Assembly (NCBI GenBank): GCA_024195265.1
Contig: JAJLRJ010000008.1
Coordinates: 822,001-886,000 of the forward strand
Source of the DNA: Dendrophyllia cribrosa
Taxonomy: Eukaryota > Cnidaria > Anthozoa > Scleractinia > Dendrophylliidae
Direction of reading: 5' to 3'
DNA length: 64,000 nucleotides
Under the pieces are notes generated by a model that searched no databases, had not been told where the DNA came from, and saw nothing but the letters and a program-made list of their open reading frames with translations. The translations under genes and the position numbers were made by a program. Of the stretch, positions 1 through 64,000 are shown piece after piece (position 1 is the first letter of the stretch; each line of letters begins with the position of its first letter).

Positions 1-931
1 GCACCTCTCAACGGTTTGTCGCTGTGGTCTTGCTGATATTTTATATTTTAGTATATAGGTATGTACCGCTGTGAAGGGTATGGTTTTCAGGCAGCTTAGT
101 CGGGGATAAGGTATAGTAATCAGAAATTTTTGGTATAGAATTGGGTATTATTTTCCGCGAAACTGATTAGTTGCATGGAGAATTTAGTCTAGACGAGGTT
201 TAATGGCAAATAGCATTTAAAAATCGCTACGGCGGGCAGTACGGCATTTTTTGCTGACCCCTGTTAACTAATAACTGTGATGGTGAACGAGTTTCTGGAA
301 GATAATGAGTCTGGAATAGGTCTAGGATAGGGTAGGGTTTTTTGGTGTTTGGTCTAGAATAGGGTTGCAAAATGCAGCTAAAATGGTCTAGTATAGGTTA
401 AGGGTCTCAGCCTAAAAAATTTGCAGAGTGCCCCCCCCCCAAACGGGGTAGAAGCATTCAGTGTTATTTGTAAACCATAGGCAAACTGATTGTAACCGCG
501 GTGTAAGTAAAAAATAAACATCATCAACAAAAGCAATGTAGCGTACAAAAATTGGTCAGACTTTACAGTTTTAATAATCCTCGGAGACCAAGTAGTTGGT
601 GCGGGACAAAGTAGAAACCCGGCAGCAATCGGAGCCTTCAACTTTCGTCTTGCTTGCGCCCACAAGAAACGCCATAAAACTCATAAAATAGTCTTTGATT
701 GATATATTTTTTTAGAAATTATGCCTTGGATTAATTCACCGCTAATTCCAATAAAACGGCAACTAACGAGTTTTCACGCGGGCGCGTTTACCACATTATT
801 GCTCAACAAGAATCTGCTCGCAGACTAATTCTATGCTGGCCTAACAGTCCAACTCTAAGGGCGCGCATGCGTAAAGGCAGTTTTTTTCCCTCTGGTGTAG
901 AAAGGAGAATTGTTTTTATGAACATTTTTTC
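1..931. other. Flank 3' of C11orf54-like gene; no gene seen
   Basis: I see no reading frame with coding character here. The first 400 bases contain loose repeats of 'ggtatag', 'ggaatag' and 'ggtctag', an eroded satellite-like stretch. The part next to position 932 should contain the 3' untranslated region of the minus-strand gene, but I could not place a polyadenylation signal with confidence. Confidence 0.4.
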
Positions 932-3900
932 TCAGTCTCTTCCAACATGATGTGTGGCCAGCGGTCGATCTATTCGGTAAACACTCTCCGCGAGGCTGAA
1001 AAACCCAGTGTATTGTACATCATCGGGTGTGACGTCATAATGATAATGTCCCCCTTCTCCGTGATCACTGAAGCAGTGAAAGTGTTCAATGCGAAGATCT
1101 AAGCCCTGAAAAATAAAAATCACAAACAAGTTGATTTTCGCTACATTCGAATCTTACTTTACGGACATCCCGTTATTGCGTTTAATTTTGAATACAGAGA
1201 ATAAACAGATTTTTCCGCCTGGACCGGAACAATCTCAAGTAAAATTTACCTCGTTTATGCGACGAATTTGACTATTTATGGCCCTGTTTTCACGAACGAA
1301 TTTTTCAGCCGCTCAGCGACTTAAAACCATTACGAATCCAGAATAGAACAATCGCTTAGCGACTGGAAATTCGCTCATGGGAAAAATTGTCAAATGCGCT
1401 AAGTCAGATATATATTCTGCACGTATTCTTTGACTGAAAGAAGAGTACATGAATATTGCCCAATAGCCCTTTTCGCGGTTAACCTTTCTCGTTTGCATTA
1501 CAATAAAATTCAACGTGGTTGCGAGGCAATTTCGGGCAATTTTGTAGTTTCTGCACAAAATTGCCCGAAATTGCCTCGCAACCACGTTGAATTTTATTGT
1601 AATGCAAACGAGAAAGGTTAACCGCGAAAAGGGCTATTGTGTTTTTGTTTTCTTGGGGGTTTGATGTGATAAAGTACTGCATTTTCTTTTGAAAACAATG
1701 AGACGCATAAATGTCCGTGTAAACAGAGTTTGACTGAAACGTTCGGCTTAAACCTTATACTCCCAGAGTCAATGATGGAGACGATTTAATGGTGTGACCA
1801 TTCAAATGACCCCTCCTCAGCATTACTTTTGCATGGTACCCTTTGTTTTTCAATATTGCTCAGATTAAAGATGACCAAGACGGATGACTAAAACACACTA
1901 AGGCCAAAAATGTAGTACAACATTAAAATAAGACTCACGGGATCGTGACTTTCAAAGACTCCAACACATACGAGCGGGGCACTCATATCGAAAAACTTGA
2001 GCCAGTTGTTGACATCAGCGTCTGTCATGAGTGGAGTTTCAGAGAATTTTGGCTGTTAACATGAAAAAAGTACCAGTTTAACTTTTTTCTTGTTTTATGA
2101 ATGAAGTATTAATAAGAAGGTATTATATAAAAGTCCCCACCTCGACACAGAGGCTTATTAGCGCTTATTGGCGCTGGTTTCCTTAGCATAAAAAATAAGG
2201 AATATTTCTGGTCCCTTATGAACGGGATGCTAGTCCATCGCATCGCCTATGTTCGAGAAAAATTTATGTATATGTTACAAGTCAAATTTGATTTCAGGTT
2301 AATTTTGATTTTCCATTGTTCTTTTCTATGCTAATATATGATAATGAAATCAAACAAAGGAAAATCAAAATTAACCTGAAATCAAATTTGACCTGTAACA
2401 TATACACTACCCAGGGTACCAGAGGTTCTCTTGCGAGACGCTTTCGTGAGAAGTCGGGGCCGCCCGAAGGCCAACCGACCACGCTTTCGTGAGAAGTCAG
2501 GGCCGCTCGAAGGCCAACCCACCGCGCTTTCGTGAGAAGTCAGGGCCGCCCGAATGCCAACCGACTGCGCTTTCGTGTCCAGAGAAGTCAGGGCCACCCG
2601 AAGGCCAACCGACTGCGCTTTCGTGAGAAGTCGGGGCTGCCCGTAGGCCAACCGACCGCGCTTTGGTAACAAGTCAGGGCCGCCCGAAGGCCAACCGACC
2701 GACCAGAGACGGCAAAAATATAAGTGACACGAGAGGCGTGTAATATGAGAGAGATGAGAGCGCGAGAAAAGCCTCTGGCACCCAGGGTATGTAAACACTG
2801 CTGTGAAGACAGACAATTTGGAGCCTGTCCTTTACAAGTTATAAAATGAAAACTGATTTGGCTGTTTAACTATATTCACGATAACAACAAAACAATCACG
2901 TACTGGTTATGAAGCTCAACAAATTTCAAAAAGAGTGCACAAAGCTGCTTTGTTTTATGTTGAACGAATCGTAACCGTGCACATTGTTTTGTTTAACGTG
3001 TGAGCCCAAATGTTTCTACTGGTCGGTTGCTCATATGCATTTCAATACCTTTTGTGTTTTGTGCACGGTCAGGGTAAACGAACAAAAGAAATGGATGGGA
3101 TTAGGTCTAGAATTAAGTATGGGATAAGGCATAGTGTTAGGATTAGGTAAACGGATTATATTTAATCCCATACCTAATCCTAGACCTAATCCCACCCCGA
3201 CCCCGGCCCCGACCCCGCGTTTTACTGACACCCGCTTAGAATAGCGTTGTACTGTTTTCCCACATCATTTAATACATGTAAGTGCCTTTAGAGAAGTTTT
3301 CAATTGAGTGTGGTAAAACCAAAACCAAAGTAATTACTCTGACCAATCACAGCAGTCGTAAACAATCCAATGAACCAATCAGAGCTCGAAGCAATTACAT
3401 GTCGGCGGCGCCAAGCGCGGGAAAAAGCGTGCGAGCAAGTCACAATTGGTTTTGGTTTTACTTCTGATTGGTCGAGAAAGTGGTGCGAAATTTTTTAGCC
3501 AATCACAAAGCGTAGCAATGAAAAACCAAAGTAATTACTTTCGACGCTCAATTGAAAACTGCTCTACAATGTATATGTTGTAGTTAATTTTTTATCTCAG
3601 GTAATTTTTATTTTTCCATTGTTTTTGGGTATGGTAATATATGCTAATGAATTTGAAACAAAGGAAAAACAAAAATTACCTGAAATAAAAAATTAACTAC
3701 AACATATATCTAATACAGTTTGATCGATTAAGGTTCTTTTAGCTGAATATTTCAGGTCTTTTAGCAGCAGACAATTTAAGGAAAAGCCGCCATCTTATCT
3801 CCCAAAGTTACTAGTTGCTTTCTCCTTTCCAAAAATCCTAAATGACCTTATTTTATATCCAGAAAGGTCATTTTTCGATGTCATGAACGTTTGAGGCGGA

Positions 3901-6900
3901 ATTTTACTATAAAAGAAAACTCTAGGTTTTAGTCTATTAAATTCATAAGGAATTTTTAGGTGAACAAGGCCTTTGAAACTTTTCCACTGAAGCGATTTGT
4001 TGAATGCTCTTGAACAGATTATCAACCTCTTTCTCGCTCTCTCGCTCCAGGCGATGGCAAGAAGAGATACCCTCGGGATGATGTTGCTAGACGCTTAACT
4101 GCAAATCAGTTTCCATTTTATAACTTGTGAAGGCCAGGCTATCATGCTTTTTTCTGCTCCAAATTGTCCGACTAAATAGATGTCGATGTAGATGTAAAAG
4201 GATTTTATACAGGATAGAAATCAAAGCATTAGCACTGATCTAAGTTCGCATGACATCATATCATAATGACTCACCATTATGTGAATCTTAGCCTTGCCTT
4301 TCTCTATCACGAACACACCACCCAACCCAACTGGATTGTCTCCATAGTAACGGGCTAGGGCATGACGCATGCACGTGATAAAATTCTCATCACCAGTCCT
4401 CTTGCTGGCACAAACCTTTAAAACCTGCAGCCGACAGAGAATAAAGATGATGAAATGTAGGTAAAAAGGCACTAGCTACATGTATAGCGCAGTTTATTAC
4501 TCCTTTCATTTTCAGAGTTGAATCTCGAGTCAATATGTTTTGTGGTGCTGACTTTTGAGTCCCTGGATGAAATCTGAACATTTTAAAATACAAGCTCAGC
4601 ACATATGCAGCTGTTATTTCCAGTGGAGATTTTTATTTTGCAGTGCAAGGTGTTGTTAACTAACGTTTTTAGTTGGTGGATGTGATTCTAAATTTGAACC
4701 TGATTCTGATAAAAAATGTGTCAGTGTGAGTTGAAGTAATAATAAACTATTACAATAAAAGCTTCTAAAGCTGCTCTTTCCCACAGAGCTGTTTATTTTG
4801 CAGTACAAGATGTTCTAAGGTAACATTTGAGTGATTTTCAGTGGTGCACTGTTTATTATGGCTGTATGAGGTACATGTATCTTTGGATAAAACCATGAAG
4901 TGTATAATGTTGTGGTTCAAATTTTTCTTTGGTTTGCACAGTTTCAAACCAGTTTAATTTTTGTTTTCCTAAGAGAGACACAGGAAAATAACAATTAAAC
5001 TGGTTTGAAACTGTGCAAACCAAAAAAAAAATTTGAACCACAAGGTGTACAATCACCATTCAAATTAATCGATTGAAATATTGATCAGAATTAAAGCTAC
5101 TGGCCCTCGCTTTCTTGCAGTGCTATAATTTATTTTCAACTCTTTCAAAGAGGACATTGTAGACAAGGTATAATGCAATAATAACCAGTGAAGTTCCAGT
5201 CGATTTTTTCTCAAGATTTCAAATCACCTTTCCTGAATTGCCATCACTGACAAGGAAATTTCCCAGCAAACCAAACTCTCTGCAGCTGTAATTTTCTAGG
5301 ACACAGGATCCATTCTAAAACAAACACAAGTGAGTCAGATATGTCATGCACACTGACACTGTTAAACTAAATAACAACAACAAAAAATGACAAGAAAACC
5401 ATCCTTGACTTAATACTGAGATGTAAATTACTGGTAAATTGTGTTTACCAATACCAAAAACTCATTTGTTATGAATCAATTTACATTTAATACTACATAT
5501 TTTTGTAACTACTAAAAAATAAGTCAGAACAGCTTGAACCTTGGGCCTTTAAAAATGGTTTAATACAATGTAAATGGTTTTGTCCCTCAGAATTATACAA
5601 ACCATATTATTATTATTAATATCTTGTTGTCATTGAACTGGTATTTTTACTAAGATTTGAAGTAAGAAAGACAGTATATTAATAGTCTTATTTCATAAAA
5701 AAAAAAAATTTAACAAAAAAAAAATAAATGTCTTCTCACTGCAAATATTTACTGAATGTGCAATGGTGATTTCAATAAACTATCTTAATTTAAATATTAA
5801 ACACTTTATTTTTGGCAATTGTATTTATATTGCAAGAAGACTTGAGAGTTGGTGTCCTGCATTCAAAATAACTGGGATTTTTGTAGCTAAAATTACCTCT
5901 TCATTTACTTTGGCTATCTTTGTTGAAATGACTCCCTTCTGCTCTGAACTGGTCACCAAGTTTGCCATCATCTAAAACATGTATGGCCAAAAACTTCCAA
6001 TTGACATTGTCAACAAAACAATAGGCCATTTCCGAGTTGCCTTTAGCCTCTCTATCAAAGCGAGGCTAGGTGCGAAACCTTTCATATGAAAATGAGTTTT
6101 CATTCACATGCAAATAAAACTTATTTGCACGTGAATAAAAACTCATTTTCATATGAAAGGTCGCGCTTAGCCTCGCTTTGATAGAGAGGCTAAAGGCAAC
6201 TCGGAAATGGCCTGTTGATTTTCTATTTCTCTATTCTTATGTACCATATTTATTCTACTTGTAAATGCCCCGTTCATTTATCACATTTTCCCGTTTTCAG
6301 AGAGGTGTTTAATAGTGAGGGGCATTTGTTAGCGAGAGGCATTTTTTTCATTTCTCTGCAAAGACTTCTCAGGTTGGAACACATCTTACTGCATCCATAA
6401 AACATTGAACTATTTAATTTTTTATTTACATTTATTTATACACGGTTTAAAAAAGAAATACATCAGGTAAATAAAATACTAATCTAAACATTACTATAAT
6501 CATTAACTCGACCTGTTTTCCATGAATACAGTGTCTCTCAAATTTCTTAAGTTTATCACTAATCTCTTAAATTGATTGAGTGATTTTGTCTTGGAGTCCC
6601 TTAGATTACAGGGTAGGCTGTTCCAGAGAGCTGCACCACTTATAGCTAAAGCTATTTTTTAAATAGTTAGTTCATGGAAGAGGGACAAAATTAATAGTTT
6701 CCTTCATGCACTTTAGAGGCTAGGCCCCAAGACCCCTCCTTTAGATCTGCCAATGTATGTGGTACACTGTCTAGTGGTCAGTACAAGCTGTTATTAAATT
6801 TACCTCGCAATTGACTCCAACAAATTTACTGCTGCCAGCTCCTGCGCCAATGATAAATCCTCCTGGAAGCTCTACACTATTTGCTATGTCATCAAAACTG

Positions 6901-8235
6901 TACAACTGCAAATATAACATGAGCATAAAATATATAGCTTCTTGAAATGGCATGTGATTGAAAATGTATTACAGACAATTGATATGACAGGAGCAAGACC
7001 CAGTTGTTAGTCAGAATAAAGAACAACAGTTACCTAGCTTTAGTGCTAAAAATAAAGGGCAAATTTATATCTCAATGCAGCTACAATTCATAACCAATGG
7101 ATGCTTGTTGGTGAATATTATGACAGTGACAGATCCAAAAAATGGTGTCATGTACAGCAGCCAAATACATGTTCACTGCATGCATTCATGTTAAAAATTA
7201 TCTAATATTTTGTTGCTTTTTATTTCAAAAAATCGTTTACAGAACCAAGCTTTATTCTTGGATAAAAGGAATTGTCACTTAGCCAAAATAGCTGAAAATA
7301 TTTTCCATGCATAATTTTTATTAATTTACTTAATTTATGCAAAAATTGGCTCATAACTGATTGCTAATGTGACTTCTCCAGCTCATTTTTCTCTGGACAA
7401 AAGTATGAAGTATGCAACAGTTATTATTAGCTTCTTGATGTTACCTTGGAAAGATCAGGAAGAGGAATAAGGTATGGTGGACCACCAACATCAGCAATTC
7501 TTGTTTTGCCACAAATACCTTTTTATAAGAAAATAAACATTTCAGTCTGACAACAAATTTAAGTGATCACTGAAACAATGTCAACATTTTGAAACATACA
7601 TGTACTCAGTTATTGTTTGAAAATGAATAGGACAAAGTCTGTTGTTTTTCTTTTTTCATTCATGTATAATATTAAATGTCTGCTTGACTAGGTTTTGATA
7701 CAATAAGGGAAATTTGATATTGATCACTGTTGTACCATTTCTTTTGTATTTGAATAAAGTAGTTGCAAGCTAGCCAGTTTTAAAACATTCTTTAAATTCA
7801 CACTAGTTAGTAAAGGAAGCTTGTTAACATAGCTACGTCTCACTTTTTATCTCAAGTGAGTGCAAATAATTTTGGCTACAGTCTGCTCTCTTCACCTAAA
7901 TGCGAGCTCAATATTCTGACTTCTGTGTCTTTATGAACTCTTGATGTTTGTCCATTGTATACAAGATTATGAGGCTGCTTACAGGTTATACTTGTTATGT
8001 AAAAAAAATATATATATCTACTGTAGTAGAACATACCAGAAGAAGCTAGTTTCCATGGTTTCTCTCTTAAATCGGGGCATTTAACCACACTGACTTCCAC
8101 ATTTGAAAAATTCTTGGATAAGCCATCTGTTAAAACTATAAAACAAAAATAGTTAAATACATGTAATAAGAAAAAACTTTATTAAAAATAGCAATAATTA
8201 TAATTTTCAATAACTATAAATTGATACTAATAATG

Positions 8236-8268
<33 letters not shown>

Positions 8269-9752
8269 TCACTTTAATTACTGGGTAAATGTTTATGTAT
8301 TCAGCATGAAAGTGCTTATAGGGGACACTGTAATAAACATTTCAAACATGTTAATGTTGTGGTTTAATTTTGGTATGGTGGCTTTAATTTTTACAGTTAA
8401 TAAATATATTTTTATTTTCCTTTGTTTCAGATTGTGGTCATGAACCTGAAACAAAATAGAATTAATATTAAACCAGTTGTTTGAAAATGTTTAAACCAAA
8501 AAAAATTAAATCACAACATAAGCATTTTTAAAAACCTCAATTGGTAGCTGGCTGATCAGTTAGCATAGGGTTAATGAACATAGGATTACCATGTAGCATA
8601 ATCTGTCAGTGATCAGAGAGGAGAACTAGACCCCAGGGCCTCCAGATTTCAAATCCAGCACCCTAGCCACCAGCTAGGGTTACACCACCTCCCCTTACTT
8701 CTCTATCAGGCATTTAACAGTAAAAAAGAACTAAAGAGAAAATACTGAAGCATTATAACATAGAAATGATAGCAAGTGGTGTCAGTGCTTCCTATAGTGA
8801 GCTATATAGGGAGTGAGCTAAATAGGAAGTACCAGCAGAAAATAATATGCTATAAAAAGAAACCTGGGTTGCAACATTTAAATACTGTCACAAATTTTAG
8901 TTCATAATGACTGATGAAAGCTTGAATCCGCGCCAGAAAAAAACGAAACGATATGTCATTTTCGGCGATTTTTTGCGTTCTGCTTAGGCCACCCCAATAA
9001 AATGTTTCGTTTCCCATCGCCGGACCAACTAATTTTTTTGGAAAAGTAAAATAAAAAAATTTCAGATACACTGTCTGACAAGCAAAATTTTACTTTTTAA
9101 ACATGTGATCAAAGCTTTATTTTGAATAGAAATCTTTCATATTTAATTTTTTAGCCTCCATTGTAGATAAGGAGTAAATTTGGATTTGGAAAACATTGGC
9201 AATCGAAAGCACACGTGTAACCTGGCCTTCTTACTTAGCATCCAGGCTTTTTCTGGACTGAGGATCCCTCGGTCAATTTTATTGTTTTGTTTTTTTGCCC
9301 AACTGACCGACCCACTTCCATGAGAGGGAAGGCGATGGGAAATGAAACATTTTATTGGGATGGCCTTATTTTTGACAAATAAGAAAGAGGTTTAATTTTT
9401 TTCTTTAGCGATGTGGAAGGGGAATAGCCCAATTTCGATATCTTAAAATTCAACTTTAAACAACAGACATCACTACGAGGCTTAGGCGAATAAACCATAT
9501 AAATCCCTACTATCATTCTCCAAAGCCTCGTAGTGATGTCTTGTTTCAAGTTGAGTTTTTGTATATCAAAATTGGGCTATTCAGATCTGCCAGTGGTTGT
9601 GAAATTTATAGTTATAGTAAAGAGCCATCATAGTATAAGGAAAGTGGGATACCTTGAGACAACTCTTCTAGTTGAGGAATGTGAAGTTCTTTTCTTTCTA
9701 CTGGCAGGTTTTTCCTATCGGGGATAGCATTACTTGTACCCGTGTCCGCCAT
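932..9752 (-). CDS. C11orf54: C11orf54-type ester hydrolase (DUF1907/PTD012 family), 9 exons
   Basis: Coding exons on the minus strand, in transcript order: 9752-9653, 8135-8037, 7518-7445, 6905-6804, 5971-5897, 5314-5228, 4424-4275, 2052-1939 and 1105-932. All junctions are GT..AG, the phases agree, and the total is 975 bases (324 residues; the human protein has 315). Recognisable blocks, in order, are HIPQLEEL (exon 1), VSVVKCPDL, GICGKTRIADVGG, LPGGFIIGAGAG, NFITCMRHAL and GLGGVFVIEKGKAKIHIM. The metal-binding end is HFHCFSDHGEGGHYHYD, whose His cluster lies at residues about 275-289. The protein ends in HHVGRD. The human protein is a zinc-containing ester hydrolase of nucleus and cytosol; its physiological substrate is not settled. 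The exon 2 acceptor was chosen at 8135 rather than at an 'acag' nine bases further in, because the longer form restores the family spacing after exon 1. Introns carry many MITEs. Confidence 0.95.
1461..1639. repeat. Perfect 85-bp-arm palindrome
   Basis: Arms 1461-1545 and 1555-1639 are exact reverse complements as far as I can read, with a 9-base loop. It starts 'caatagcccttttcgcgg' and lies in the last intron of the C11orf54-like gene. It is probably a recently inserted foldback MITE. Small reading frames on both strands here are by-products of the symmetry. Confidence 0.9.
2268..2406. repeat. Foldback MITE, 'gttgtagttnaaattt' family, copy A
   Basis: Terminal inverted repeats read gtatatgttaca at the left and tgtaacatatac at the right. 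The arms continue inward through 'tcaaatttgatttcagg' to a centre with 'aatatatgataatga'. It resembles four other hairpins in this window (3571, 4901, 8350 and 20196), which share the ends and the 'ttttcc..gttt' centre. Confidence 0.8.
2409..2789. mobile_element. TIR element carrying a 42-bp minisatellite
   Basis: The ends are inverted repeats: 'acccagggtaccagagg' at the left and 'cctctggcacccagggt' at the right. Between about 2445 and 2705 there are about six or seven imperfect copies of a unit of about 42 bases containing 'gctttcgtgagaagtcagg' and 'ccgaaggccaaccgac'. The layout is that of a non-autonomous DNA transposon whose interior has expanded as a tandem array. The minus-strand reading frame through it is an artefact of the array. 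Confidence 0.7.
3097..3220. repeat. Low-complexity 'ctaatccc' inverted stretch
   Basis: 'gggattaggtctag' at the left is matched by 'ctagacctaatccc' at 3179-3192, followed by repeats of 'accccg'. The Gly/Val/Leu-rich minus-strand frame is a product of the repeat. Confidence 0.5.
3290..3565 (+). mobile_element. CCAAT-rich MITE, copy 1
   Basis: About 276 bp. The ends are AGAGaAGTTTTCAATTGAG at the left and the reverse complement caattgaaaactgctct at the right. The interior carries several CCAAT/ATTGG boxes, with a unique middle that includes 'ggcggcgccaagcgcggg'. Two further copies lie at 10422-10705 (opposite orientation) and 37704-37983. Flanking 'ta' suggests a short TA-type target site. Confidence 0.85.
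3571..3709. repeat. Foldback MITE, 'gttgtagtt' family, copy B
   Basis: The left arm begins gtatatgttgtagttaat and the right arm ends attaactacaacatata. The centre contains 'ggtaatatatgctaatga'. It sits five bases after the CCAAT-rich MITE. Confidence 0.85.
4901..5050. repeat. Foldback MITE, 'gttgtagtt' family, copy C
   Basis: The left arm begins tgtataatgttgtggttc and the right arm ends gaaccacaaggtgtaca. The arms share 'ggtttgcacagtttcaaac' and its reverse complement. It lies in an intron of the C11orf54-like gene. Confidence 0.8.
6021..6214. repeat. Foldback MITE 'ggccatttccgagttgcc', copy 1
   Basis: A nearly full-length palindrome. It runs from 'ggccatttccgagttgcc' through 'tctctatcaaagcgaggc' and 'catatgaaaatgag' to the centre, then reverses. 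A second, nearly identical copy lies at 58928-59126. Confidence 0.88.
8224..8270. repeat. (ata)n microsatellite
   Basis: A run of 'aat/ata' triplets inside intron 1 of the C11orf54-like gene. Confidence 0.85.
8350..8521. repeat. Foldback MITE, 'gttgtagtt' family, copy D (eroded)
   Basis: 'aatgttgtggtttaatttt' at the left pairs with 'aaaattaaatcacaacat' at the right. The inner arms share 'ttttattttcctttgtttc' only loosely, so this is an older copy. Confidence 0.65.
8614..8700 (-). repeat. tRNA-like SINE head (degenerate)
   Basis: Read on the minus strand this has a D-arm-like 'gtggtgtaacccta' followed by 'ctggatttgaaatctgg', resembling the A and B boxes of a tRNA-derived SINE. There is no proper acceptor stem. 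I am unsure of its limits. Confidence 0.35.
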
Positions 9753-9932
9753 TGCAGTTTAGGACAAGCCAAAGTCGTCAGGCACATTAACGACTCTCAA
9801 GAAAGCTGGAACCTAGTGCCCAGTCATGACTAGACTTTGCCGCTCACAAATAAAACTAAAACAAATCGATCTGTCTTTATATTATAGCTGTCGGCCTGAA
9901 AAATCTCATTTCATATTAGATTTTTCCATAAA
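9753..9932. promoter_or_regulatory. Shared head-to-head promoter gap, C11orf54-like / PGAM5
   Basis: Only 180 bases separate the two divergent start codons, so both 5' untranslated regions and any core promoters must lie here or inside the first exons. No classical TATA box stands out in either direction. That bidirectional transcription occurs is an inference from the layout. Confidence 0.6.
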
Positions 9933-12900
9933 ATGGCATCAATACGCCAGCTATCAAGATTGGCAGTGGTGGCTTCTGCAGCAGTGACATTTTCAGGAGC
10001 ATATATGATCTATAACAGCACGAGATCGCCAGCGCGTGCTAGCGGCTTCGTTGATCCTGAGGAATTTGAAGACCGGCTTCTGTACAAACCGTCGGGCCTT
10101 CGCTGGGATTCGAACTGGGATATGTGCGAAAAGAGCACAAAGAAACCTAGAAAGAAGGAGAACGAAAGAATTGAATATGATGAGGAAAAAACAAAGGAGT
10201 TGAAACCTACAGCTGTAAGGCATCTCGTGTTTATAAGACACGGCCAGTACTATGATAACGCGAAAAATGACGAGGATAAACGACTGACCGAGTTAGGAAG
10301 GTATGGAAAGTGCTGTTTTATATCTCATGTTTTGAAAATTATTCAACTTTGGCTTCTAACGTGCGAAAAGGAATCTATAATAATAATACTGTGATACGTA
10401 AGTTTATAGCTACTACATGTATAGAGCAGTTTTCAATTGAGTATCGAAAGTAATTACACAATTGCTTTGGTTTTGCATTGCTACGCTTTGTGATTGGCTA
10501 AAAAATCTCGCGCCACTTTCTCGACCAATCAGAAGTAAAACCAAAACCAATCGTGACTTGCTCACGCGTTTTCCCGCGCTTGGCGCCGCCGACATGTAAT
10601 TGCTTCGAGCTCTGATTGGTTCATTGGATTGTTTACGACTGCTGTGATTGGTCGGAGTAATTACTTTGGTTTTGGTTTTACGACACTCAATTGAAAACTG
10701 CTCTATACTGTACAGCTATTTTAATTAATTATAACGTTGTCGGATGAAAGCTCAAAGCCAAGACCACATCACCTTTTTCATCTGACAACGTTAATTGAAA
10801 TAGCTGTATTTTATGAGAATTTAGTTTTATCCACTGAGTCGATAAGGTAAATTGATCACCGTAAAAAGATTCAAATAGCTAAATTAATGATTTGCTTTTA
10901 TCGCCACCTCACCCCCAGGGCCTTCATGGCTTTCAAAACCCAAGACAAGGCTGCCAACATATATAACACTCCAAGAATCGTGGAGAATTTTGTCATGCGA
11001 TACATGATGAAATGGCGTTTTGGACTGTTCTTTTCAGTGATTGGCAGCTGTGATTGTTTTCTGGTAATGTGAAACCATTGTTCAAATGAAACAAAGACAT
11101 TTTATCATGTTTTATGTGACAAAATGCTCTTGATGACCCATGATGCAATGTGAACTGGTCTGTATGATTATCAAAATTATAAGCAAGATGTGCATGTTCT
11201 GATTGGTTGAAAATTATTCACTATACATTGTACATGTAACTTAATGGAAACAGAAAATTATTTTTATAATAACAGTGTTCTCACCAGGATTTTGCATCCA
11301 AAAAAGTGGGTCTTCGCTGCTCTGCATTTACATAGGTGAAACTGGGCATGCTCTTAGGGAATGCTTTGGCGAACACCTCCACCTGGTTTCACTGTTGCAG
11401 AACACTTCAATGCAAATAGCCACTCTCTGCATGATGCAGAAGTGCATGGCATGAAGCTCTGCAGGGCAAGCAAGCAATGAGGCATGAGATGCGGCTAATT
11501 GTCAAAATAGGCGCGTGCACTGTTTAAATGGTGTCTTTTGCAAGAACAGAACCGTCAACCGTTTAAAATTGACATTTCGCTGAAGAAGGGCTAAGCCTGA
11601 AACGTCTCAAAAATTTCAAATTTTTGGCACTTTTCAACATTAACATTTTCCATTATTTATTGTCGCAAGTGCCACATAGTTTTTTTTGCAGGGATGTGAC
11701 TAAGAACCGGCTACAGGCTAATTTTACCAGTTGAAAGAGAACTTATCACCAGCTGAAATTTCACTAGAAAACAAAGACTTGGGGTGATTTTGAAGATTAA
11801 TGAGCCTGCTAAGTGTATTCTTAGCTACACCCCTGTTTTTGAACTTTTTTGTTTGACTATTTTGCCCATTTGAGAGACAGACTGGCCGTTATGAAATGCA
11901 TGCATGTAGATGGTAATGTAGTTAGTTTACTGACAAACAACACCCTTTGACATCACAGTCTCATGCCTTCTTTGCACTTGTTTCGGTTTCTCGGCTTCGA
12001 CTGTCGCTTCGATCGACTGATGTTTCTGTTTCTTTATCAAAAGCTGGTTCTTCATTTAACTGCAACCTCGACTGCTTTGGTTTACTATTGAAATACGATT
12101 CCAAACTTCCTTGTTTTTTTTTTCTGTTTACCATCAATAAACATGAGATGCTCGCCAACGTAAATTCATACACGTAAACAAATACAAATGTAAGGTGGAC
12201 TGTTTGCAGCACATGTGTTCTAAAATGCAACACTCCTGCTCATTGGCTTATGTGTCAACACGCCCAGCCAATCATAATGCCTATTATAGGAATCGTTGAT
12301 CTTCCTTGCTTTGGCTTGATCAAAACCTATAATAATTCTTGTCTGATTTTAGACATTAGATTTTCTCTTTGCAGCAATTTACTTTGAGAGCAATTTCTTT
12401 TTACCTTGTTTTTCTCCTTTGCACCCTGATGGCCCTTTCATTATTATCTCAGTGCGCCATTTGTTTTTAAACTGAATCATGCAATGGCGCGGCCTGTGCT
12501 TAATAATAATGAAGCACTTTTTTTATAAAAAATAAAAAATGTTCTTTCTATTTTCTGATAAAGTTGTGATAACACTACTTTTGGACATTTGGGAAAACAG
12601 CTGTAGAAACACAGCTTTTCTCCATTTCTACCAAACTTCAGTCATGTTGTCATAACTTTATGGAAACACTGAAAGCATTTTTGCAGTGCATTGTTTCTTA
12701 CTTTTTCTAATGTATTTTCTTTATAATTATTTTTAGTCTACCCCCTACACTGTAAAACCTACACACATTTTATACTTGGCTCTGAAATGTGAATATTGAA
12801 ATGTGACATTGCTCTGAAATGTGAATATTGTTCAGCCACATTGCTGGACAACTGTAGCTACTGTAGCTCATTGATACTTTCAATGTCACGTTGTTAAAGA

Positions 12901-14908
12901 ATTCAAGGGGTTGTAAAGGATCATCCGCCTGAATACTCTAACCTATTTTAAGTATATGACTGAGATTTTCAAACGTGTTGTTTTATTCAGAATACAGGCA
13001 AATCAAACTGGGCAAAGACTCAAAGATCTGAAATTCAAGTACATTAAACTAGTTTGCTCCACCTTAATACGAGCCACTGAAACAGCGGATATCATTGCTC
13101 AGTATCTACCTGATGTGCCAAGGGAGACATGTTGCATGTTAAGGGAGGGGGCGCCTGTTACTCCTGATCCTTCCTCTTCAAACTGGAAACCAGATAAAAA
13201 GGTCAGCTATTGTCAATGTACATGAACATTTGTAGATGTCAGAGATAAAAGCTCTTATGGTACATGTATGTCCATATATTTTTGAAAGATCTGGAAAAAA
13301 CAGTCGGTCGGTCATCAGACATTGTCCAACCAAATAAACTGAATTATAACTTCAGGCTGCTTCGCAGCCCAAGTATAATTTTCATTCTAAGATGTCTGAT
13401 CAATATAAAGGCCTGGAAGGTCTGTCAAGCTACATGTACAACTGTAGAAAAATAATTTCCAGCCCTGACACAGCAAAGAAGAATTAAGGTACTTACATGT
13501 ACATGATTGATTAGATCACAAGAAAATTGAATCAATAAGGAACTACACTGTAGTAAAAAAAACTGCCCTGATCAGGATCAAAATAAATGGGAGATACAGA
13601 ACTGATTCTAACATTGGTAAATGTGATATCTTCATCTTGACTGCTAGTATTTGTCTGTTTATCCTCTCTCTCCCCCCTGGGATATTCTTTTTAAGCCCTT
13701 GCAAAGATTTCCTGGGGGAAATCCAGGGGGGTTGGTTTCATTGTTTATCTTTTATTGCCGCAGTAGATACATGGAATCTTACATGTACCATTTTAATATG
13801 TTTCAGCAGTTTTTTCAAGATGGCCCTCGCATTGAAGCAGCCTTTAGGAAGTATCTTCACAGAGCAGATGTTGACCAAGTGGGGGACAGTGTTGAAATCT
13901 ACGTATGCCATGCTAATGTGATTAGGTACTTTGTATGCAGGTGAGTTTCATGCAGATCATATAATTACATGTACAGTGTATTTAGCATTTGTGCATTACC
14001 TTGACTACTACAGATGTACAGTGTGCTTCTACCTATTTTAAATAGCATACTAAAGCTTAAGCTCTTCTCCCCTCCCCTTTCCCATTCAGTATGGACATTT
14101 TCACAGACAACAACATTTTAAATCTCAACACAGAAATGGGGTGGGGGGAGGAGGTAAAAACGGATCACCTTTCCAACACTTTAATCTTTTGACGATTGTT
14201 GATTATAGCCAGGGATGTAAATAATACAAAATAGTTAATATAGGTGGGAGACATAAAAAATTACTGTCTGAAGACTTGACTTTTCTTGATTTTTCCGCCT
14301 GATGGAAAACTGTCTGCATACTTCGGTCTTTCTCATTAATCTAACCCAAATTTTCTGCACGTGATGAACATAATTTTATCTGTTGGAAAATAATCTTAGC
14401 TGCGTTTGTACATCACTGGGAGCTCATACAATACTCTTATTATACAAATGGTGTAGTGGTGAAAGCACTCTTCTCCCACCAAAGTGATCCAGGTTTGATT
14501 TCCAAACCCAATGTCATACATGTACAATGGTACAGTTTGTGGAGTGGGTTTGTTGTTTGTTTCTTGTCTTTATCCGACAGGTTTTTCTCTGGGTCGTCTT
14601 CTTTCTCCTATCCTCAAAAACCAACACTTTCATGTTCCAGTTAGATCTGGATAGTGTTTGCAATAATATTAGCAATCTCTGCTAAATTCTGCTGATTCAA
14701 ACATGTACATGTAAATAAAATAACTAAAGGTATTTTGTATTATTTTATTTCTGATCTTAGGGTGCTTCAGTTCCCCCCAGAAGGCTGGCTTCGCATGAGC
14801 ATTGGCCACTGTGGAATAACTTGGATAACAATCCGTCCCAATGGCAGGGTTAGCTTGAAAAGTTTGGGTGACACAGGGCATTTGTCTCCCGATAATTTGT
14901 CATCATAA
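9933..14908 (+). CDS. PGAM5: PGAM5 mitochondrial Ser/Thr/His protein phosphatase, 4 exons
   Basis: Exons: 9933-10300, 12991-13201, 13807-13940 and 14761-14908. The phases are consistent and the coding length is 861 bases (286 residues; the human long form has 289). Residues about 9-27 form a hydrophobic N-terminal anchor. WDSNWD at 58-63 matches the WDxNWD multimerisation motif of PGAM5. The phosphoglycerate-mutase fold shows FIRHGQY, with the catalytic His at about 103. [11 protein letters not shown] follows, then [10 protein letters not shown] with the second catalytic His at about 228, and the family C-terminus [29 protein letters not shown]5 is a mitochondrial membrane enzyme that lacks mutase activity and dephosphorylates proteins in cell-death and mitophagy control. 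Introns 1 and 3 contain MITEs and a SINE. The exon 2 acceptor at 12990 restores GR-IQANQTG, matching the family. Confidence 0.97.
10422..10705 (-). mobile_element. CCAAT-rich MITE, copy 2
   Basis: Inverted relative to the copies at 3290 and 37704. The ends are agagcagttttcaattgag and ctcaattgaaaactgctct, flanked by 'ta' on both sides. It lies in PGAM5 intron 1, 120 bases after exon 1. Confidence 0.88.
10711..10808. repeat. Short foldback MITE
   Basis: 'tacagctattttaatta' at the left pairs with 'ttaattgaaatagctgta' at the right. The inner arms share 'aacgttgtcggatgaaa' and its near reverse complement. Confidence 0.75.
10813..10879. repeat. Half copy of the 'cgactgagtcgataagg' palindrome
   Basis: 'gagaatttagttttatc' then 'actgagtcgataaggtaaat' and 'accgtaaaaagattcaaa' match one arm of the element at 30881-31038. 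The second arm is missing. Confidence 0.7.
14445..14650 (+). mobile_element. tRNA-derived SINE
   Basis: The head has 'ggtgtagtggtgaaagca' (A-box-like) and 'ccaggtttgatttcc' (B-box-like). The body contains 'gtgggtttgttgtttg', 'aggtttttctctgggt' and 'cctcaaaaaccaac', a layout I recognise as a common anthozoan SINE. It lies in PGAM5 intron 3. Confidence 0.65.
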
Positions 14909-15336
14909 TGTGCATGATATTCATCAAGATTAAGAGGGATGGCATGCTATCATAATTGAATTAAATTGTACATGTATTTTGTCAATATCATGTCATTTGG
15001 TTATAATACCAAATTGTATTTATTTTCTTCTTGTAGTTTACTGTAAAAAATAGATTTGAAAACCACAGGTAACCCATGTTGATACACAGGTACCCCATGT
15101 TGATACTGCCAGGGTCAGTCATGATAAAGTACAATGTACTGATGTGTGTATTAAATACGATGACAGTATACATGTATTTGCTGAATTCCTATGCAAAATC
15201 TTCTATTTGACACCCTGTTTGCAGTTTGAAATTGGTCTCCTGTGTCATAAACATACTTTTTGCATGTAAAATACTATAACAATGGTTGTCTATTTTTTTT
15301 CTGGAAAAGGTACATGTAAAGGCTTTTCATGAAGAT
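14909..15336. other. PGAM5 3' flank, no further gene seen
   Basis: Contains the presumed PGAM5 3' untranslated region and several 'acatgta' words, including a duplicated 'tgatacacaggtacccc' style segment near 15070-15110. No other feature recognised. Confidence 0.4.
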
Positions 15337-16631
15337 TAAGAGCCAATGTCTGAAATTTTCGAAAATCGGGCGTCACTCACAAAATTTCGGATTTCTTCAG
15401 ATTTTGCCCAAATAATCTCTATAGTAAAGTATTTTAAAAAATAACTTAAAAAATTGTAACGGCGTTTTATTTTTTTCGAAAACGGGCAAAGTTTAAAAAA
15501 CGGCAAATCGGCGGCCTTTCAGTTGTGGAACTGGCGAAAAATTACACATTTTCATCTCGCTCGTACAGAAAAACGCGATGCCATACATAAATAAAATGTG
15601 GCCACAACATAAACACGCTCTTGTTCTTCACACTACTGTTATTTACTTTGGATTAGCAGTTGAAATAAGAATATTTCGGCCGTTAGAAGAAACATGATTT
15701 CTTCCATTTTAAAAATTAGCAAATTTGAACCAATTTCAACGCCGTGGAAACCCAATTGGTACGTTGAGTTTGAAAACAAAATTAAGACGGTCTTGAAGCA
15801 CAACTTCTGTTGTTTACTGTGGTGAAATATTTCTGGCGGCACTTTAAAAGTGCCCCGTCGAGAGACCAAAATGTGAAGGGTAGTTTGACACCAGGAGAAC
15901 TTGTGACACGAACCTGAGCGCCGCCACTACGCATCAAATGTTTATCGTTAAAAATAGTTCCTTTGAGATAGAGCCTTTTTCAGAATCGTAAAGACTTCAG
16001 AAGAACTTTATCTATCCTTTGCTAACTTAAAATGATATCTTTTAAGCAGTTTGTTGGGATACGGAGTAGAGACACGAACATCGATCATGTTGTGCGACCT
16101 TACAAATAACAGCGATCAACACTTACCCGCTTTTTCATCAGAAAATTAAACTGACCCGAACCTTGAATTGCGTTTATAATAAAGACAATCCTGCACTCCG
16201 ATCCATTATATTGCAGTGTTTGGAATATCTGAGCCTTGTAGATCATATCATAGCGTTATTTACTCCAACAGTCGCTATATGACAGTTCGGAAGTTTCCCA
16301 CAATGTGTTGCAAAGAGATTGCGTGACGCGTAGCACACTGGAATTTGCTGCGTGCTTATGGTTAATTGCCGTGGAAAAGTCACAGGAGTAACGTCCGTTT
16401 TTGGAAATGTATAAATGTATAAAGTCTGTTTCCTTCGTTTTGGTACAATTTTAATTAATGTTCAAATCGTCTTTCAGGTATATTTGGTAGATAAATATAC
16501 AAGTCATTTATGGGGGGGGGGGGAGGGGGGGAGAGGGGCGGGTGTCACCCTTTCACTACGCCCCTTGCCGGCTCTTTTGCAATAACACACCGCCTTTATT
16601 CTGCTACGAAGTTATGTTTTCAATACTCTTA

Positions 16632-16835
16632 TAAACTAATTTATTTCGATTTTGAGGTGTCAATTGCAATACTGCATTATATTGACGGCTAGTTGGGAGA
16701 AAATATATTCCGTATTGGGCGGAGTCGCGAAGCGGCGGATCCCCGGGGACGGAGCCCAGTACGGAATATATTTTCTTCCAACGCCGTCAATATAATGCAG
16801 TATTAACGCGCGCCTTAAAATCGAAATTAGTTTTG
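16632..16835. repeat. Palindrome inside the foldback element
   Basis: 'aatactgcattatattgacg' at 16668 is mirrored by 'cgtcaatataatgcagtatt' near 16804, and the flanking 'ttcgattttgagg' is also matched on the far side. The centre has 'gggcggagtcgcgaagcgg'. Confidence 0.75.
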
Positions 16836-16845
16836 TCTAGATTTT

Positions 16846-18290
16846 TGAGACGTAAATACGACTTTATATTGACGTCTCAAAAGCAAGCAAAAGTATCTGA
16901 GAATAGTGATACTATTACAGATGTGAGCTACAGTTGGCTGTCAGTTCTGTTTTCGGCTGGTGGGTTTAAAGCTGTTTCTGTCACATCTCCACCGCAAGTT
17001 ACAGTCTCAACAGCCACGTCCGATGACAAGGAAAACAGTCCTGAACGTCCAACATTCAATGTATTTTCATACCCACAGGAAGGCTGCATCCCGGGGAGGT
17101 GGGGGAGGGGGTACTTCCCAAAAATACCTATACGGGTATGTGCCGCCTAACGGGGTCGTAATTTTGGGACTCCTGGTCTAGAACGAACGGGTATCCATTT
17201 TAGAGACATTTCCTAGAACGAGGTATAATATTTCGAACGCACGAAAGCTTCATAAGATGGTGAATAAAGAAATTGTAGATCGTGACTTTATCGTCTTTAT
17301 CTTCTGTTTGAAATCAAAGCAATTATGTTGCTGATTTGTGTGGAAGCAGAATTGTCGTATTTTGATGTATAAGTCGAACAAACAAAGAAATAACTTTTTT
17401 AAAAAATGGGCTATTGAAAGTTACGCAATTTCTACGAAATCTAAATTAAATACTGGGCAGGATATTCCAGAAGTGGTGTTGACCTTGGGACAGTGTCTAG
17501 TTACACGCCCACTTGTACTCCTAACCAGAATCTGACTTTCAACGTCCACAAGGCCGTGGACAATCAGGGATAGACGGCTGACAGCCCAGCGAGCTTCGAA
17601 GCTCTGCCATCCGAGATCGCATATCATTTTCTGTATCATTTTTCTAGAATCAGAGTGTTAAAAATTGACCTATTTTTAGAATGGGGTAACATTTTGAGTG
17701 CAAATTCTTTCTAAAACGGGGTCTAAATTTGGAGACCCGGGCGGCACATACCCAGCCAAGACATATCCGAGTACCCCCCTAGCCTGCGAGCAAGTTCTCA
17801 GGGTCGGGACCGGGTTCGCGGTTTGGGAGGGGAGGAGGTCCCCCGAACCCCTTCCTCCCAACCCCTAAGAATGAGAGCCTTGCTCGCAGGCTAGTACCTC
17901 CCGGGGGCTGCATCAAAGTGTTTCAACGGCCGTCCGACCTGTAACGCCATCTGTCATTAGAAGCCTGCTCCAGGTCACCGGAGAGGCACACCCTAATGAA
18001 CCTGGCCAAACAACAGTACGCCACCCTCCTCAGCGAAAGCGTTGCACTTCTTCCTTTCTTTCAAGCTTAGTTAGCAGCTCAAACAAAGGCCAAAGCCTCA
18101 AGGCGGGCTGGGCGCTAAAGGAAATGGAACAGCCCGGCCTTGCTACCAATTCAATGAAAAGCAGAAAGCCTACCTGGAGGCTAAATTTACTATTGGTCAA
18201 TCCACAGACAGGAAGGTCGACCCGGATGTAGTTACAAAAGAAATGCGTCGTGCCCGTGCCCGGCAGTGAAGAAAAAAGCGCCATCGATGG
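16846..18290 (+). pseudogene. Decayed frame with C2H2-like and 'FNEKQK..ADP' tail remnants
   Basis: A plus-strand frame runs to CysIle at 17090, is interrupted by the insertion 17091-17905, and resumes in the same frame at 'aaagtgtttcaacgg' (17915). Conceptually it gives ..YPQEGCI then KVFQRPSDL, a stop where Gln is expected, and RHL, which resembles a C2H2-type module. NLAKQQYATLL follows, then another stop. After frame changes, GWALKEME and, from 18150, FNEKQKAYLEAKF..DRKVDPDVVTKEMRRAR appear. These blocks resemble uncharacterised repetitive proteins seen in cnidarian genomes (from memory; needs a search). With two stops, frameshifts and an insertion, it is not functional. Confidence 0.6.
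17091..17905. mobile_element. Nested hAT-like non-autonomous insertion with target duplication
   Basis: The target word 'ggctgcatc' occurs at 17082-17090 and again at 17906-17914. If the true duplication is 8 bp (gctgcatc), it has the size typical of hAT elements. The ends are ccggggaggtggg at the left and gtacctcccggg at the right, which are imperfect inverted repeats. Removing the 815 bases and one target copy rejoins the surrounding frame exactly. A sub-palindrome ('agcctgcgagcaag' / 'cttgctcgcaggct') lies at 17783-17893. Confidence 0.75.
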
Positions 18291-18820
18291 CCCTCCTTGA
18301 AGATTTTGAGGATAGCTGCCCTTGTAAAGCTAGAAAATGAAGGGCCAATGTAATGCAAGATTGCTAACCACTTTTACAGTTTTATTTTCTCTTGTAAGAA
18401 GATTGAAGAAGCCTTGTGTGATGCATGATTTGTTTTCCGCCTTGAGGCTGTGCAAGAATTTTTTTCTAGATTATTCCATACTTTTCTTTCGCTCGCTGTG
18501 AACGATTTTTTTTCTCTACTTTTGCTGTGCAGGAATTTATTTACAACAATGGAGTGCATGATTGGCTTTATCATAAACGCAATTCAAGGTTCGGGTTAGT
18601 TTAATTTTCTGATGAACTATTAACAGAAAGCGGGTGCAATAGTGGCTAAAAAGAAAAAGATATCTTTGAATTTCACTTTTGTTTTCGAAAATATCTTGTA
18701 TTCAATGATGTAAAAAGCACTTTCGAGCCTCCCGACGTCAAAAATCAATATAGAAGGCATGCACTCGGACCCCACTAGAGCCTCAAGTTCTACAACTAAA
18801 GGACCCCCAGCCCACTTTAT

Positions 18821-19052
18821 AAAGTCCCATTTACACGAGCAATTTTTCCTTGACAAGTTTTCCTTGACAAGGAAAAATTGCTCGTGTAGATGGAGAATAG
18901 TGGACAATTTTTCCTTGTCAAGGAAAAGCTGGCATGCTAGCTTTTCCTTGACAACGGAAAATTGTAAAGGAAAACATGTTAATCATCTACACGAGCAATA
19001 AAAATTGACAAGTAAACTTGTCAAGGAAAAATTGCTCGTGTAAATGGGGCTT
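18821..19052. repeat. MITE with 'cacgagcaatttttccttg' ends
   Basis: The left end is 'aaagtcccatttacacgagc' and the right end 'gctcgtgtaaatggggctt'. The interior repeats 'ttttccttgacaag' and its complement several times, so it can fold in more than one register. It abuts the right arm of the large foldback element. Confidence 0.8.
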
Positions 19053-20195
19053 AAATGACACTGACCTGAAACCTTTTCCACGGCAATGTTCTTTCCGTGA
19101 CCGATACCATAAGCACGCAACAAATTCCAGCGTGCTACGCGTCACGCAATCTCTTTGCAACACATTGTGGGAAACTTCCGAACTGAAACTTGCGACTGTT
19201 GTTTTAACAAATTTGGAGTAAATAACGCTATGATATGATCTCAGCAATATAATGGATCGGAGTTCAGGATTGTCTTTATTATAAACGCAATTCAAGGTTC
19301 GGGTCAGTTTAATTTTCTGATGAAAAAGCGGGTAAGTGTTGATCGCTGTTATTTGTAAGGTCGCACAACATGATGTTCGTGTCTCTACTCCGTATCCCAA
19401 CAAACTGCTTAAAAGATATCATTTTAAGTTAGCAAAGGATAGATGAAGTTCTTCTGAAGTCTTTACGATTCTGAAAAAGGCCCTATCTCAGGAACTATTT
19501 TTAGCGATAAACATTTTGTGCGTAACGTCGGCGCTCAGGTTCGTGCCACAAGGTCTCCTGGTGTCAAACTACCCTTCACATTTTGGTCTCTCGACGGGGC
19601 ACTTTTAAAGTGCCGTCAGAAATATTTCACCACAGTAAACAGCAGAAGTTGTGCTTCAAGTCTGTCTTAATTTTGTTTTCAAACTCAACGTACCAATTGG
19701 GTTTCCACGGCGTTGAAATTGGTTCAAATTTGCTAATTTTTAAAATGGAAGAAATCATGTTTCTTCTAACGGCCGAAATATTCTTATTTCAACTGCTAAT
19801 CCAAAGTAAATAACAGTAGTGTGAAGAACAAGAGCGTGTTTATGTTGTGGCCACATTTTATTTATGTATGGCATCGCGTTTTTCTGTACGAGCGAGATGA
19901 AAATGTGTAATTTTTCGCCAGTTTCACAACTGAAAGGCCGCCGATTTGCCGTTTTTCAAACTTTGCCCGTTTTCGAAAAAAATAAAACGCCGTTACAATT
20001 TTTAATGTTATTTTTGTAAATACTTCACTATAGAGATTATTTGGGCAAAATATGAAGAAATCCGAAATTTTGTGAGTGACGCCCGATTTTCGAAAATTTC
20101 AGACATTGGCTCTTAAGACCTTTACTTTGCTGTTTTTTTTTTCTGCACACAACTGAGGTAAAAATTAATAATGTTATGTATAAGCTTATAAACTA

Positions 20196-20340
20196 CATGT
20201 ATATGTTGTAGTTCAAATTTATCCTTGGTTCAAATTTTATTTTCCTTTGTTTAAAACTCATTATCATACATTACCATAGCCAAAAACAAAGGAAAATAAA
20301 ATTTGAACGAAGGATAAATTTGAACTACAACATATATACA
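20196..20340. repeat. Foldback MITE, 'gttgtagtt' family, copy E
   Basis: The left arm begins tatatgttgtagttcaaatt and the right arm ends aatttgaactacaacatata. The centre contains 'aactcattatcatacatta'. This is the cleanest copy of the family here. Confidence 0.9.
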
Positions 20341-22786
20341 AATGTAATTTATATTCAACAAATTAAATTATTGTGAAGTTAACCCTTTGAAATCTCCATA
20401 ATGCATTGAAATTGGCCATTATCTGGTCAAGTTCAATGCATTTTTGCCATTAAAATGGTCTTCAAATGTTATGTTCATTTTTAATTAATAAATAGGAAAG
20501 TGTACCCACTATTATATCTTTATTATTATATGCATTTGGAGCTGCATAATATGCTGTGATTGACATGCTACTGAGGCCTAGTATACTGTAAACGTTGTAT
20601 TTCACATGCGCCGATTCCAATTCCAATTTGGGTTGACTCAATAATTAAATTTGACGTTTGATTTTATAGATGTCGAAATTTAACAGAGTCGCATTGAATG
20701 CATAGGGAGTTTTTATCAAATAAGTTAGGAAAAAATGTAGAATTGTGGGTAAAGTAGGACGTATAAAACAACTGTCGAATATTCGACTGGCTCAGTCAAA
20801 GATGCGTCAAAAGTCACATTCTCAAATTTAATTTGAGTTAGACGTCGAACTTCACATGCATTTAATTCCTGAATTAGATTTGGCGCATGTGAAATGCGAC
20901 GTTTAAACCGGGTCTGATACTTGTGAAGATGAAGCCAAAATTATGGCATGCCAGGACAGTGTATACCCAGGACAGGACAGTGCCAGGACAGTGTATACCC
21001 ATTTCTCTTGAGGTCCAAATTTCCTTCAGTTATGTTGATGAGCTATGAAATAACTCTTACAAAATCTTTTCAGTGGTATAAACTATGTTATACATGGACA
21101 TTCAGTGTGCATATTAGTTATGGAAACAAGAATTCGTCTTGGAGCTGTTTATTTAGCTTGTTTATTGTGACCATCCAGGTGAGAGTTGTATAGAGAAGGA
21201 ATGTTATTGAAGGAATGTTATTGAAGGAATGTTATTAGTCGCATGACTGAAGTTTGGATTACTTGTGTGGCAGGTGCTAGAAACGAGAGGGGTAAGGAGG
21301 ATTTTGTGCGCGCACGAAGTGCAAAGGGAGTCAAGAAGCTGCATTCTTCCATCCCTTCGCGCTCCGCACTCTCTCCACGCTCTTCATGCGCTCTCAAAAT
21401 CCTCCCTCCCCATCCCCTTTCTTGCGCCTGCTACATAGGTTAATGTTTCGACAACCCAAACAGCAGTAAAGTCAGTGTCGAGTCCGGCGTAAAGAATCTA
21501 GTTTATCCTAGCATGGAAAGTACCCTTCACAGCTTTGCTTCGTTTGCACGAATGCTCTTAGCTTGCATGAAATTCAAGATGTATTTTCGTATAGTTAGTA
21601 CATGTACACTGTGACTCATTCCAATTTAAAGTGCTTGTTGCAGTCGTTTGTACTCCTGTTTCTGAATAAGGCCGATCTAACACATGTTTAAATTGTTTAC
21701 ATTTGGTAAAGTACGTGTATTAAATACGTTTATTTATTTTTTATACCAAGGTTCGCATTTTATATTATTTTTGTAGTTCGTGATTTTTGTTTATTTATCA
21801 TCACGGTCAAATGTAACTGCACTAACATTACAGTTACTCATACAAGGTCAACATAACAGTCGCTATCTGTTACAGAATCTAGTTTATTTTGTTGCTGAAG
21901 ATCGATCACGAGTGAATTTTAAATGTTAGTTATATTTATTATCACCATCAACTCAAAGATGAAAAATAAAGCTTCCTTCACCGATATCTCTCGAACGTTT
22001 TGTTATTAATATTTATTCCTTACCAATGGTTGACGTTCTTCTGTTGTTGTGTCCTTTGACAAGACACCGTCTACTCCCACGTCATATCCTACATATTCAA
22101 AAGAACTGTTTCGAACTGAACAGCAGTGTGTTTTGAGTGATCTGGGATAATGATGAATCCTAGACCAATCAGACGTGCGATGACTTTCAGTGAACGCTGT
22201 GAGGCCCTGGGGCCGGCTAACAAGAGTTCGAGACTACATGTACTTCCCAAATATTCCGTTTCACTGTAGTTAAGCGGGCCGTCAGCCACTCGATTTCGAC
22301 ACTCGTTTACAGCTTTTTCGCGCGGCCAACACAGATTCTATATTTTATCACTTATTCTTCAAAAGTCTTGAGTTTAAGATTTTTGCGGCGAGAAAGACAA
22401 TACAAACTGAAAGAAACGACGTTGCACACTGCAACGCTCTTTTCTACATATAGGTGACAAGCGCTTCAGAGTAACAAAAGATAAACATTTTTTGAATGGA
22501 ATCGTTTCTTTATTTTAAGCGATTTCATCGCCTTGAAGCAACAACTCGCCTTATTTTAAATTGTACAATGCAAAGAAAGTTTTCCTATCGAATGATTTGA
22601 ATTTGGTCAACGAAATGCGTTTGAATTTGTTCTGATTTTCCTTGTCCCAATAGGGAAGTGTCTGGGCCCCTGAAATTTCAGCTGTATAACCCAGAGCCCG
22701 AACATTTTCATACCTGGAGCCCAAGAAAGAAAAACTAAACTACAAGGCCCTTCTACTGTCCATTAAGTATTTTTTAGCTTTTTTGG
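20341..22786. other. Intergenic, repeat-rich, no gene recognised
   Basis: Contains a short tandem of 'ccaggacagtgtatacc' (about 20948-21000), three copies of 'gaaggaatgttatt' (21196-21238) and an inverted repeat listed separately. A 66-codon minus-strand frame at 22089-22289 is open but has no splice context or family I recognise, so I did not call it. Confidence 0.4.
21267..21437. repeat. Imperfect inverted repeat
   Basis: 'gtggcaggtgctagaaacg' and 'aaggaggattttg' at the left are mirrored by 'caaaatcctccctcc' and 'cttgcgcctgctaca' at the right. The plus-strand frame through it is a by-product. Confidence 0.6.
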
Positions 22787-22985
22787 GATCACTGGAGCAC
22801 TGTAGTAGATATCATGGAGCCCTGATAACTTTTACTTGGAGCCCTGAAGCTTTGATATGTTTTACTTGTAGACCTGAAGCCCTGATAACTTTTACTTGGA
22901 GCCCTGAAACCCTGATATGTTTTACTTGGAGTCCTGGTACCCCACGTTTTTGGGCCCGGAGTCCTGGAGCCCCTTTGACAAAACA
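22787..22985. repeat. ~30-bp minisatellite 'gccctgataacttttacttgga'-type
   Basis: About five or six imperfect units alternate between 'ccctgataacttttacttgg' and 'ctttgatatgttttacttg', giving a 60-base higher-order period. The three overlapping reading frames here simply translate the repeat. Confidence 0.75.
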
Positions 22986-23224
22986 ACGTTTCGGTAAATG
23001 CTTTTGAATGCTGGCCCAATTCATGACACGCAATAAGAAATGTACGTGACTTTCCCCTGAAATCAAAGATCAAAACAAATTTAACGCATTTCGCCATCCA
23101 GTTTTCTCTCATTTCACACAGTGGAAATTTATGTTTATTTAATTCATCGTTTTGGACACAAAATTTGCTGGGCTTGAGACAAATGCGAATTTCGCATTTA
23201 ACTACCTCTATATGCCTATACCTA

Positions 23225-24065
23225 TATATATATATATTAATTAATTAACTGCGAAATATTGCCTCTGTATATATATGCAGAGCGAAAACTTCGCCGTTAA
23301 CTGCGAAATATTGCCTCTGCATATATATACAAAGTGAAAAATTCGCCGTTAATTAACTGCGAAATATTGCCTCTGTGTATATATATACTAGCAGTAATCA
23401 CAGATTATGGAGACGCGTTCGAAGGAATTTCCGGGATATACTTCATGGTGGGTTTTAATTTATGCACATCAAAGAATCCGGCACTTATTTAGGGCTAAAA
23501 ACTCATTTTAAAATGGTTAGCTTTTATTTACTGTTATGGATATCACTACCCATAACAGTAAATAAAAGCTAACCATTTTAAAATGAGTTTTTAGGATCCC
23601 TATATGATAGGATCCGTATATGGTGTGTTACCATGAAGTATATACCGAATTTCCGGCGAAAATGAGCCCCTGAAAAAAAAACAATAGGGGCGGCCATTTG
23701 GAAGACCGTCTACCAAAAAATCTCAAATTTTACTGCACATAAACCACAGGACAACCAACACGAAATTAGGATTGCGTTCTTCGAACGCGACAAAGTGAAA
23801 AATTCGCTGTTAATTAACTGTGAAATATTGCCTCTGTATATTATATGGGCACACAAATTTCGCCGTTAACTTAAATTCATTAACTGCGAAATATTGCCTC
23901 TGCATATATACACTGTATATACAGAGCGAAAACTTCGCCATTAATTAGCTGCGAAATATTGCCTCTGTATATTGTATGGGCACACAAATTTCGCCGTTAA
24001 CTTAAATTCATTAAATGCGAAATATTGCCTCTGTATATATATACAAAGCAAAAAATTCGCCGTCG
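23225..24065. repeat. Interspersed satellite 'gcgaaatattgcctctg'
   Basis: Seven copies of 'gcgaaatattgcctctg' (one reads 'gtgaaa'), each followed by a 'tatata' run and mostly by 'aaaattcgccgttaa'-like text, lie near 23252, 23300, 23359, 23819, 23886, 23951 and 24016. A non-repeat block with its own palindrome separates the first three from the last four. Confidence 0.75.
23494..23593. repeat. Near-perfect palindrome
   Basis: 'ctaaaaactcattttaaaat' at the left and 'attttaaaatgagttttta' at the right, with 'taacagtaaataaaagc' mirrored inside around a short centre ('ggatatcactac'). Confidence 0.85.
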
Positions 24066-24124
24066 ACAATTGTGACCTCTCACGCCTTTGCCTATCGGTC
24101 AAGTTTCTTCGGAACTGTATATAT

Positions 24125-24395
24125 CCCTTCGTCTTTTATTGTTCGCTCAAAATTTTTCGATAGCCGTTTACAGCCAGCCGTTCAAAATTTTTCTTCTGCC
24201 GTTTAGCCGTTCAGCGCGAGCCGTTCGAAATAAGTTTTTAGTCGTTCAGCCGTTCACAGCCAGCCGCTCGGAATGATTTTGCCGTTCAGCCGTTCACCGC
24301 GAGCCGTTCGAAATTTTTCTTCTGCCGTTCATCTGTTCAACTTTATCCGTTCGAAATTTTTCTTCTGCCGTTCAGCCTGTCACCCTCACTTTACA
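24125..24395 (+). repeat. Tandem-like 'gccgttcag' / 'cgaaatttttcttctgcc' repeats
   Basis: Repeated words 'agccgttc', 'gccgttcagccgttca' and 'ttcgaaatttttcttctgcc' recur about every 30-40 bases. The overlapping short frames in three phases are repeat translations. Confidence 0.6.
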
Positions 24396-24399
24396 CTCG

Positions 24400-26195
24400 A
24401 ACGTGATGTCTGTTATTGTTTCAGCGCAAATAGACTGTTCGCAGTCTATGCACATGGAAAGGAAAATGACAGGATACGAACTCGGAAAGGCGATTACATG
24501 CATATATGACAGTGGGGTAAATTAACGATGAAAATATATCGCGTATTGTACGAAATGACAATTTTTCTCTCAGTCTGCATTATATACCCAATTTTGGTCT
24601 CAGTCTGCATTTTATACCCAGTCTGCAGTCTGCATTTTGTACTGACCGCTTCAATTACATTGTCCTAAGACGAAATCAGGTTTCAAAATAAGCACTTAGC
24701 TATATATTCCTCCAAAACGCTTGACTTGCGGAGTTGCGCAGCCTCAAATGCGGTCTTGACCCCTGTTTGAGAAATGTGAAACCTATCTTGAGTAAAAAAC
24801 CGCGAAAAAAATGCAGGGAAAAACGATTTTCAAACCGTTTTCTCCGCTAAACACACAAGTGTTTGCTGCAGCTTACGTGACATCGGCCGTGTAGCCGCGT
24901 GAAAAACAAAGCCTCGCTTTGGTTTCAAAATTGCTAAGATACGGATGTTGCGTGACGTCATACGCGCATGTTTTACGACATCATACGCGCCCGCGAACTA
25001 GCCCTGCCCAACGGACACACGCACGGACGTGCCCGCGAAACATTCCGCTAGCCATGACCATGAAAAATGACGGGCATAGGTTCTATGAGCATATTATGGA
25101 TCTCCGCGGGCGGGCCTTGGGACCGTGGGAGCTCCGCTATAAAGTAAACTTCTGGCCATAATCATGAAAACACGATCTTTTAAATGAATGAAGTATTCGA
25201 CTAAAAAGTGATATATCATTTATTGGATTCTTCGAAGCATCAAAGACATCTTAGCAACTGATCATTAAGTCTGGAAAACAATGCAGCTAAGTCGTTTGAC
25301 CGTGAACGACGGTTACTGCAAGACAATCCATCATTACTTTCGACTGATTTAAAAATAGTAATACTATTTATAAGTTACTTCATCCTACGAAAATTGATGT
25401 CCATGAGATAAAATTCGAACATCTAAAAGCCAGTGGCTTGGAAACTGAACTTCCCTTGAATTTCTTAATTTGTACGTAAGGGATTTTAAACAAGCAGCTT
25501 CTTGGCATTTAAGAGAGGTATTAACATTTTTAATTTATTATAAACAGGTTGGTTATGTTAGTGCTGTTTTTCTGCAAAACTATGATGGGACCTTGACAAT
25601 AATGAACGGTAAAAATTCATTATATATCGATAAATCTTGTATCTTGGATGTATTTAGTCCTCCCACCAGCGCACGCTAACACTGAAAAAATCTGAAATAC
25701 CTAAATGTAAGAATAAAACCACTATACAATGCAATAGACAAAATAAACCACTAAACATAACATGAGTCAACACGCCAGTCTTCGTATTGAGCGAAAATTA
25801 GTTGTCAGAATTTTTCCCGGTTCCATATTTCTGGGTCGGAAAGAGTTGGAGTGTTAAAATTTTGTACGAACCCGCAAGGGGATAATTTGAATTTGATATT
25901 GTTTTGAAAGGACTGACAAATATTATATGCAAATTTTGTTTAATCATCTGAATCATTAGTCGAGCATTCACCTTCGTTGAATCAAATCCCTGTTGGACCT
26001 GTTGTCTTTGTCGAACGTGTCACTCTGTATGCATATTTGAGCAAGTTCGCCATGAAAGAAAAAAAAATCACGACTTTTCTATTAATTATGCTTTCAGAAT
26101 CAAATATGTCCTGGCCAATCATTACAGACTTTTTACAGTTGTTCGCCTAGATAAAACAACTAGAATATATTAATGAAATACGTCCGCCGAGAAAC
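24400..26195. other. Upstream region of the TMC gene, no gene recognised
   Basis: Includes a short 'ctcagtctgcatt' tandem (about 24570-24645) and a GC-rich stretch (24860-25150). I could not identify a core promoter. The 5' untranslated region of the TMC gene presumably lies at the right end. Confidence 0.4.
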
Positions 26196-29100
26196 ATGGA
26201 CGAACCGAAAGAGGAAATGAGCAATGCATTTTCAAATGGCAACGACAAGCAACTTGTAATTGACAAAGGTAAGTGAAATTCTGCGGGTTTAGGTTAGTCA
26301 CGTCGTTTTGGAAATGTGGTCAGTATACGCGCTCTAGACTAGCGGTGTAAGTTTTAGGACGTTAACTGACTTTGGGAAAATCATTGTTACAACACTGTGG
26401 AGTTGAAATAATCTTAAAATAACGTAAAATGGCCGTAAATTTTGTTACAATCTTTCGGATGTCTGACAGCCACTGCGTTTTATTAAACCACATCGGTACT
26501 TTTATAGTAACAAATTGCCTGTTGTTTGTATTTTTTGAAAAGCCGGACTGTTTTGGGATATAGTTGGGTTGTCTCGTTTCATAGCACGCGATTAAATACG
26601 AGGAATAAATATAAATATGGGCCGGTTGTATTACGCGAAGTCAGATTGCGGTTTCCTTTAATTTTGTCTGTGCTTTTTGCCTTCTTGCCGTCGTTTACAG
26701 TAAAAAAAATAAAAAAATAAAAAAGGCGTTTAAATATTAGAGTTGGCCTGGTTTGAAGTTGATTTAGACCGCTGTTTTGTTCAACATCGTCTAAAAGCGG
26801 GGGTTTGTCTCGGTGTAAAAACCTGTGACTATTTTCTTTGTCTTCTACCTTTGTTGTCTTGCACTCTATTGATTCAGTACCTTTTGTTTTCGTTGTTTTA
26901 CGTCACTCGTGAGTTTGGCAGGGTTTTACACCGAGGATGAGCCAAAAGCGGCCAACTAAATGTTAATAAATGTTCATTCACTGACCGTTTATATTATATT
27001 CAAAAGGAAGCAAACTCAGTTAGCTCCTCGAGAGTAACATATTTCTTAATCTGGATGTTTGTTGATTATAAATATTGTGTTTAGTTCAGTTTAATGTGGT
27101 GATTTGCTTATAGTCCTTATAATTATCCTGAAAGTTTGAGTTTGTTAAGTGGTGTGCGTACGGAGGCGCCCAGATGAAAGTGTTCAACGTTATTCAGGAT
27201 AATCGTGACAAAATAATTTGGCGAGCATAAGCGCATTTATAAGCCACCATAATATGAAGGTAATGATTAGCGCGTTGGTTAATCCCATCTTTGTCTTGTC
27301 TCTCGATCATGTTGTTTCGTTAAGTGGCTCCCTGCGGTTTTAAGTTTTAACTCCAAACTGTGACTACAAAATAGAATCCAATTTTCTTCTCTTACAATTT
27401 CAGTTACAAGATATTCCAGTAAGGATGCGAACCTATTTATGCTAATTTGTCAGTTGTCACGTTTTTAGTACAGTCCGTTTCAATGGCAACAGATAGATCA
27501 TTTGAAGAATGGTAAATATTGTGCAAGAATTGACTTTAATTCTTTATATTTCAAGTTTCCTTTGGTAAACTGTTTTAAACTTTGCTATCTTGCGCAAATA
27601 GTTAAGGCGGGACTCTAAATTTGTATGAAATTTTAAGAGTTTAAAGAAGGGATAGAAGAAAGAAAATGATTTTTGGAACCGACCACCAGTTGATCAGTAC
27701 CCACGCATGAGCACCCTAGGTTGCTAGTGGACTGTTTTGGTGTCCATTTATTGATTATTAACCACAAATTCTAATTTTAAAACTTCAGTACTCTCTAAAT
27801 TTTACAGATCCTTCGAGAAAAACTATTTCTTCTCAAACATTCCCAAAAATCACCTAAAAATTTACAAAACACCCCATAACATTCATGAGATGAGCATAGA
27901 GTTTTTGGATTGCTTGAAACATGAACGAGATATTTCCATTAAAGCCATGTTAAGTGACGGAAAAATGGCATTGAGGTGGAGTCCCGCCTTATGCGCCGAT
28001 CAATTCGAAACATCAACATCACCCCCCCGGGCAATGCCCCGGGCATTTGAACTTTTGAAGATCGACTTGTTCAAATTCCCGCCCCCTTGGGCGAAAATTG
28101 CATTCAAATACCCCACCATAGCACAGGATTTGATGGTCAAATGCCCCTCCTAAAGATCAAAAGTTTTTAGTGAGAATAAAAAATACACTTTGCATTCAGT
28201 TTTTCTGATTTATTCTACCAAGTGTTTTCCTCGAGAATATACTTAACTGAACCGCGTATACTTTGCAACTGATATTTCACTGCACGGCACTTCCGCTGTG
28301 GACACTACGTCGAAATGAATTTGTTATTGTTTGGGGATTTACTTTTCGATAATTTTTTTCTGAATTGAGTAATCCCTCGTGTGATCAACAAATGTTGCAA
28401 AAAATATTTAGCAAAGCGGTTGTAAAGTTGTAAAGTTGGGTTTTGAACAAATCGTTTGCAAGCGTTGTTCCATCAAGTGAAAATTTATTAATCTAAACGC
28501 ATTTTATAGCAACTGACAAATGTTTCCTGAGAGAAAGGTTGTTGTTCATTCTGATTTTACAGTGTTTTTTCTTTTCAATTAATGGCCGTTTAAGATCTGC
28601 GGATCTGCGGACTGGCAATACAGTCAGCCACCTTGACTTCGCGTTGAATGGCAGTTGAAGCTATATTTCAAAAATCTACAATTTACAAACCTTCAAAAAC
28701 ATTGCAAAGCTTTGTTAGCCCCCTTTTCACGTGCCACTAACAGAAACGATATTTTTTCCTTTAATAGGCCTCTACTAAAAAAACCCCGATATTTGGAACA
28801 CTTCCGGTTCAAATTCCCCACCCCACCTGAGCAAAGTCAAATTCCCCACCCCCGGGATGGCCTTTCACATCAAATGCCCGACTCCTCGGGCATAGAAAAT
28901 GTTCAAATGCCCGGGGCATGCCCGGGGGGGGGGGGGGGGATGTTGATGTTTCGAATTGATCGGCGCATTAAGGCCAACATTTAGAAAGGAAGAAACATAA
29001 GGTCGTTCAGACGGTTTACCCAATATTAAGCAATTTCAGTCGTATACAGTGGAACCTCTACAATGCGACACCATCGGAACCAGCAGAAGTGTCCCCTTAA

Positions 29101-32100
29101 TAGAGATGTCCCTTTAAGACCCTTTAACAGAAGCCGATAATAACAAAGATATATATCTTATTGACCAAGCGCGAGGGCCGTACTGGGAGAATATCGGCCC
29201 GAGGTCTTGACAGTACGGACCGAGCGCAGCGAAAAAGAAAGAGAGAAAAAAAAAAGAAAAGAAAAGAGAAAACTTATTGATCACATAATAGGACAAAAAA
29301 GGCGCGAAATTTTCGCGTTGTCGCGGTCGCAGTGTATCGTGGCGAAGCTGAATGAAAGCTGGTTCAAAGCGAAAGTTCAACCACTCGACACGGAATGAAT
29401 GAAGGAGCACAATTTTCGGAAAATTCCGTTAGTAGTCACCTCTGGAATATGATATAGACTTGATACTTCCTCAGAAAAATTCTCGATCTTTGTTTTAAAA
29501 CGAGCAAGTTGGTAAACAACAGCGATCGACTCAGCTCGTACTTCGATGTTTGAAAATTTGATGATGATGGAAGGGACTAAAAAGCCACATCAATACAGGT
29601 AACGATGTTTTAACCGTTTCTTGTATCCTTTAGGCTCGATTACCAGCCGCTGTTCGGGAAACGAGCCCGCGCTCCTCCCCCGAAAAGACTTCTTCTTCTC
29701 GGGGAGGCTCAGAGACCGGACGCGAGAAAGCGGCGGAAATCGAGCCTATGTATCCTTTCGCTGTGAATTTTTGTAAGACATACTGTCCACGCTGTAGTGT
29801 TTTAGTCTGACTTTTCGCCGCTATGTTTAGGTAGCCGCGTGTTTGTTCAGTTTGTTTTGATTCTGAATTAAACACTTAAGTCCCGGCTATACGTTCTAAC
29901 ATTCCCATGTAGCATTTGTTGGGTTGGTCTAACAAATGTTAGAACGTGTAGCCGGCATGTTAGATGATGTTTGTCTAACACTTTCTGTTAGAAGAACGTT
30001 TTGATTTCGATCAAACATTCGTCTAACAAAAGCTGTAAGTCAAACCGAATCATCTATAAACATGCCGGCTACACGTTCTAACATTGTTAGACCAACAAAT
30101 GTTATACGACAATGTTAGAACATGTAGCCGGGGCTTTAATTTATAACTAAGAAATTCTATGCCATTTTGTGTTTTAATTCGTGTAGTCACTACTCTGTTC
30201 CGTTCTTGAAGTAGACGAAAGCTCTTCGTAGAAACTCACAAATTGTTTACGCTAAATTAATTTTAGCTTGGCAAAATTTTCGGCATTTGCTGCTTGTTGT
30301 GTAAAGGCCGGCACACACTAGGGGACATGTTGCGGGAACATAAGCGGGACAAGCCCCTTCGTGTGCACAGCATAGGCGCATGTTGCAGGGACAGTACGCA
30401 AGCTTGTGCACACAAAGCGCATTGAGGTATAAAAATCACAGAAATCACTGAGGGCGTCTGCTACTGAAGGCTCATGGGATAATCAATGGCGCGTTTTTAT
30501 TGGCTCATTTCTGTTTTGTAGCGGGGACAGTTTGCAAGAGCAGTGCACACGATGCGACATCGAAATGGGGGTCATTTTGTCCCCGCTTCATGACGCACGT
30601 ATTTAAACCAGTTGAATTTCATGCAACATGTTGCAGAGACAAACTTGTGTCCCCGCAACAGAATTTTTTTTAACAAAAACGGGGATGTCACACGAGAAAA
30701 ACTGTCGCTGCAACATGTCCCCGCTTCATGTCCCCGCAACATGTCCCCTAGTGTGTGCCGGCCTTAATAGATGGCGCGAGAGGTAAAATATTGTTGTAAG
30801 CCTTTTTACTTTATTAAAGGTTGTATATCTTAAGGAATGTTTTCTGGAAACTGTGATTTGTTATCAATGTGTTGAATTATAACACGAGAATTTAGTTTTA
30901 TCGACTGAGTCGATAAGGTAAATTGACCACCGTAAAAAGATTCAAAATGAATCTTTTGAATCTTTTGAATCTTTTGAATCTTTTTACGGTGGTCAATTTA
31001 CCTTATCGACTCAGTCGATAAAACTAAATTCTCGTGTTTCATCCCCCCACCGACGCAGCACCACAGTTTCTCTAGAAACTAACCCCATTCATCTGTTGAA
31101 TTATAAAACAGTTATAGTGCTCAAGCTTGCGCAATATCGCCTGATTTTTAGCCAACTCGGCCCACGGCCTCGTCGGCTAAGTATCCGGCGATATAGCGCG
31201 CTTTCGCACTATAACTGTTAATTATGCGAAAGCCAGTGTCAGTATCACAATATTTCCAAGTGCTTATATAACTCAACAATGCATGAGGAACAAGTTTTTT
31301 TTATTTCTTTTATAAAATAAAAACGGTTATAATGAACCTTAAATTTTATAAAAAGCTATACGGAGCCGCCATAAATAAGAAACTTTACTCAGGCCAAATT
31401 CTCTCAGCGATGATTATCATTACCCCATCAAGAAATAAAATAAGAAAAAGAGAATTAAGGTTTCGTTGTCCACTGATGGGGGAAATTTAAACATACTAAC
31501 TCAGCACTTTCTTGGCCATTTGCCGTGAAAAGAGCTTTGAGTTCTTAGCGGAGTTCCCGACCTCGTGTGGCTGACCGCTTAGCTGATTGCTGTCGTGTGC
31601 GGAGTGAGTCGTATAAGCTTCTAGCAATTTCACTGTGCAAAGCATCTCTTAGCCAAAAATATGGTATGGTATCTTATACAATATGAGACTGAGACCCGGA
31701 ATCTCAGTTATCTGCAGTTAAATGTTCGGTCATTCATTTTTCAGTTATCAATAAATAATGACAGATCTCAGATCTCATTCGTCAGTTAAAAATTAAAGCG
31801 ACGGCATTTGTCAGCTGAACGGTTAAAGTTTTGCCTCATTCCCATGTATATGTATATTTAATGTCTAATAACATATTAAAATCCATTAAAATACAAAAAA
31901 AAAAGTCCGAGCCCGAGCCCTAAAATCCAATAAGGGTACAAAAGTGTTTATTAATAACCATTCAACTATAATAAAAACTTTAGAGATCAAAGTAACTTGT
32001 TTATAACATGTCCCGGCATCAAAATTAGACGATTTTAAGTAATCAGTTTTCGTTACGTTGTCACAAACTGCGCATTGAAGTGACTTTCAACACATTCTAC

Positions 32101-35100
32101 GTCCGTTCCATCAGTTTGGCCTTATTATAATGTTTTCGGCAACACAAATCTGTTGCTTAGCAATCTGTTTAACTTATACAGCATCTTTTTATTAAAATAC
32201 GCCATTTGCGATACGAGTTCTGTGCACTTAATTTCTTGACGGCTCCTCGTTCTAAGTTCTCCTTAACTCAAAATTCATTTTGTTATTTCAGATAATGACA
32301 ATGACGCAGCCAAGAAGCCCAGCATTTTAAAATTTCTTCCCAGTCGTCAATTATCGCTTTGGAAGCAACAAGCGCGTAAGAAAATGAAGGAGCGAGACCG
32401 CACGAGGGGACAAGTTTACGAAGCCGTAAATAACGAAGACTCTGATGAAGAAATTGACATGGACGATATTAATCACACGGAGGAAAGGAGAAAGTTCCAA
32501 CAAACCGAACCTTTATCTGCACGAATTTCGAGGCTGAGAAAGAGGAGGTAACGGACTTAACATGAAAATTGATTATTCGACTGTGACGTCATTTTATCTT
32601 ACAGGGGAAAGAGAACACGCAAAATATCCGCGCGTATTATCTGTTAAACCATCGAATAAGGTGTATATATTCTGATTCTGATGAATTTTGTGGTAAATGT
32701 GAGAGAAACATGGCAGTACTGAAAACCATCTAAGTGTCAGAAGTCAGTTATTAAACTATAGTAAGACGATTTTAAAACCAAGAGAAACACAGATTCATGT
32801 GATTGTCGAGTTAAACTAATTTTAATTAATGTTTGAAAACGCCTTACGATTTGTTTTCTAAATATTGATGACTGATTGATTGTTGAAATGGTTTTAATTT
32901 AACTGATGTTTTTACCACGCATGTGCATGCATGTGGATAAATTAACATGTCTGCATGCCGTCTGTCTGCTTTTGTATTTCATTGACAGGAGTTCTTCGGA
33001 GACCAGTAGATCCATACAGGGCCTCTCTTCCTTCACAGCCTTGCGACTTCATATCGCAATGGTAAGAGTCATGAGTGCAATTATTTTTGCCACAACCAGA
33101 TTGTCATCTATCACAACATTCTGATATTTAAGCGATTATTTATTTTAATATATCCTAAAATAACACCATTTTAAGTGTCACTTTGAAAAGCGCAAAATAA
33201 TGGCCTAGTTTTGTTTATTCAATTACTGCTCTAAGAGTAAACTTAAGTGTCGTGAGCTGCAGATGGCCAGGATGGAAATGGATTGCAACTTGAAAAACTA
33301 TAATTATGATTTATTCACTTCACATCTTCCTCGTGTGGCGTGGGGCGTGGGACGGAATGAAAGTCTTATTCCACCTTTCACCAGCTCGGTTCGCTCGCTC
33401 GTTTCAGCGGCTTCGCCAATTGTGCACATGCTGAGACACCAAATGCGAGTCCTCTCGCGAAAATGCTTGCACGCTCTCCAGTCGGAGGGGAAAGGATATA
33501 CCTAGGGAAGAAAAACTAGGCTTCTTTCAATTTTCTTGCATTTTTGTTCCCTATATTTTTTTGTCTTTTCCATGAGTGGGTGAGACGCGAAGTTTTGCCT
33601 GTCGAAAAATTGTGCTGCTAATGGGGAACTCACTTGCTTTTCAGCTGTTTAAAAGATGGTTCAGTGAAACTAAGGAATTCTTTAACTCGTATGAGTTATG
33701 GAGAGGACACTTCAAAGAAATAGAAGGTGAAAACACGATTTAGACACGGCTTAGACTGTTTAAACATGATTTAGACATGGTTAAACATGCATGGGAATCC
33801 AAGATGGCAGATCCAAGATTATGATGTGACGTTATCGCATCACGTATCACATAGCTTTTAAAACTCTTGAAGTTACATAGGGAGGGGCTACGGAATCAGT
33901 ACCCCCGATCCCAGAAGATAGAAAAAGAACCCGCCCGGTCTGAATTTTAAAACTATTCACCGCATTAATTTGTGTTGTTACGATTGGTTCCGTGGTAAAA
34001 CTTGCTTCGCTGTACTCTAATATTTGCTTATATTTTGCCTGGCAGGCTCATTCGGAAATGGTGTTCTTTCTTACTTCACGTTTCTCAAGTGGCTTCTTCA
34101 GTTGAACATTTATATCTTTATCCTGACTTTGTGTTTTGTCATCATTCCACAAGCGATAAGCACAGGCGAAGAACCTTTCTCCCCACAAAACAACGTCTCC
34201 TCTAACAAGCCAAACAGTTCTTCAATCTTCTTACCAACTAATTCATCGGTGTCTCTCTCAAGGCAAAGAAGAGATATTCCGTACAACTCCACCGAGGAAG
34301 AAGACAGTGATAAACAGTGCAATCTGGTTAAACCCGTTAAACCAGAAAACCATTCACTTTATACAAACAAGTCTTTTCCACTGCTTCTTGTGGATTTTAT
34401 TTCCGGCGTCGTAAGTATACGGAATATACATTTCATTTCTTGTTACAGTAAAATATAAATATGAGATGCCTTTATTTAAATAGAGTAATTATTCAGTGTT
34501 TACAATGCAAAACCTGTTATAACAGAGGCCCTATATATGAAAATACATTCTCAGCAGGAAGAGTGATAAGGGTTTGTAAGTATGTTAGCTATATATTTGC
34601 TTTTCCAGGTACATAATTAGGATTTCAGTTACATTATTAAACGGAACTTTTAGTACGTACGTACCACAGAGAGGTAAGGTTGGCCTTACTAGGAATAATT
34701 TTGCTTCTTTGTTTTTTTTTGCGGTGGCGGGTCTACAACTGCTCTTAATGGTTACAAACATAGTATGCCATAACGCCAAGTTGTGATATGAATCAACAAC
34801 AAAGCAAGCTTTATTAGAAAAAGGTTACAAGAGGCACCTGACAGCCCCAGTGTGTAAAATAGCCAATACACTATTCGTGGTGGGTGAAGGGAGACGAGAA
34901 TCATTGCGAGATAAAAATATAGTGCAATCGATCGTACAATTTTTCCCACCACACAAAAGCTATCATATTTTCATCACAAAGATATCGATATGGTCAAATA
35001 GTGTTGAACGTTTTGATATGTTAACATCGTTTTATTGTACATATTCACCAATATATAAAAGCAAAAGACTGCGCGTGTTGTAGTGCAAGAAATCGCTATA

Positions 35101-38100
35101 ATTTTCGTATTTTCAGTGGTGACTGCTTTGAGATTAATTTTCAATACCTTCGATTTTTCTTCAGGGCTGGATTAATACAACCCTCATGTATTATGGGATG
35201 TACTCTGATAAGGTACTGGTCATCGGCGGCGAAAGAACTTACTACAACATGCCACTGGCCTATTTTATAGTGGACTGTTTATGCTTTTTGGTTATCCTTC
35301 TCTCGATCCTCTGGAGGTAAGTGTAGTTCTAAATAAATAATATTCAGTTTCATTGAACTTGCAGTTCACATTGAGAAACGAATCGAGAAGTACTGGAACG
35401 AGCATTTGTTTAAATCAGAATTCGAATTTCTTACCATTACCTCTTTCTTAAGATCCATCTTCCCATTCCCGTGCATATCCAAGATTTACGGAGTTTGCAG
35501 GTTCTCAAGGGCGTACCTGACTGTATTAAAGCCAGTTAAGCACGGGCTTAAAATATTTTTGGGGCAATATCTCATCCCCACAAAGCCCAACTTACTCAAT
35601 CCGGATACAACAGTACAACAGACAAGATCTTTTGCACCTACGCCAACGACTTGACAGAGAGGGTCATTTTTGATGGCGAAATTGTGAGGTGGAAGTCAAA
35701 GTGGAAGCAGCTTGCTTCAGAGAAACCATCAACTTTGCAGAGTACCCTGTGCCTCACGAATAAGGAGTTGTACCCCAACGTCACTGCTATTCTCACAATT
35801 CTTTTGACGATGCCAGTGTCAACAGCAACTCGGGAACGATCATTCAGTTGCATGCGAAGGGTCAAGACATACTTGCGCTCTACTGTGCGATCAGAGAGGC
35901 TCTCTGGGCTCGCGCTTCTACATGCGTACAGGGCCCCTGTCGGACACGAGCATCGACAAAGACAAGGTGGTCCAGGAGTTCTGCGCCAGGAAACCCCGCA
36001 GATTGGCATTTGAATTCTGAACACATGTACACAAACCTTCCTCAAACACAGCATTGTCTTTGCGTTAATCTTATTATATAGAAGTAGGGAAATACAACAT
36101 TTACGTGCCTCTTGTTCTGTTAAGCTGCTAAGTAACAGGATGTATTATTATTATTATTATTTATAATATTATTATTATTATTGCACCTACGTTTAGTGTT
36201 ATGATCTGTTGTTAGTGCTCTTAAGAAAAAGAGTCGGAAATTCTTGGAGCGCGTCTTTCAAAATTTAAATTAAATGGACTTGTCTCAAAGAATAGAAGCT
36301 CGAAGCTTCAGATGGTTTCTCCCTGAACAATAATTCGGTGATAATAGACGATATAGCATGTTTATTATTACTTGCGGGTTTTATATATACTACACTCCAA
36401 AATTGGATATACGAAAAGGTTCATAAACTTATGTCACTATGACTAATGATTTATTACTTCAATTCATCACTGATGTGAAACCAAAGAGTAAAAATGTATA
36501 CGTTTCATTATTTCAGTGCCTCACGAATATTCGAAGAGAGCTATGTGAGGGAAGGCAGTAAATACTTTCACACGTACTCTAATAAAGTTTTCGGCGGCTG
36601 GGACATGTGTATTGAAGATAATTCCGCGGGAAAACTCCAGACTATGAGACTAGTTAAAGAGATTGAGGTATGTTAGAAGAATTCGTAATAGTAATGCATA
36701 GTTTTCGTGTTCAGTTTGATTTATTTACACGGTGAGTGCAATTTGAGCTTTTTGAAAAACTCACTTGTGCATATAGATCACAAATTGAACGAGAAAACCG
36801 TATGTTCACTCGATAAACATTTATTTTTTGACCCGATCACCACGAAATCGAATCAATAACCGACCTAGTTGCCAAGATTTCATAAAAAACGGTAAACTAT
36901 ACATTTGCATAACTAGGCGAAAATGACAGACACTGATAAAGAAAACTAACAAAGAAAAGCATGCGATTACGTAATTGTTACTACCAGCTGAAAAATGTCT
37001 CAAGTCTCATTGGCTGAGAGGACACATTAATACTGAATTCTGCGTTTACACGAATATTTCGAATAGAATGTTTAATTTCTAAAAGTCTCACGTGTCCATT
37101 CCTCTCCCTCATTGAGACGACATATTAATACTGAATTCTGCGCTTACATGAATATTTCGATTAGAATGTTTAATTTCTAAAAGTCTCACGTGTCCATTTC
37201 TCTCCCTCATTGAGACGACATATTAATACTGAATTCTGCGCTTACACGAATATTTCGAATAGAATGTTTAATTTCTTAAAGTTTCTCGTGTCCATTTCCC
37301 GCCCCCCCCCCCCCCCCCCCCCCCATTGAGACGACACATTAATACTGAATTTTGCGCTTACACGAATATTTCGAGTAGAATGTTTAATTTCTTAAATTCT
37401 CTCGTGTCCACCGTATGATTACTTATTTTAAAATAATTATGCATGAAAATATATTTACATAGAGGAAGTAACAATTTTATTGCAGATAGGAAGTGAGCAT
37501 TTTACGCGTATTTGACACTTTGTTTACCGATTGGCTGATGAAGATCAGCTCATATTACTAGAAACTCAAAGATTCGTTTGTACATGAAATGTGAAGGAAC
37601 GTTTTAAATAAAATTTACAATGATTTTATAATTTCGTAAATAGTACTGGTGTTACACTTGAACTGCACTGCTCTTAGCCAATCAAAACTGAGTAATTGTA
37701 TTTTAGAGCAGTTTTCAATTGAGTGTCGTAAAACCAAAGTAATTACTCTGATCAATCACAGTAGTCGTAAACAATCCAATGAACCAATCAGAGCTCGAAG
37801 CAATTACATTTCGGCGGCGCCAAGCGCGGGAAAACGCGTGCAAGCAAGTCACGATTGGTTTTGGTTTTACTTCTGATTGGTCGAGAAAGTGGCGCGATAT
37901 TTTTTAGCCAATCACAAAGCGTAGCAATGCAAAACCAAAGCAATTGTGTAATTACTTTCGACACTCAATTGAAAACTGCTCTAAGTATTAAATAATCATT
38001 AGAATTGTTATTATAATTATGAAAATATTTCCCTAAAATGACCGCCTTTGTTGACCCTGAAAGAGGTAGTATTTGAGATATTTGATAATCATATCTTTTC

Positions 38101-41100
38101 TTTCAAGGCTGATCTCGCAGAGGACTTCAGGCTTGCTAATTTAGCCAAAAGAACTCGGAAGGAAAAGTACAAAATCTATGCAATAAGAATTGTGGTGAAT
38201 CTGATTGTGCTTGGACTGTCGGCGCTGTCAGCTTACCTGATTTACTTGGCTAGCCAATTGTCTATAAAGGTAATAAATAATTTAATCAGTTCTGACGACT
38301 TGAGTAACGTAGGAACGAATCAGCCATAAATTTAAAAAATATAAAATATAAATAAAAAATATAAAAGTATAAAATATTCTGACGGCACAATATAGCGGCT
38401 CGCGTGTCCTCAGGGGACATCTCAGGACTATTTAAGGGTTTGGCGTGAGATATTTATCATTCAACGTCGGTCAGTCTTCTTGAGCGCTCCTTTTTTCATT
38501 GTTCAAGGTTGAGTTATAAAAAGTACCTTAAGTATGCCACTGCATTATACGGGGAATACGTTTCCACATATTTTTTGGCCACATCTAAAGTGTGGCTTTT
38601 TAGTGGTTTTTCGCATCTGGCGTGGTACAATTTTCTGAGCTTTTACAAATGTAAACTGAATGTAATGTAAGTAAAATATAATTAACAAGGGTCAAGAGGA
38701 TATACGAATGGTGTTATTAGGATACATTCATCAGATGATGGACTGGCTCATCCTCAATAAAGTAATTCATATTTAATGTCTCGTGTTAATGGAGTCAGAA
38801 TGTCATATATTTTTTTCAAATAAATACGTATAAATATAACTCAGTGGTAGAGCGTTTACACCGTATCACAAAGGTCATGTGATCGAATCACGAAGGTCGT
38901 GGGCTCGAACCCCGTTGTGGCCTGAATTTTTTTTCAGCTTTATTTGCAACTCCTTCAGTTGCTGTATAACTGCGACGATCACATTCTCTTTAATAGAGAT
39001 AAATTAACGAAACTGCAAATACCGTGAACGATCTATTGCGTAACATTGGATCAGTACTTAGGACCGATCAAACAATGTAAAAAGGCATTCTTTTCGAAAT
39101 GGCACTACGGTTGGCCAGACCTGACATGATCAGCGCTTAAAACTAGAAAGCAGACGCAGATAGCTGTTTCTGGCTCGTTGGCCTTCGTCAGTGCGCCGTA
39201 GCTGAAACATAATGAGAGTCGAATAATGTAGCTAATCATTCTAGAAAGAGCTGAAAGGAAAAATTGCGCAACGGTCACGCCACAAACAATTGTGGCACAT
39301 GGCCAAAGAGCAAATTTTCCTAAACTGATACATGTCAGTGCCATAGGGAAAGAAACGGGGAATGGCCAATACCATTGTTCTCCTAGAGATAGAAAAATGC
39401 AGATAGATCGGATCTATTCAAGAGACCACCACGGTATAAAAATAATAATGATAAAACAACGAAACTGCAAATACCGTGAACGATCTATTGCGTAACATTG
39501 GATCAATACTCAGGACCGATCAAACAATGTAAAAAAGGCATTCTTTTCTTTAACAGACCATTTTACAGTTTCTACTTAGTAACCTGGTCTTTGTGTGGAG
39601 ATGAGGCTGGAGTTGACTTGTTTTGATAGAATCCTTTCTTCTTTTCATATGTAAATCATGTTGTTCTTATGCTAACTAACATGATTTACATGTAAAAAGC
39701 AGGAAGGTTTGTATCAAAACAAAGTCAACTCCAGCCTCACTTTCACGCAAAGGCCAGGTTACTAAGCACACAACTGTAAAATGGTCTATTCTTCCTACCG
39801 CAGTTTATTCACATTCTCATTAGTCGCTATCACTACATGTATAAGTATTCGGAATCATCTGAATGTTCTTTTTTTCTCTCAAGACTTTGACTCATATTCG
39901 TTCGTTAAAAATCATTTTTTTCCTCTGTGATCCTCAAATACCGTCCTAGGATGGTAGATTCTGTTTGGGTTTAACTTAATTTTTCACCTTTGTCTTTCTG
40001 TGGCAGACATCTCAAGTTGGTACGGGTACCGAGACGTCAATGACGACTGATTTCATTCAACTACTTAAGAGCTACGCATCACCCATCACGCTCTCAGCTT
40101 TAGGATTCGTTGTTCCTAATATCTTTTTCTTCTTTTCGCGACTGGAGGACTGGAATCCAAGGGCTAGAGTCAACGTGGACTTAGCCAGGTAAGAAGAAGC
40201 AACTTGAACACCTGTTAACCCTCGGACGTACACGCAAACAAAAGTTGCAAAAAAGTTTTGCTAGAGTTGTAAAATATGAAACAGTTAAACATTTTCCTGC
40301 TTTTATTTTAAAGCAAAAAAGGTGAAAAACACGCATTTTTATTCAAAAACGGCTTGACCTCATGCTATTTATGACGCCATATCTCGTTACCATAGCAACC
40401 GATTGTCGCGGAACTTTCTCAAAATGTGTGTAAGGTAGAAACGAACAGCTACTGAAGACGATATATGCTAAGGATAAATGCTCTTGAAAAAATTGGGGGT
40501 ATACACTCCCCCCCCCCCCCCCCCCCCCCCTTGTACGTCCGAGGTTATGATATTAAATTTGACGACACACCCACAACACCTTTTTCTGGTACCGTCAAGG
40601 AGTTCCCTTCAAACGTTCACCCCTGTTAATTATGTATGGGATTACCCCCCCCCCCCCCTCCCGGGTAAGAAAGGTCTGTTTTTAGGTGTCTGTGAATGTA
40701 ACAATATACAATATTCTTTCCTTTTCAGAACGGTACTCCTGAAGTTGGCGTCGGTTGCTGTACTTGTCGTTTCTGTGTACAACAGAATTAATAAGACATG
40801 TATGCTGGTAAGTCACAAACGCTTGTTTAATAAGACATGTATGCTGGTAAGTCACAAACGCTTGTTTAATAAGACATGTATGCTGGTAAGTCACAAACGC
40901 TTGTTTAATAAGACATGTATGCTGGTAAGTCACAAACGCTTGTTTAATAAGACATGTATGCTGGTAAGTCACAAACGCTTGTTTAATAAGACATGTATGC
41001 TGGTAAGTCACAAACGCTTGTTTAATAAGACATGTATGCTAGTAAGTCACAAACGCTTGTTTAATAAGACATGTATGCTGGTAAGTCACAAACGCTTGTT

Positions 41101-44100
41101 TAATAAGACATGTATGCTGGTAAGTCACAAACGCTTGTTTAATAAGACATGTATGCTGGTAAGTAACAAACGCTTGTTTAATAAGACATGTATGCTGGTA
41201 AGTCACAAACGCTTGTTTAATAAGACATGTATGCTGGTAAATTATAAACGCTTGTTTAATAAGACATGTATGCTGGTAAGTCACAAACGCTTGTTTAATA
41301 AGACATGTATGCTGGTAAGTCACAAACGCTTGTTTAATAAGACATGTATGCTGGTAAGTCACAAACGCTTGTTTAATAAGACATGTATGCTGGTAAGTCA
41401 CAAACGCTTGTTTTATAAGACATGTATGCTGGTAAGTCACAAACGCTTGTTTAATAAGACATGTATGCTGGTAAGTCACAAACGCTTGTTTAATAAGACA
41501 TGTATGCTGGTAAGGCACAAACGCTTGTTCAATAAGACATGTATGCTGGTAAGGCACAAACGCTTGTTTAATAAGACATGTATGCTGGTAAGGCACAAAC
41601 GCTTGTTTAATAAGACATGTATGCTGGTAAGTCACAAACGCTTGTTTAATAAGACATGTATGCTGGTAAGTCACAAACGCTTGTTTAATAAGACATGTAT
41701 GCTGGTAAGTCACAAACGCTTGTTTAATAAGACATGTATGCTGGTAAGTCACAAACGCTTGTTTAATAAGACATGTATGCTGGTAAGTCACAAACGCTTG
41801 TTTAATAAGACATGTATGCTGGTAAGTCACAAACGCTTGTTTAATAAGACATGTATGCTGGTAAGTCACAACAGAATTAATAAGACATGTATGCTGGTAA
41901 GTCACAACAGAATTAATAAGACATGTATGCTGGGTCACAAACGCTTGTTTAATAAGACATGTATGCTGGTAAGTCACAAACGCTTGTTTAATAAGACATG
42001 TATGCTGGTAAGTCACAAACGCTTGTTTAATAAGACATGTATGCTGGTAAGTCACAAACGCTTGTTTAATAAGACATGTATGCTGGTAAGTCACAAACGC
42101 TTGTTTAATAAGACATGTATGCTGGTAAGTTATAAACGCTTGTTTAATAAGACATGTATGCTGGTAAGTCACAAACGCTTGTTTAATAAGACATGTATGC
42201 TGGTAAGTCACAAACGCTTGTTTAATAAGACATGTATGCTGGTAAGTCACAAACGCTTGTTTAATAAGACATGTATGCTGGTAAGTCACAAACGATTGTT
42301 TAATAAGACATGTATGCTGGTAAGTCACAAACGCTTGTTTAATAAGACATGTATGCTGGTAAGTCACAAACGCTTGTTTAATAAGACATGTATGCTGGTA
42401 AGTTACAAACGCTTGTTTAATAAGACATGTATGCTGGTAAGTAACAAACGCTTGTTTAATAAGACATGTATGCTGGTAAGTCACAAACGCTTGTTTTATA
42501 AGACATGTATGCTGGTAAGTCACAAACGCTTGTTTAATAAGACATGTATGCTGGTAAGTCACAAACGCTTGTTTAATAAGACATGTATGCTGGTAAGGCA
42601 CAAACGCTTGTTCAATAAGACATGTATGCTGGTAAGGCACAAACGCTTGTTTAATAAGACATGTATGCTGGTAAGTCACAAACGCTTGTTTAATAAGACA
42701 TGTATGCTGGTAAGTCACAAACGCTTGTTTAATAAGACATGTATGCTGGTAAGTCACAAACGCTTGTTTAATAAGACATGTATGCTGGTAAGTCACAAAC
42801 GCTTGTTTAATAAGACATGTATGCTGGTAAGTCACAAACGCTTGTTTAATAAGACATGTATGCTGGTAAGTCACAAACGCTTGTTTAATAAGACATGTAT
42901 GCTGGTAAGTCACAAACGCTTGTTTTGTTCAGACTCGAGAAAGTTATTTTCTATGATGGCTACGATTGTAGGTTCAAGAGAATTCAACCTTGACTTTTCA
43001 CCCATTTATGAGTTAAACTTAATCTTAAATCCAAACCAATCGTGACTTGTCAGTTGAGTTACGTGCGTCAAGTTTTGCCTACGGCCAGGACAAAACATCA
43101 AGTTATTAACTTAGCAAGACCACGCCCAAAATCACATGTTCACTCCACAATGCTTCTTCCTCCGCCGGACTGGATTATGGCATTCAGTGACACATTCTGA
43201 GACATGCTTACCTGCCGATAAACTTCAACAATTTTTCCGTTATAGTCACGTTTTCAGCATTTAGGAATAACAACCAGAAAATGTGTATCAACATATTTTT
43301 CTTTATTTAATTTCACTTGCTCCTCTTGAAATAACCTTCTGGCTTGTAGTTATGTGCGTTGTTTCCCACCAACGCAAAATAAAACAGATGATTATTGTCT
43401 AGTTTAAGTACGTCATTCATTAATTTTCGTTTGCTCATTTGTTTTTCTCAGTGTTGGGAGAACGTGATTGCTGCTGAAATGTACAAGTTGATATGGACTG
43501 ATTTCTTTGTCGTGCTGCTTGTTATCATCGCTGTTCAAACACCTCGAAGGTATCAGCGAGTCTACCTTGTCCGTTTATCCACTAGATGCAATTAAACAGA
43601 ACATCTGAAGCTCTTATACTATTGACGTCAATAATAAACATTTGACTTCGTAATTGACAGTCCACTCCACAGAGTGGCCTGGCCTTTTTTTCCGGCGGGG
43701 CCTGAGCACGGTGACCGAAGAAGTTTTTCGCCCAGTGGTGTTAACTATACAATGTGTTGTCATTCTTAAAGGGGAAGTATCACGGGAATCTTGATGTTTT
43801 TTGGTCCAATCCATTTCACAACACCTGAACTTATTTATAAAATAATGCTGAAACACCAAAAGAGTGAAATCATCAAATTCTTGAAAGAGGAACAAATTAT
43901 GGTCTGTTCTAGTCCATTTGGAGACGAAAATGTGGGAACTTGAAAAAAATTAGGCTAACGTTTTTCAAGTTGCAATTCATTGAGACCCAGTCCGTCAATG
44001 ACTAGAGACACTAATCGACAGTTTTGATATATTTTGTGATAATTTATCACACCACTGGAGCTTTATTTTTCGGTTTCTGATCATACAATATCATTTTTTG

Positions 44101-47100
44101 CTTTTTAAAATGACACCGAATCCCCGTGCTACTTCCCCTTAAAGAACCATTTTGTGTTAACAGTGTGTCTCCACATCTAACCCACAGATAGACTGAAATG
44201 ATATGGGTTTTGACAATAACCATACATCGGTTTATCCCTGTATAGGTATTTTGCTGATCATATAACTTTAGGATGTGATGCAGGAAGGAAAATCGGCCGC
44301 CCGGAGTTTATGATTCCAAATAATGTACTTGAGCTTGTCTATGGTCAGTCGTTGATATGGTAATTTTTTCTTATCATAAACTGATCTCTCATTGTATAAA
44401 ATAGTTTAGTTGTGGAGAGGTGTTTGTAACATTTCATTTAGTTGCAGATTCCCGTAACTGATTCAAAGGTTCCACAAATCTTAAAAAATGTTTTGGCACA
44501 CAGCTAGTAATGTGCATGAAAGGGGTGCTGTATAGTTGCTAAAAACTGTAATAGTTTGACAAAGTGTGACTCGGTTAAAAACAAACAAAAGTCTCCTCTA
44601 TTTTACAACCAGAGTGTTTTCGCGAATGCGTGCGAAATAAAAAAAATATATGCTCAAAATAAATTAGCGTTGCTTGCCACAAAGATGTTTAATTTCGTTA
44701 AAAATAAATTCGTTTTGTACTCATTCCCAAAAAGCGAAACTGGCTAAGGTCCAGAAATTCCTTTTAGACATTATCTGGATGTTTTACCTGGTTCACGTGT
44801 TTTGTTACCCTTTTCATTTTTCAGGATTGGTACATGGTATAGCCCGTTTCTACCTCTCATGGCGATCATAAAGCTACCCATCACATTCTATGCTAAAAAG
44901 GTAGGAATTATTTCGAACATTTTGAGAAGAAAAGCAACCTAAACGCATCTGGAAATGCGTGTCATCCAGACATAAAATAGTGAAAAATTAATGTGATTCG
45001 TGCGTTAACAGTAAGGAAAATTTGGCGAAACCCCGCTGTATTATTTCTTTGTTAATTTTTAATCCTTAACTTTCCATTGCTGGTCTTCTATCAGCACGAT
45101 AAATCGAAAGAATAGGCATGTAGTTCAGTTGAGATTTTTGGACGTCTCTTTATCCCGTACTCTGAAAAGTTTATTAAGATTCAGTTGAATGTCTCGTTTC
45201 AAAACATGGGCAGATCTGAGATTAGGCCACCGTCGTTTTTAATATGCAAATGCAAAGGAAATAAAACCTGAAAAGCCGAAAGTATTTCTTTAGCGTCCTT
45301 GTTTATTTTTTTTTCCGGGGCTATGAGCAAATCTGGGACCACAAGAGTGGGACTAAACCGAGTTGCGAGGCCTTGCCTGTGTCTTTTATTGAGACAACAA
45401 AACAGCACGATAAATATAGTGAAGAAGAACGAATTATGTTTTATCTATACAGGCGACTGTACTGTACAACTGTAGAAGCGAGAAGGCTTACCGTGCCGGG
45501 CGTTCAAACTACTTCTTCATGATCCTGTTACTGGGAACATTTCTTCTTTGCCTGGCTGCGGTTGCTTATGGGATAACACAGTAAGCAGTTATTTGTTAAG
45601 TAAAAAATTGTTACCACCTTGCAATATTTGTCGCTGTGTTTTACACCCGTTTCAAAATGACGCGAAGAAAACTATGAAAGGGTGTATCATTTCATCTAAC
45701 TTGTGGAGAATTGAGACCGATGAGTGCATGTAGAGAGAGCAATTGAATTGAATTAATAATTGACTTGTGTAAAGCGGTGTATAACAATAATTTATTTGTT
45801 TGTTATTGCTAGGATTCGTCCTTCGGAGTTGTATGGACCTTTCAGGTAGGATTGTAGCGTAACCGATGACCCCCCGATGACATGGATCTTCTTACAATAT
45901 CAAAGAACAAATAAATGAAAACAGTATGAAATGAAAGTACTGTTCAGTAACATTCATTTACATGTAAGGGAGACCATTTTAGATTTTATTCACCAACTCA
46001 AACGTAAGATTGTTGTACAGCATCAAAAGAAAGATGACTTGTATTTGAATGGTCAAATGTTAAGAATTTATCGGTTCCCGCATACTCCTTGTAAAACATG
46101 ACAAAAAGTACCAGGAGAAAGCATTTTATCTTGCCTGTGATAGCAAAAGAACAATGCGATATGAATTTTATTTCTTGGGATAAGGTCTTGCCTTAGATCG
46201 AAGCCAGCCCATCATAAATAACCCGGACCAAATCTTTTTTGTTTTTCAGAGGATTAAGTAAAGTTTACGATATCATTCCCTGGACCGTGTCAATTCTTCC
46301 CGAAGGACTGCGCCGCACGTTTCAAATTCTCAGTTCACCCGTGTTTCTCGTGGTGCTCGGAGTAGTCATTTGGTAAGTACAGAAGCTTGTCACGTATAAG
46401 CTTCTGGTTAGTAATGCATCAAACATAACTACTGTATCGGTGTAGGTTAAAACAGAGGTACAGCCGAATTTTTTTAAAAACCTCGGTGTTTGGATACCTG
46501 ATCAAACACTCTTCCTCATGTTTGATATACTACTACCGTCAAACCTCTTTGTTTCACTAATATCTTGTTCCTTTCAACTTATAGGAAGTACCCTAGGACG
46601 GGTATAATAATGAAAATCAAACCGCTACCAAATTATAAATTAAAGGAAAATATATAAAGACAATACCTTGCTATTGGCAATTATTCTCAATTAAAGATAA
46701 AGATAAAGATTTGATTTAACGTGACTTCGACAAGAAGGCTAGTAAGATTATAAATGTATAACCCGGCGGTGACTCGGTGAGTAATGGCTATTCCGGCAAT
46801 TGATTATGGGATTGACTATCAATAATGGCAAGGACCAAAAGGAATGGAACATGAACAGAGTTTACCCTTACTCTCCATCAAGAGTTACCCACGTGAACTG
46901 TGTACACAAGTTTATTACTTCTAGTTTCATTTTCTGGAAATATGAAAACAAACAGCGCTATAAAGAAGCGGAACAAAAAGGATTCCTGAAAGGGCTATAG
47001 TACCTAAGGCAGCGACAAATATGGTTCGAATTTTGCTACAGTGTTTCTTTATATACCAAGCTGAAACAAGACACATGGAAACTAGGCAGCTTCCTACCTC

Positions 47101-48060
47101 ATACAGTTTTGATAACTAAGTAGGTTCTGATGACACTAACGATTTATACGTCATTCGACCTGGTAATGTTTTATCGATAAGTGATTAATGATCGAATTTC
47201 TTCTTGCAGTCTTGGTTTGTACTTCTTCTATGCAATGGCCAAAGTTTATCGAAAAATGATAACTGGCCTTCGAGAAGAACTTAGTATGGTATGTCATTTT
47301 TAATTTCTACCAAATAATGAGGTCATAAATTCAGAATAAATTTATGCGTTGAATGTACAGTGGAACCCCGCCTTACGACCACCCCGTTAATACGACCACC
47401 TCGTTATTACGACCACTTTTTGGAGGCAAGAAAAAGCGTTCATTCAGTCATTTTCTTATCTAGAAAACCTCGTTAATCCGACCACCCCATTAATACGACC
47501 ACATTTTTATGGCCCAACGGCGGTCGTATTAACGGGGTTCCACTGTAATACAAACCTGAAAGGAAAGGAAGAGGGGGGCGTGGAAGGAATGCGGAGGGGG
47601 AAACCTGAAAAGGCCTCGTTTTCACGTTAGGTCTGTCCGTATTTCAGAACTCATGTTCTGGGACTGATTACCGGTCGGGATGATTGATTCATTTATGGGG
47701 CATGACCCCACCCTTTGGACTCGAGAGGAGCTGATTATATCTTACACACCGCAGCCTGCAGGAGAGAGCACTTTAGGACTCTAGGAAAGACACCCTAGGA
47801 AAATTGGCCACCGTAAAGAAAATCAAAAGCCGACGTTTGGAGCGCTTAACCTTCGTCAGAGCGAATGATTTTTGATTAGTTTGATTGAGAGAAGGAGACG
47901 CGGTCGCTTAGGTCGTAATATTTTTATTACTTGCTTGTGTTTCCCCAGTTCTTTAAATATTATACACGTAATGATATTTTTTACCTCTCAAAAGGAATCC
48001 AGAGACAAGAAGTATCTACTCCAGTTCTTTACAAGTCAGGGGACTGAAGGGCAAAAATGA
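26196..48060 (+). CDS. TMC: Transmembrane channel-like (TMC) protein, 18 exons
   Basis: Exons: 26196-26268, 32292-32547, 32989-33061, 33645-33726, 34046-34410, 35165-35316, 36517-36667, 38108-38269, 40007-40188, 40729-40807, 43452-43549, 44246-44359, 44825-44900, 45453-45580, 45813-45845, 46250-46372, 47210-47288 and 47995-48060. All junctions are GT..AG with matching phases, giving 2292 bases (763 residues). Residues 1-134 are charged and cytosolic-looking. EGSFGNGVLSYFTFLKWLL (161 onward) opens the first membrane segment. A Ser/Asn-rich loop with NxS/T sites follows (about 198-280). The TMC hallmark CWEN (526) and PNNVLELVYGQSLIW (582-596) are present, with further membrane segments at about 312-333, 407-432, 456-480, 500-517, 538-556, 635-660 and 700-728. 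TMC proteins are membrane proteins of the TMEM16-like fold; some are subunits of mechanosensory channels. I cannot assign the vertebrate subfamily. The loop before CWEN is unusually short if the first donor of exon 10 is used. Confidence 0.95.
27602..27985. repeat. MITE with 'taaggcgggactc' ends
   Basis: 'ttaaggcgggactc' at the left and 'gagtcccgcctta' at the right bound about 384 bases in TMC intron 1. It directly abuts the next element. Confidence 0.7.
27986..28975. mobile_element. ~1-kb inverted-repeat element
   Basis: 'tgcgccgatcaattcgaaac' then 'atcaacatcacccccccggg' at the left are mirrored near 28930-28975 by the poly-G run, 'gatgttgatgtttcgaat' and 'tgatcggcgca'. The inner arms also share 'cccgggcattt'. 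No transposase is seen. The two reading frames over the arms are by-products. Confidence 0.7.
29878..30138. repeat. MITE with 'aagtcccggctatacgttc' ends
   Basis: The right end is 'gaacatgtagccggggctt'. Internal repeats of 'acgttctaacattg' and 'caacaaatgttagaacgtg' are arranged in both orientations. Confidence 0.8.
30302..30766. repeat. MITE with 'taaggccggcacacacta' ends
   Basis: 'taaaggccggcacacactag' at the left and 'tagtgtgtgccggcctta' at the right, with internal 'gcaacatgtccccgctt' copies in both orientations. Length about 465 bp, in TMC intron 1. Confidence 0.82.
30881..31038. repeat. Palindrome 'cgactgagtcgataagg' with a 10-bp internal tandem
   Basis: The arms begin 'aacacgagaatttagtttt' and mirror to 'actaaattctcgtgtt'. 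The middle has four copies of 'gaatctttt' in tandem. A one-arm relic is at 10813. Confidence 0.85.
31108..31219. repeat. Short foldback MITE 'aacagttatagtgc'
   Basis: 'aacagttatagtgc' at the left and 'gcactataactgtt' at the right, with imperfectly mirrored 'atatcgcc' and 'gccgactcggc'-like text inside. Confidence 0.75.
35651..36020 (+). pseudogene. hAT transposase C-terminal dimerisation fragment
   Basis: The translation has LYPNVTAILTILLTMPVST then ATRERSFSCMRRVKTYLRS, the signature of the hAT dimerisation domain near the transposase C-terminus. The frame breaks at about 35930 and continues in another frame as DKDKVVQEFCARKPRRLAFEF with a stop ending at 36020. Only this end of the gene is present, inside TMC intron 6, so it is a dead fragment. 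Confidence 0.85.
37010..37410. repeat. Four-unit tandem repeat of ~99 bp
   Basis: Units repeat 'attaatactgaattctgcg', 'acacgaatatttcgaatag' and 'tctcacgtgtccattt'. A poly-C run of about 22 bases (37302-37324) interrupts the junction of units 3 and 4. It lies in TMC intron 7. Confidence 0.85.
37704..37983 (+). mobile_element. CCAAT-rich MITE, copy 3
   Basis: Same orientation as the copy at 3290. The ends are agagcagttttcaattgag and ctcaattgaaaactgctct. It lies in TMC intron 7, 125 bases before exon 8. Confidence 0.9.
38836..38922 (+). repeat. tRNA-like SINE head
   Basis: 'taactcagtggtagagcg' matches a tRNA A box and 'gtgggctcgaaccccg' a B box. The segment 'caaaggtcatgtgatcgaat' before it looks like a duplicated B-box region, so the spacing is too long for a tRNA. 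It lies in TMC intron 8. Confidence 0.55.
39007..39549. repeat. ~90-bp direct repeat flanking 363 bp
   Basis: 'acgaaactgcaaataccgtg' through 'aaaggcattcttttc' occurs at 39007-39095 and again at 39459-39549 with only a few differences. The enclosed segment has no coding character. Confidence 0.8.
39555..39787. repeat. Foldback MITE 'agaccattttacagtt'
   Basis: 'agaccattttacagtttct' at the left, 'aactgtaaaatggtct' at the right, and inner arms 'gaggctggagttgactt' / 'aagtcaactccagcctc'. It lies in TMC intron 8. Confidence 0.88.
40790..42925 (+). repeat. 39-bp minisatellite, ~55 units, each carrying the exon 10 splice donor
   Basis: The unit is aataagacatgtatgctg followed by gtaagtcacaaacgcttgttt-type text (39 bases, 13 codons). 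The first unit overlaps the last 18 coding bases of TMC exon 10 and its donor (ctg|gtaagt at 40805). Nearly every unit repeats that donor. A few read gtaagg or gtaaat, and one (about 41930) has lost it. The array is open in frame on both strands because the unit is a multiple of three. The long frames here (855 and 624 codons) are therefore repeat translations, although the plus frame is in phase with exon 10. The variant pattern repeats with an offset of 1083 bases. Confidence 0.95.
43767..44143. repeat. MITE with 'aaaggggaagta' ends
   Basis: 'taaaggggaagtatcacggg' at the left and 'cccgtgctacttcccctta' at the right bound about 377 bases in TMC intron 11. Confidence 0.8.
47356..47547. repeat. 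Tc1/pogo-like MITE 'acagtggaacc'
   Basis: 'tacagtggaaccccg' at the left and 'cggggttccactgta' at the right, with internal repeats of 'taatacgaccacc'. TA dinucleotides at both ends fit a TA target site. It lies in TMC intron 17. A single related end, 'tacagtggaacctctac', is at 29045. Confidence 0.85.
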
Positions 48061-48424
48061 AATGGTGACTGTTTATAAACATAAACCGCCATTACATAAT
48101 TAGCAGACAGCCGACGCACACGTAAACGTAGAGTTTAGAATTGTTTAGCACAAAGCAAAATGGAAACATCAGCACCACCATCACAACAAAAGGAAAACAA
48201 AATGTTGGTCGATATGTTTTAAAGTATCAATGCATGAAATCATATAAGTGTGACCATTCAAATGAAAGTTGCTAAGATTTTTCTGTTGTGCTGTTATTAT
48301 GATGCACAAAGTGTTATGTAATTCTAAATATTAGTCTGTGTGTAGAATCCTAAAGGGTGACTGACCACTCAGACGAAAGTTTCTGAGCAGTACTTTCTGA
48401 TGTTGCTGTTTATTATGCTGTATA

Positions 48425-48566
48425 TAGCGCTTTCACTTGACGTCATAGCCGCCATATTGGTGTTCCCGTACAAAAGAATTTTAATTAACTTCCTTTGTTA
48501 GGAACACCAACATGGCTGCCATGGCCTTTGTCATTTGAGTCCCACGGGACTGAGTGAAAACGCTCT
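48425..48566. repeat. Short foldback MITE 'agcgctttcac'
   Basis: 'agcgctttcacttgacgtca' at the left and 'gagtgaaaacgctct' at the right. The inner arms share 'ccatattggtgttcc' / 'ggaacaccaacatgg'. Confidence 0.8.
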
Positions 48567-50120
48567 TTAAGGTAGCTCTGTACAAGGTGAGTCTGTGTAT
48601 AGATCATACTAAAGTGTGACCATTCAGATGAAAACTACATAGAGTAAAATCAAAATTTTAACGTTTTGCAAAACGTGGTTTAAACTTGGACACTATTTGA
48701 AGTCAAAGGCTTCAAGTAGATGAGCAAATAATAACTGTGAAACGTTTCTTTTGGTTGAGAGGTGCCTCGGGAAAGGGTAATTGGTAACAAATTATTGTCA
48801 TAACTGTGTGCCACAAGTTTTCAAAACAAAAACACTATAGGTACATTATAGAATCATAGAAAGTCCAAACTCTCCTTTCAAAAAGTCCAAAATGTTAACC
48901 TGGAGAACTTGATGCGAGTATTAGGATTCCGATTATACATGTTGATGGTTTTCTATATTTTTGCTAGCTTCTCATCATAGTAATGATATTGTAAGTAGGA
49001 TAAATTACTTTTCAGTGTAGCGATCTCTCTGTAATTAGTGTTGCCATAAGTCATAGGAACAGGAGGGAACTAATTGCACGTTAAGAACTTATATGACATT
49101 TAGTGATATTTGTTCACATAAAGCTATTTCTTTTTTTAACCTTGTGAATGATTTATTGTGTTATGCATTTTGCAGAGTATGGCAAATGCACGCATGAGCC
49201 TTTTTTCTAAACGTTCATTTCGCACGCCAGAATCGCAGCATTGCACGCCGCAGCTGTAAAACTGAGAAGCATAATGATGCAAGCTGTTAATAAAATCGTT
49301 CAAGATTCAAGAGAACTAGGTAAGCAGGGGTTTCATTAAGATTTAGAACAAGAAGGCAATGAGTTTTTGCAGGTGGGCACACGCTCTAGGGGGTTCCGGG
49401 GTCATGTTCCCTGGGGAAAATTTTTAAATTTCAGTCTCCCGGAGATACATTTTTCTGCATTTTGAAGCAAGAACTTACTATTGCTTGAAACATTGTATTT
49501 TGTTTGTTTAATCAACTGAATACAAATATCTGTAGTCATGGCCATCAAGTTATCAAGTTCATCTTAACGGAGTACAAAAATATTGTTTAATCGACCGTTC
49601 TGACTTTTTTCGGTCGCCATAAAACACGTGGAACTTGTTTGCAACTTAGTGACATCATGCAGAAAATAATGCAGTGCACTAAGCTGGGAATGCATTGTGG
49701 GGCGATTTCAGTTGTTTGTCGCGTTTCTTCTGTACAGGCAGCAACAGGGGTTTAATAAGCAAGAACTACGTTGTTTTGTAAGTTGAAATATGCTTTGTTT
49801 TTTAGAACAAACATCAAAAAGGTCAAGTTGTTAGTAAATTATTTAACTTGTTGGCGAAAAAAAGGTTTAGATGTTCAAAGCAGCCGAGCAAAATCGTGTT
49901 CACCTTTTTTTTTTATTAAAGCGGCATCATCAACCATGCACGCGTGAGTTCCGGACTTCAGGTCGCATTGCACGCCAACCCAATCTCCCGCCTAGTAATG
50001 TAGACATTCTACAATGGTAACTCGAGGCAGTTGATGTACAGAGTCTACATTAATCGAACACTGACAGTCTGAAAGGAATTCTGGGAAATCAGCATTTTTG
50101 TTGAAAAAGAACAATCCTTA

Positions 50121-50195
50121 GTGTTCGGACAGGACTCGAACCTACGACCCTTCGCTGACTTATCCTCTCTTCTAATCACTGGACCACCACGCTGC
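50121..50195 (-). repeat. tRNA-like module (minus)
   Basis: Read on the minus strand: 'gtggtccagtgattagaag' (A-box-like) and 'cgtaggttcgagtcctg' (B-box-like). It has no complementary acceptor stem, so I treat it as a tRNA pseudogene or SINE head. Confidence 0.5.
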
Positions 50196-50440
50196 TGGTT
50201 GAGCAAACCTCAATTTTTTGACATAATAAAATTCATGCGCTTATTCTACACCCTGTAGTAAGCCTATAAAATCACTCGCTTGAAAATAATTTTAGAAAGT
50301 AAATGGAAAAGCTTGATCATCAAACCTCAACAAAAAGCTAACCATTTGAAATCAGCGCTTAGGCCTAATCACTGTAGATCAATGATATTCTATGTAAGAC
50401 TCAAATAAATATCTTGCAGATATTATTTCCCATCGCCTTG

Positions 50441-50510
50441 TTGTTCGGTAGTCTAGTGGTAAGAAGACGTTCCTAGTAGCGGTAGTTCCGGGTTCGAATC
50501 CCGCAGTCCA
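50441..50510 (+). repeat. tRNA-like module (plus)
   Basis: 'ggtagtctagtggtaaga' (A-box-like) and 'ccgggttcgaatcccgc' (B-box-like, T-arm with four pairs). The 7-base ends do not pair, so it is unlikely to be a working tRNA gene. Confidence 0.5.
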
Positions 50511-51106
50511 AATAACATGTTTTTTTTTATTTCTTCTTTTCGAGACCCTAGTAGTCGATTAGGTACTAGACTCTGTACATTAACTGCCTCGAGTTACCAT
50601 TGTAGAATGTCTACATTACTAGGCGGGAGATTGGGTTGTGCACGCAGTGCACGCGGCTAAAATGGCTCTGCACGCGCGAGATCTCGTCGAGTTCTGCCAT
50701 ACTCTGCAGACTGTTGGATGTATTCACAAATAGCAGATGACGCAAAATCGATTTTAAAAAGAGACAATGTCGGGACAAGGGTCAGAAAAGTTATTTTACG
50801 TCTTTTATTTCATTTTTTTTGTCAGATTCCCCTTCACAATGTTGACAATGTTCGTTCCCGTGATCCGCAAAACTATTTCAAGGTCCCCGTGTTCTCTAAG
50901 ATTTTTTTTTTCTCTGTTCCCCTTGATATTGGCCATGTTCCCTTGTTCCCCCAAACCCCTGGGAGACCCTCTTCTTTCATAACCCTGAAGTCCCCTGATT
51001 AAATACACATTACATGTATATCAACTATATACTCTGTTACTTGTTGCTAATTTAATTATGTATGGCCACTGTTCCGAGGCCTAACCGAAGAGGTTCGACA
51101 GTGTAG

Positions 51107-52930
51107 TTAATCGATATCTACTCGGAGCGTTCCAAACTTAGGTGCCAGAAAAGGATTTCCAATCTTCGTGCAGCACACGAACTTGATTTTAACAATCGGG
51201 GAGCACGGGTCGTCATAGTTCACATAGCCCAACCGAATATCCTTCCGGAGCCACTCGGTTAAACGTTGGAAATCATTGGGTGTTAAAAACAACTGCACAA
51301 TTAAAGTGAGTGCGCCTGCGCCAATTGGTGAGTTATGTGCAAGTAATACCTCGTGTAAGAGTAATGATCTGTTCCCAAAACTTTCCAGGAGAATGACGGA
51401 AGCTGACGCGTTTTGATGTATATAACCGGTTCTGGAAAATCCTCCCTTCTCCAGAATTCCGTTCTTTCCGAATAGCTGCAGCATAACATTGGCCATGTAG
51501 TTGTTTACAGGGAAGTTGATAGTGGCTGTTTTGAACGTCGGTTCAACTGTTGGTGTCAAAATCTCGTCCCTTTTGAGATCAGCAGGCTTCTCTTCACTAT
51601 CCTGACTAGCGCTTGAGTTCTTTATCAGCTCGGCGACTGGTCTTTCGTAGAAATTCATTATAACTAGAAAGAAAAAGCTTTAAAATAAATAAAATAAATA
51701 GGAATTTCAGTGGAAACCACTTGTCTTGTAATGTAAGAATGAATTTAAGTGTTGTTAAACTACGTTTATTAGTTTATCAAATGTACTGAGTGTATTGTAA
51801 TAAATGTGATGCGATGAAGTTGTTATAAAGAAAAAAAGAATCCCCGCTCCAAGGTTATTAATGAACGTTTTTGCACAAGAGACTTATCATCCGTCCAAAG
51901 TTTTGTTCGTCTGGTTTTGCTTTTCATCTCTCCCCAGTTTTCTCGCCTTTTTTTTCGCTCACAATTTAAAAGATAGTTCATCTGCATGGATGAACTACGA
52001 AACGCATAACCAGACGAACCGACGTTGTTTGATAAAGTTTGCCTCAGACGGACACTGCGTCCCGCCAAGTATAAAAACGGACACTATATAGGCAAAACAC
52101 AAAACGAAACTCTTATTAAAAATAAAAACATTTTAAATCGCACGGAGCTGTTGGCATTAAGTAAAACTATATGAACTCTTAACTTAGAAATTTTGGGAAC
52201 CAATGCATGTAACGAGATTTTTACTTAAGTTTTAAGAGTTTCTAGACGAATAAGACAAAGACAAACTAAACCTTGCGTTTTCAAGTTTGCCAAGGTATAC
52301 ATGTATGTTGTAATCCTTTCCTTACTATCGTTGCATGTAGTAATTGTCAGTTCTTACTGTAATTCTCTCTTTTTCCCGTGTACCATTTCCATTAATCAAA
52401 AACATTTTCCTTGTTCTCTTATCTTAGTATGTTTATGAGCTTCGGCCGCGCGATCATGCCAAATATTAATGAAAGTACTTGATCCCTCTAAATCTTTTTC
52501 CTATATGCTTAATTTATGCGGGAGTAATTTTGAGTTCAATTGATAATGAAACTGGAAAGTATTCAAGGCAACACAAGCCAACGTGCAATAATTATGATAC
52601 ACAATGATGGAAACAGACTTAGTGTAACAATTCTAGCTAAGATACTCAGTTTTTTTTGTGATTAACGTCGCAGTGGTTCACATTTAGAACTTAGTTCATA
52701 AGCAGCATTAACGGGTATAGCTTCACCAATTTGCTATATGAAAACGATTGGAGAAAAGATCGATGACAAAAATTCTAAAATACATGTCCCAAACAAGCGT
52801 AATCAAATACATTTATGAACTTACATCTAAAGGTGTTTTCGGAAGCTTCGTTCATGGCTGTTACTTTTCGCGAAGATTGATCTACTGCCATTCCTAAAAT
52901 GGTTATTAACAGAAGCGATGATTTATCCAT
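51107..52930 (-). CDS. Small, probably secreted protein of unknown family, 2 exons
   Basis: Exon 1 is 52930-52825 and exon 2 is 51663-51107. The donor is ttagat|gtaagt and the acceptor ctttctag, phase 1, giving 220 residues. The N-terminus MDKSSLLLITILGMAV has a short hydrophobic core like a signal peptide (likely cut near residue 16-18). The mature part has three N-glycosylation sequons (about N51, N120, N133), a hydrophobic block around 119-160, and three Cys near the end (one in DDPCSP, then FVCCTK). It ends FGTLRVDID. I do not recognise a domain. The gene is on its own, and its other side is repeat-rich. The start and splice were chosen because they add a signal-like leader to an otherwise leaderless 183-codon frame. 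Whether it is expressed is unknown. Confidence 0.7.
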
Positions 52931-53276
52931 TGTTATCCAGTGCAGGCAGCCCCTTTTCTGTTATAAGGTGTTTCCTTAGCCATGAAATGACTGATCACTA
53001 TTGTTGAAAAGCGACGGATAGGAAGTTACGGTTGTCCTGGATACAAATCTTTCACTGTAAGAATTTGCGTTCCAAATTTCTTTTCACTGTGTGCACAGAG
53101 TGGCAGATTTTTATATTACTGTGTACCTTTTGAAAGTTTCATTGATGATATGTTTAAAGTGCACCTAAACGGGGGTACCAAGAACGTTTTTGGTATACAG
53201 TATGGTATACAGTATTTCGATTATTTTTTTCGCCTGTTGTAGCTTTTAAAGGTTAATGAATGGCTAATTGCAAAGT

Positions 53277-53687
53277 CTAAGGCTGCGTTTTTTTTAGGAA
53301 AATCTAAATCCGGATTGTTGAATCCAAAATAGGATTTTGTGTATTTTTACTAGAATGCAAAAAAGGATATTAAAATGAATCCGTTGAATCCATACTTCGG
53401 CGACATTTTTTCAGATCAATTCTAAATCCGGATTTCAAGATTCGTGATCTGAACGTTTTTTTTTTTGGGAATGGATTTGAAAAAAGTTCATCTGACACTA
53501 GAAGCGGTCTTTCGTGCAAATTTACTCTTTCCGTTCGCTGATTTGTATCTTTCACGATTTTATATCATGGGTTTGTTTACATTAAATGATCCGTTTTAGG
53601 ATTTTTCGTTTTTTTTTGGTCATGAAGAGTCGATACGATCTGAGATCACAAAACCAATTTCAGATTCTCCCAAAAACGCAGTCTAAG
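53277..53687. repeat. MITE with 'ctaaggctgcgttttt' ends
   Basis: 'ctaaggctgcgttttttt' at the left and 'aaaaacgcagtctaag' at the right. Inner 'aaatccggatt' words recur in both orientations. Confidence 0.7.
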
Positions 53688-53938
53688 ACCGAGTTTGTGT
53701 TGATAGGTGTTGTGTTAAGGCATACGGAAGAGAATTGACTCGTTTCATTGCTTCTATCCAACTCTTTCTTTATTTAGCAATCAATAAAATATATTAAGAT
53801 TATCAGTAATACTACTTTGGACTTGAAACAGCACAATATGATCATTTTGTTCTCTCTGACTTTGTAATAATGATATATCGACACAAGTCGATTCGCAATT
53901 TCAAACGATTTAAAATTTGTATCATTGAAGATTAAAAT

Positions 53939-53939
53939 A

Positions 53940-53973
<34 letters not shown>

Positions 53974-55018
53974 TGAAGTGTATGAACAGAATGATTGACT
54001 TGAGTGACTGACGCTCTAGGTGCATGGTTTGCGCCCGGCTGATGCACAAAAAGAACACCAGCAAAGACTGTGATAAAAGAGATAATAATAATAATAATAA
54101 TAAAAACAATAAAAGCTTTATTAACAATTTAAAAATAATAATGGTTGTAAGAGCGTTAGGATCAGTATCAAAGAAGTTGGCGGGCCATTTAGAGCAAATA
54201 GGAAAAAAGAACAGAATAAGAACAATGCAAAAATCGGCTCTCCTTGGATCGGCACATAAACTAACGAAAGTGATGGAAGTCTAAGGTCTCGGGAGGAGAC
54301 CTGACTGGGAATATTGCCCCAGGGAAAAAACCCTGTGAAAAATTCCCAATAATAATAATTAATATAATAATATTAAGAACCCTAGTTAAAAAAAAAGAAA
54401 ACTTATTAAGAGAAATATATATATACATATTTACATCATATTTACGTCATTTACAACATCAAATGGCGTAAGATTAAACAAGCAAGATCGTATTCAAATG
54501 TAAACAAGCGTTGTAATTTATGTTTATGGGAAAAATATTTCATCATATGCAGACCCGAAATGTCAACACTGAACAATAGAAGCGAACTCCTATCTACTTG
54601 TAGACATTCTAAGAAATTCCTGTTGAAAACTGTATTCGTTTAGTTAACCAATCATATCTCCGCACGTCACGCCATTAGGTATTGTTCTGTAATTTCAAAT
54701 TTTGTATGTATTCTATGTATCCGTTATTGTAGGCAGTTGCCTGATGATTGCTTCGTAAGAAGCATGAAACTCTGAGTAGCAGTGAATAAATGTCTTCGAC
54801 CAAGTAATCCATCTCTACAAATCTACATATCGCTCTAGTTTATCTACTGAGCACTTTTATAGCTGATGAAGTCTTCAATTCATTATTTTATTATATATAC
54901 ATATTTATATACGAAATATAAGAAATATCATTCTTGTGTACGTGATTTAAGAAGTATTCATTTCTAAATAATAATAATAATAATAATAATAATAAAGCTT
55001 TATTAATAATAATAAAGC
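53939..55018. repeat. (aat)n microsatellites and retroelement-tail debris
   Basis: Triplet runs at 53939-53975, 54083-54103 and 54967-55000, plus a duplicated 'aataataataaagctttatt'. Around 54725-54790, 'tgatgattgcttcgtaagaag' style hairpin text resembles the 3' tail of Penelope-like or similar retroelements. Reading frames across the runs are not genes. Confidence 0.5.
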
Positions 55019-55367
55019 TTTATTAACGTGTCATTGATACCTAGTTTACATATATGGTAAACTAATTGGGGACACCTATCTAAACCCTCTCCTATCTAAC
55101 CCGTACAGAGATACTTCATAAATAATTGACTAAATAAATAGATAGAGATCCTTTATAAATAATTGACTAAATAAATAGATATAACTTGAAAATGTATAAT
55201 ATATTAAAATAATTAAAATAATTAATAAAATAGTTGTTAAGCAATGCTCCACATAAGAACTATAGTAAACTTCATTGTTCTGCGGCATTGGCTCTTTCCC
55301 ACATAGAATATCTTTGGTTTCAAGAATAGAGGAGGAGCTGATGGTTCGTAATTGTATTCAAGAGATT

Positions 55368-58300
55368 ATAATTGGACAGAGAGGGAGTCTAGGGACCTTG
55401 GCTGGGATATCTTAATTGCAAAAAAGTTATTTTTAGTAACAATGCGGACCAATGCGGAAACATTTTCCGGTGAGCTGGTGACTTCCGGAAGGCTTGCTTT
55501 CTTGAATCAGCGCGTCAAATCGAGGCGGAGTCAACAAATTAAAAAAATGGCGACCATCGCGGTGGTAATTTCGCATGTGAAAAAGAAAGTAAAATGGTCC
55601 TGTTTGAGCAAAGAACGTTATATAGTACCACAGCGACTGGATACATAGATCTCCATCTGTCTTAAAAACACAAACTGTTGCAACTGAAGCGGTAAAAAGG
55701 GGGCTGGACAATTCAACTTACCGGACAGATGCCAATCAACCATCCACTCCAATCTCTTGTAAGCGTCGTTTCTAAAAGTTTGAAGTCGCTTTGCTCGATC
55801 GATGGCCAGCCCCGCATCCAAACTTTTCAGACATGAAATAGTTGTATACTGTAGAACTCAAAGTTGTTATGTTTTCGGTAGCTGAAGGATAGAAGGATGC
55901 TCTTCTGGGAAAATCACTTTTTAGGGATTTCAACACGGCAAGGAGTTAAAAATGCTAAAACCGGCTCGCATGCATGCATGCATGGATTTGTTTTCTATAA
56001 GCTTTTATATAATTAAGCTTATAAGCTTAAGCTTACGTTTGGAAGGACTTTGTCAGGTGCAACTTCTTTTCATTGAAAATGGATATCAGTTCTGTTGAGG
56101 TCAGCTACCAAGAAACTCTATACTGACAGGTTAGAGGTTATTTAGAGCCAAAGTGTAAGTACAATTTCTGGAAAAGTGATTGAATTTTCTTTTTTCGATG
56201 GGCGGCGTGTTTTAGGTTTAATTCTTGCGTAGTTAGTTTTCTTCTATAAGCTTACTTGGATTATTGACTTCGAAAAAATCCAGTAGACTTGTATTATTTA
56301 TTTTTAAAAAAGCGAATAAATAAAACACACTTTTCTAGTGATTTCACCTTAATTAATTTATTGAACTTTGTGATATGATAAAAGGCCACCATTTATAAAT
56401 CACGGGCTTCCCTTTTGTCAGACAAAAGATCAGAAAGTTTGGCTGACACTGTATGCGACGTCAAAAAAATTAAATGACCTAATCTAGAAAATAAAGGGAA
56501 TCAATAAAAATTGTAGCTAAGGCCAAAATGCATTGACCATAGACTTAAATTCCACCCAAGGCCATTTTTTTTTTCAGTAAATGATTTCGAAGAGCGGATC
56601 GATGCCTTGCTTGGAAGCCGCCGCCGTTTACACGCTTTGTATTTAAGCTCTTAGTATTTTTGTATAAATGTCTATGGACATCTTTATTCGCCTTGTCACA
56701 TTTATGTTTCATAAACGAATCGTTTAGATCCTTTTCTGTAGGTTGCTTTTATTGGATTATTTCGCCAAAATAGTTTCAGAGAAAGGACTTATTTTCGCGT
56801 GTTTATAACAAACAACGTGAGTTTCAGCGTCCGACTTCACAAAAAAAGTTTCCTGGCTTTTTCTTGGATTTTATTTAACGATGCCTCTTTTTAATACGGT
56901 TAACACCACTGGCTTATTTTTCATTGAAGTTTGGTTGTAAACTAAGAAGGGAAAGGAGATCCAAAATCGATATTTTCGTGAGTAAACCAAAATATTCATT
57001 TCAGACTTTCTGAAATTCGTTTTCTTCGTCATTTTCGTGCCAAACATAACAAGATGTTGACTTCAATTTGTAGCCTCGGCATGTCTCCACGGCCACAGTT
57101 TTACTTTCATATTTGCTGGTGCATACTAAATAGTCTTTTATCCGGGTCACAGCTAACTTTAATAACCGGAAAATATTCCTGAAGTTTGTCAGTCAGTTGG
57201 AAGGAACTTTGCAGGTCCACTTTTCCCCAGCAGTTGTTAAATGAATAAAAACTATATTTTTTAACTGAAATTCAGACGATACTCCAATGGCGAAAACAAA
57301 CATGCATCGTTTTGGAATAAAAATCCAAGGAAAGGCCAGCAAACATTTTAATGTGTGAAGCTAAAAATTGCGTTTAGTCAGCTGAAATTAAACCCGCGCG
57401 GTGTTTGTCCTTAAAATTTGTCCTTACCAGTTATAATCCAATCAAAGCAACGTTCAGAAAAACAACTAATTGATTTTTATGAAACATAACTTGGACAAGG
57501 CGAATGAAGATGTCCGTTCCATTTTTTATAGGCACAAACAAAGGATCGATGATGCGAGTTTACTATTAAAAATTTAAAGAATTGGTGGCCTTTTATCACA
57601 AAGTTCAATAAATTAATTAAGGTGACATCACTAGAAAAGTGTGTTTTATTTATTTGCTTTTTAAAAATAAATAATACAGGTCTACTGGATTTTTTCGAAG
57701 TCAATAATCCAAGTATCGATGAAAACTAACTACGCAAGAATTAAACCTAAAACACGCGGCCCATCGAAAAAAGAAAATTCAATCACTTTTCCAGAAATTG
57801 TACTTACACTTTGACTCTAAATAACCTCTAACTTGTCAGTATAGAGTTTCTTGGTAGCTGACCTCAACAGAACTGAAAAGAAGTTGCACCTGACAAAGTC
57901 CTTCCAAACGTATAATAGCTTATAGTAAATAAATCCATGCATGCATGCGAGCCGGTTTTAGCATTTCTAACTCCTTGCCGTGTTGAAATCCCTAAAAAGT
58001 GATTTTCCCAGAAGAGCATCCTTCTATCCTTCAGCTACCAAAAACATAACAACTTTGAATTCTACAGTATGCAACTATTTCATGTCTAAAAACAAAGCGC
58101 AAAGCAAAGCGACTTCAAACTTTTAGAAACGACGCTTACAAGAGTTTGGAGTGGATGGTTGATTGGCATCTGTCCGGTAAGTTGAATTGTCCAGCCCCCT
58201 TTTTACCGCTTCAGTTGCAACAGTTTGTGTTTTTAAGACAGATGGAGATCTATGTATCCAGTCGCTGTGGTACTATATAACGTTCTTTGCTCAAACCGGA

Positions 58301-58532
58301 CCATTTTACTTTCTTTTTCACATGCGAAATTACCACCGCGATGGTCGCCATTTTTTTAATTTGTTGACTCCGCCTCGATTTGACGCGCTGATTCAAGAAA
58401 GCAAGCCTTCCGGAAGTCACCAGCTCACCGGAAAATGTTTCCGCATTGGTCCGCATTGTTACTAAAAATAACTTTTTTGTAATTAAGATATCCCAAACCC
58501 ATTACTGGGAGACTCCCTCTCTGTCCAATTAT
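55368..58532. mobile_element. 3.2-kb giant foldback element
   Basis: The left end is 'ataattggacagagaggg' and the right end 'ccctctctgtccaattat'. The arms mirror each other for about 1.3 kb each, with small differences, so nearly the whole element is one imperfect hairpin with a short centre near 56720-57450. Each arm holds the same 92-codon frame (55433-55711 minus, 58187-58465 plus) and a near-identical 68-codon frame on the other strand. Donor-like 'ggtaagttgaattg' in the arms hints at captured genic sequence. No transposase is seen. Confidence 0.85.
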
Positions 58533-58927
58533 TTTCTCTTGTTGTATTTCATTATAAAAATAAAGAAAATCCATTGCGTCAATTAAATTTTAGGAAATGT
58601 TCGTGCTTAACCAATCAGAATAGCAGAAGACAATAGCTAATAATTTTGCTTTTTCGATGTAGTTTCTCAAATACAATGTCTTTTAAGACTTGCATGTTTT
58701 GCGATTGGGTCTCAAATTACTTAAAACCTTAAAAAAATTAGACAAAATACACCTTGAACCTTAACTTTTTAGCAGTTTTTGAGTCTAGACCAATGAGATC
58801 ACTAGTTGTAACAATGAAAAAAGTTGACATTCTATCGTGCATTGCCGTTCGGCGCTATCCTTCTTATGCGGATCGTTACTTAATTAATTCTTCACGACAT
58901 AACACTGATATGATATGATATGATATT

Positions 58928-59126
58928 CAATAGGCCATTTCCGAGTTGCCTTTAGCCTCTCTATCAAAGCGAGGCTAGGTGCGAAACTTTCATATGAAAA
59001 TGAGTTTTCATTCACATGCAAATAACATTTATTTGCATGTGAATAAAAACTCATTTTCATATGAAAGGTTTCGCACCTAGCCTCCCTTTGATAGAGAGGC
59101 TAAAGGCAACTCGGAAATGGCCTATT
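58928..59126. repeat. Foldback MITE 'ggccatttccgagttgcc', copy 2
   Basis: Matches the element at 6021-6214 almost base for base and is itself nearly a perfect palindrome. Confidence 0.9.
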
Positions 59127-59333
59127 CATGAAGCGGAGTAATTTTAAATTCAACTTACAGATGGTCTTGACCCTAAAAACATTTCTATATACAATTAAAA
59201 CTATATAACAGCTCCTAAAATAAAATAAAAACAATTATTAACTGCTACATAAAATACAGTCATGGCAACTATCCTGCATTAAACCTTCAAGATTCTTTTT
59301 TCTAATTGTATTCTTGAAAATGTTTAACGAATT

Positions 59334-60490
59334 TTAAGTTCTAACTTCTTTGTCTAATTTGGACCAAAGAAACGGACCAAGATATTTTAAGCCGTATGTT
59401 TGCCATGAGCAACTGTATTAAACCTAGGTATAATAGAGTCACTATTTCTTAAATTATATCGACTATTGTTCTTCTTAAATAGTTCTTGAACATACGATGG
59501 GCAGAGATCGTATTTCGCTTTATACATTAGAATAGCGATATCCTGTAGACGTCTGTTCTTTAATGTGGGTAGCTTTGCCAAGTTAAGTAGGCCTTCATAG
59601 GTATCGAGCTTATTAAAAACATAAGAGACTCTGTCAGAAAGGCGCGTGAAGCTCATCTCATCGATAAAGCAAAAACACTAGAACCTTCGGGTATTAATAA
59701 ACACGATGAACTGCACTAATTATGTTATCTTAGCAATACTGCCTGTCATTATTTAGTCAACTATCATATTTGTCACTTTATCATGCGACGCTTTTTTATT
59801 TACCTGTCAATGTAGTAACCTATCATGTTTCTTAGTTCCATATTTTAAACTTTTTAAATTGTAACGATATTAACGTATATACTCATTTTTATTTTAGCCC
59901 CCGTCGAAGGTTTGTGTTTCAAACCGAAATATCGGGCACAAAATATATATCTTTTATTTTAGTTTATTTTTCTTGCCTCAATCTTTTCTCCGCCGTAAGG
60001 ATCAGTTTGCCGTGTTATTTTACATTTCTTCATAGGTAGCGTTGTTTCTCTTGCTATAAATGGCTTTAAGAGCCCTTTTTATTGAATACGTTCTAGTTTT
60101 CTATTGTCAGATACTCGGCAGAAGTGCCAAACAGTGTGACAATACGTTAACTGAGGTAGTATGACTGATTTGTAAATAGTAAGCTTAGCTTTAGTAGGTA
60201 ACATGTTCCGTATTCGCGTCGTTAGGACCCCAGTTTTCCTTGCCACTTTTTTTGCAGATCTCACTAACGTCCCCAAAATTTAAATTTTCATCAATAGTGA
60301 ATCCTAGTAATTTCATTTCTGAGCCACGCTTTACCTCTGTGTTGGACATAGTAATCTGCATCTCTTTATTTTTATTCATGGGTGCAATGTACATAGCTTG
60401 ATACTTATCAAAGTTTCCCAGAAGTAAATTACTCTCGTACCAATCAGAGACAAGCTTTCCTTCATTGTTTAGCGAATCCTGAATATCCTT
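59334..60490 (-). pseudogene. 5'-truncated LINE reverse transcriptase fragment
   Basis: Minus-strand pieces give SDWYESNLLLGNFDKYQ, MKLLGFTIDENLNF, KLTIYKSVILPQLTYCHTVW and, after an insertion, KLPTLKNRRLQDIAILMYKA and LKYLGPFLWSKLDKEVRT with a stop at 59334. This is the thumb and C-terminal part of a jockey/CR1-style non-LTR reverse transcriptase. One extra A in a run of seven (about 60253) shifts the frame. A second shift follows KLERIQ. The 5' end is lost at the triplet microsatellite at 60500, and the frame is split by the element at 59604-60038. Confidence 0.85.
59604..60038 (+). mobile_element. Penelope-like element 3' end, inserted in the LINE
   Basis: The word 'cttcataggta' occurs at 59593-59603 and 60028-60038 (11 bp), framing the insert. 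At its start, read on the plus strand, is the end of a protein (KAREAHLIDKAKTLEPSG then INKHDELH and stop), which resembles the C-terminal GIY-YIG endonuclease end of Penelope-like elements. A non-coding tail follows with hairpin-prone text 'cgaaggtttgtgtttcaaac'. The family call rests on this short end only. Confidence 0.6.
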
Positions 60491-60499
60491 ATAATCATT

Positions 60500-60587
60500 A
60501 CTTCATCATCATTATAATTATCGTCATCGTCATCATCATCATCATCACCACCACCATCATTATCAGTACCACCACCACCACCATCAT

Positions 60588-60618
<31 letters not shown>

Positions 60619-60716
60619 CCATCACCATCATTATCAGTACCACCACCACCACCATCATTTCATCATCATCATTATCATTATCACTACCATCATCTTCACC
60701 ATCATCATTAACATCA
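60500..60716. repeat. (atc)n microsatellite with a duplicated segment
   Basis: Runs of 'atc' and 'acc' triplets. A longer segment, 'ccaccatcattatcagtacc' onward, occurs twice (about 60549 and 60622). Confidence 0.9.
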
Positions 60717-60766
60717 TTGTTATCCTAAACAACAACAACGACAACAATTACAACAGCAGCAACAAC

Positions 60767-61912
60767 TTACTGCGACTTTATCGAAACAGTGTAAGCTGTC
60801 AATCTCACACTATTGTCATGTCCAGTGGCGCTTACATGACGCCCTTTACTAAATGTTATAGAAGAAGTGCTTTTCTGAAGCGATGAGGATCCTGATCTTG
60901 ACCGCCGCATTGTTCCTCTACCGATTTTTCTGATCGACAGGTAAAGGATGCGATACGTCTCCCTGAACTTTCGACTTCTGAGAGAGTATATGAAAGGATT
61001 AAGGGCGGAGTTCAGGTATCCTAAAATTAACAGCGCGGTTTGCAGTTCTGTTACACGTGGTGTGTTATAATAACACTGTTTACAAAGACTAAAAGCAAAA
61101 CTTGTTATGCTGAAAGGAAACCAACAGAAAAACAATGCACATATTATAAAAGCAATCGTCTTCGTTGCCTTGAGGTTTCTTTGAAAGTTCCCGTGGTCGC
61201 GCGGTGTCGGATGACGAGCGATGTGACTTGGCGAGGAGGTGGCTGCTTCGTGTAAATCATGACATTTTTGCACATCCATCGCTATGCGGTATATCTTAAA
61301 ATAAATCCCTGCTATGACGAATAATGGCAGAATAAAGTGAAGTACAGTACTCAGAACAGAGTATGCTGGCGTGATATTGAAGTAGCAGTAACCGTTTATC
61401 ACATGAGATGGGTAATACCGCCAACCTATGATAGGGATCAATGAAAAGGCGAGACAGTAACACCACAGGAACACCACCACGACGCGAGAGCGCTTCATAG
61501 TCAGGAAATTTGTCTTGCGGAACCGCCTTAAAGGATCACTCAGAGACTTGTAACGGTCAACTGTGAGCGCCACCAGAGACAACATGGAGGTAGGAACGCT
61601 GAACAGGTAGACTGTTGTCCACACAATGCAGAGGATTTCATTGTGTTTCCATGCGCCGTTTAGAAGCAAGCTTTCTGCATCAAACGGCATCGCAAGGCAG
61701 GCTGTCAGAAAATCGGAGCAAGCCAGTGAAAAGATGAAGGACATTGTCGGTGAAGAACGGAGACCTTTATTGATACAGATTGCCATGCAAACTAGCAAGT
61801 TTCCAATAAGTGAAGTGGCAATGATGACAAAGTAGCAAACTATGCAAGTAAAGACAAACGCCGGGTGAAACTCAGAACTGTTTCCTTGTCCTGAGAGCGA
61901 TGTGTTGTTCAT
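60767..61912 (-). CDS. Rhodopsin-family (class A) GPCR, single exon
   Basis: 381 residues from the Met at 61912. An in-frame Met 22 codons upstream (61978) is possible, but the chosen start places the N-glycosylation sites NNTS and NSS near the N-terminus, as usual. Seven hydrophobic segments are visible. Conserved points: N38 in GN (TM1), D67 in LACSD (TM2), C95 and DRY at 119-121 (TM3), CWFPF (TM6) and LNSALNPFIY (TM7). ECL2 has Cys in NGYCYF. The position equivalent to 3.32 is Tyr (102), so the amine-binding Asp is absent, and there is no opsin Lys at 7.43. The intracellular loop 3 is short and the tail is Ser/Arg-rich. The ligand is unknown. Intronless receptors of this type are common in cnidarians. 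Confidence 0.93.
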   Translation of the reverse strand: MNNTSLSGQGNSSEFHPAFVFTCIVCYFVIIATSLIGNLLVCMAICINKGLRSSPTMSFIFSLACSDFLTACLAMPFDAESLLLNGAWKHNEILCIVWTTVYLFSVPTSMLSLVALTVDRYKSLSDPLRRFRKTNFLTMKRSRVVVVFLWCYCLAFSLIPIIGWRYYPSHVINGYCYFNITPAYSVLSTVLHFILPLFVIAGIYFKIYRIAMDVQKCHDLHEAATSSPSHIARHPTPRDHGNFQRNLKATKTIAFIICALFFCWFPFSITSFAFSLCKQCYYNTPRVTELQTALLILGYLNSALNPFIYSLRSRKFRETYRILYLSIRKIGRGTMRRSRSGSSSLQKSTSSITFSKGRHVSATGHDNSVRLTAYTVSIKSQ

Positions 61913-61978
61913 TTTGAACTGAACTAGACCTTTGAAATGAGAATACAACCAAGTGTTAATTATACTTTGTTTTATCAT

Positions 61979-64000
61979 TTATTGTAGAACTTCTTGAAAG
62001 CGTTTATATTTTAAAACAAAGAATTATGAAGATAAAGACTGATAATTGACAGGTATGACGACATATCTTCACAATATTTGTAAATAACATATGTTAAAGA
62101 CGCCAGAAAGACGCAATTTTTTGGTTCTTTAACGCAGTTGAGAATATTCGCGGAAAACTTACTAAAACGTTCTTTTAGGCGTTTATAAACAAACAAATTA
62201 GAAGCTTTTAAATGTCAAATGCTATTCCAATCCCCAAATGATTGCATCGTCTGATTTTTAACTCTTAATTGTGTTTGTTGCTTTGGGCGAATTAATTTCT
62301 GGGGCATTTGGATTGTGGTGAGAATTAAGTACTTTTTCAGTATTTGTTTTTCGAGCAATTCTTGTTTCGATGGACTACTTGTTAAAGTAAACTACATCAA
62401 AAATTAATGCCTTTTGAAATGTTGTAAGTACACTGTAAAATAATCTAAAGCGTGTATAATATATGAAGTATTTCATTAGTAAATTACAGTGCCGTAGTGA
62501 GATACCGAAAACCCTCATAGGCCTCGCCTTTTCTGGAAGACACTGGATAAAAAATCCATTACCATTGCTTGGGCTTTTTGTGTATTATTCCATAACAATT
62601 GAGTGTTGGCAAAGTGAGCTCGCGGGCAAAAAAATACTGATGAATGTGATGAACCTTTAACTACAAGAACTATAAAATACCATAAATATATATATAAAAC
62701 TCCGATTTAACTGACTCGCTACTGTTCATGCGCAATATTTAACAAGAGGCCAATGAATTGCGATTTTTAGAGGGAAAATGGAAAATTCCTTTTTTGTAAT
62801 AAATTTGCTGTTAATTTTGGTGTGACAATTGTATAATTTTAACGGAAATATTATCCATCATGTTTTGAGATGTAAACCAAACGCGCAATTTTTTAGCATG
62901 GGATTTATCGAATATCCTTGCATAAAATTTAACCTAAATCTTATTGAGATTAGTCTTGATTTTGTAAAGGAGAAAATGCTTTTAAAAAAATCTCTACAAA
63001 TCGCTCCCATACAACTAAAGAAAACATAATATTAACTGATGTTGTAAATTGTATGCGTCAAGATCCATGCGGATACGAGAATATTAAATTGATATCACAA
63101 TACACTCCATGTTTTAGCCACAATTTTATACTGACAAAGATCCAAATATCTCATAAAACCTACCTTTAATTGCATCAAAACGGATTCATAAAAAATGTTC
63201 CAACTTGCATAAAAAGTCAGACTTATCTGGTTGATTGTTTTGTATCAATTTATACCCAACTGTTGGGGTAAAGCGATATCTAAAGCAAAACACGCCGCAA
63301 GACAAATGAATGACAACTTTTAATTGAACTACGGTAGTATAAAGGTTGCCAAAAACCGTAAAAATATACGACGGAATCATTTTAAGTTTTGTTTTTCTAT
63401 TTGTGTTTTTAAAGATTGTGATGTCCTTAAGATAAGATGGGGATGTTCCGTGAAACTGAGGTTTACCTTTGATGTGTTTGATTTGATTGCCATATTTCTT
63501 AAATATAATACATTTAAATATTCATCATGGCACGCGAATTTCGAATTTCCCACGCATATTTTACATAAATATTACCAATAAAACATTAAAGTTTTTCTTT
63601 GAATGCACACTAACATTTTAAACTGTTCAGAGTATTTATACCGACCCAAAATACAACTGTGTCATAAGTTTTTGAAAACCAAAACGTGCTCTTGCATTGC
63701 TTCGGAAAGTCTTAAACTACTTGCTATCTCTTACATCTATTCGATTACGTCAACTGAGGCAATCATCCTCTCGTACAAGTCAAACATACTTGCTTCTTGG
63801 TTCCTAGCTAATTATTAAATGTTGACTGTCTTGAGTGGTCAAAATATCGAATCAGGTTACTTTTTTTATAAAATGTGAGCAAAATTTATTATTTTATTGT
63901 TTTTGGTGGTGTATAAAAGTATTTTTTAGCATTTACAAAATAAAACGCGCACGAGTAAAGGAGAAAACTTAGGTGAGAATATATTAATTTTCCCAGGGGA
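61979..64000. other. AT-rich flank, no gene recognised
   Basis: Upstream of the GPCR. Several frames of 60-85 codons occur on both strands, but they are AT-rich, overlap each other and have no splice signals or domains that I recognise. Confidence 0.45.

Follow-up and report, generated by a model that had tools for sequence, protein, structure and literature searches.

A minisatellite across a coding-exon boundary repeats a splice donor of a TMC gene some 55 times in the coral Dendrophyllia cribrosa

In this study, we asked how the splice donor of a coding exon could have come to be repeated some 55 times, and which of the copies the gene is likely to use. The locus lies in a stretch of 64,000 nucleotides from Dendrophyllia cribrosa (contig JAJLRJ010000008.1, positions 822,001 to 886,000 of the forward strand), referred to here as the window and numbered from its first base. 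A first-pass annotation had assigned the host gene to the TMC family, and this assignment is borne out by a PF07810 match of 97.7 bits (cut-off 25) and by the CWE signature; the protein is 79% identical to its counterpart in Porites harrisoni. The gene was modelled on the forward strand with 17 exons (32292..48060), excluding the N-terminal exon; 15 exons rest on hand-placed splice sites and the last two, near 47210 and 47995, were placed by eye. The coding exon whose end forms the first junction copy, (R)TVLLKLASVAVLVVSVYNRINKTCML, occupies 40729..40807, and relatives align across it. It is followed by an intron of 2644 nt (40808..43451), which would measure 547 nt with the last copy only, and then by an exon beginning CWENVIAAEMYKLIW (43452..43549), which matches PF07810 and carries the TMC signature. 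This exon opens with TGT TGG GAG, that is CWE, in the same phase as that set by the first donor. As had been proposed, the junction falls in the TM5–TM6 loop just ahead of CWE, the loop placement and the TMC topology, for which ten membrane helices in a TMEM16-like fold are expected, being taken from published TMC papers.

The array extends over the end of the exon and the start of the intron on the forward strand (40788..42925), and Tandem Repeats Finder (TRF) describes it with a period of 39, 55.1 copies, 97% matches and a score of 4024. Anchoring on ACATGTATGCT, we counted 55 junction copies with donors from 40808 to 42905, which upholds the earlier description of a minisatellite multiplying a TMC donor about 55 times. 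The proposed 39-bp, 13-codon unit holds for most of the array, the spacing between junction copies being 39 in 51 cases; the other three units are 36 bp long but in frame all the same. Two types of duplication junction are present, of 39 and 36 bp, with exon–intron microhomologies of 2 and 4 bases. The first combines 18 exonic with 21 intronic bases, and the second, found in units 28 and 29 (41861..41932), combines 25 with 11 through a second exon/intron breakpoint that includes the exon-derived CAGAATT and the 4-base microhomology. Unit 30 (41933..41968) is 36 bp long for another reason: three bases have been lost, and with them the donor (CTG/GGTCAC) but not the frame. At its far end the array gives way to native intron with TGTTCAG (42926..42932), a weak acceptor-like site, and the open exon frame runs on as far as 43042. 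Among the 54 full units, 17 deviate from the consensus, in an ordered pattern with common variant blocks; units 16–20 and 44–48 have identical variants, equally spaced and in register, which indicates block duplication or conversion. Such common blocks and homogenization are the turnover typical of minisatellites. When the 22-contig, 627-Mb assembly was queried with two units, all 26 matches listed, a lower bound, fell inside this array.

Most of the copies are intact as splice signals. The first donor, CTG/GTAAGT (40805..40813, cut at 40807/40808), is repeated exactly at 47 of the 55 junction copies, in line with the earlier statement that nearly every unit keeps a strong donor. The remainder comprise five CTG/GTAAGG and one each of CTA/GTAAGT, CTG/GTAAAT and the CTG/GGTCAC mentioned above, so that the junction GT is kept in 54 of 55 units. 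With the sequence that we take the U1 5' end to have, the calculated pairing of the first donor is −9.1 kcal/mol, the sixth strongest among 15 scored donors of the gene.

An exon-edge minisatellite that carries donors is a known kind, represented by the mirages of amphioxus and by human IFI6, and the coral TMC array, a tandem repeat over the exon–intron boundary of a real gene with many intact splice signals, is another member. The human IFI6 (6-16) donor minisatellite, described by Turri and colleagues in 1995, reportedly has a 12-bp unit in about 26 copies. There, as in the coral, repeat units furnish donors at an exon end, and two downstream units are reported also to act as donors, giving three mRNAs (PMC4526556); later-donor use is thus shown by RNA in man, whereas the coral array is known from DNA alone. 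The amphioxus mirages (Adh3, globins BflGb6 and BflGb9, troponin C and PGBD5) are likewise described as boundary-spanning tandem repeats with splice signals in many units (PMC3087553, PMC3902484). Their reported units are 150–160 bp in BflGb6, in 6 and 3 copies, and 10–72 bp in Adh3 (PMC3087553), whereas the coral array has 55 copies of a donor-side unit of 39 bp that stays in frame. Length and somatic instability are reported for the amphioxus mirages, while the coral array is represented here by one assembly. Tandem genomic duplication as a source of splice signals is also described for potato RdRp, in that case as an intron gain (PMC4974935), whereas in the coral TMC gene an existing donor was multiplied and no new intron is visible. 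Our literature search on the theme, whose coverage largely excluded subscription papers, found no cnidarian exon-edge minisatellite among the papers listed.

The explanation that we consider probable is a mirage-type minisatellite formed by duplication of the junction, in which the first donor dominates, nearby donors are used to a minor extent and the array is tolerated. The TMC exon/intron junction would have been tandemly duplicated and then expanded to about 55 copies, with unequal exchange or conversion partly homogenizing the units, and the intron would have grown from about 0.55 to 2.6 kb in the process. Since each unit ends in the last 18 bases of the exon, every intact donor yields the native junction NKTCML/CWEN in the protein, with YKTCML for two of the units, and since the units are 39 or 36 bases long, every donor choice is in frame. 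Any donor would give a readable TMC protein, and the array may therefore be tolerated. Use of the first donor would produce the 79-nt exon, a protein as in other corals and the bulk of the mRNA, and a small share may come from one or a few of the donors shortly downstream, each of which would lengthen the extracellular TM5–TM6 loop by 13 residues. Where duplicated donors compete, it is often the downstream one that is chosen, so that the first donor need not dominate. The short loop left by the first donor had been regarded as unusual, but its length is identical in 12 of 15 aligned hexacoral relatives, with one residue more in another and gene models broken at this place in two; a repeat insertion is absent from all 15, and the native junction is visible in 13. 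The first donor alone therefore yields the usual coral protein, and the idea that the short loop reflects missing sequence was rejected. Among paralogous loci in the same genome, inspected by eye, L011 and L013 have their acceptors 12 nt and 8 nt ahead of CWE, respectively, and L009 has CWE but no intron at that point; L012 overlaps L011, and L010, L014 and L015 have no visible CWE.

A second reading, which we regard as unlikely, is that the array is a functional ladder of in-frame donors, many of which are used to make TMC isoforms with from none to several N-glycosylated 13-residue repeats in the TM5–TM6 loop, the range being set by the array length of the individual. In its favour, every unit is in frame and 47 of 55 donors are the same as the first; the unit table agrees with the earlier proposal that a switch to a later donor would insert NKTCMLVSHKRLF-type repeats and keep the frame. 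Each extra 39-bp unit would encode 13 residues, VSHKRLFNKTCML, with one N-glycosylation sequon and one cysteine. Peptides made from the array would be of the type LFNKTCMLVSHK. The loop is reported to vary in length across the family, that of worm TMC-1 having about 200 flexible, poorly conserved residues with three predicted N-glycosylation sites (PMC9605866). In mouse Tmc1 an alternative splice event adjoining this point is described that removes residues 517–519 in TM6, at the proposed pore entrance (PMC7920537), and the three donors used in IFI6 (PMC4526556) also speak for such a ladder. However, the loop hardly varies among the hexacoral relatives, and the extra cysteine of each repeat would lie near that of the TMC motif, which is reported to take part in a conserved disulfide (PMC12250529). 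In addition, a second array in the same genome is frameshifted after its first units, and the substitutions show no bias towards preserving protein or donor.

The exon frame is open from 40478 to a TGA at 43043 and, as had been noted, no unit has a stop in this phase, whereas the other two sense frames, read onward from the first donor, meet stops at 40809 and 40828. However, only 4 of the 117 possible single substitutions of the unit make a stop and the antisense strand over 41039–42928 is also open, for 629 codons, and the open frame is therefore weak evidence of coding. From the unit table we tallied by hand nine distinct substitutions in the array, among which the chance of zero stops is about 0.73. 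Four of the nine are synonymous, against an expected 19–27% (P about 0.15 at 24%), and the 9-base donor has received three, where 2.1 would be expected. Taken together, the synonymous share, the donor hits, the zero stops and the antisense frame do not support coding selection on the array; retention and open frame are within chance, and the pattern looks neutral. A unit that is a multiple of three together with an open exon frame is a feature of IFI6-type minisatellites; the coral array has both, with a chance probability of about 0.25. Against the explanation preferred here, a frame constraint is mildly hinted at by the unit lengths, since 39, the 36 of the second breakpoint and the 36 of the 3-base loss can each be divided by three; by our own estimate this would happen by chance about once in 27. 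A 5.8-billion protein search with the exon-plus-array frame, in which hits depend on length and on having 5-residue words in common, gave 5040 candidates with none at E 1e-3; TMC relatives likewise were not returned, and the search is therefore weak evidence. A stronger version is still less likely. In it a population of isoforms would carry N-glycosylated repeats beside the pore-lining helix, and the range of repeat number would follow from mutation of the minisatellite among individuals and perhaps among the cells of one colony. Variation of array length between individuals is in itself plausible.

It is equally improbable that the array acts as a cluster of decoy donors, in which the first donor would face competition from dozens of U1 sites, the intron would be removed more slowly or retained, and TMC output would be reduced according to copy number. 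The density of sites, 55 junction copies with 47 identical donors within 2.1 kb, would favour this. However, Adh3 data and globin RT-PCR suggested that regular splicing is undisturbed by the amphioxus mirages (PMC3087553, PMC3902484). The frame continues through a retained array as far as the stop at 43043, and harm by decoys would thus need retention. That the array was inflated or invented in assembly we consider very doubtful: tandem arrays are error-prone and a single assembly lies behind the result, but the ordered variants and common blocks in 17 of 54 full units and the single locus in a chromosome-scale assembly speak against it, even if the copy number may be off. Least credible of all is additional use of acceptors within the array, by which the AAG 12 nt before each donor, in TCACAAACGCTTGTTTAATAAG/ACATGTATGCTG/GTAAGT, would give 12-nt microexons (TCML), because AAG is a poor acceptor end and the modest pyrimidine stretch there (11 of 20) is surpassed by the true acceptor at 43452, with CAG and 17 of 20 pyrimidines.

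The array amounts to a natural experiment on donor choice, with dozens of near-identical sites on offer to the spliceosome and, because all are in frame, every splicing outcome readable as protein. Should later donors be used, an extracellular loop of a mechanosensory-type channel would be open to tuning by a minisatellite. The second array, on C12, also has a 39-bp donor-spanning unit, in 34.6 copies, although its sequence and gene are unrelated to those of the TMC array, and it speaks for the mirage-type explanation. Its start coincides with the end of a probable coding exon (ERVKQFIDVVNELIATPRVNK/GTAAGT), and its frame, open initially, is broken where the fifth unit listed has lost 4 bases; family and structure searches gave no convincing match for the gene. 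Together with this array, mirages would extend from lancelets and man to corals.

A genome-wide survey with three donor patterns and reversed-pattern controls, in which counts are of matches and not of arrays, gave 47 matches against 232 for AGGTAAGT at spacing 16–46, and 232 against 972 for GGTAAGTB at spacing 29–59. GGTAAGT at the latter spacing gave 4213 against 1122, those among the matches listed being GGTAAGTATG satellite; an excess of donor-like arrays over the control therefore depends on counting the satellite. Among the 47 AGGTAAGT matches, 41 are short repeats of GGTAAGTATG or AGGT type, two belong to a 17-bp repeat on C2 and four to the C12 array. The flanks of five survey arrays were inspected by eye. 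No coding exon was evident beside L060, L072 or L076, and L058 is nearly all array. L051 has one open frame upstream, which resembles a stretch near 43860–43940 of the window and is therefore probably a dispersed repeat.

The array occupies a TMC gene on the plus strand (32292 to approximately 48060), the frame of which is open across exons joined at hand-placed splice sites in a model that leaves out the N-terminal exon. The gene product matches PF07810 with 97.7 bits (Pfam), and its closest named relatives are the stony coral TMC proteins of Porites harrisoni (79% identity), Oculina patagonica (74%) and Orbicella faveolata (74%); the sea anemone proteins P0012-P0014 reach 45-52%. When the repeat units were searched alone, no Pfam family was matched. 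A 39-bp unit is present in 55.1 tandem copies at the end of the exon at 40729-40807; it combines the last 18 exon bases, AATAAGACATGTATGCTG, with the first 21 intron bases, GTAAGTCACAAACGCTTGTTT, and therefore carries a splice donor. This is much as the first-pass annotation had described it, and the array is real: CTG|GTAAGT accounts for 47 of the 55 donor copies, with CTG|GTAAGG in five, CTA|GTAAGT and CTG|GTAAAT in one each and one lost. The computed pairing energy of the array donor with the 5' end of U1, -9.1 kcal/mol, is sixth among the 15 scored donors of the gene, which makes it a good site and not an exceptional one. With the array, the intron has a length of 2644 nt; without it, the length would be 547 nt. 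Another intron of the gene contains a hAT transposase remnant (35552-36013, plus strand; Pfam Dimer_Tnp_hAT, 45.8 bits).

The array may plausibly affect splicing. We favour a tolerated mirage, that is a minisatellite spanning an exon-intron boundary, over an evolved isoform ladder, in which many in-frame donors would be used to add 13-residue repeats to the TM5-TM6 loop, because the sequence statistics are at chance level and the loop is near-constant in relatives. The exon frame is, as had been claimed, open across the whole array, up to a stop at 43043. However, only four of the 117 possible single substitutions in the unit create a stop, giving a probability of about 0.73 that nine distinct substitutions produce none. 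With the 15 intronic bases behind GTAAGT shuffled, the unit stayed open in 76% of cases, and the chance of an open unit with a length divisible by three is thus about 0.25 (76% x one third). Neither protein nor donor looks constrained, since synonymous changes make up four of the nine distinct substitutions (19-27% expected) and the 9-base donor takes three (2.1 expected). The antisense strand over the array also has an open frame, of 629 codons. A single feature mildly suggests frame constraint: the three unit length classes are all multiples of three. The unit had been given as 13 codons, which holds for the 51 spacings of 39 bp but not for the three of 36 bp.

The short loop had been taken for an unusual state, which was not borne out by alignment with 15 hexacoral relatives: loop length is equal in 12 of these (P0001-P0012), in the form YNRINKTCML|CWEN with changes, while P0013 is one residue longer and the gene models of P0014 and P0015 are broken at the loop. 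None of the 15 has the array repeat. From this alignment, the first donor by itself gives the usual coral TMC protein. Every intact array donor would likewise bring the protein to NKTCML|CWEN (YKTCML in units 16 and 44), because each unit closes with the exon's own tail. In worm TMC-1 this extracellular loop, as described in PMC9605866, has about 200 residues, is unseen in the map and poorly conserved, and carries three predicted N-glycosylation sites; sequence comparison, with weak scores, places the coral junction between worm residues 451 and 665. In mouse Tmc1, alternative splicing deletes residues 517-519, adjoining the same point (PMC7920537). Length change at this site is thus tolerated within the TMC family, although in the coral every repeat used would bring one more cysteine into the loop. 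TM4 and TM6 are placed at the cavity edge in TMC1 models (PMC6067890), and the TMC motif opens TM6, with a conserved disulfide linking it to the loop beside TM9 (PMC12250529). Intron position near CWE differs between TMC paralogs of D. cribrosa: by eye, the intron ends 12 nt ahead of CWE in L011 and 8 nt ahead of it in L013, and L009 has none there.

Seventeen of the 54 full units depart from the consensus. Unit 30 has lost its donor by a 3-base loss and hence measures 36 bp. Units 28 and 29 hold exon sequence from farther upstream (CAGAATT) and therefore go back to another exon-intron breakpoint, with 25 exonic and 11 intronic bases; exon/intron microhomology is two bases at the 39-bp junction and four at the 36-bp junction. 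Identical variants recur in register in units 16-20 and 44-48, which is indicative of conversion or of duplication in blocks. The array belongs with the mirages of amphioxus genes, for which length instability, instability in somatic cells at Adh3, and regular splicing by RT-PCR have been reported (PMC3087553, PMC3902484), and with the human IFI6 minisatellite, in which two downstream donor units are used besides the first (PMC4526556); it is a large member of this kind, keeps the frame and lies in a channel-like gene.

A search of the D. cribrosa assembly (22 contigs, 627 Mb) for closely spaced AGGTAAGT revealed a second donor array on the minus strand of contig C12 (exon approximately 37721029-37720967; array at 5647-6991 of locus L038), with 34.6 copies of a 39-bp unit unrelated in sequence to that of the TMC array. 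It starts where a probable coding exon ends (ERVKQFIDVVNELIATPRVNK|GTAAGT), and further phase-0 exon-like stretches with splice signals were seen by eye upstream; searches with this gene gave no convincing match to a protein family or structure. Among the 28 units listed, the donor is AAG|GTAAGT in 15, AAA|GTAAGT in 12 and broken in one. The frame is lost at the fifth of these units, where four bases are missing, and donors can thus multiply in this genome even when the frame is not preserved. Both arrays have a period of 39 bp. The AGGTAAGT pattern gave 47 matches versus 232 in the reversed-pattern control, and at spacings of 29-59 GGTAAGTB gave 232 versus 972 and GGTAAGT 4213 versus 1122, the last with the GGTAAGTATG satellite counted. 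GGTAAGT-bearing arrays are not rare in this genome; an exon-end position could be shown for none of five others inspected. Many donor-like GGTAAGT sites stem from the 10-bp GGTAAGTATG-type satellite (C1:17175805-17177836, C3:27264089-27280987 and C12:35175468-35189805). A 49-bp array at C2:275598-275752 (minus strand; 55.7 copies in the 3.1-kb locus L058) has an acceptor-like stretch, GTTTTGCAG, in its unit and the donor TGTGG|GTAAGT in some units.

Elsewhere in the window, ARAGORN found no tRNA; a tRNA-like stretch, gggctcgaacccc, at 38840-38925 (plus strand) is perhaps a tRNA-derived short interspersed element. A single open frame of 403 aa at 60767-61978 (minus strand) resembles, by eye, a rhodopsin-class G-protein-coupled receptor.
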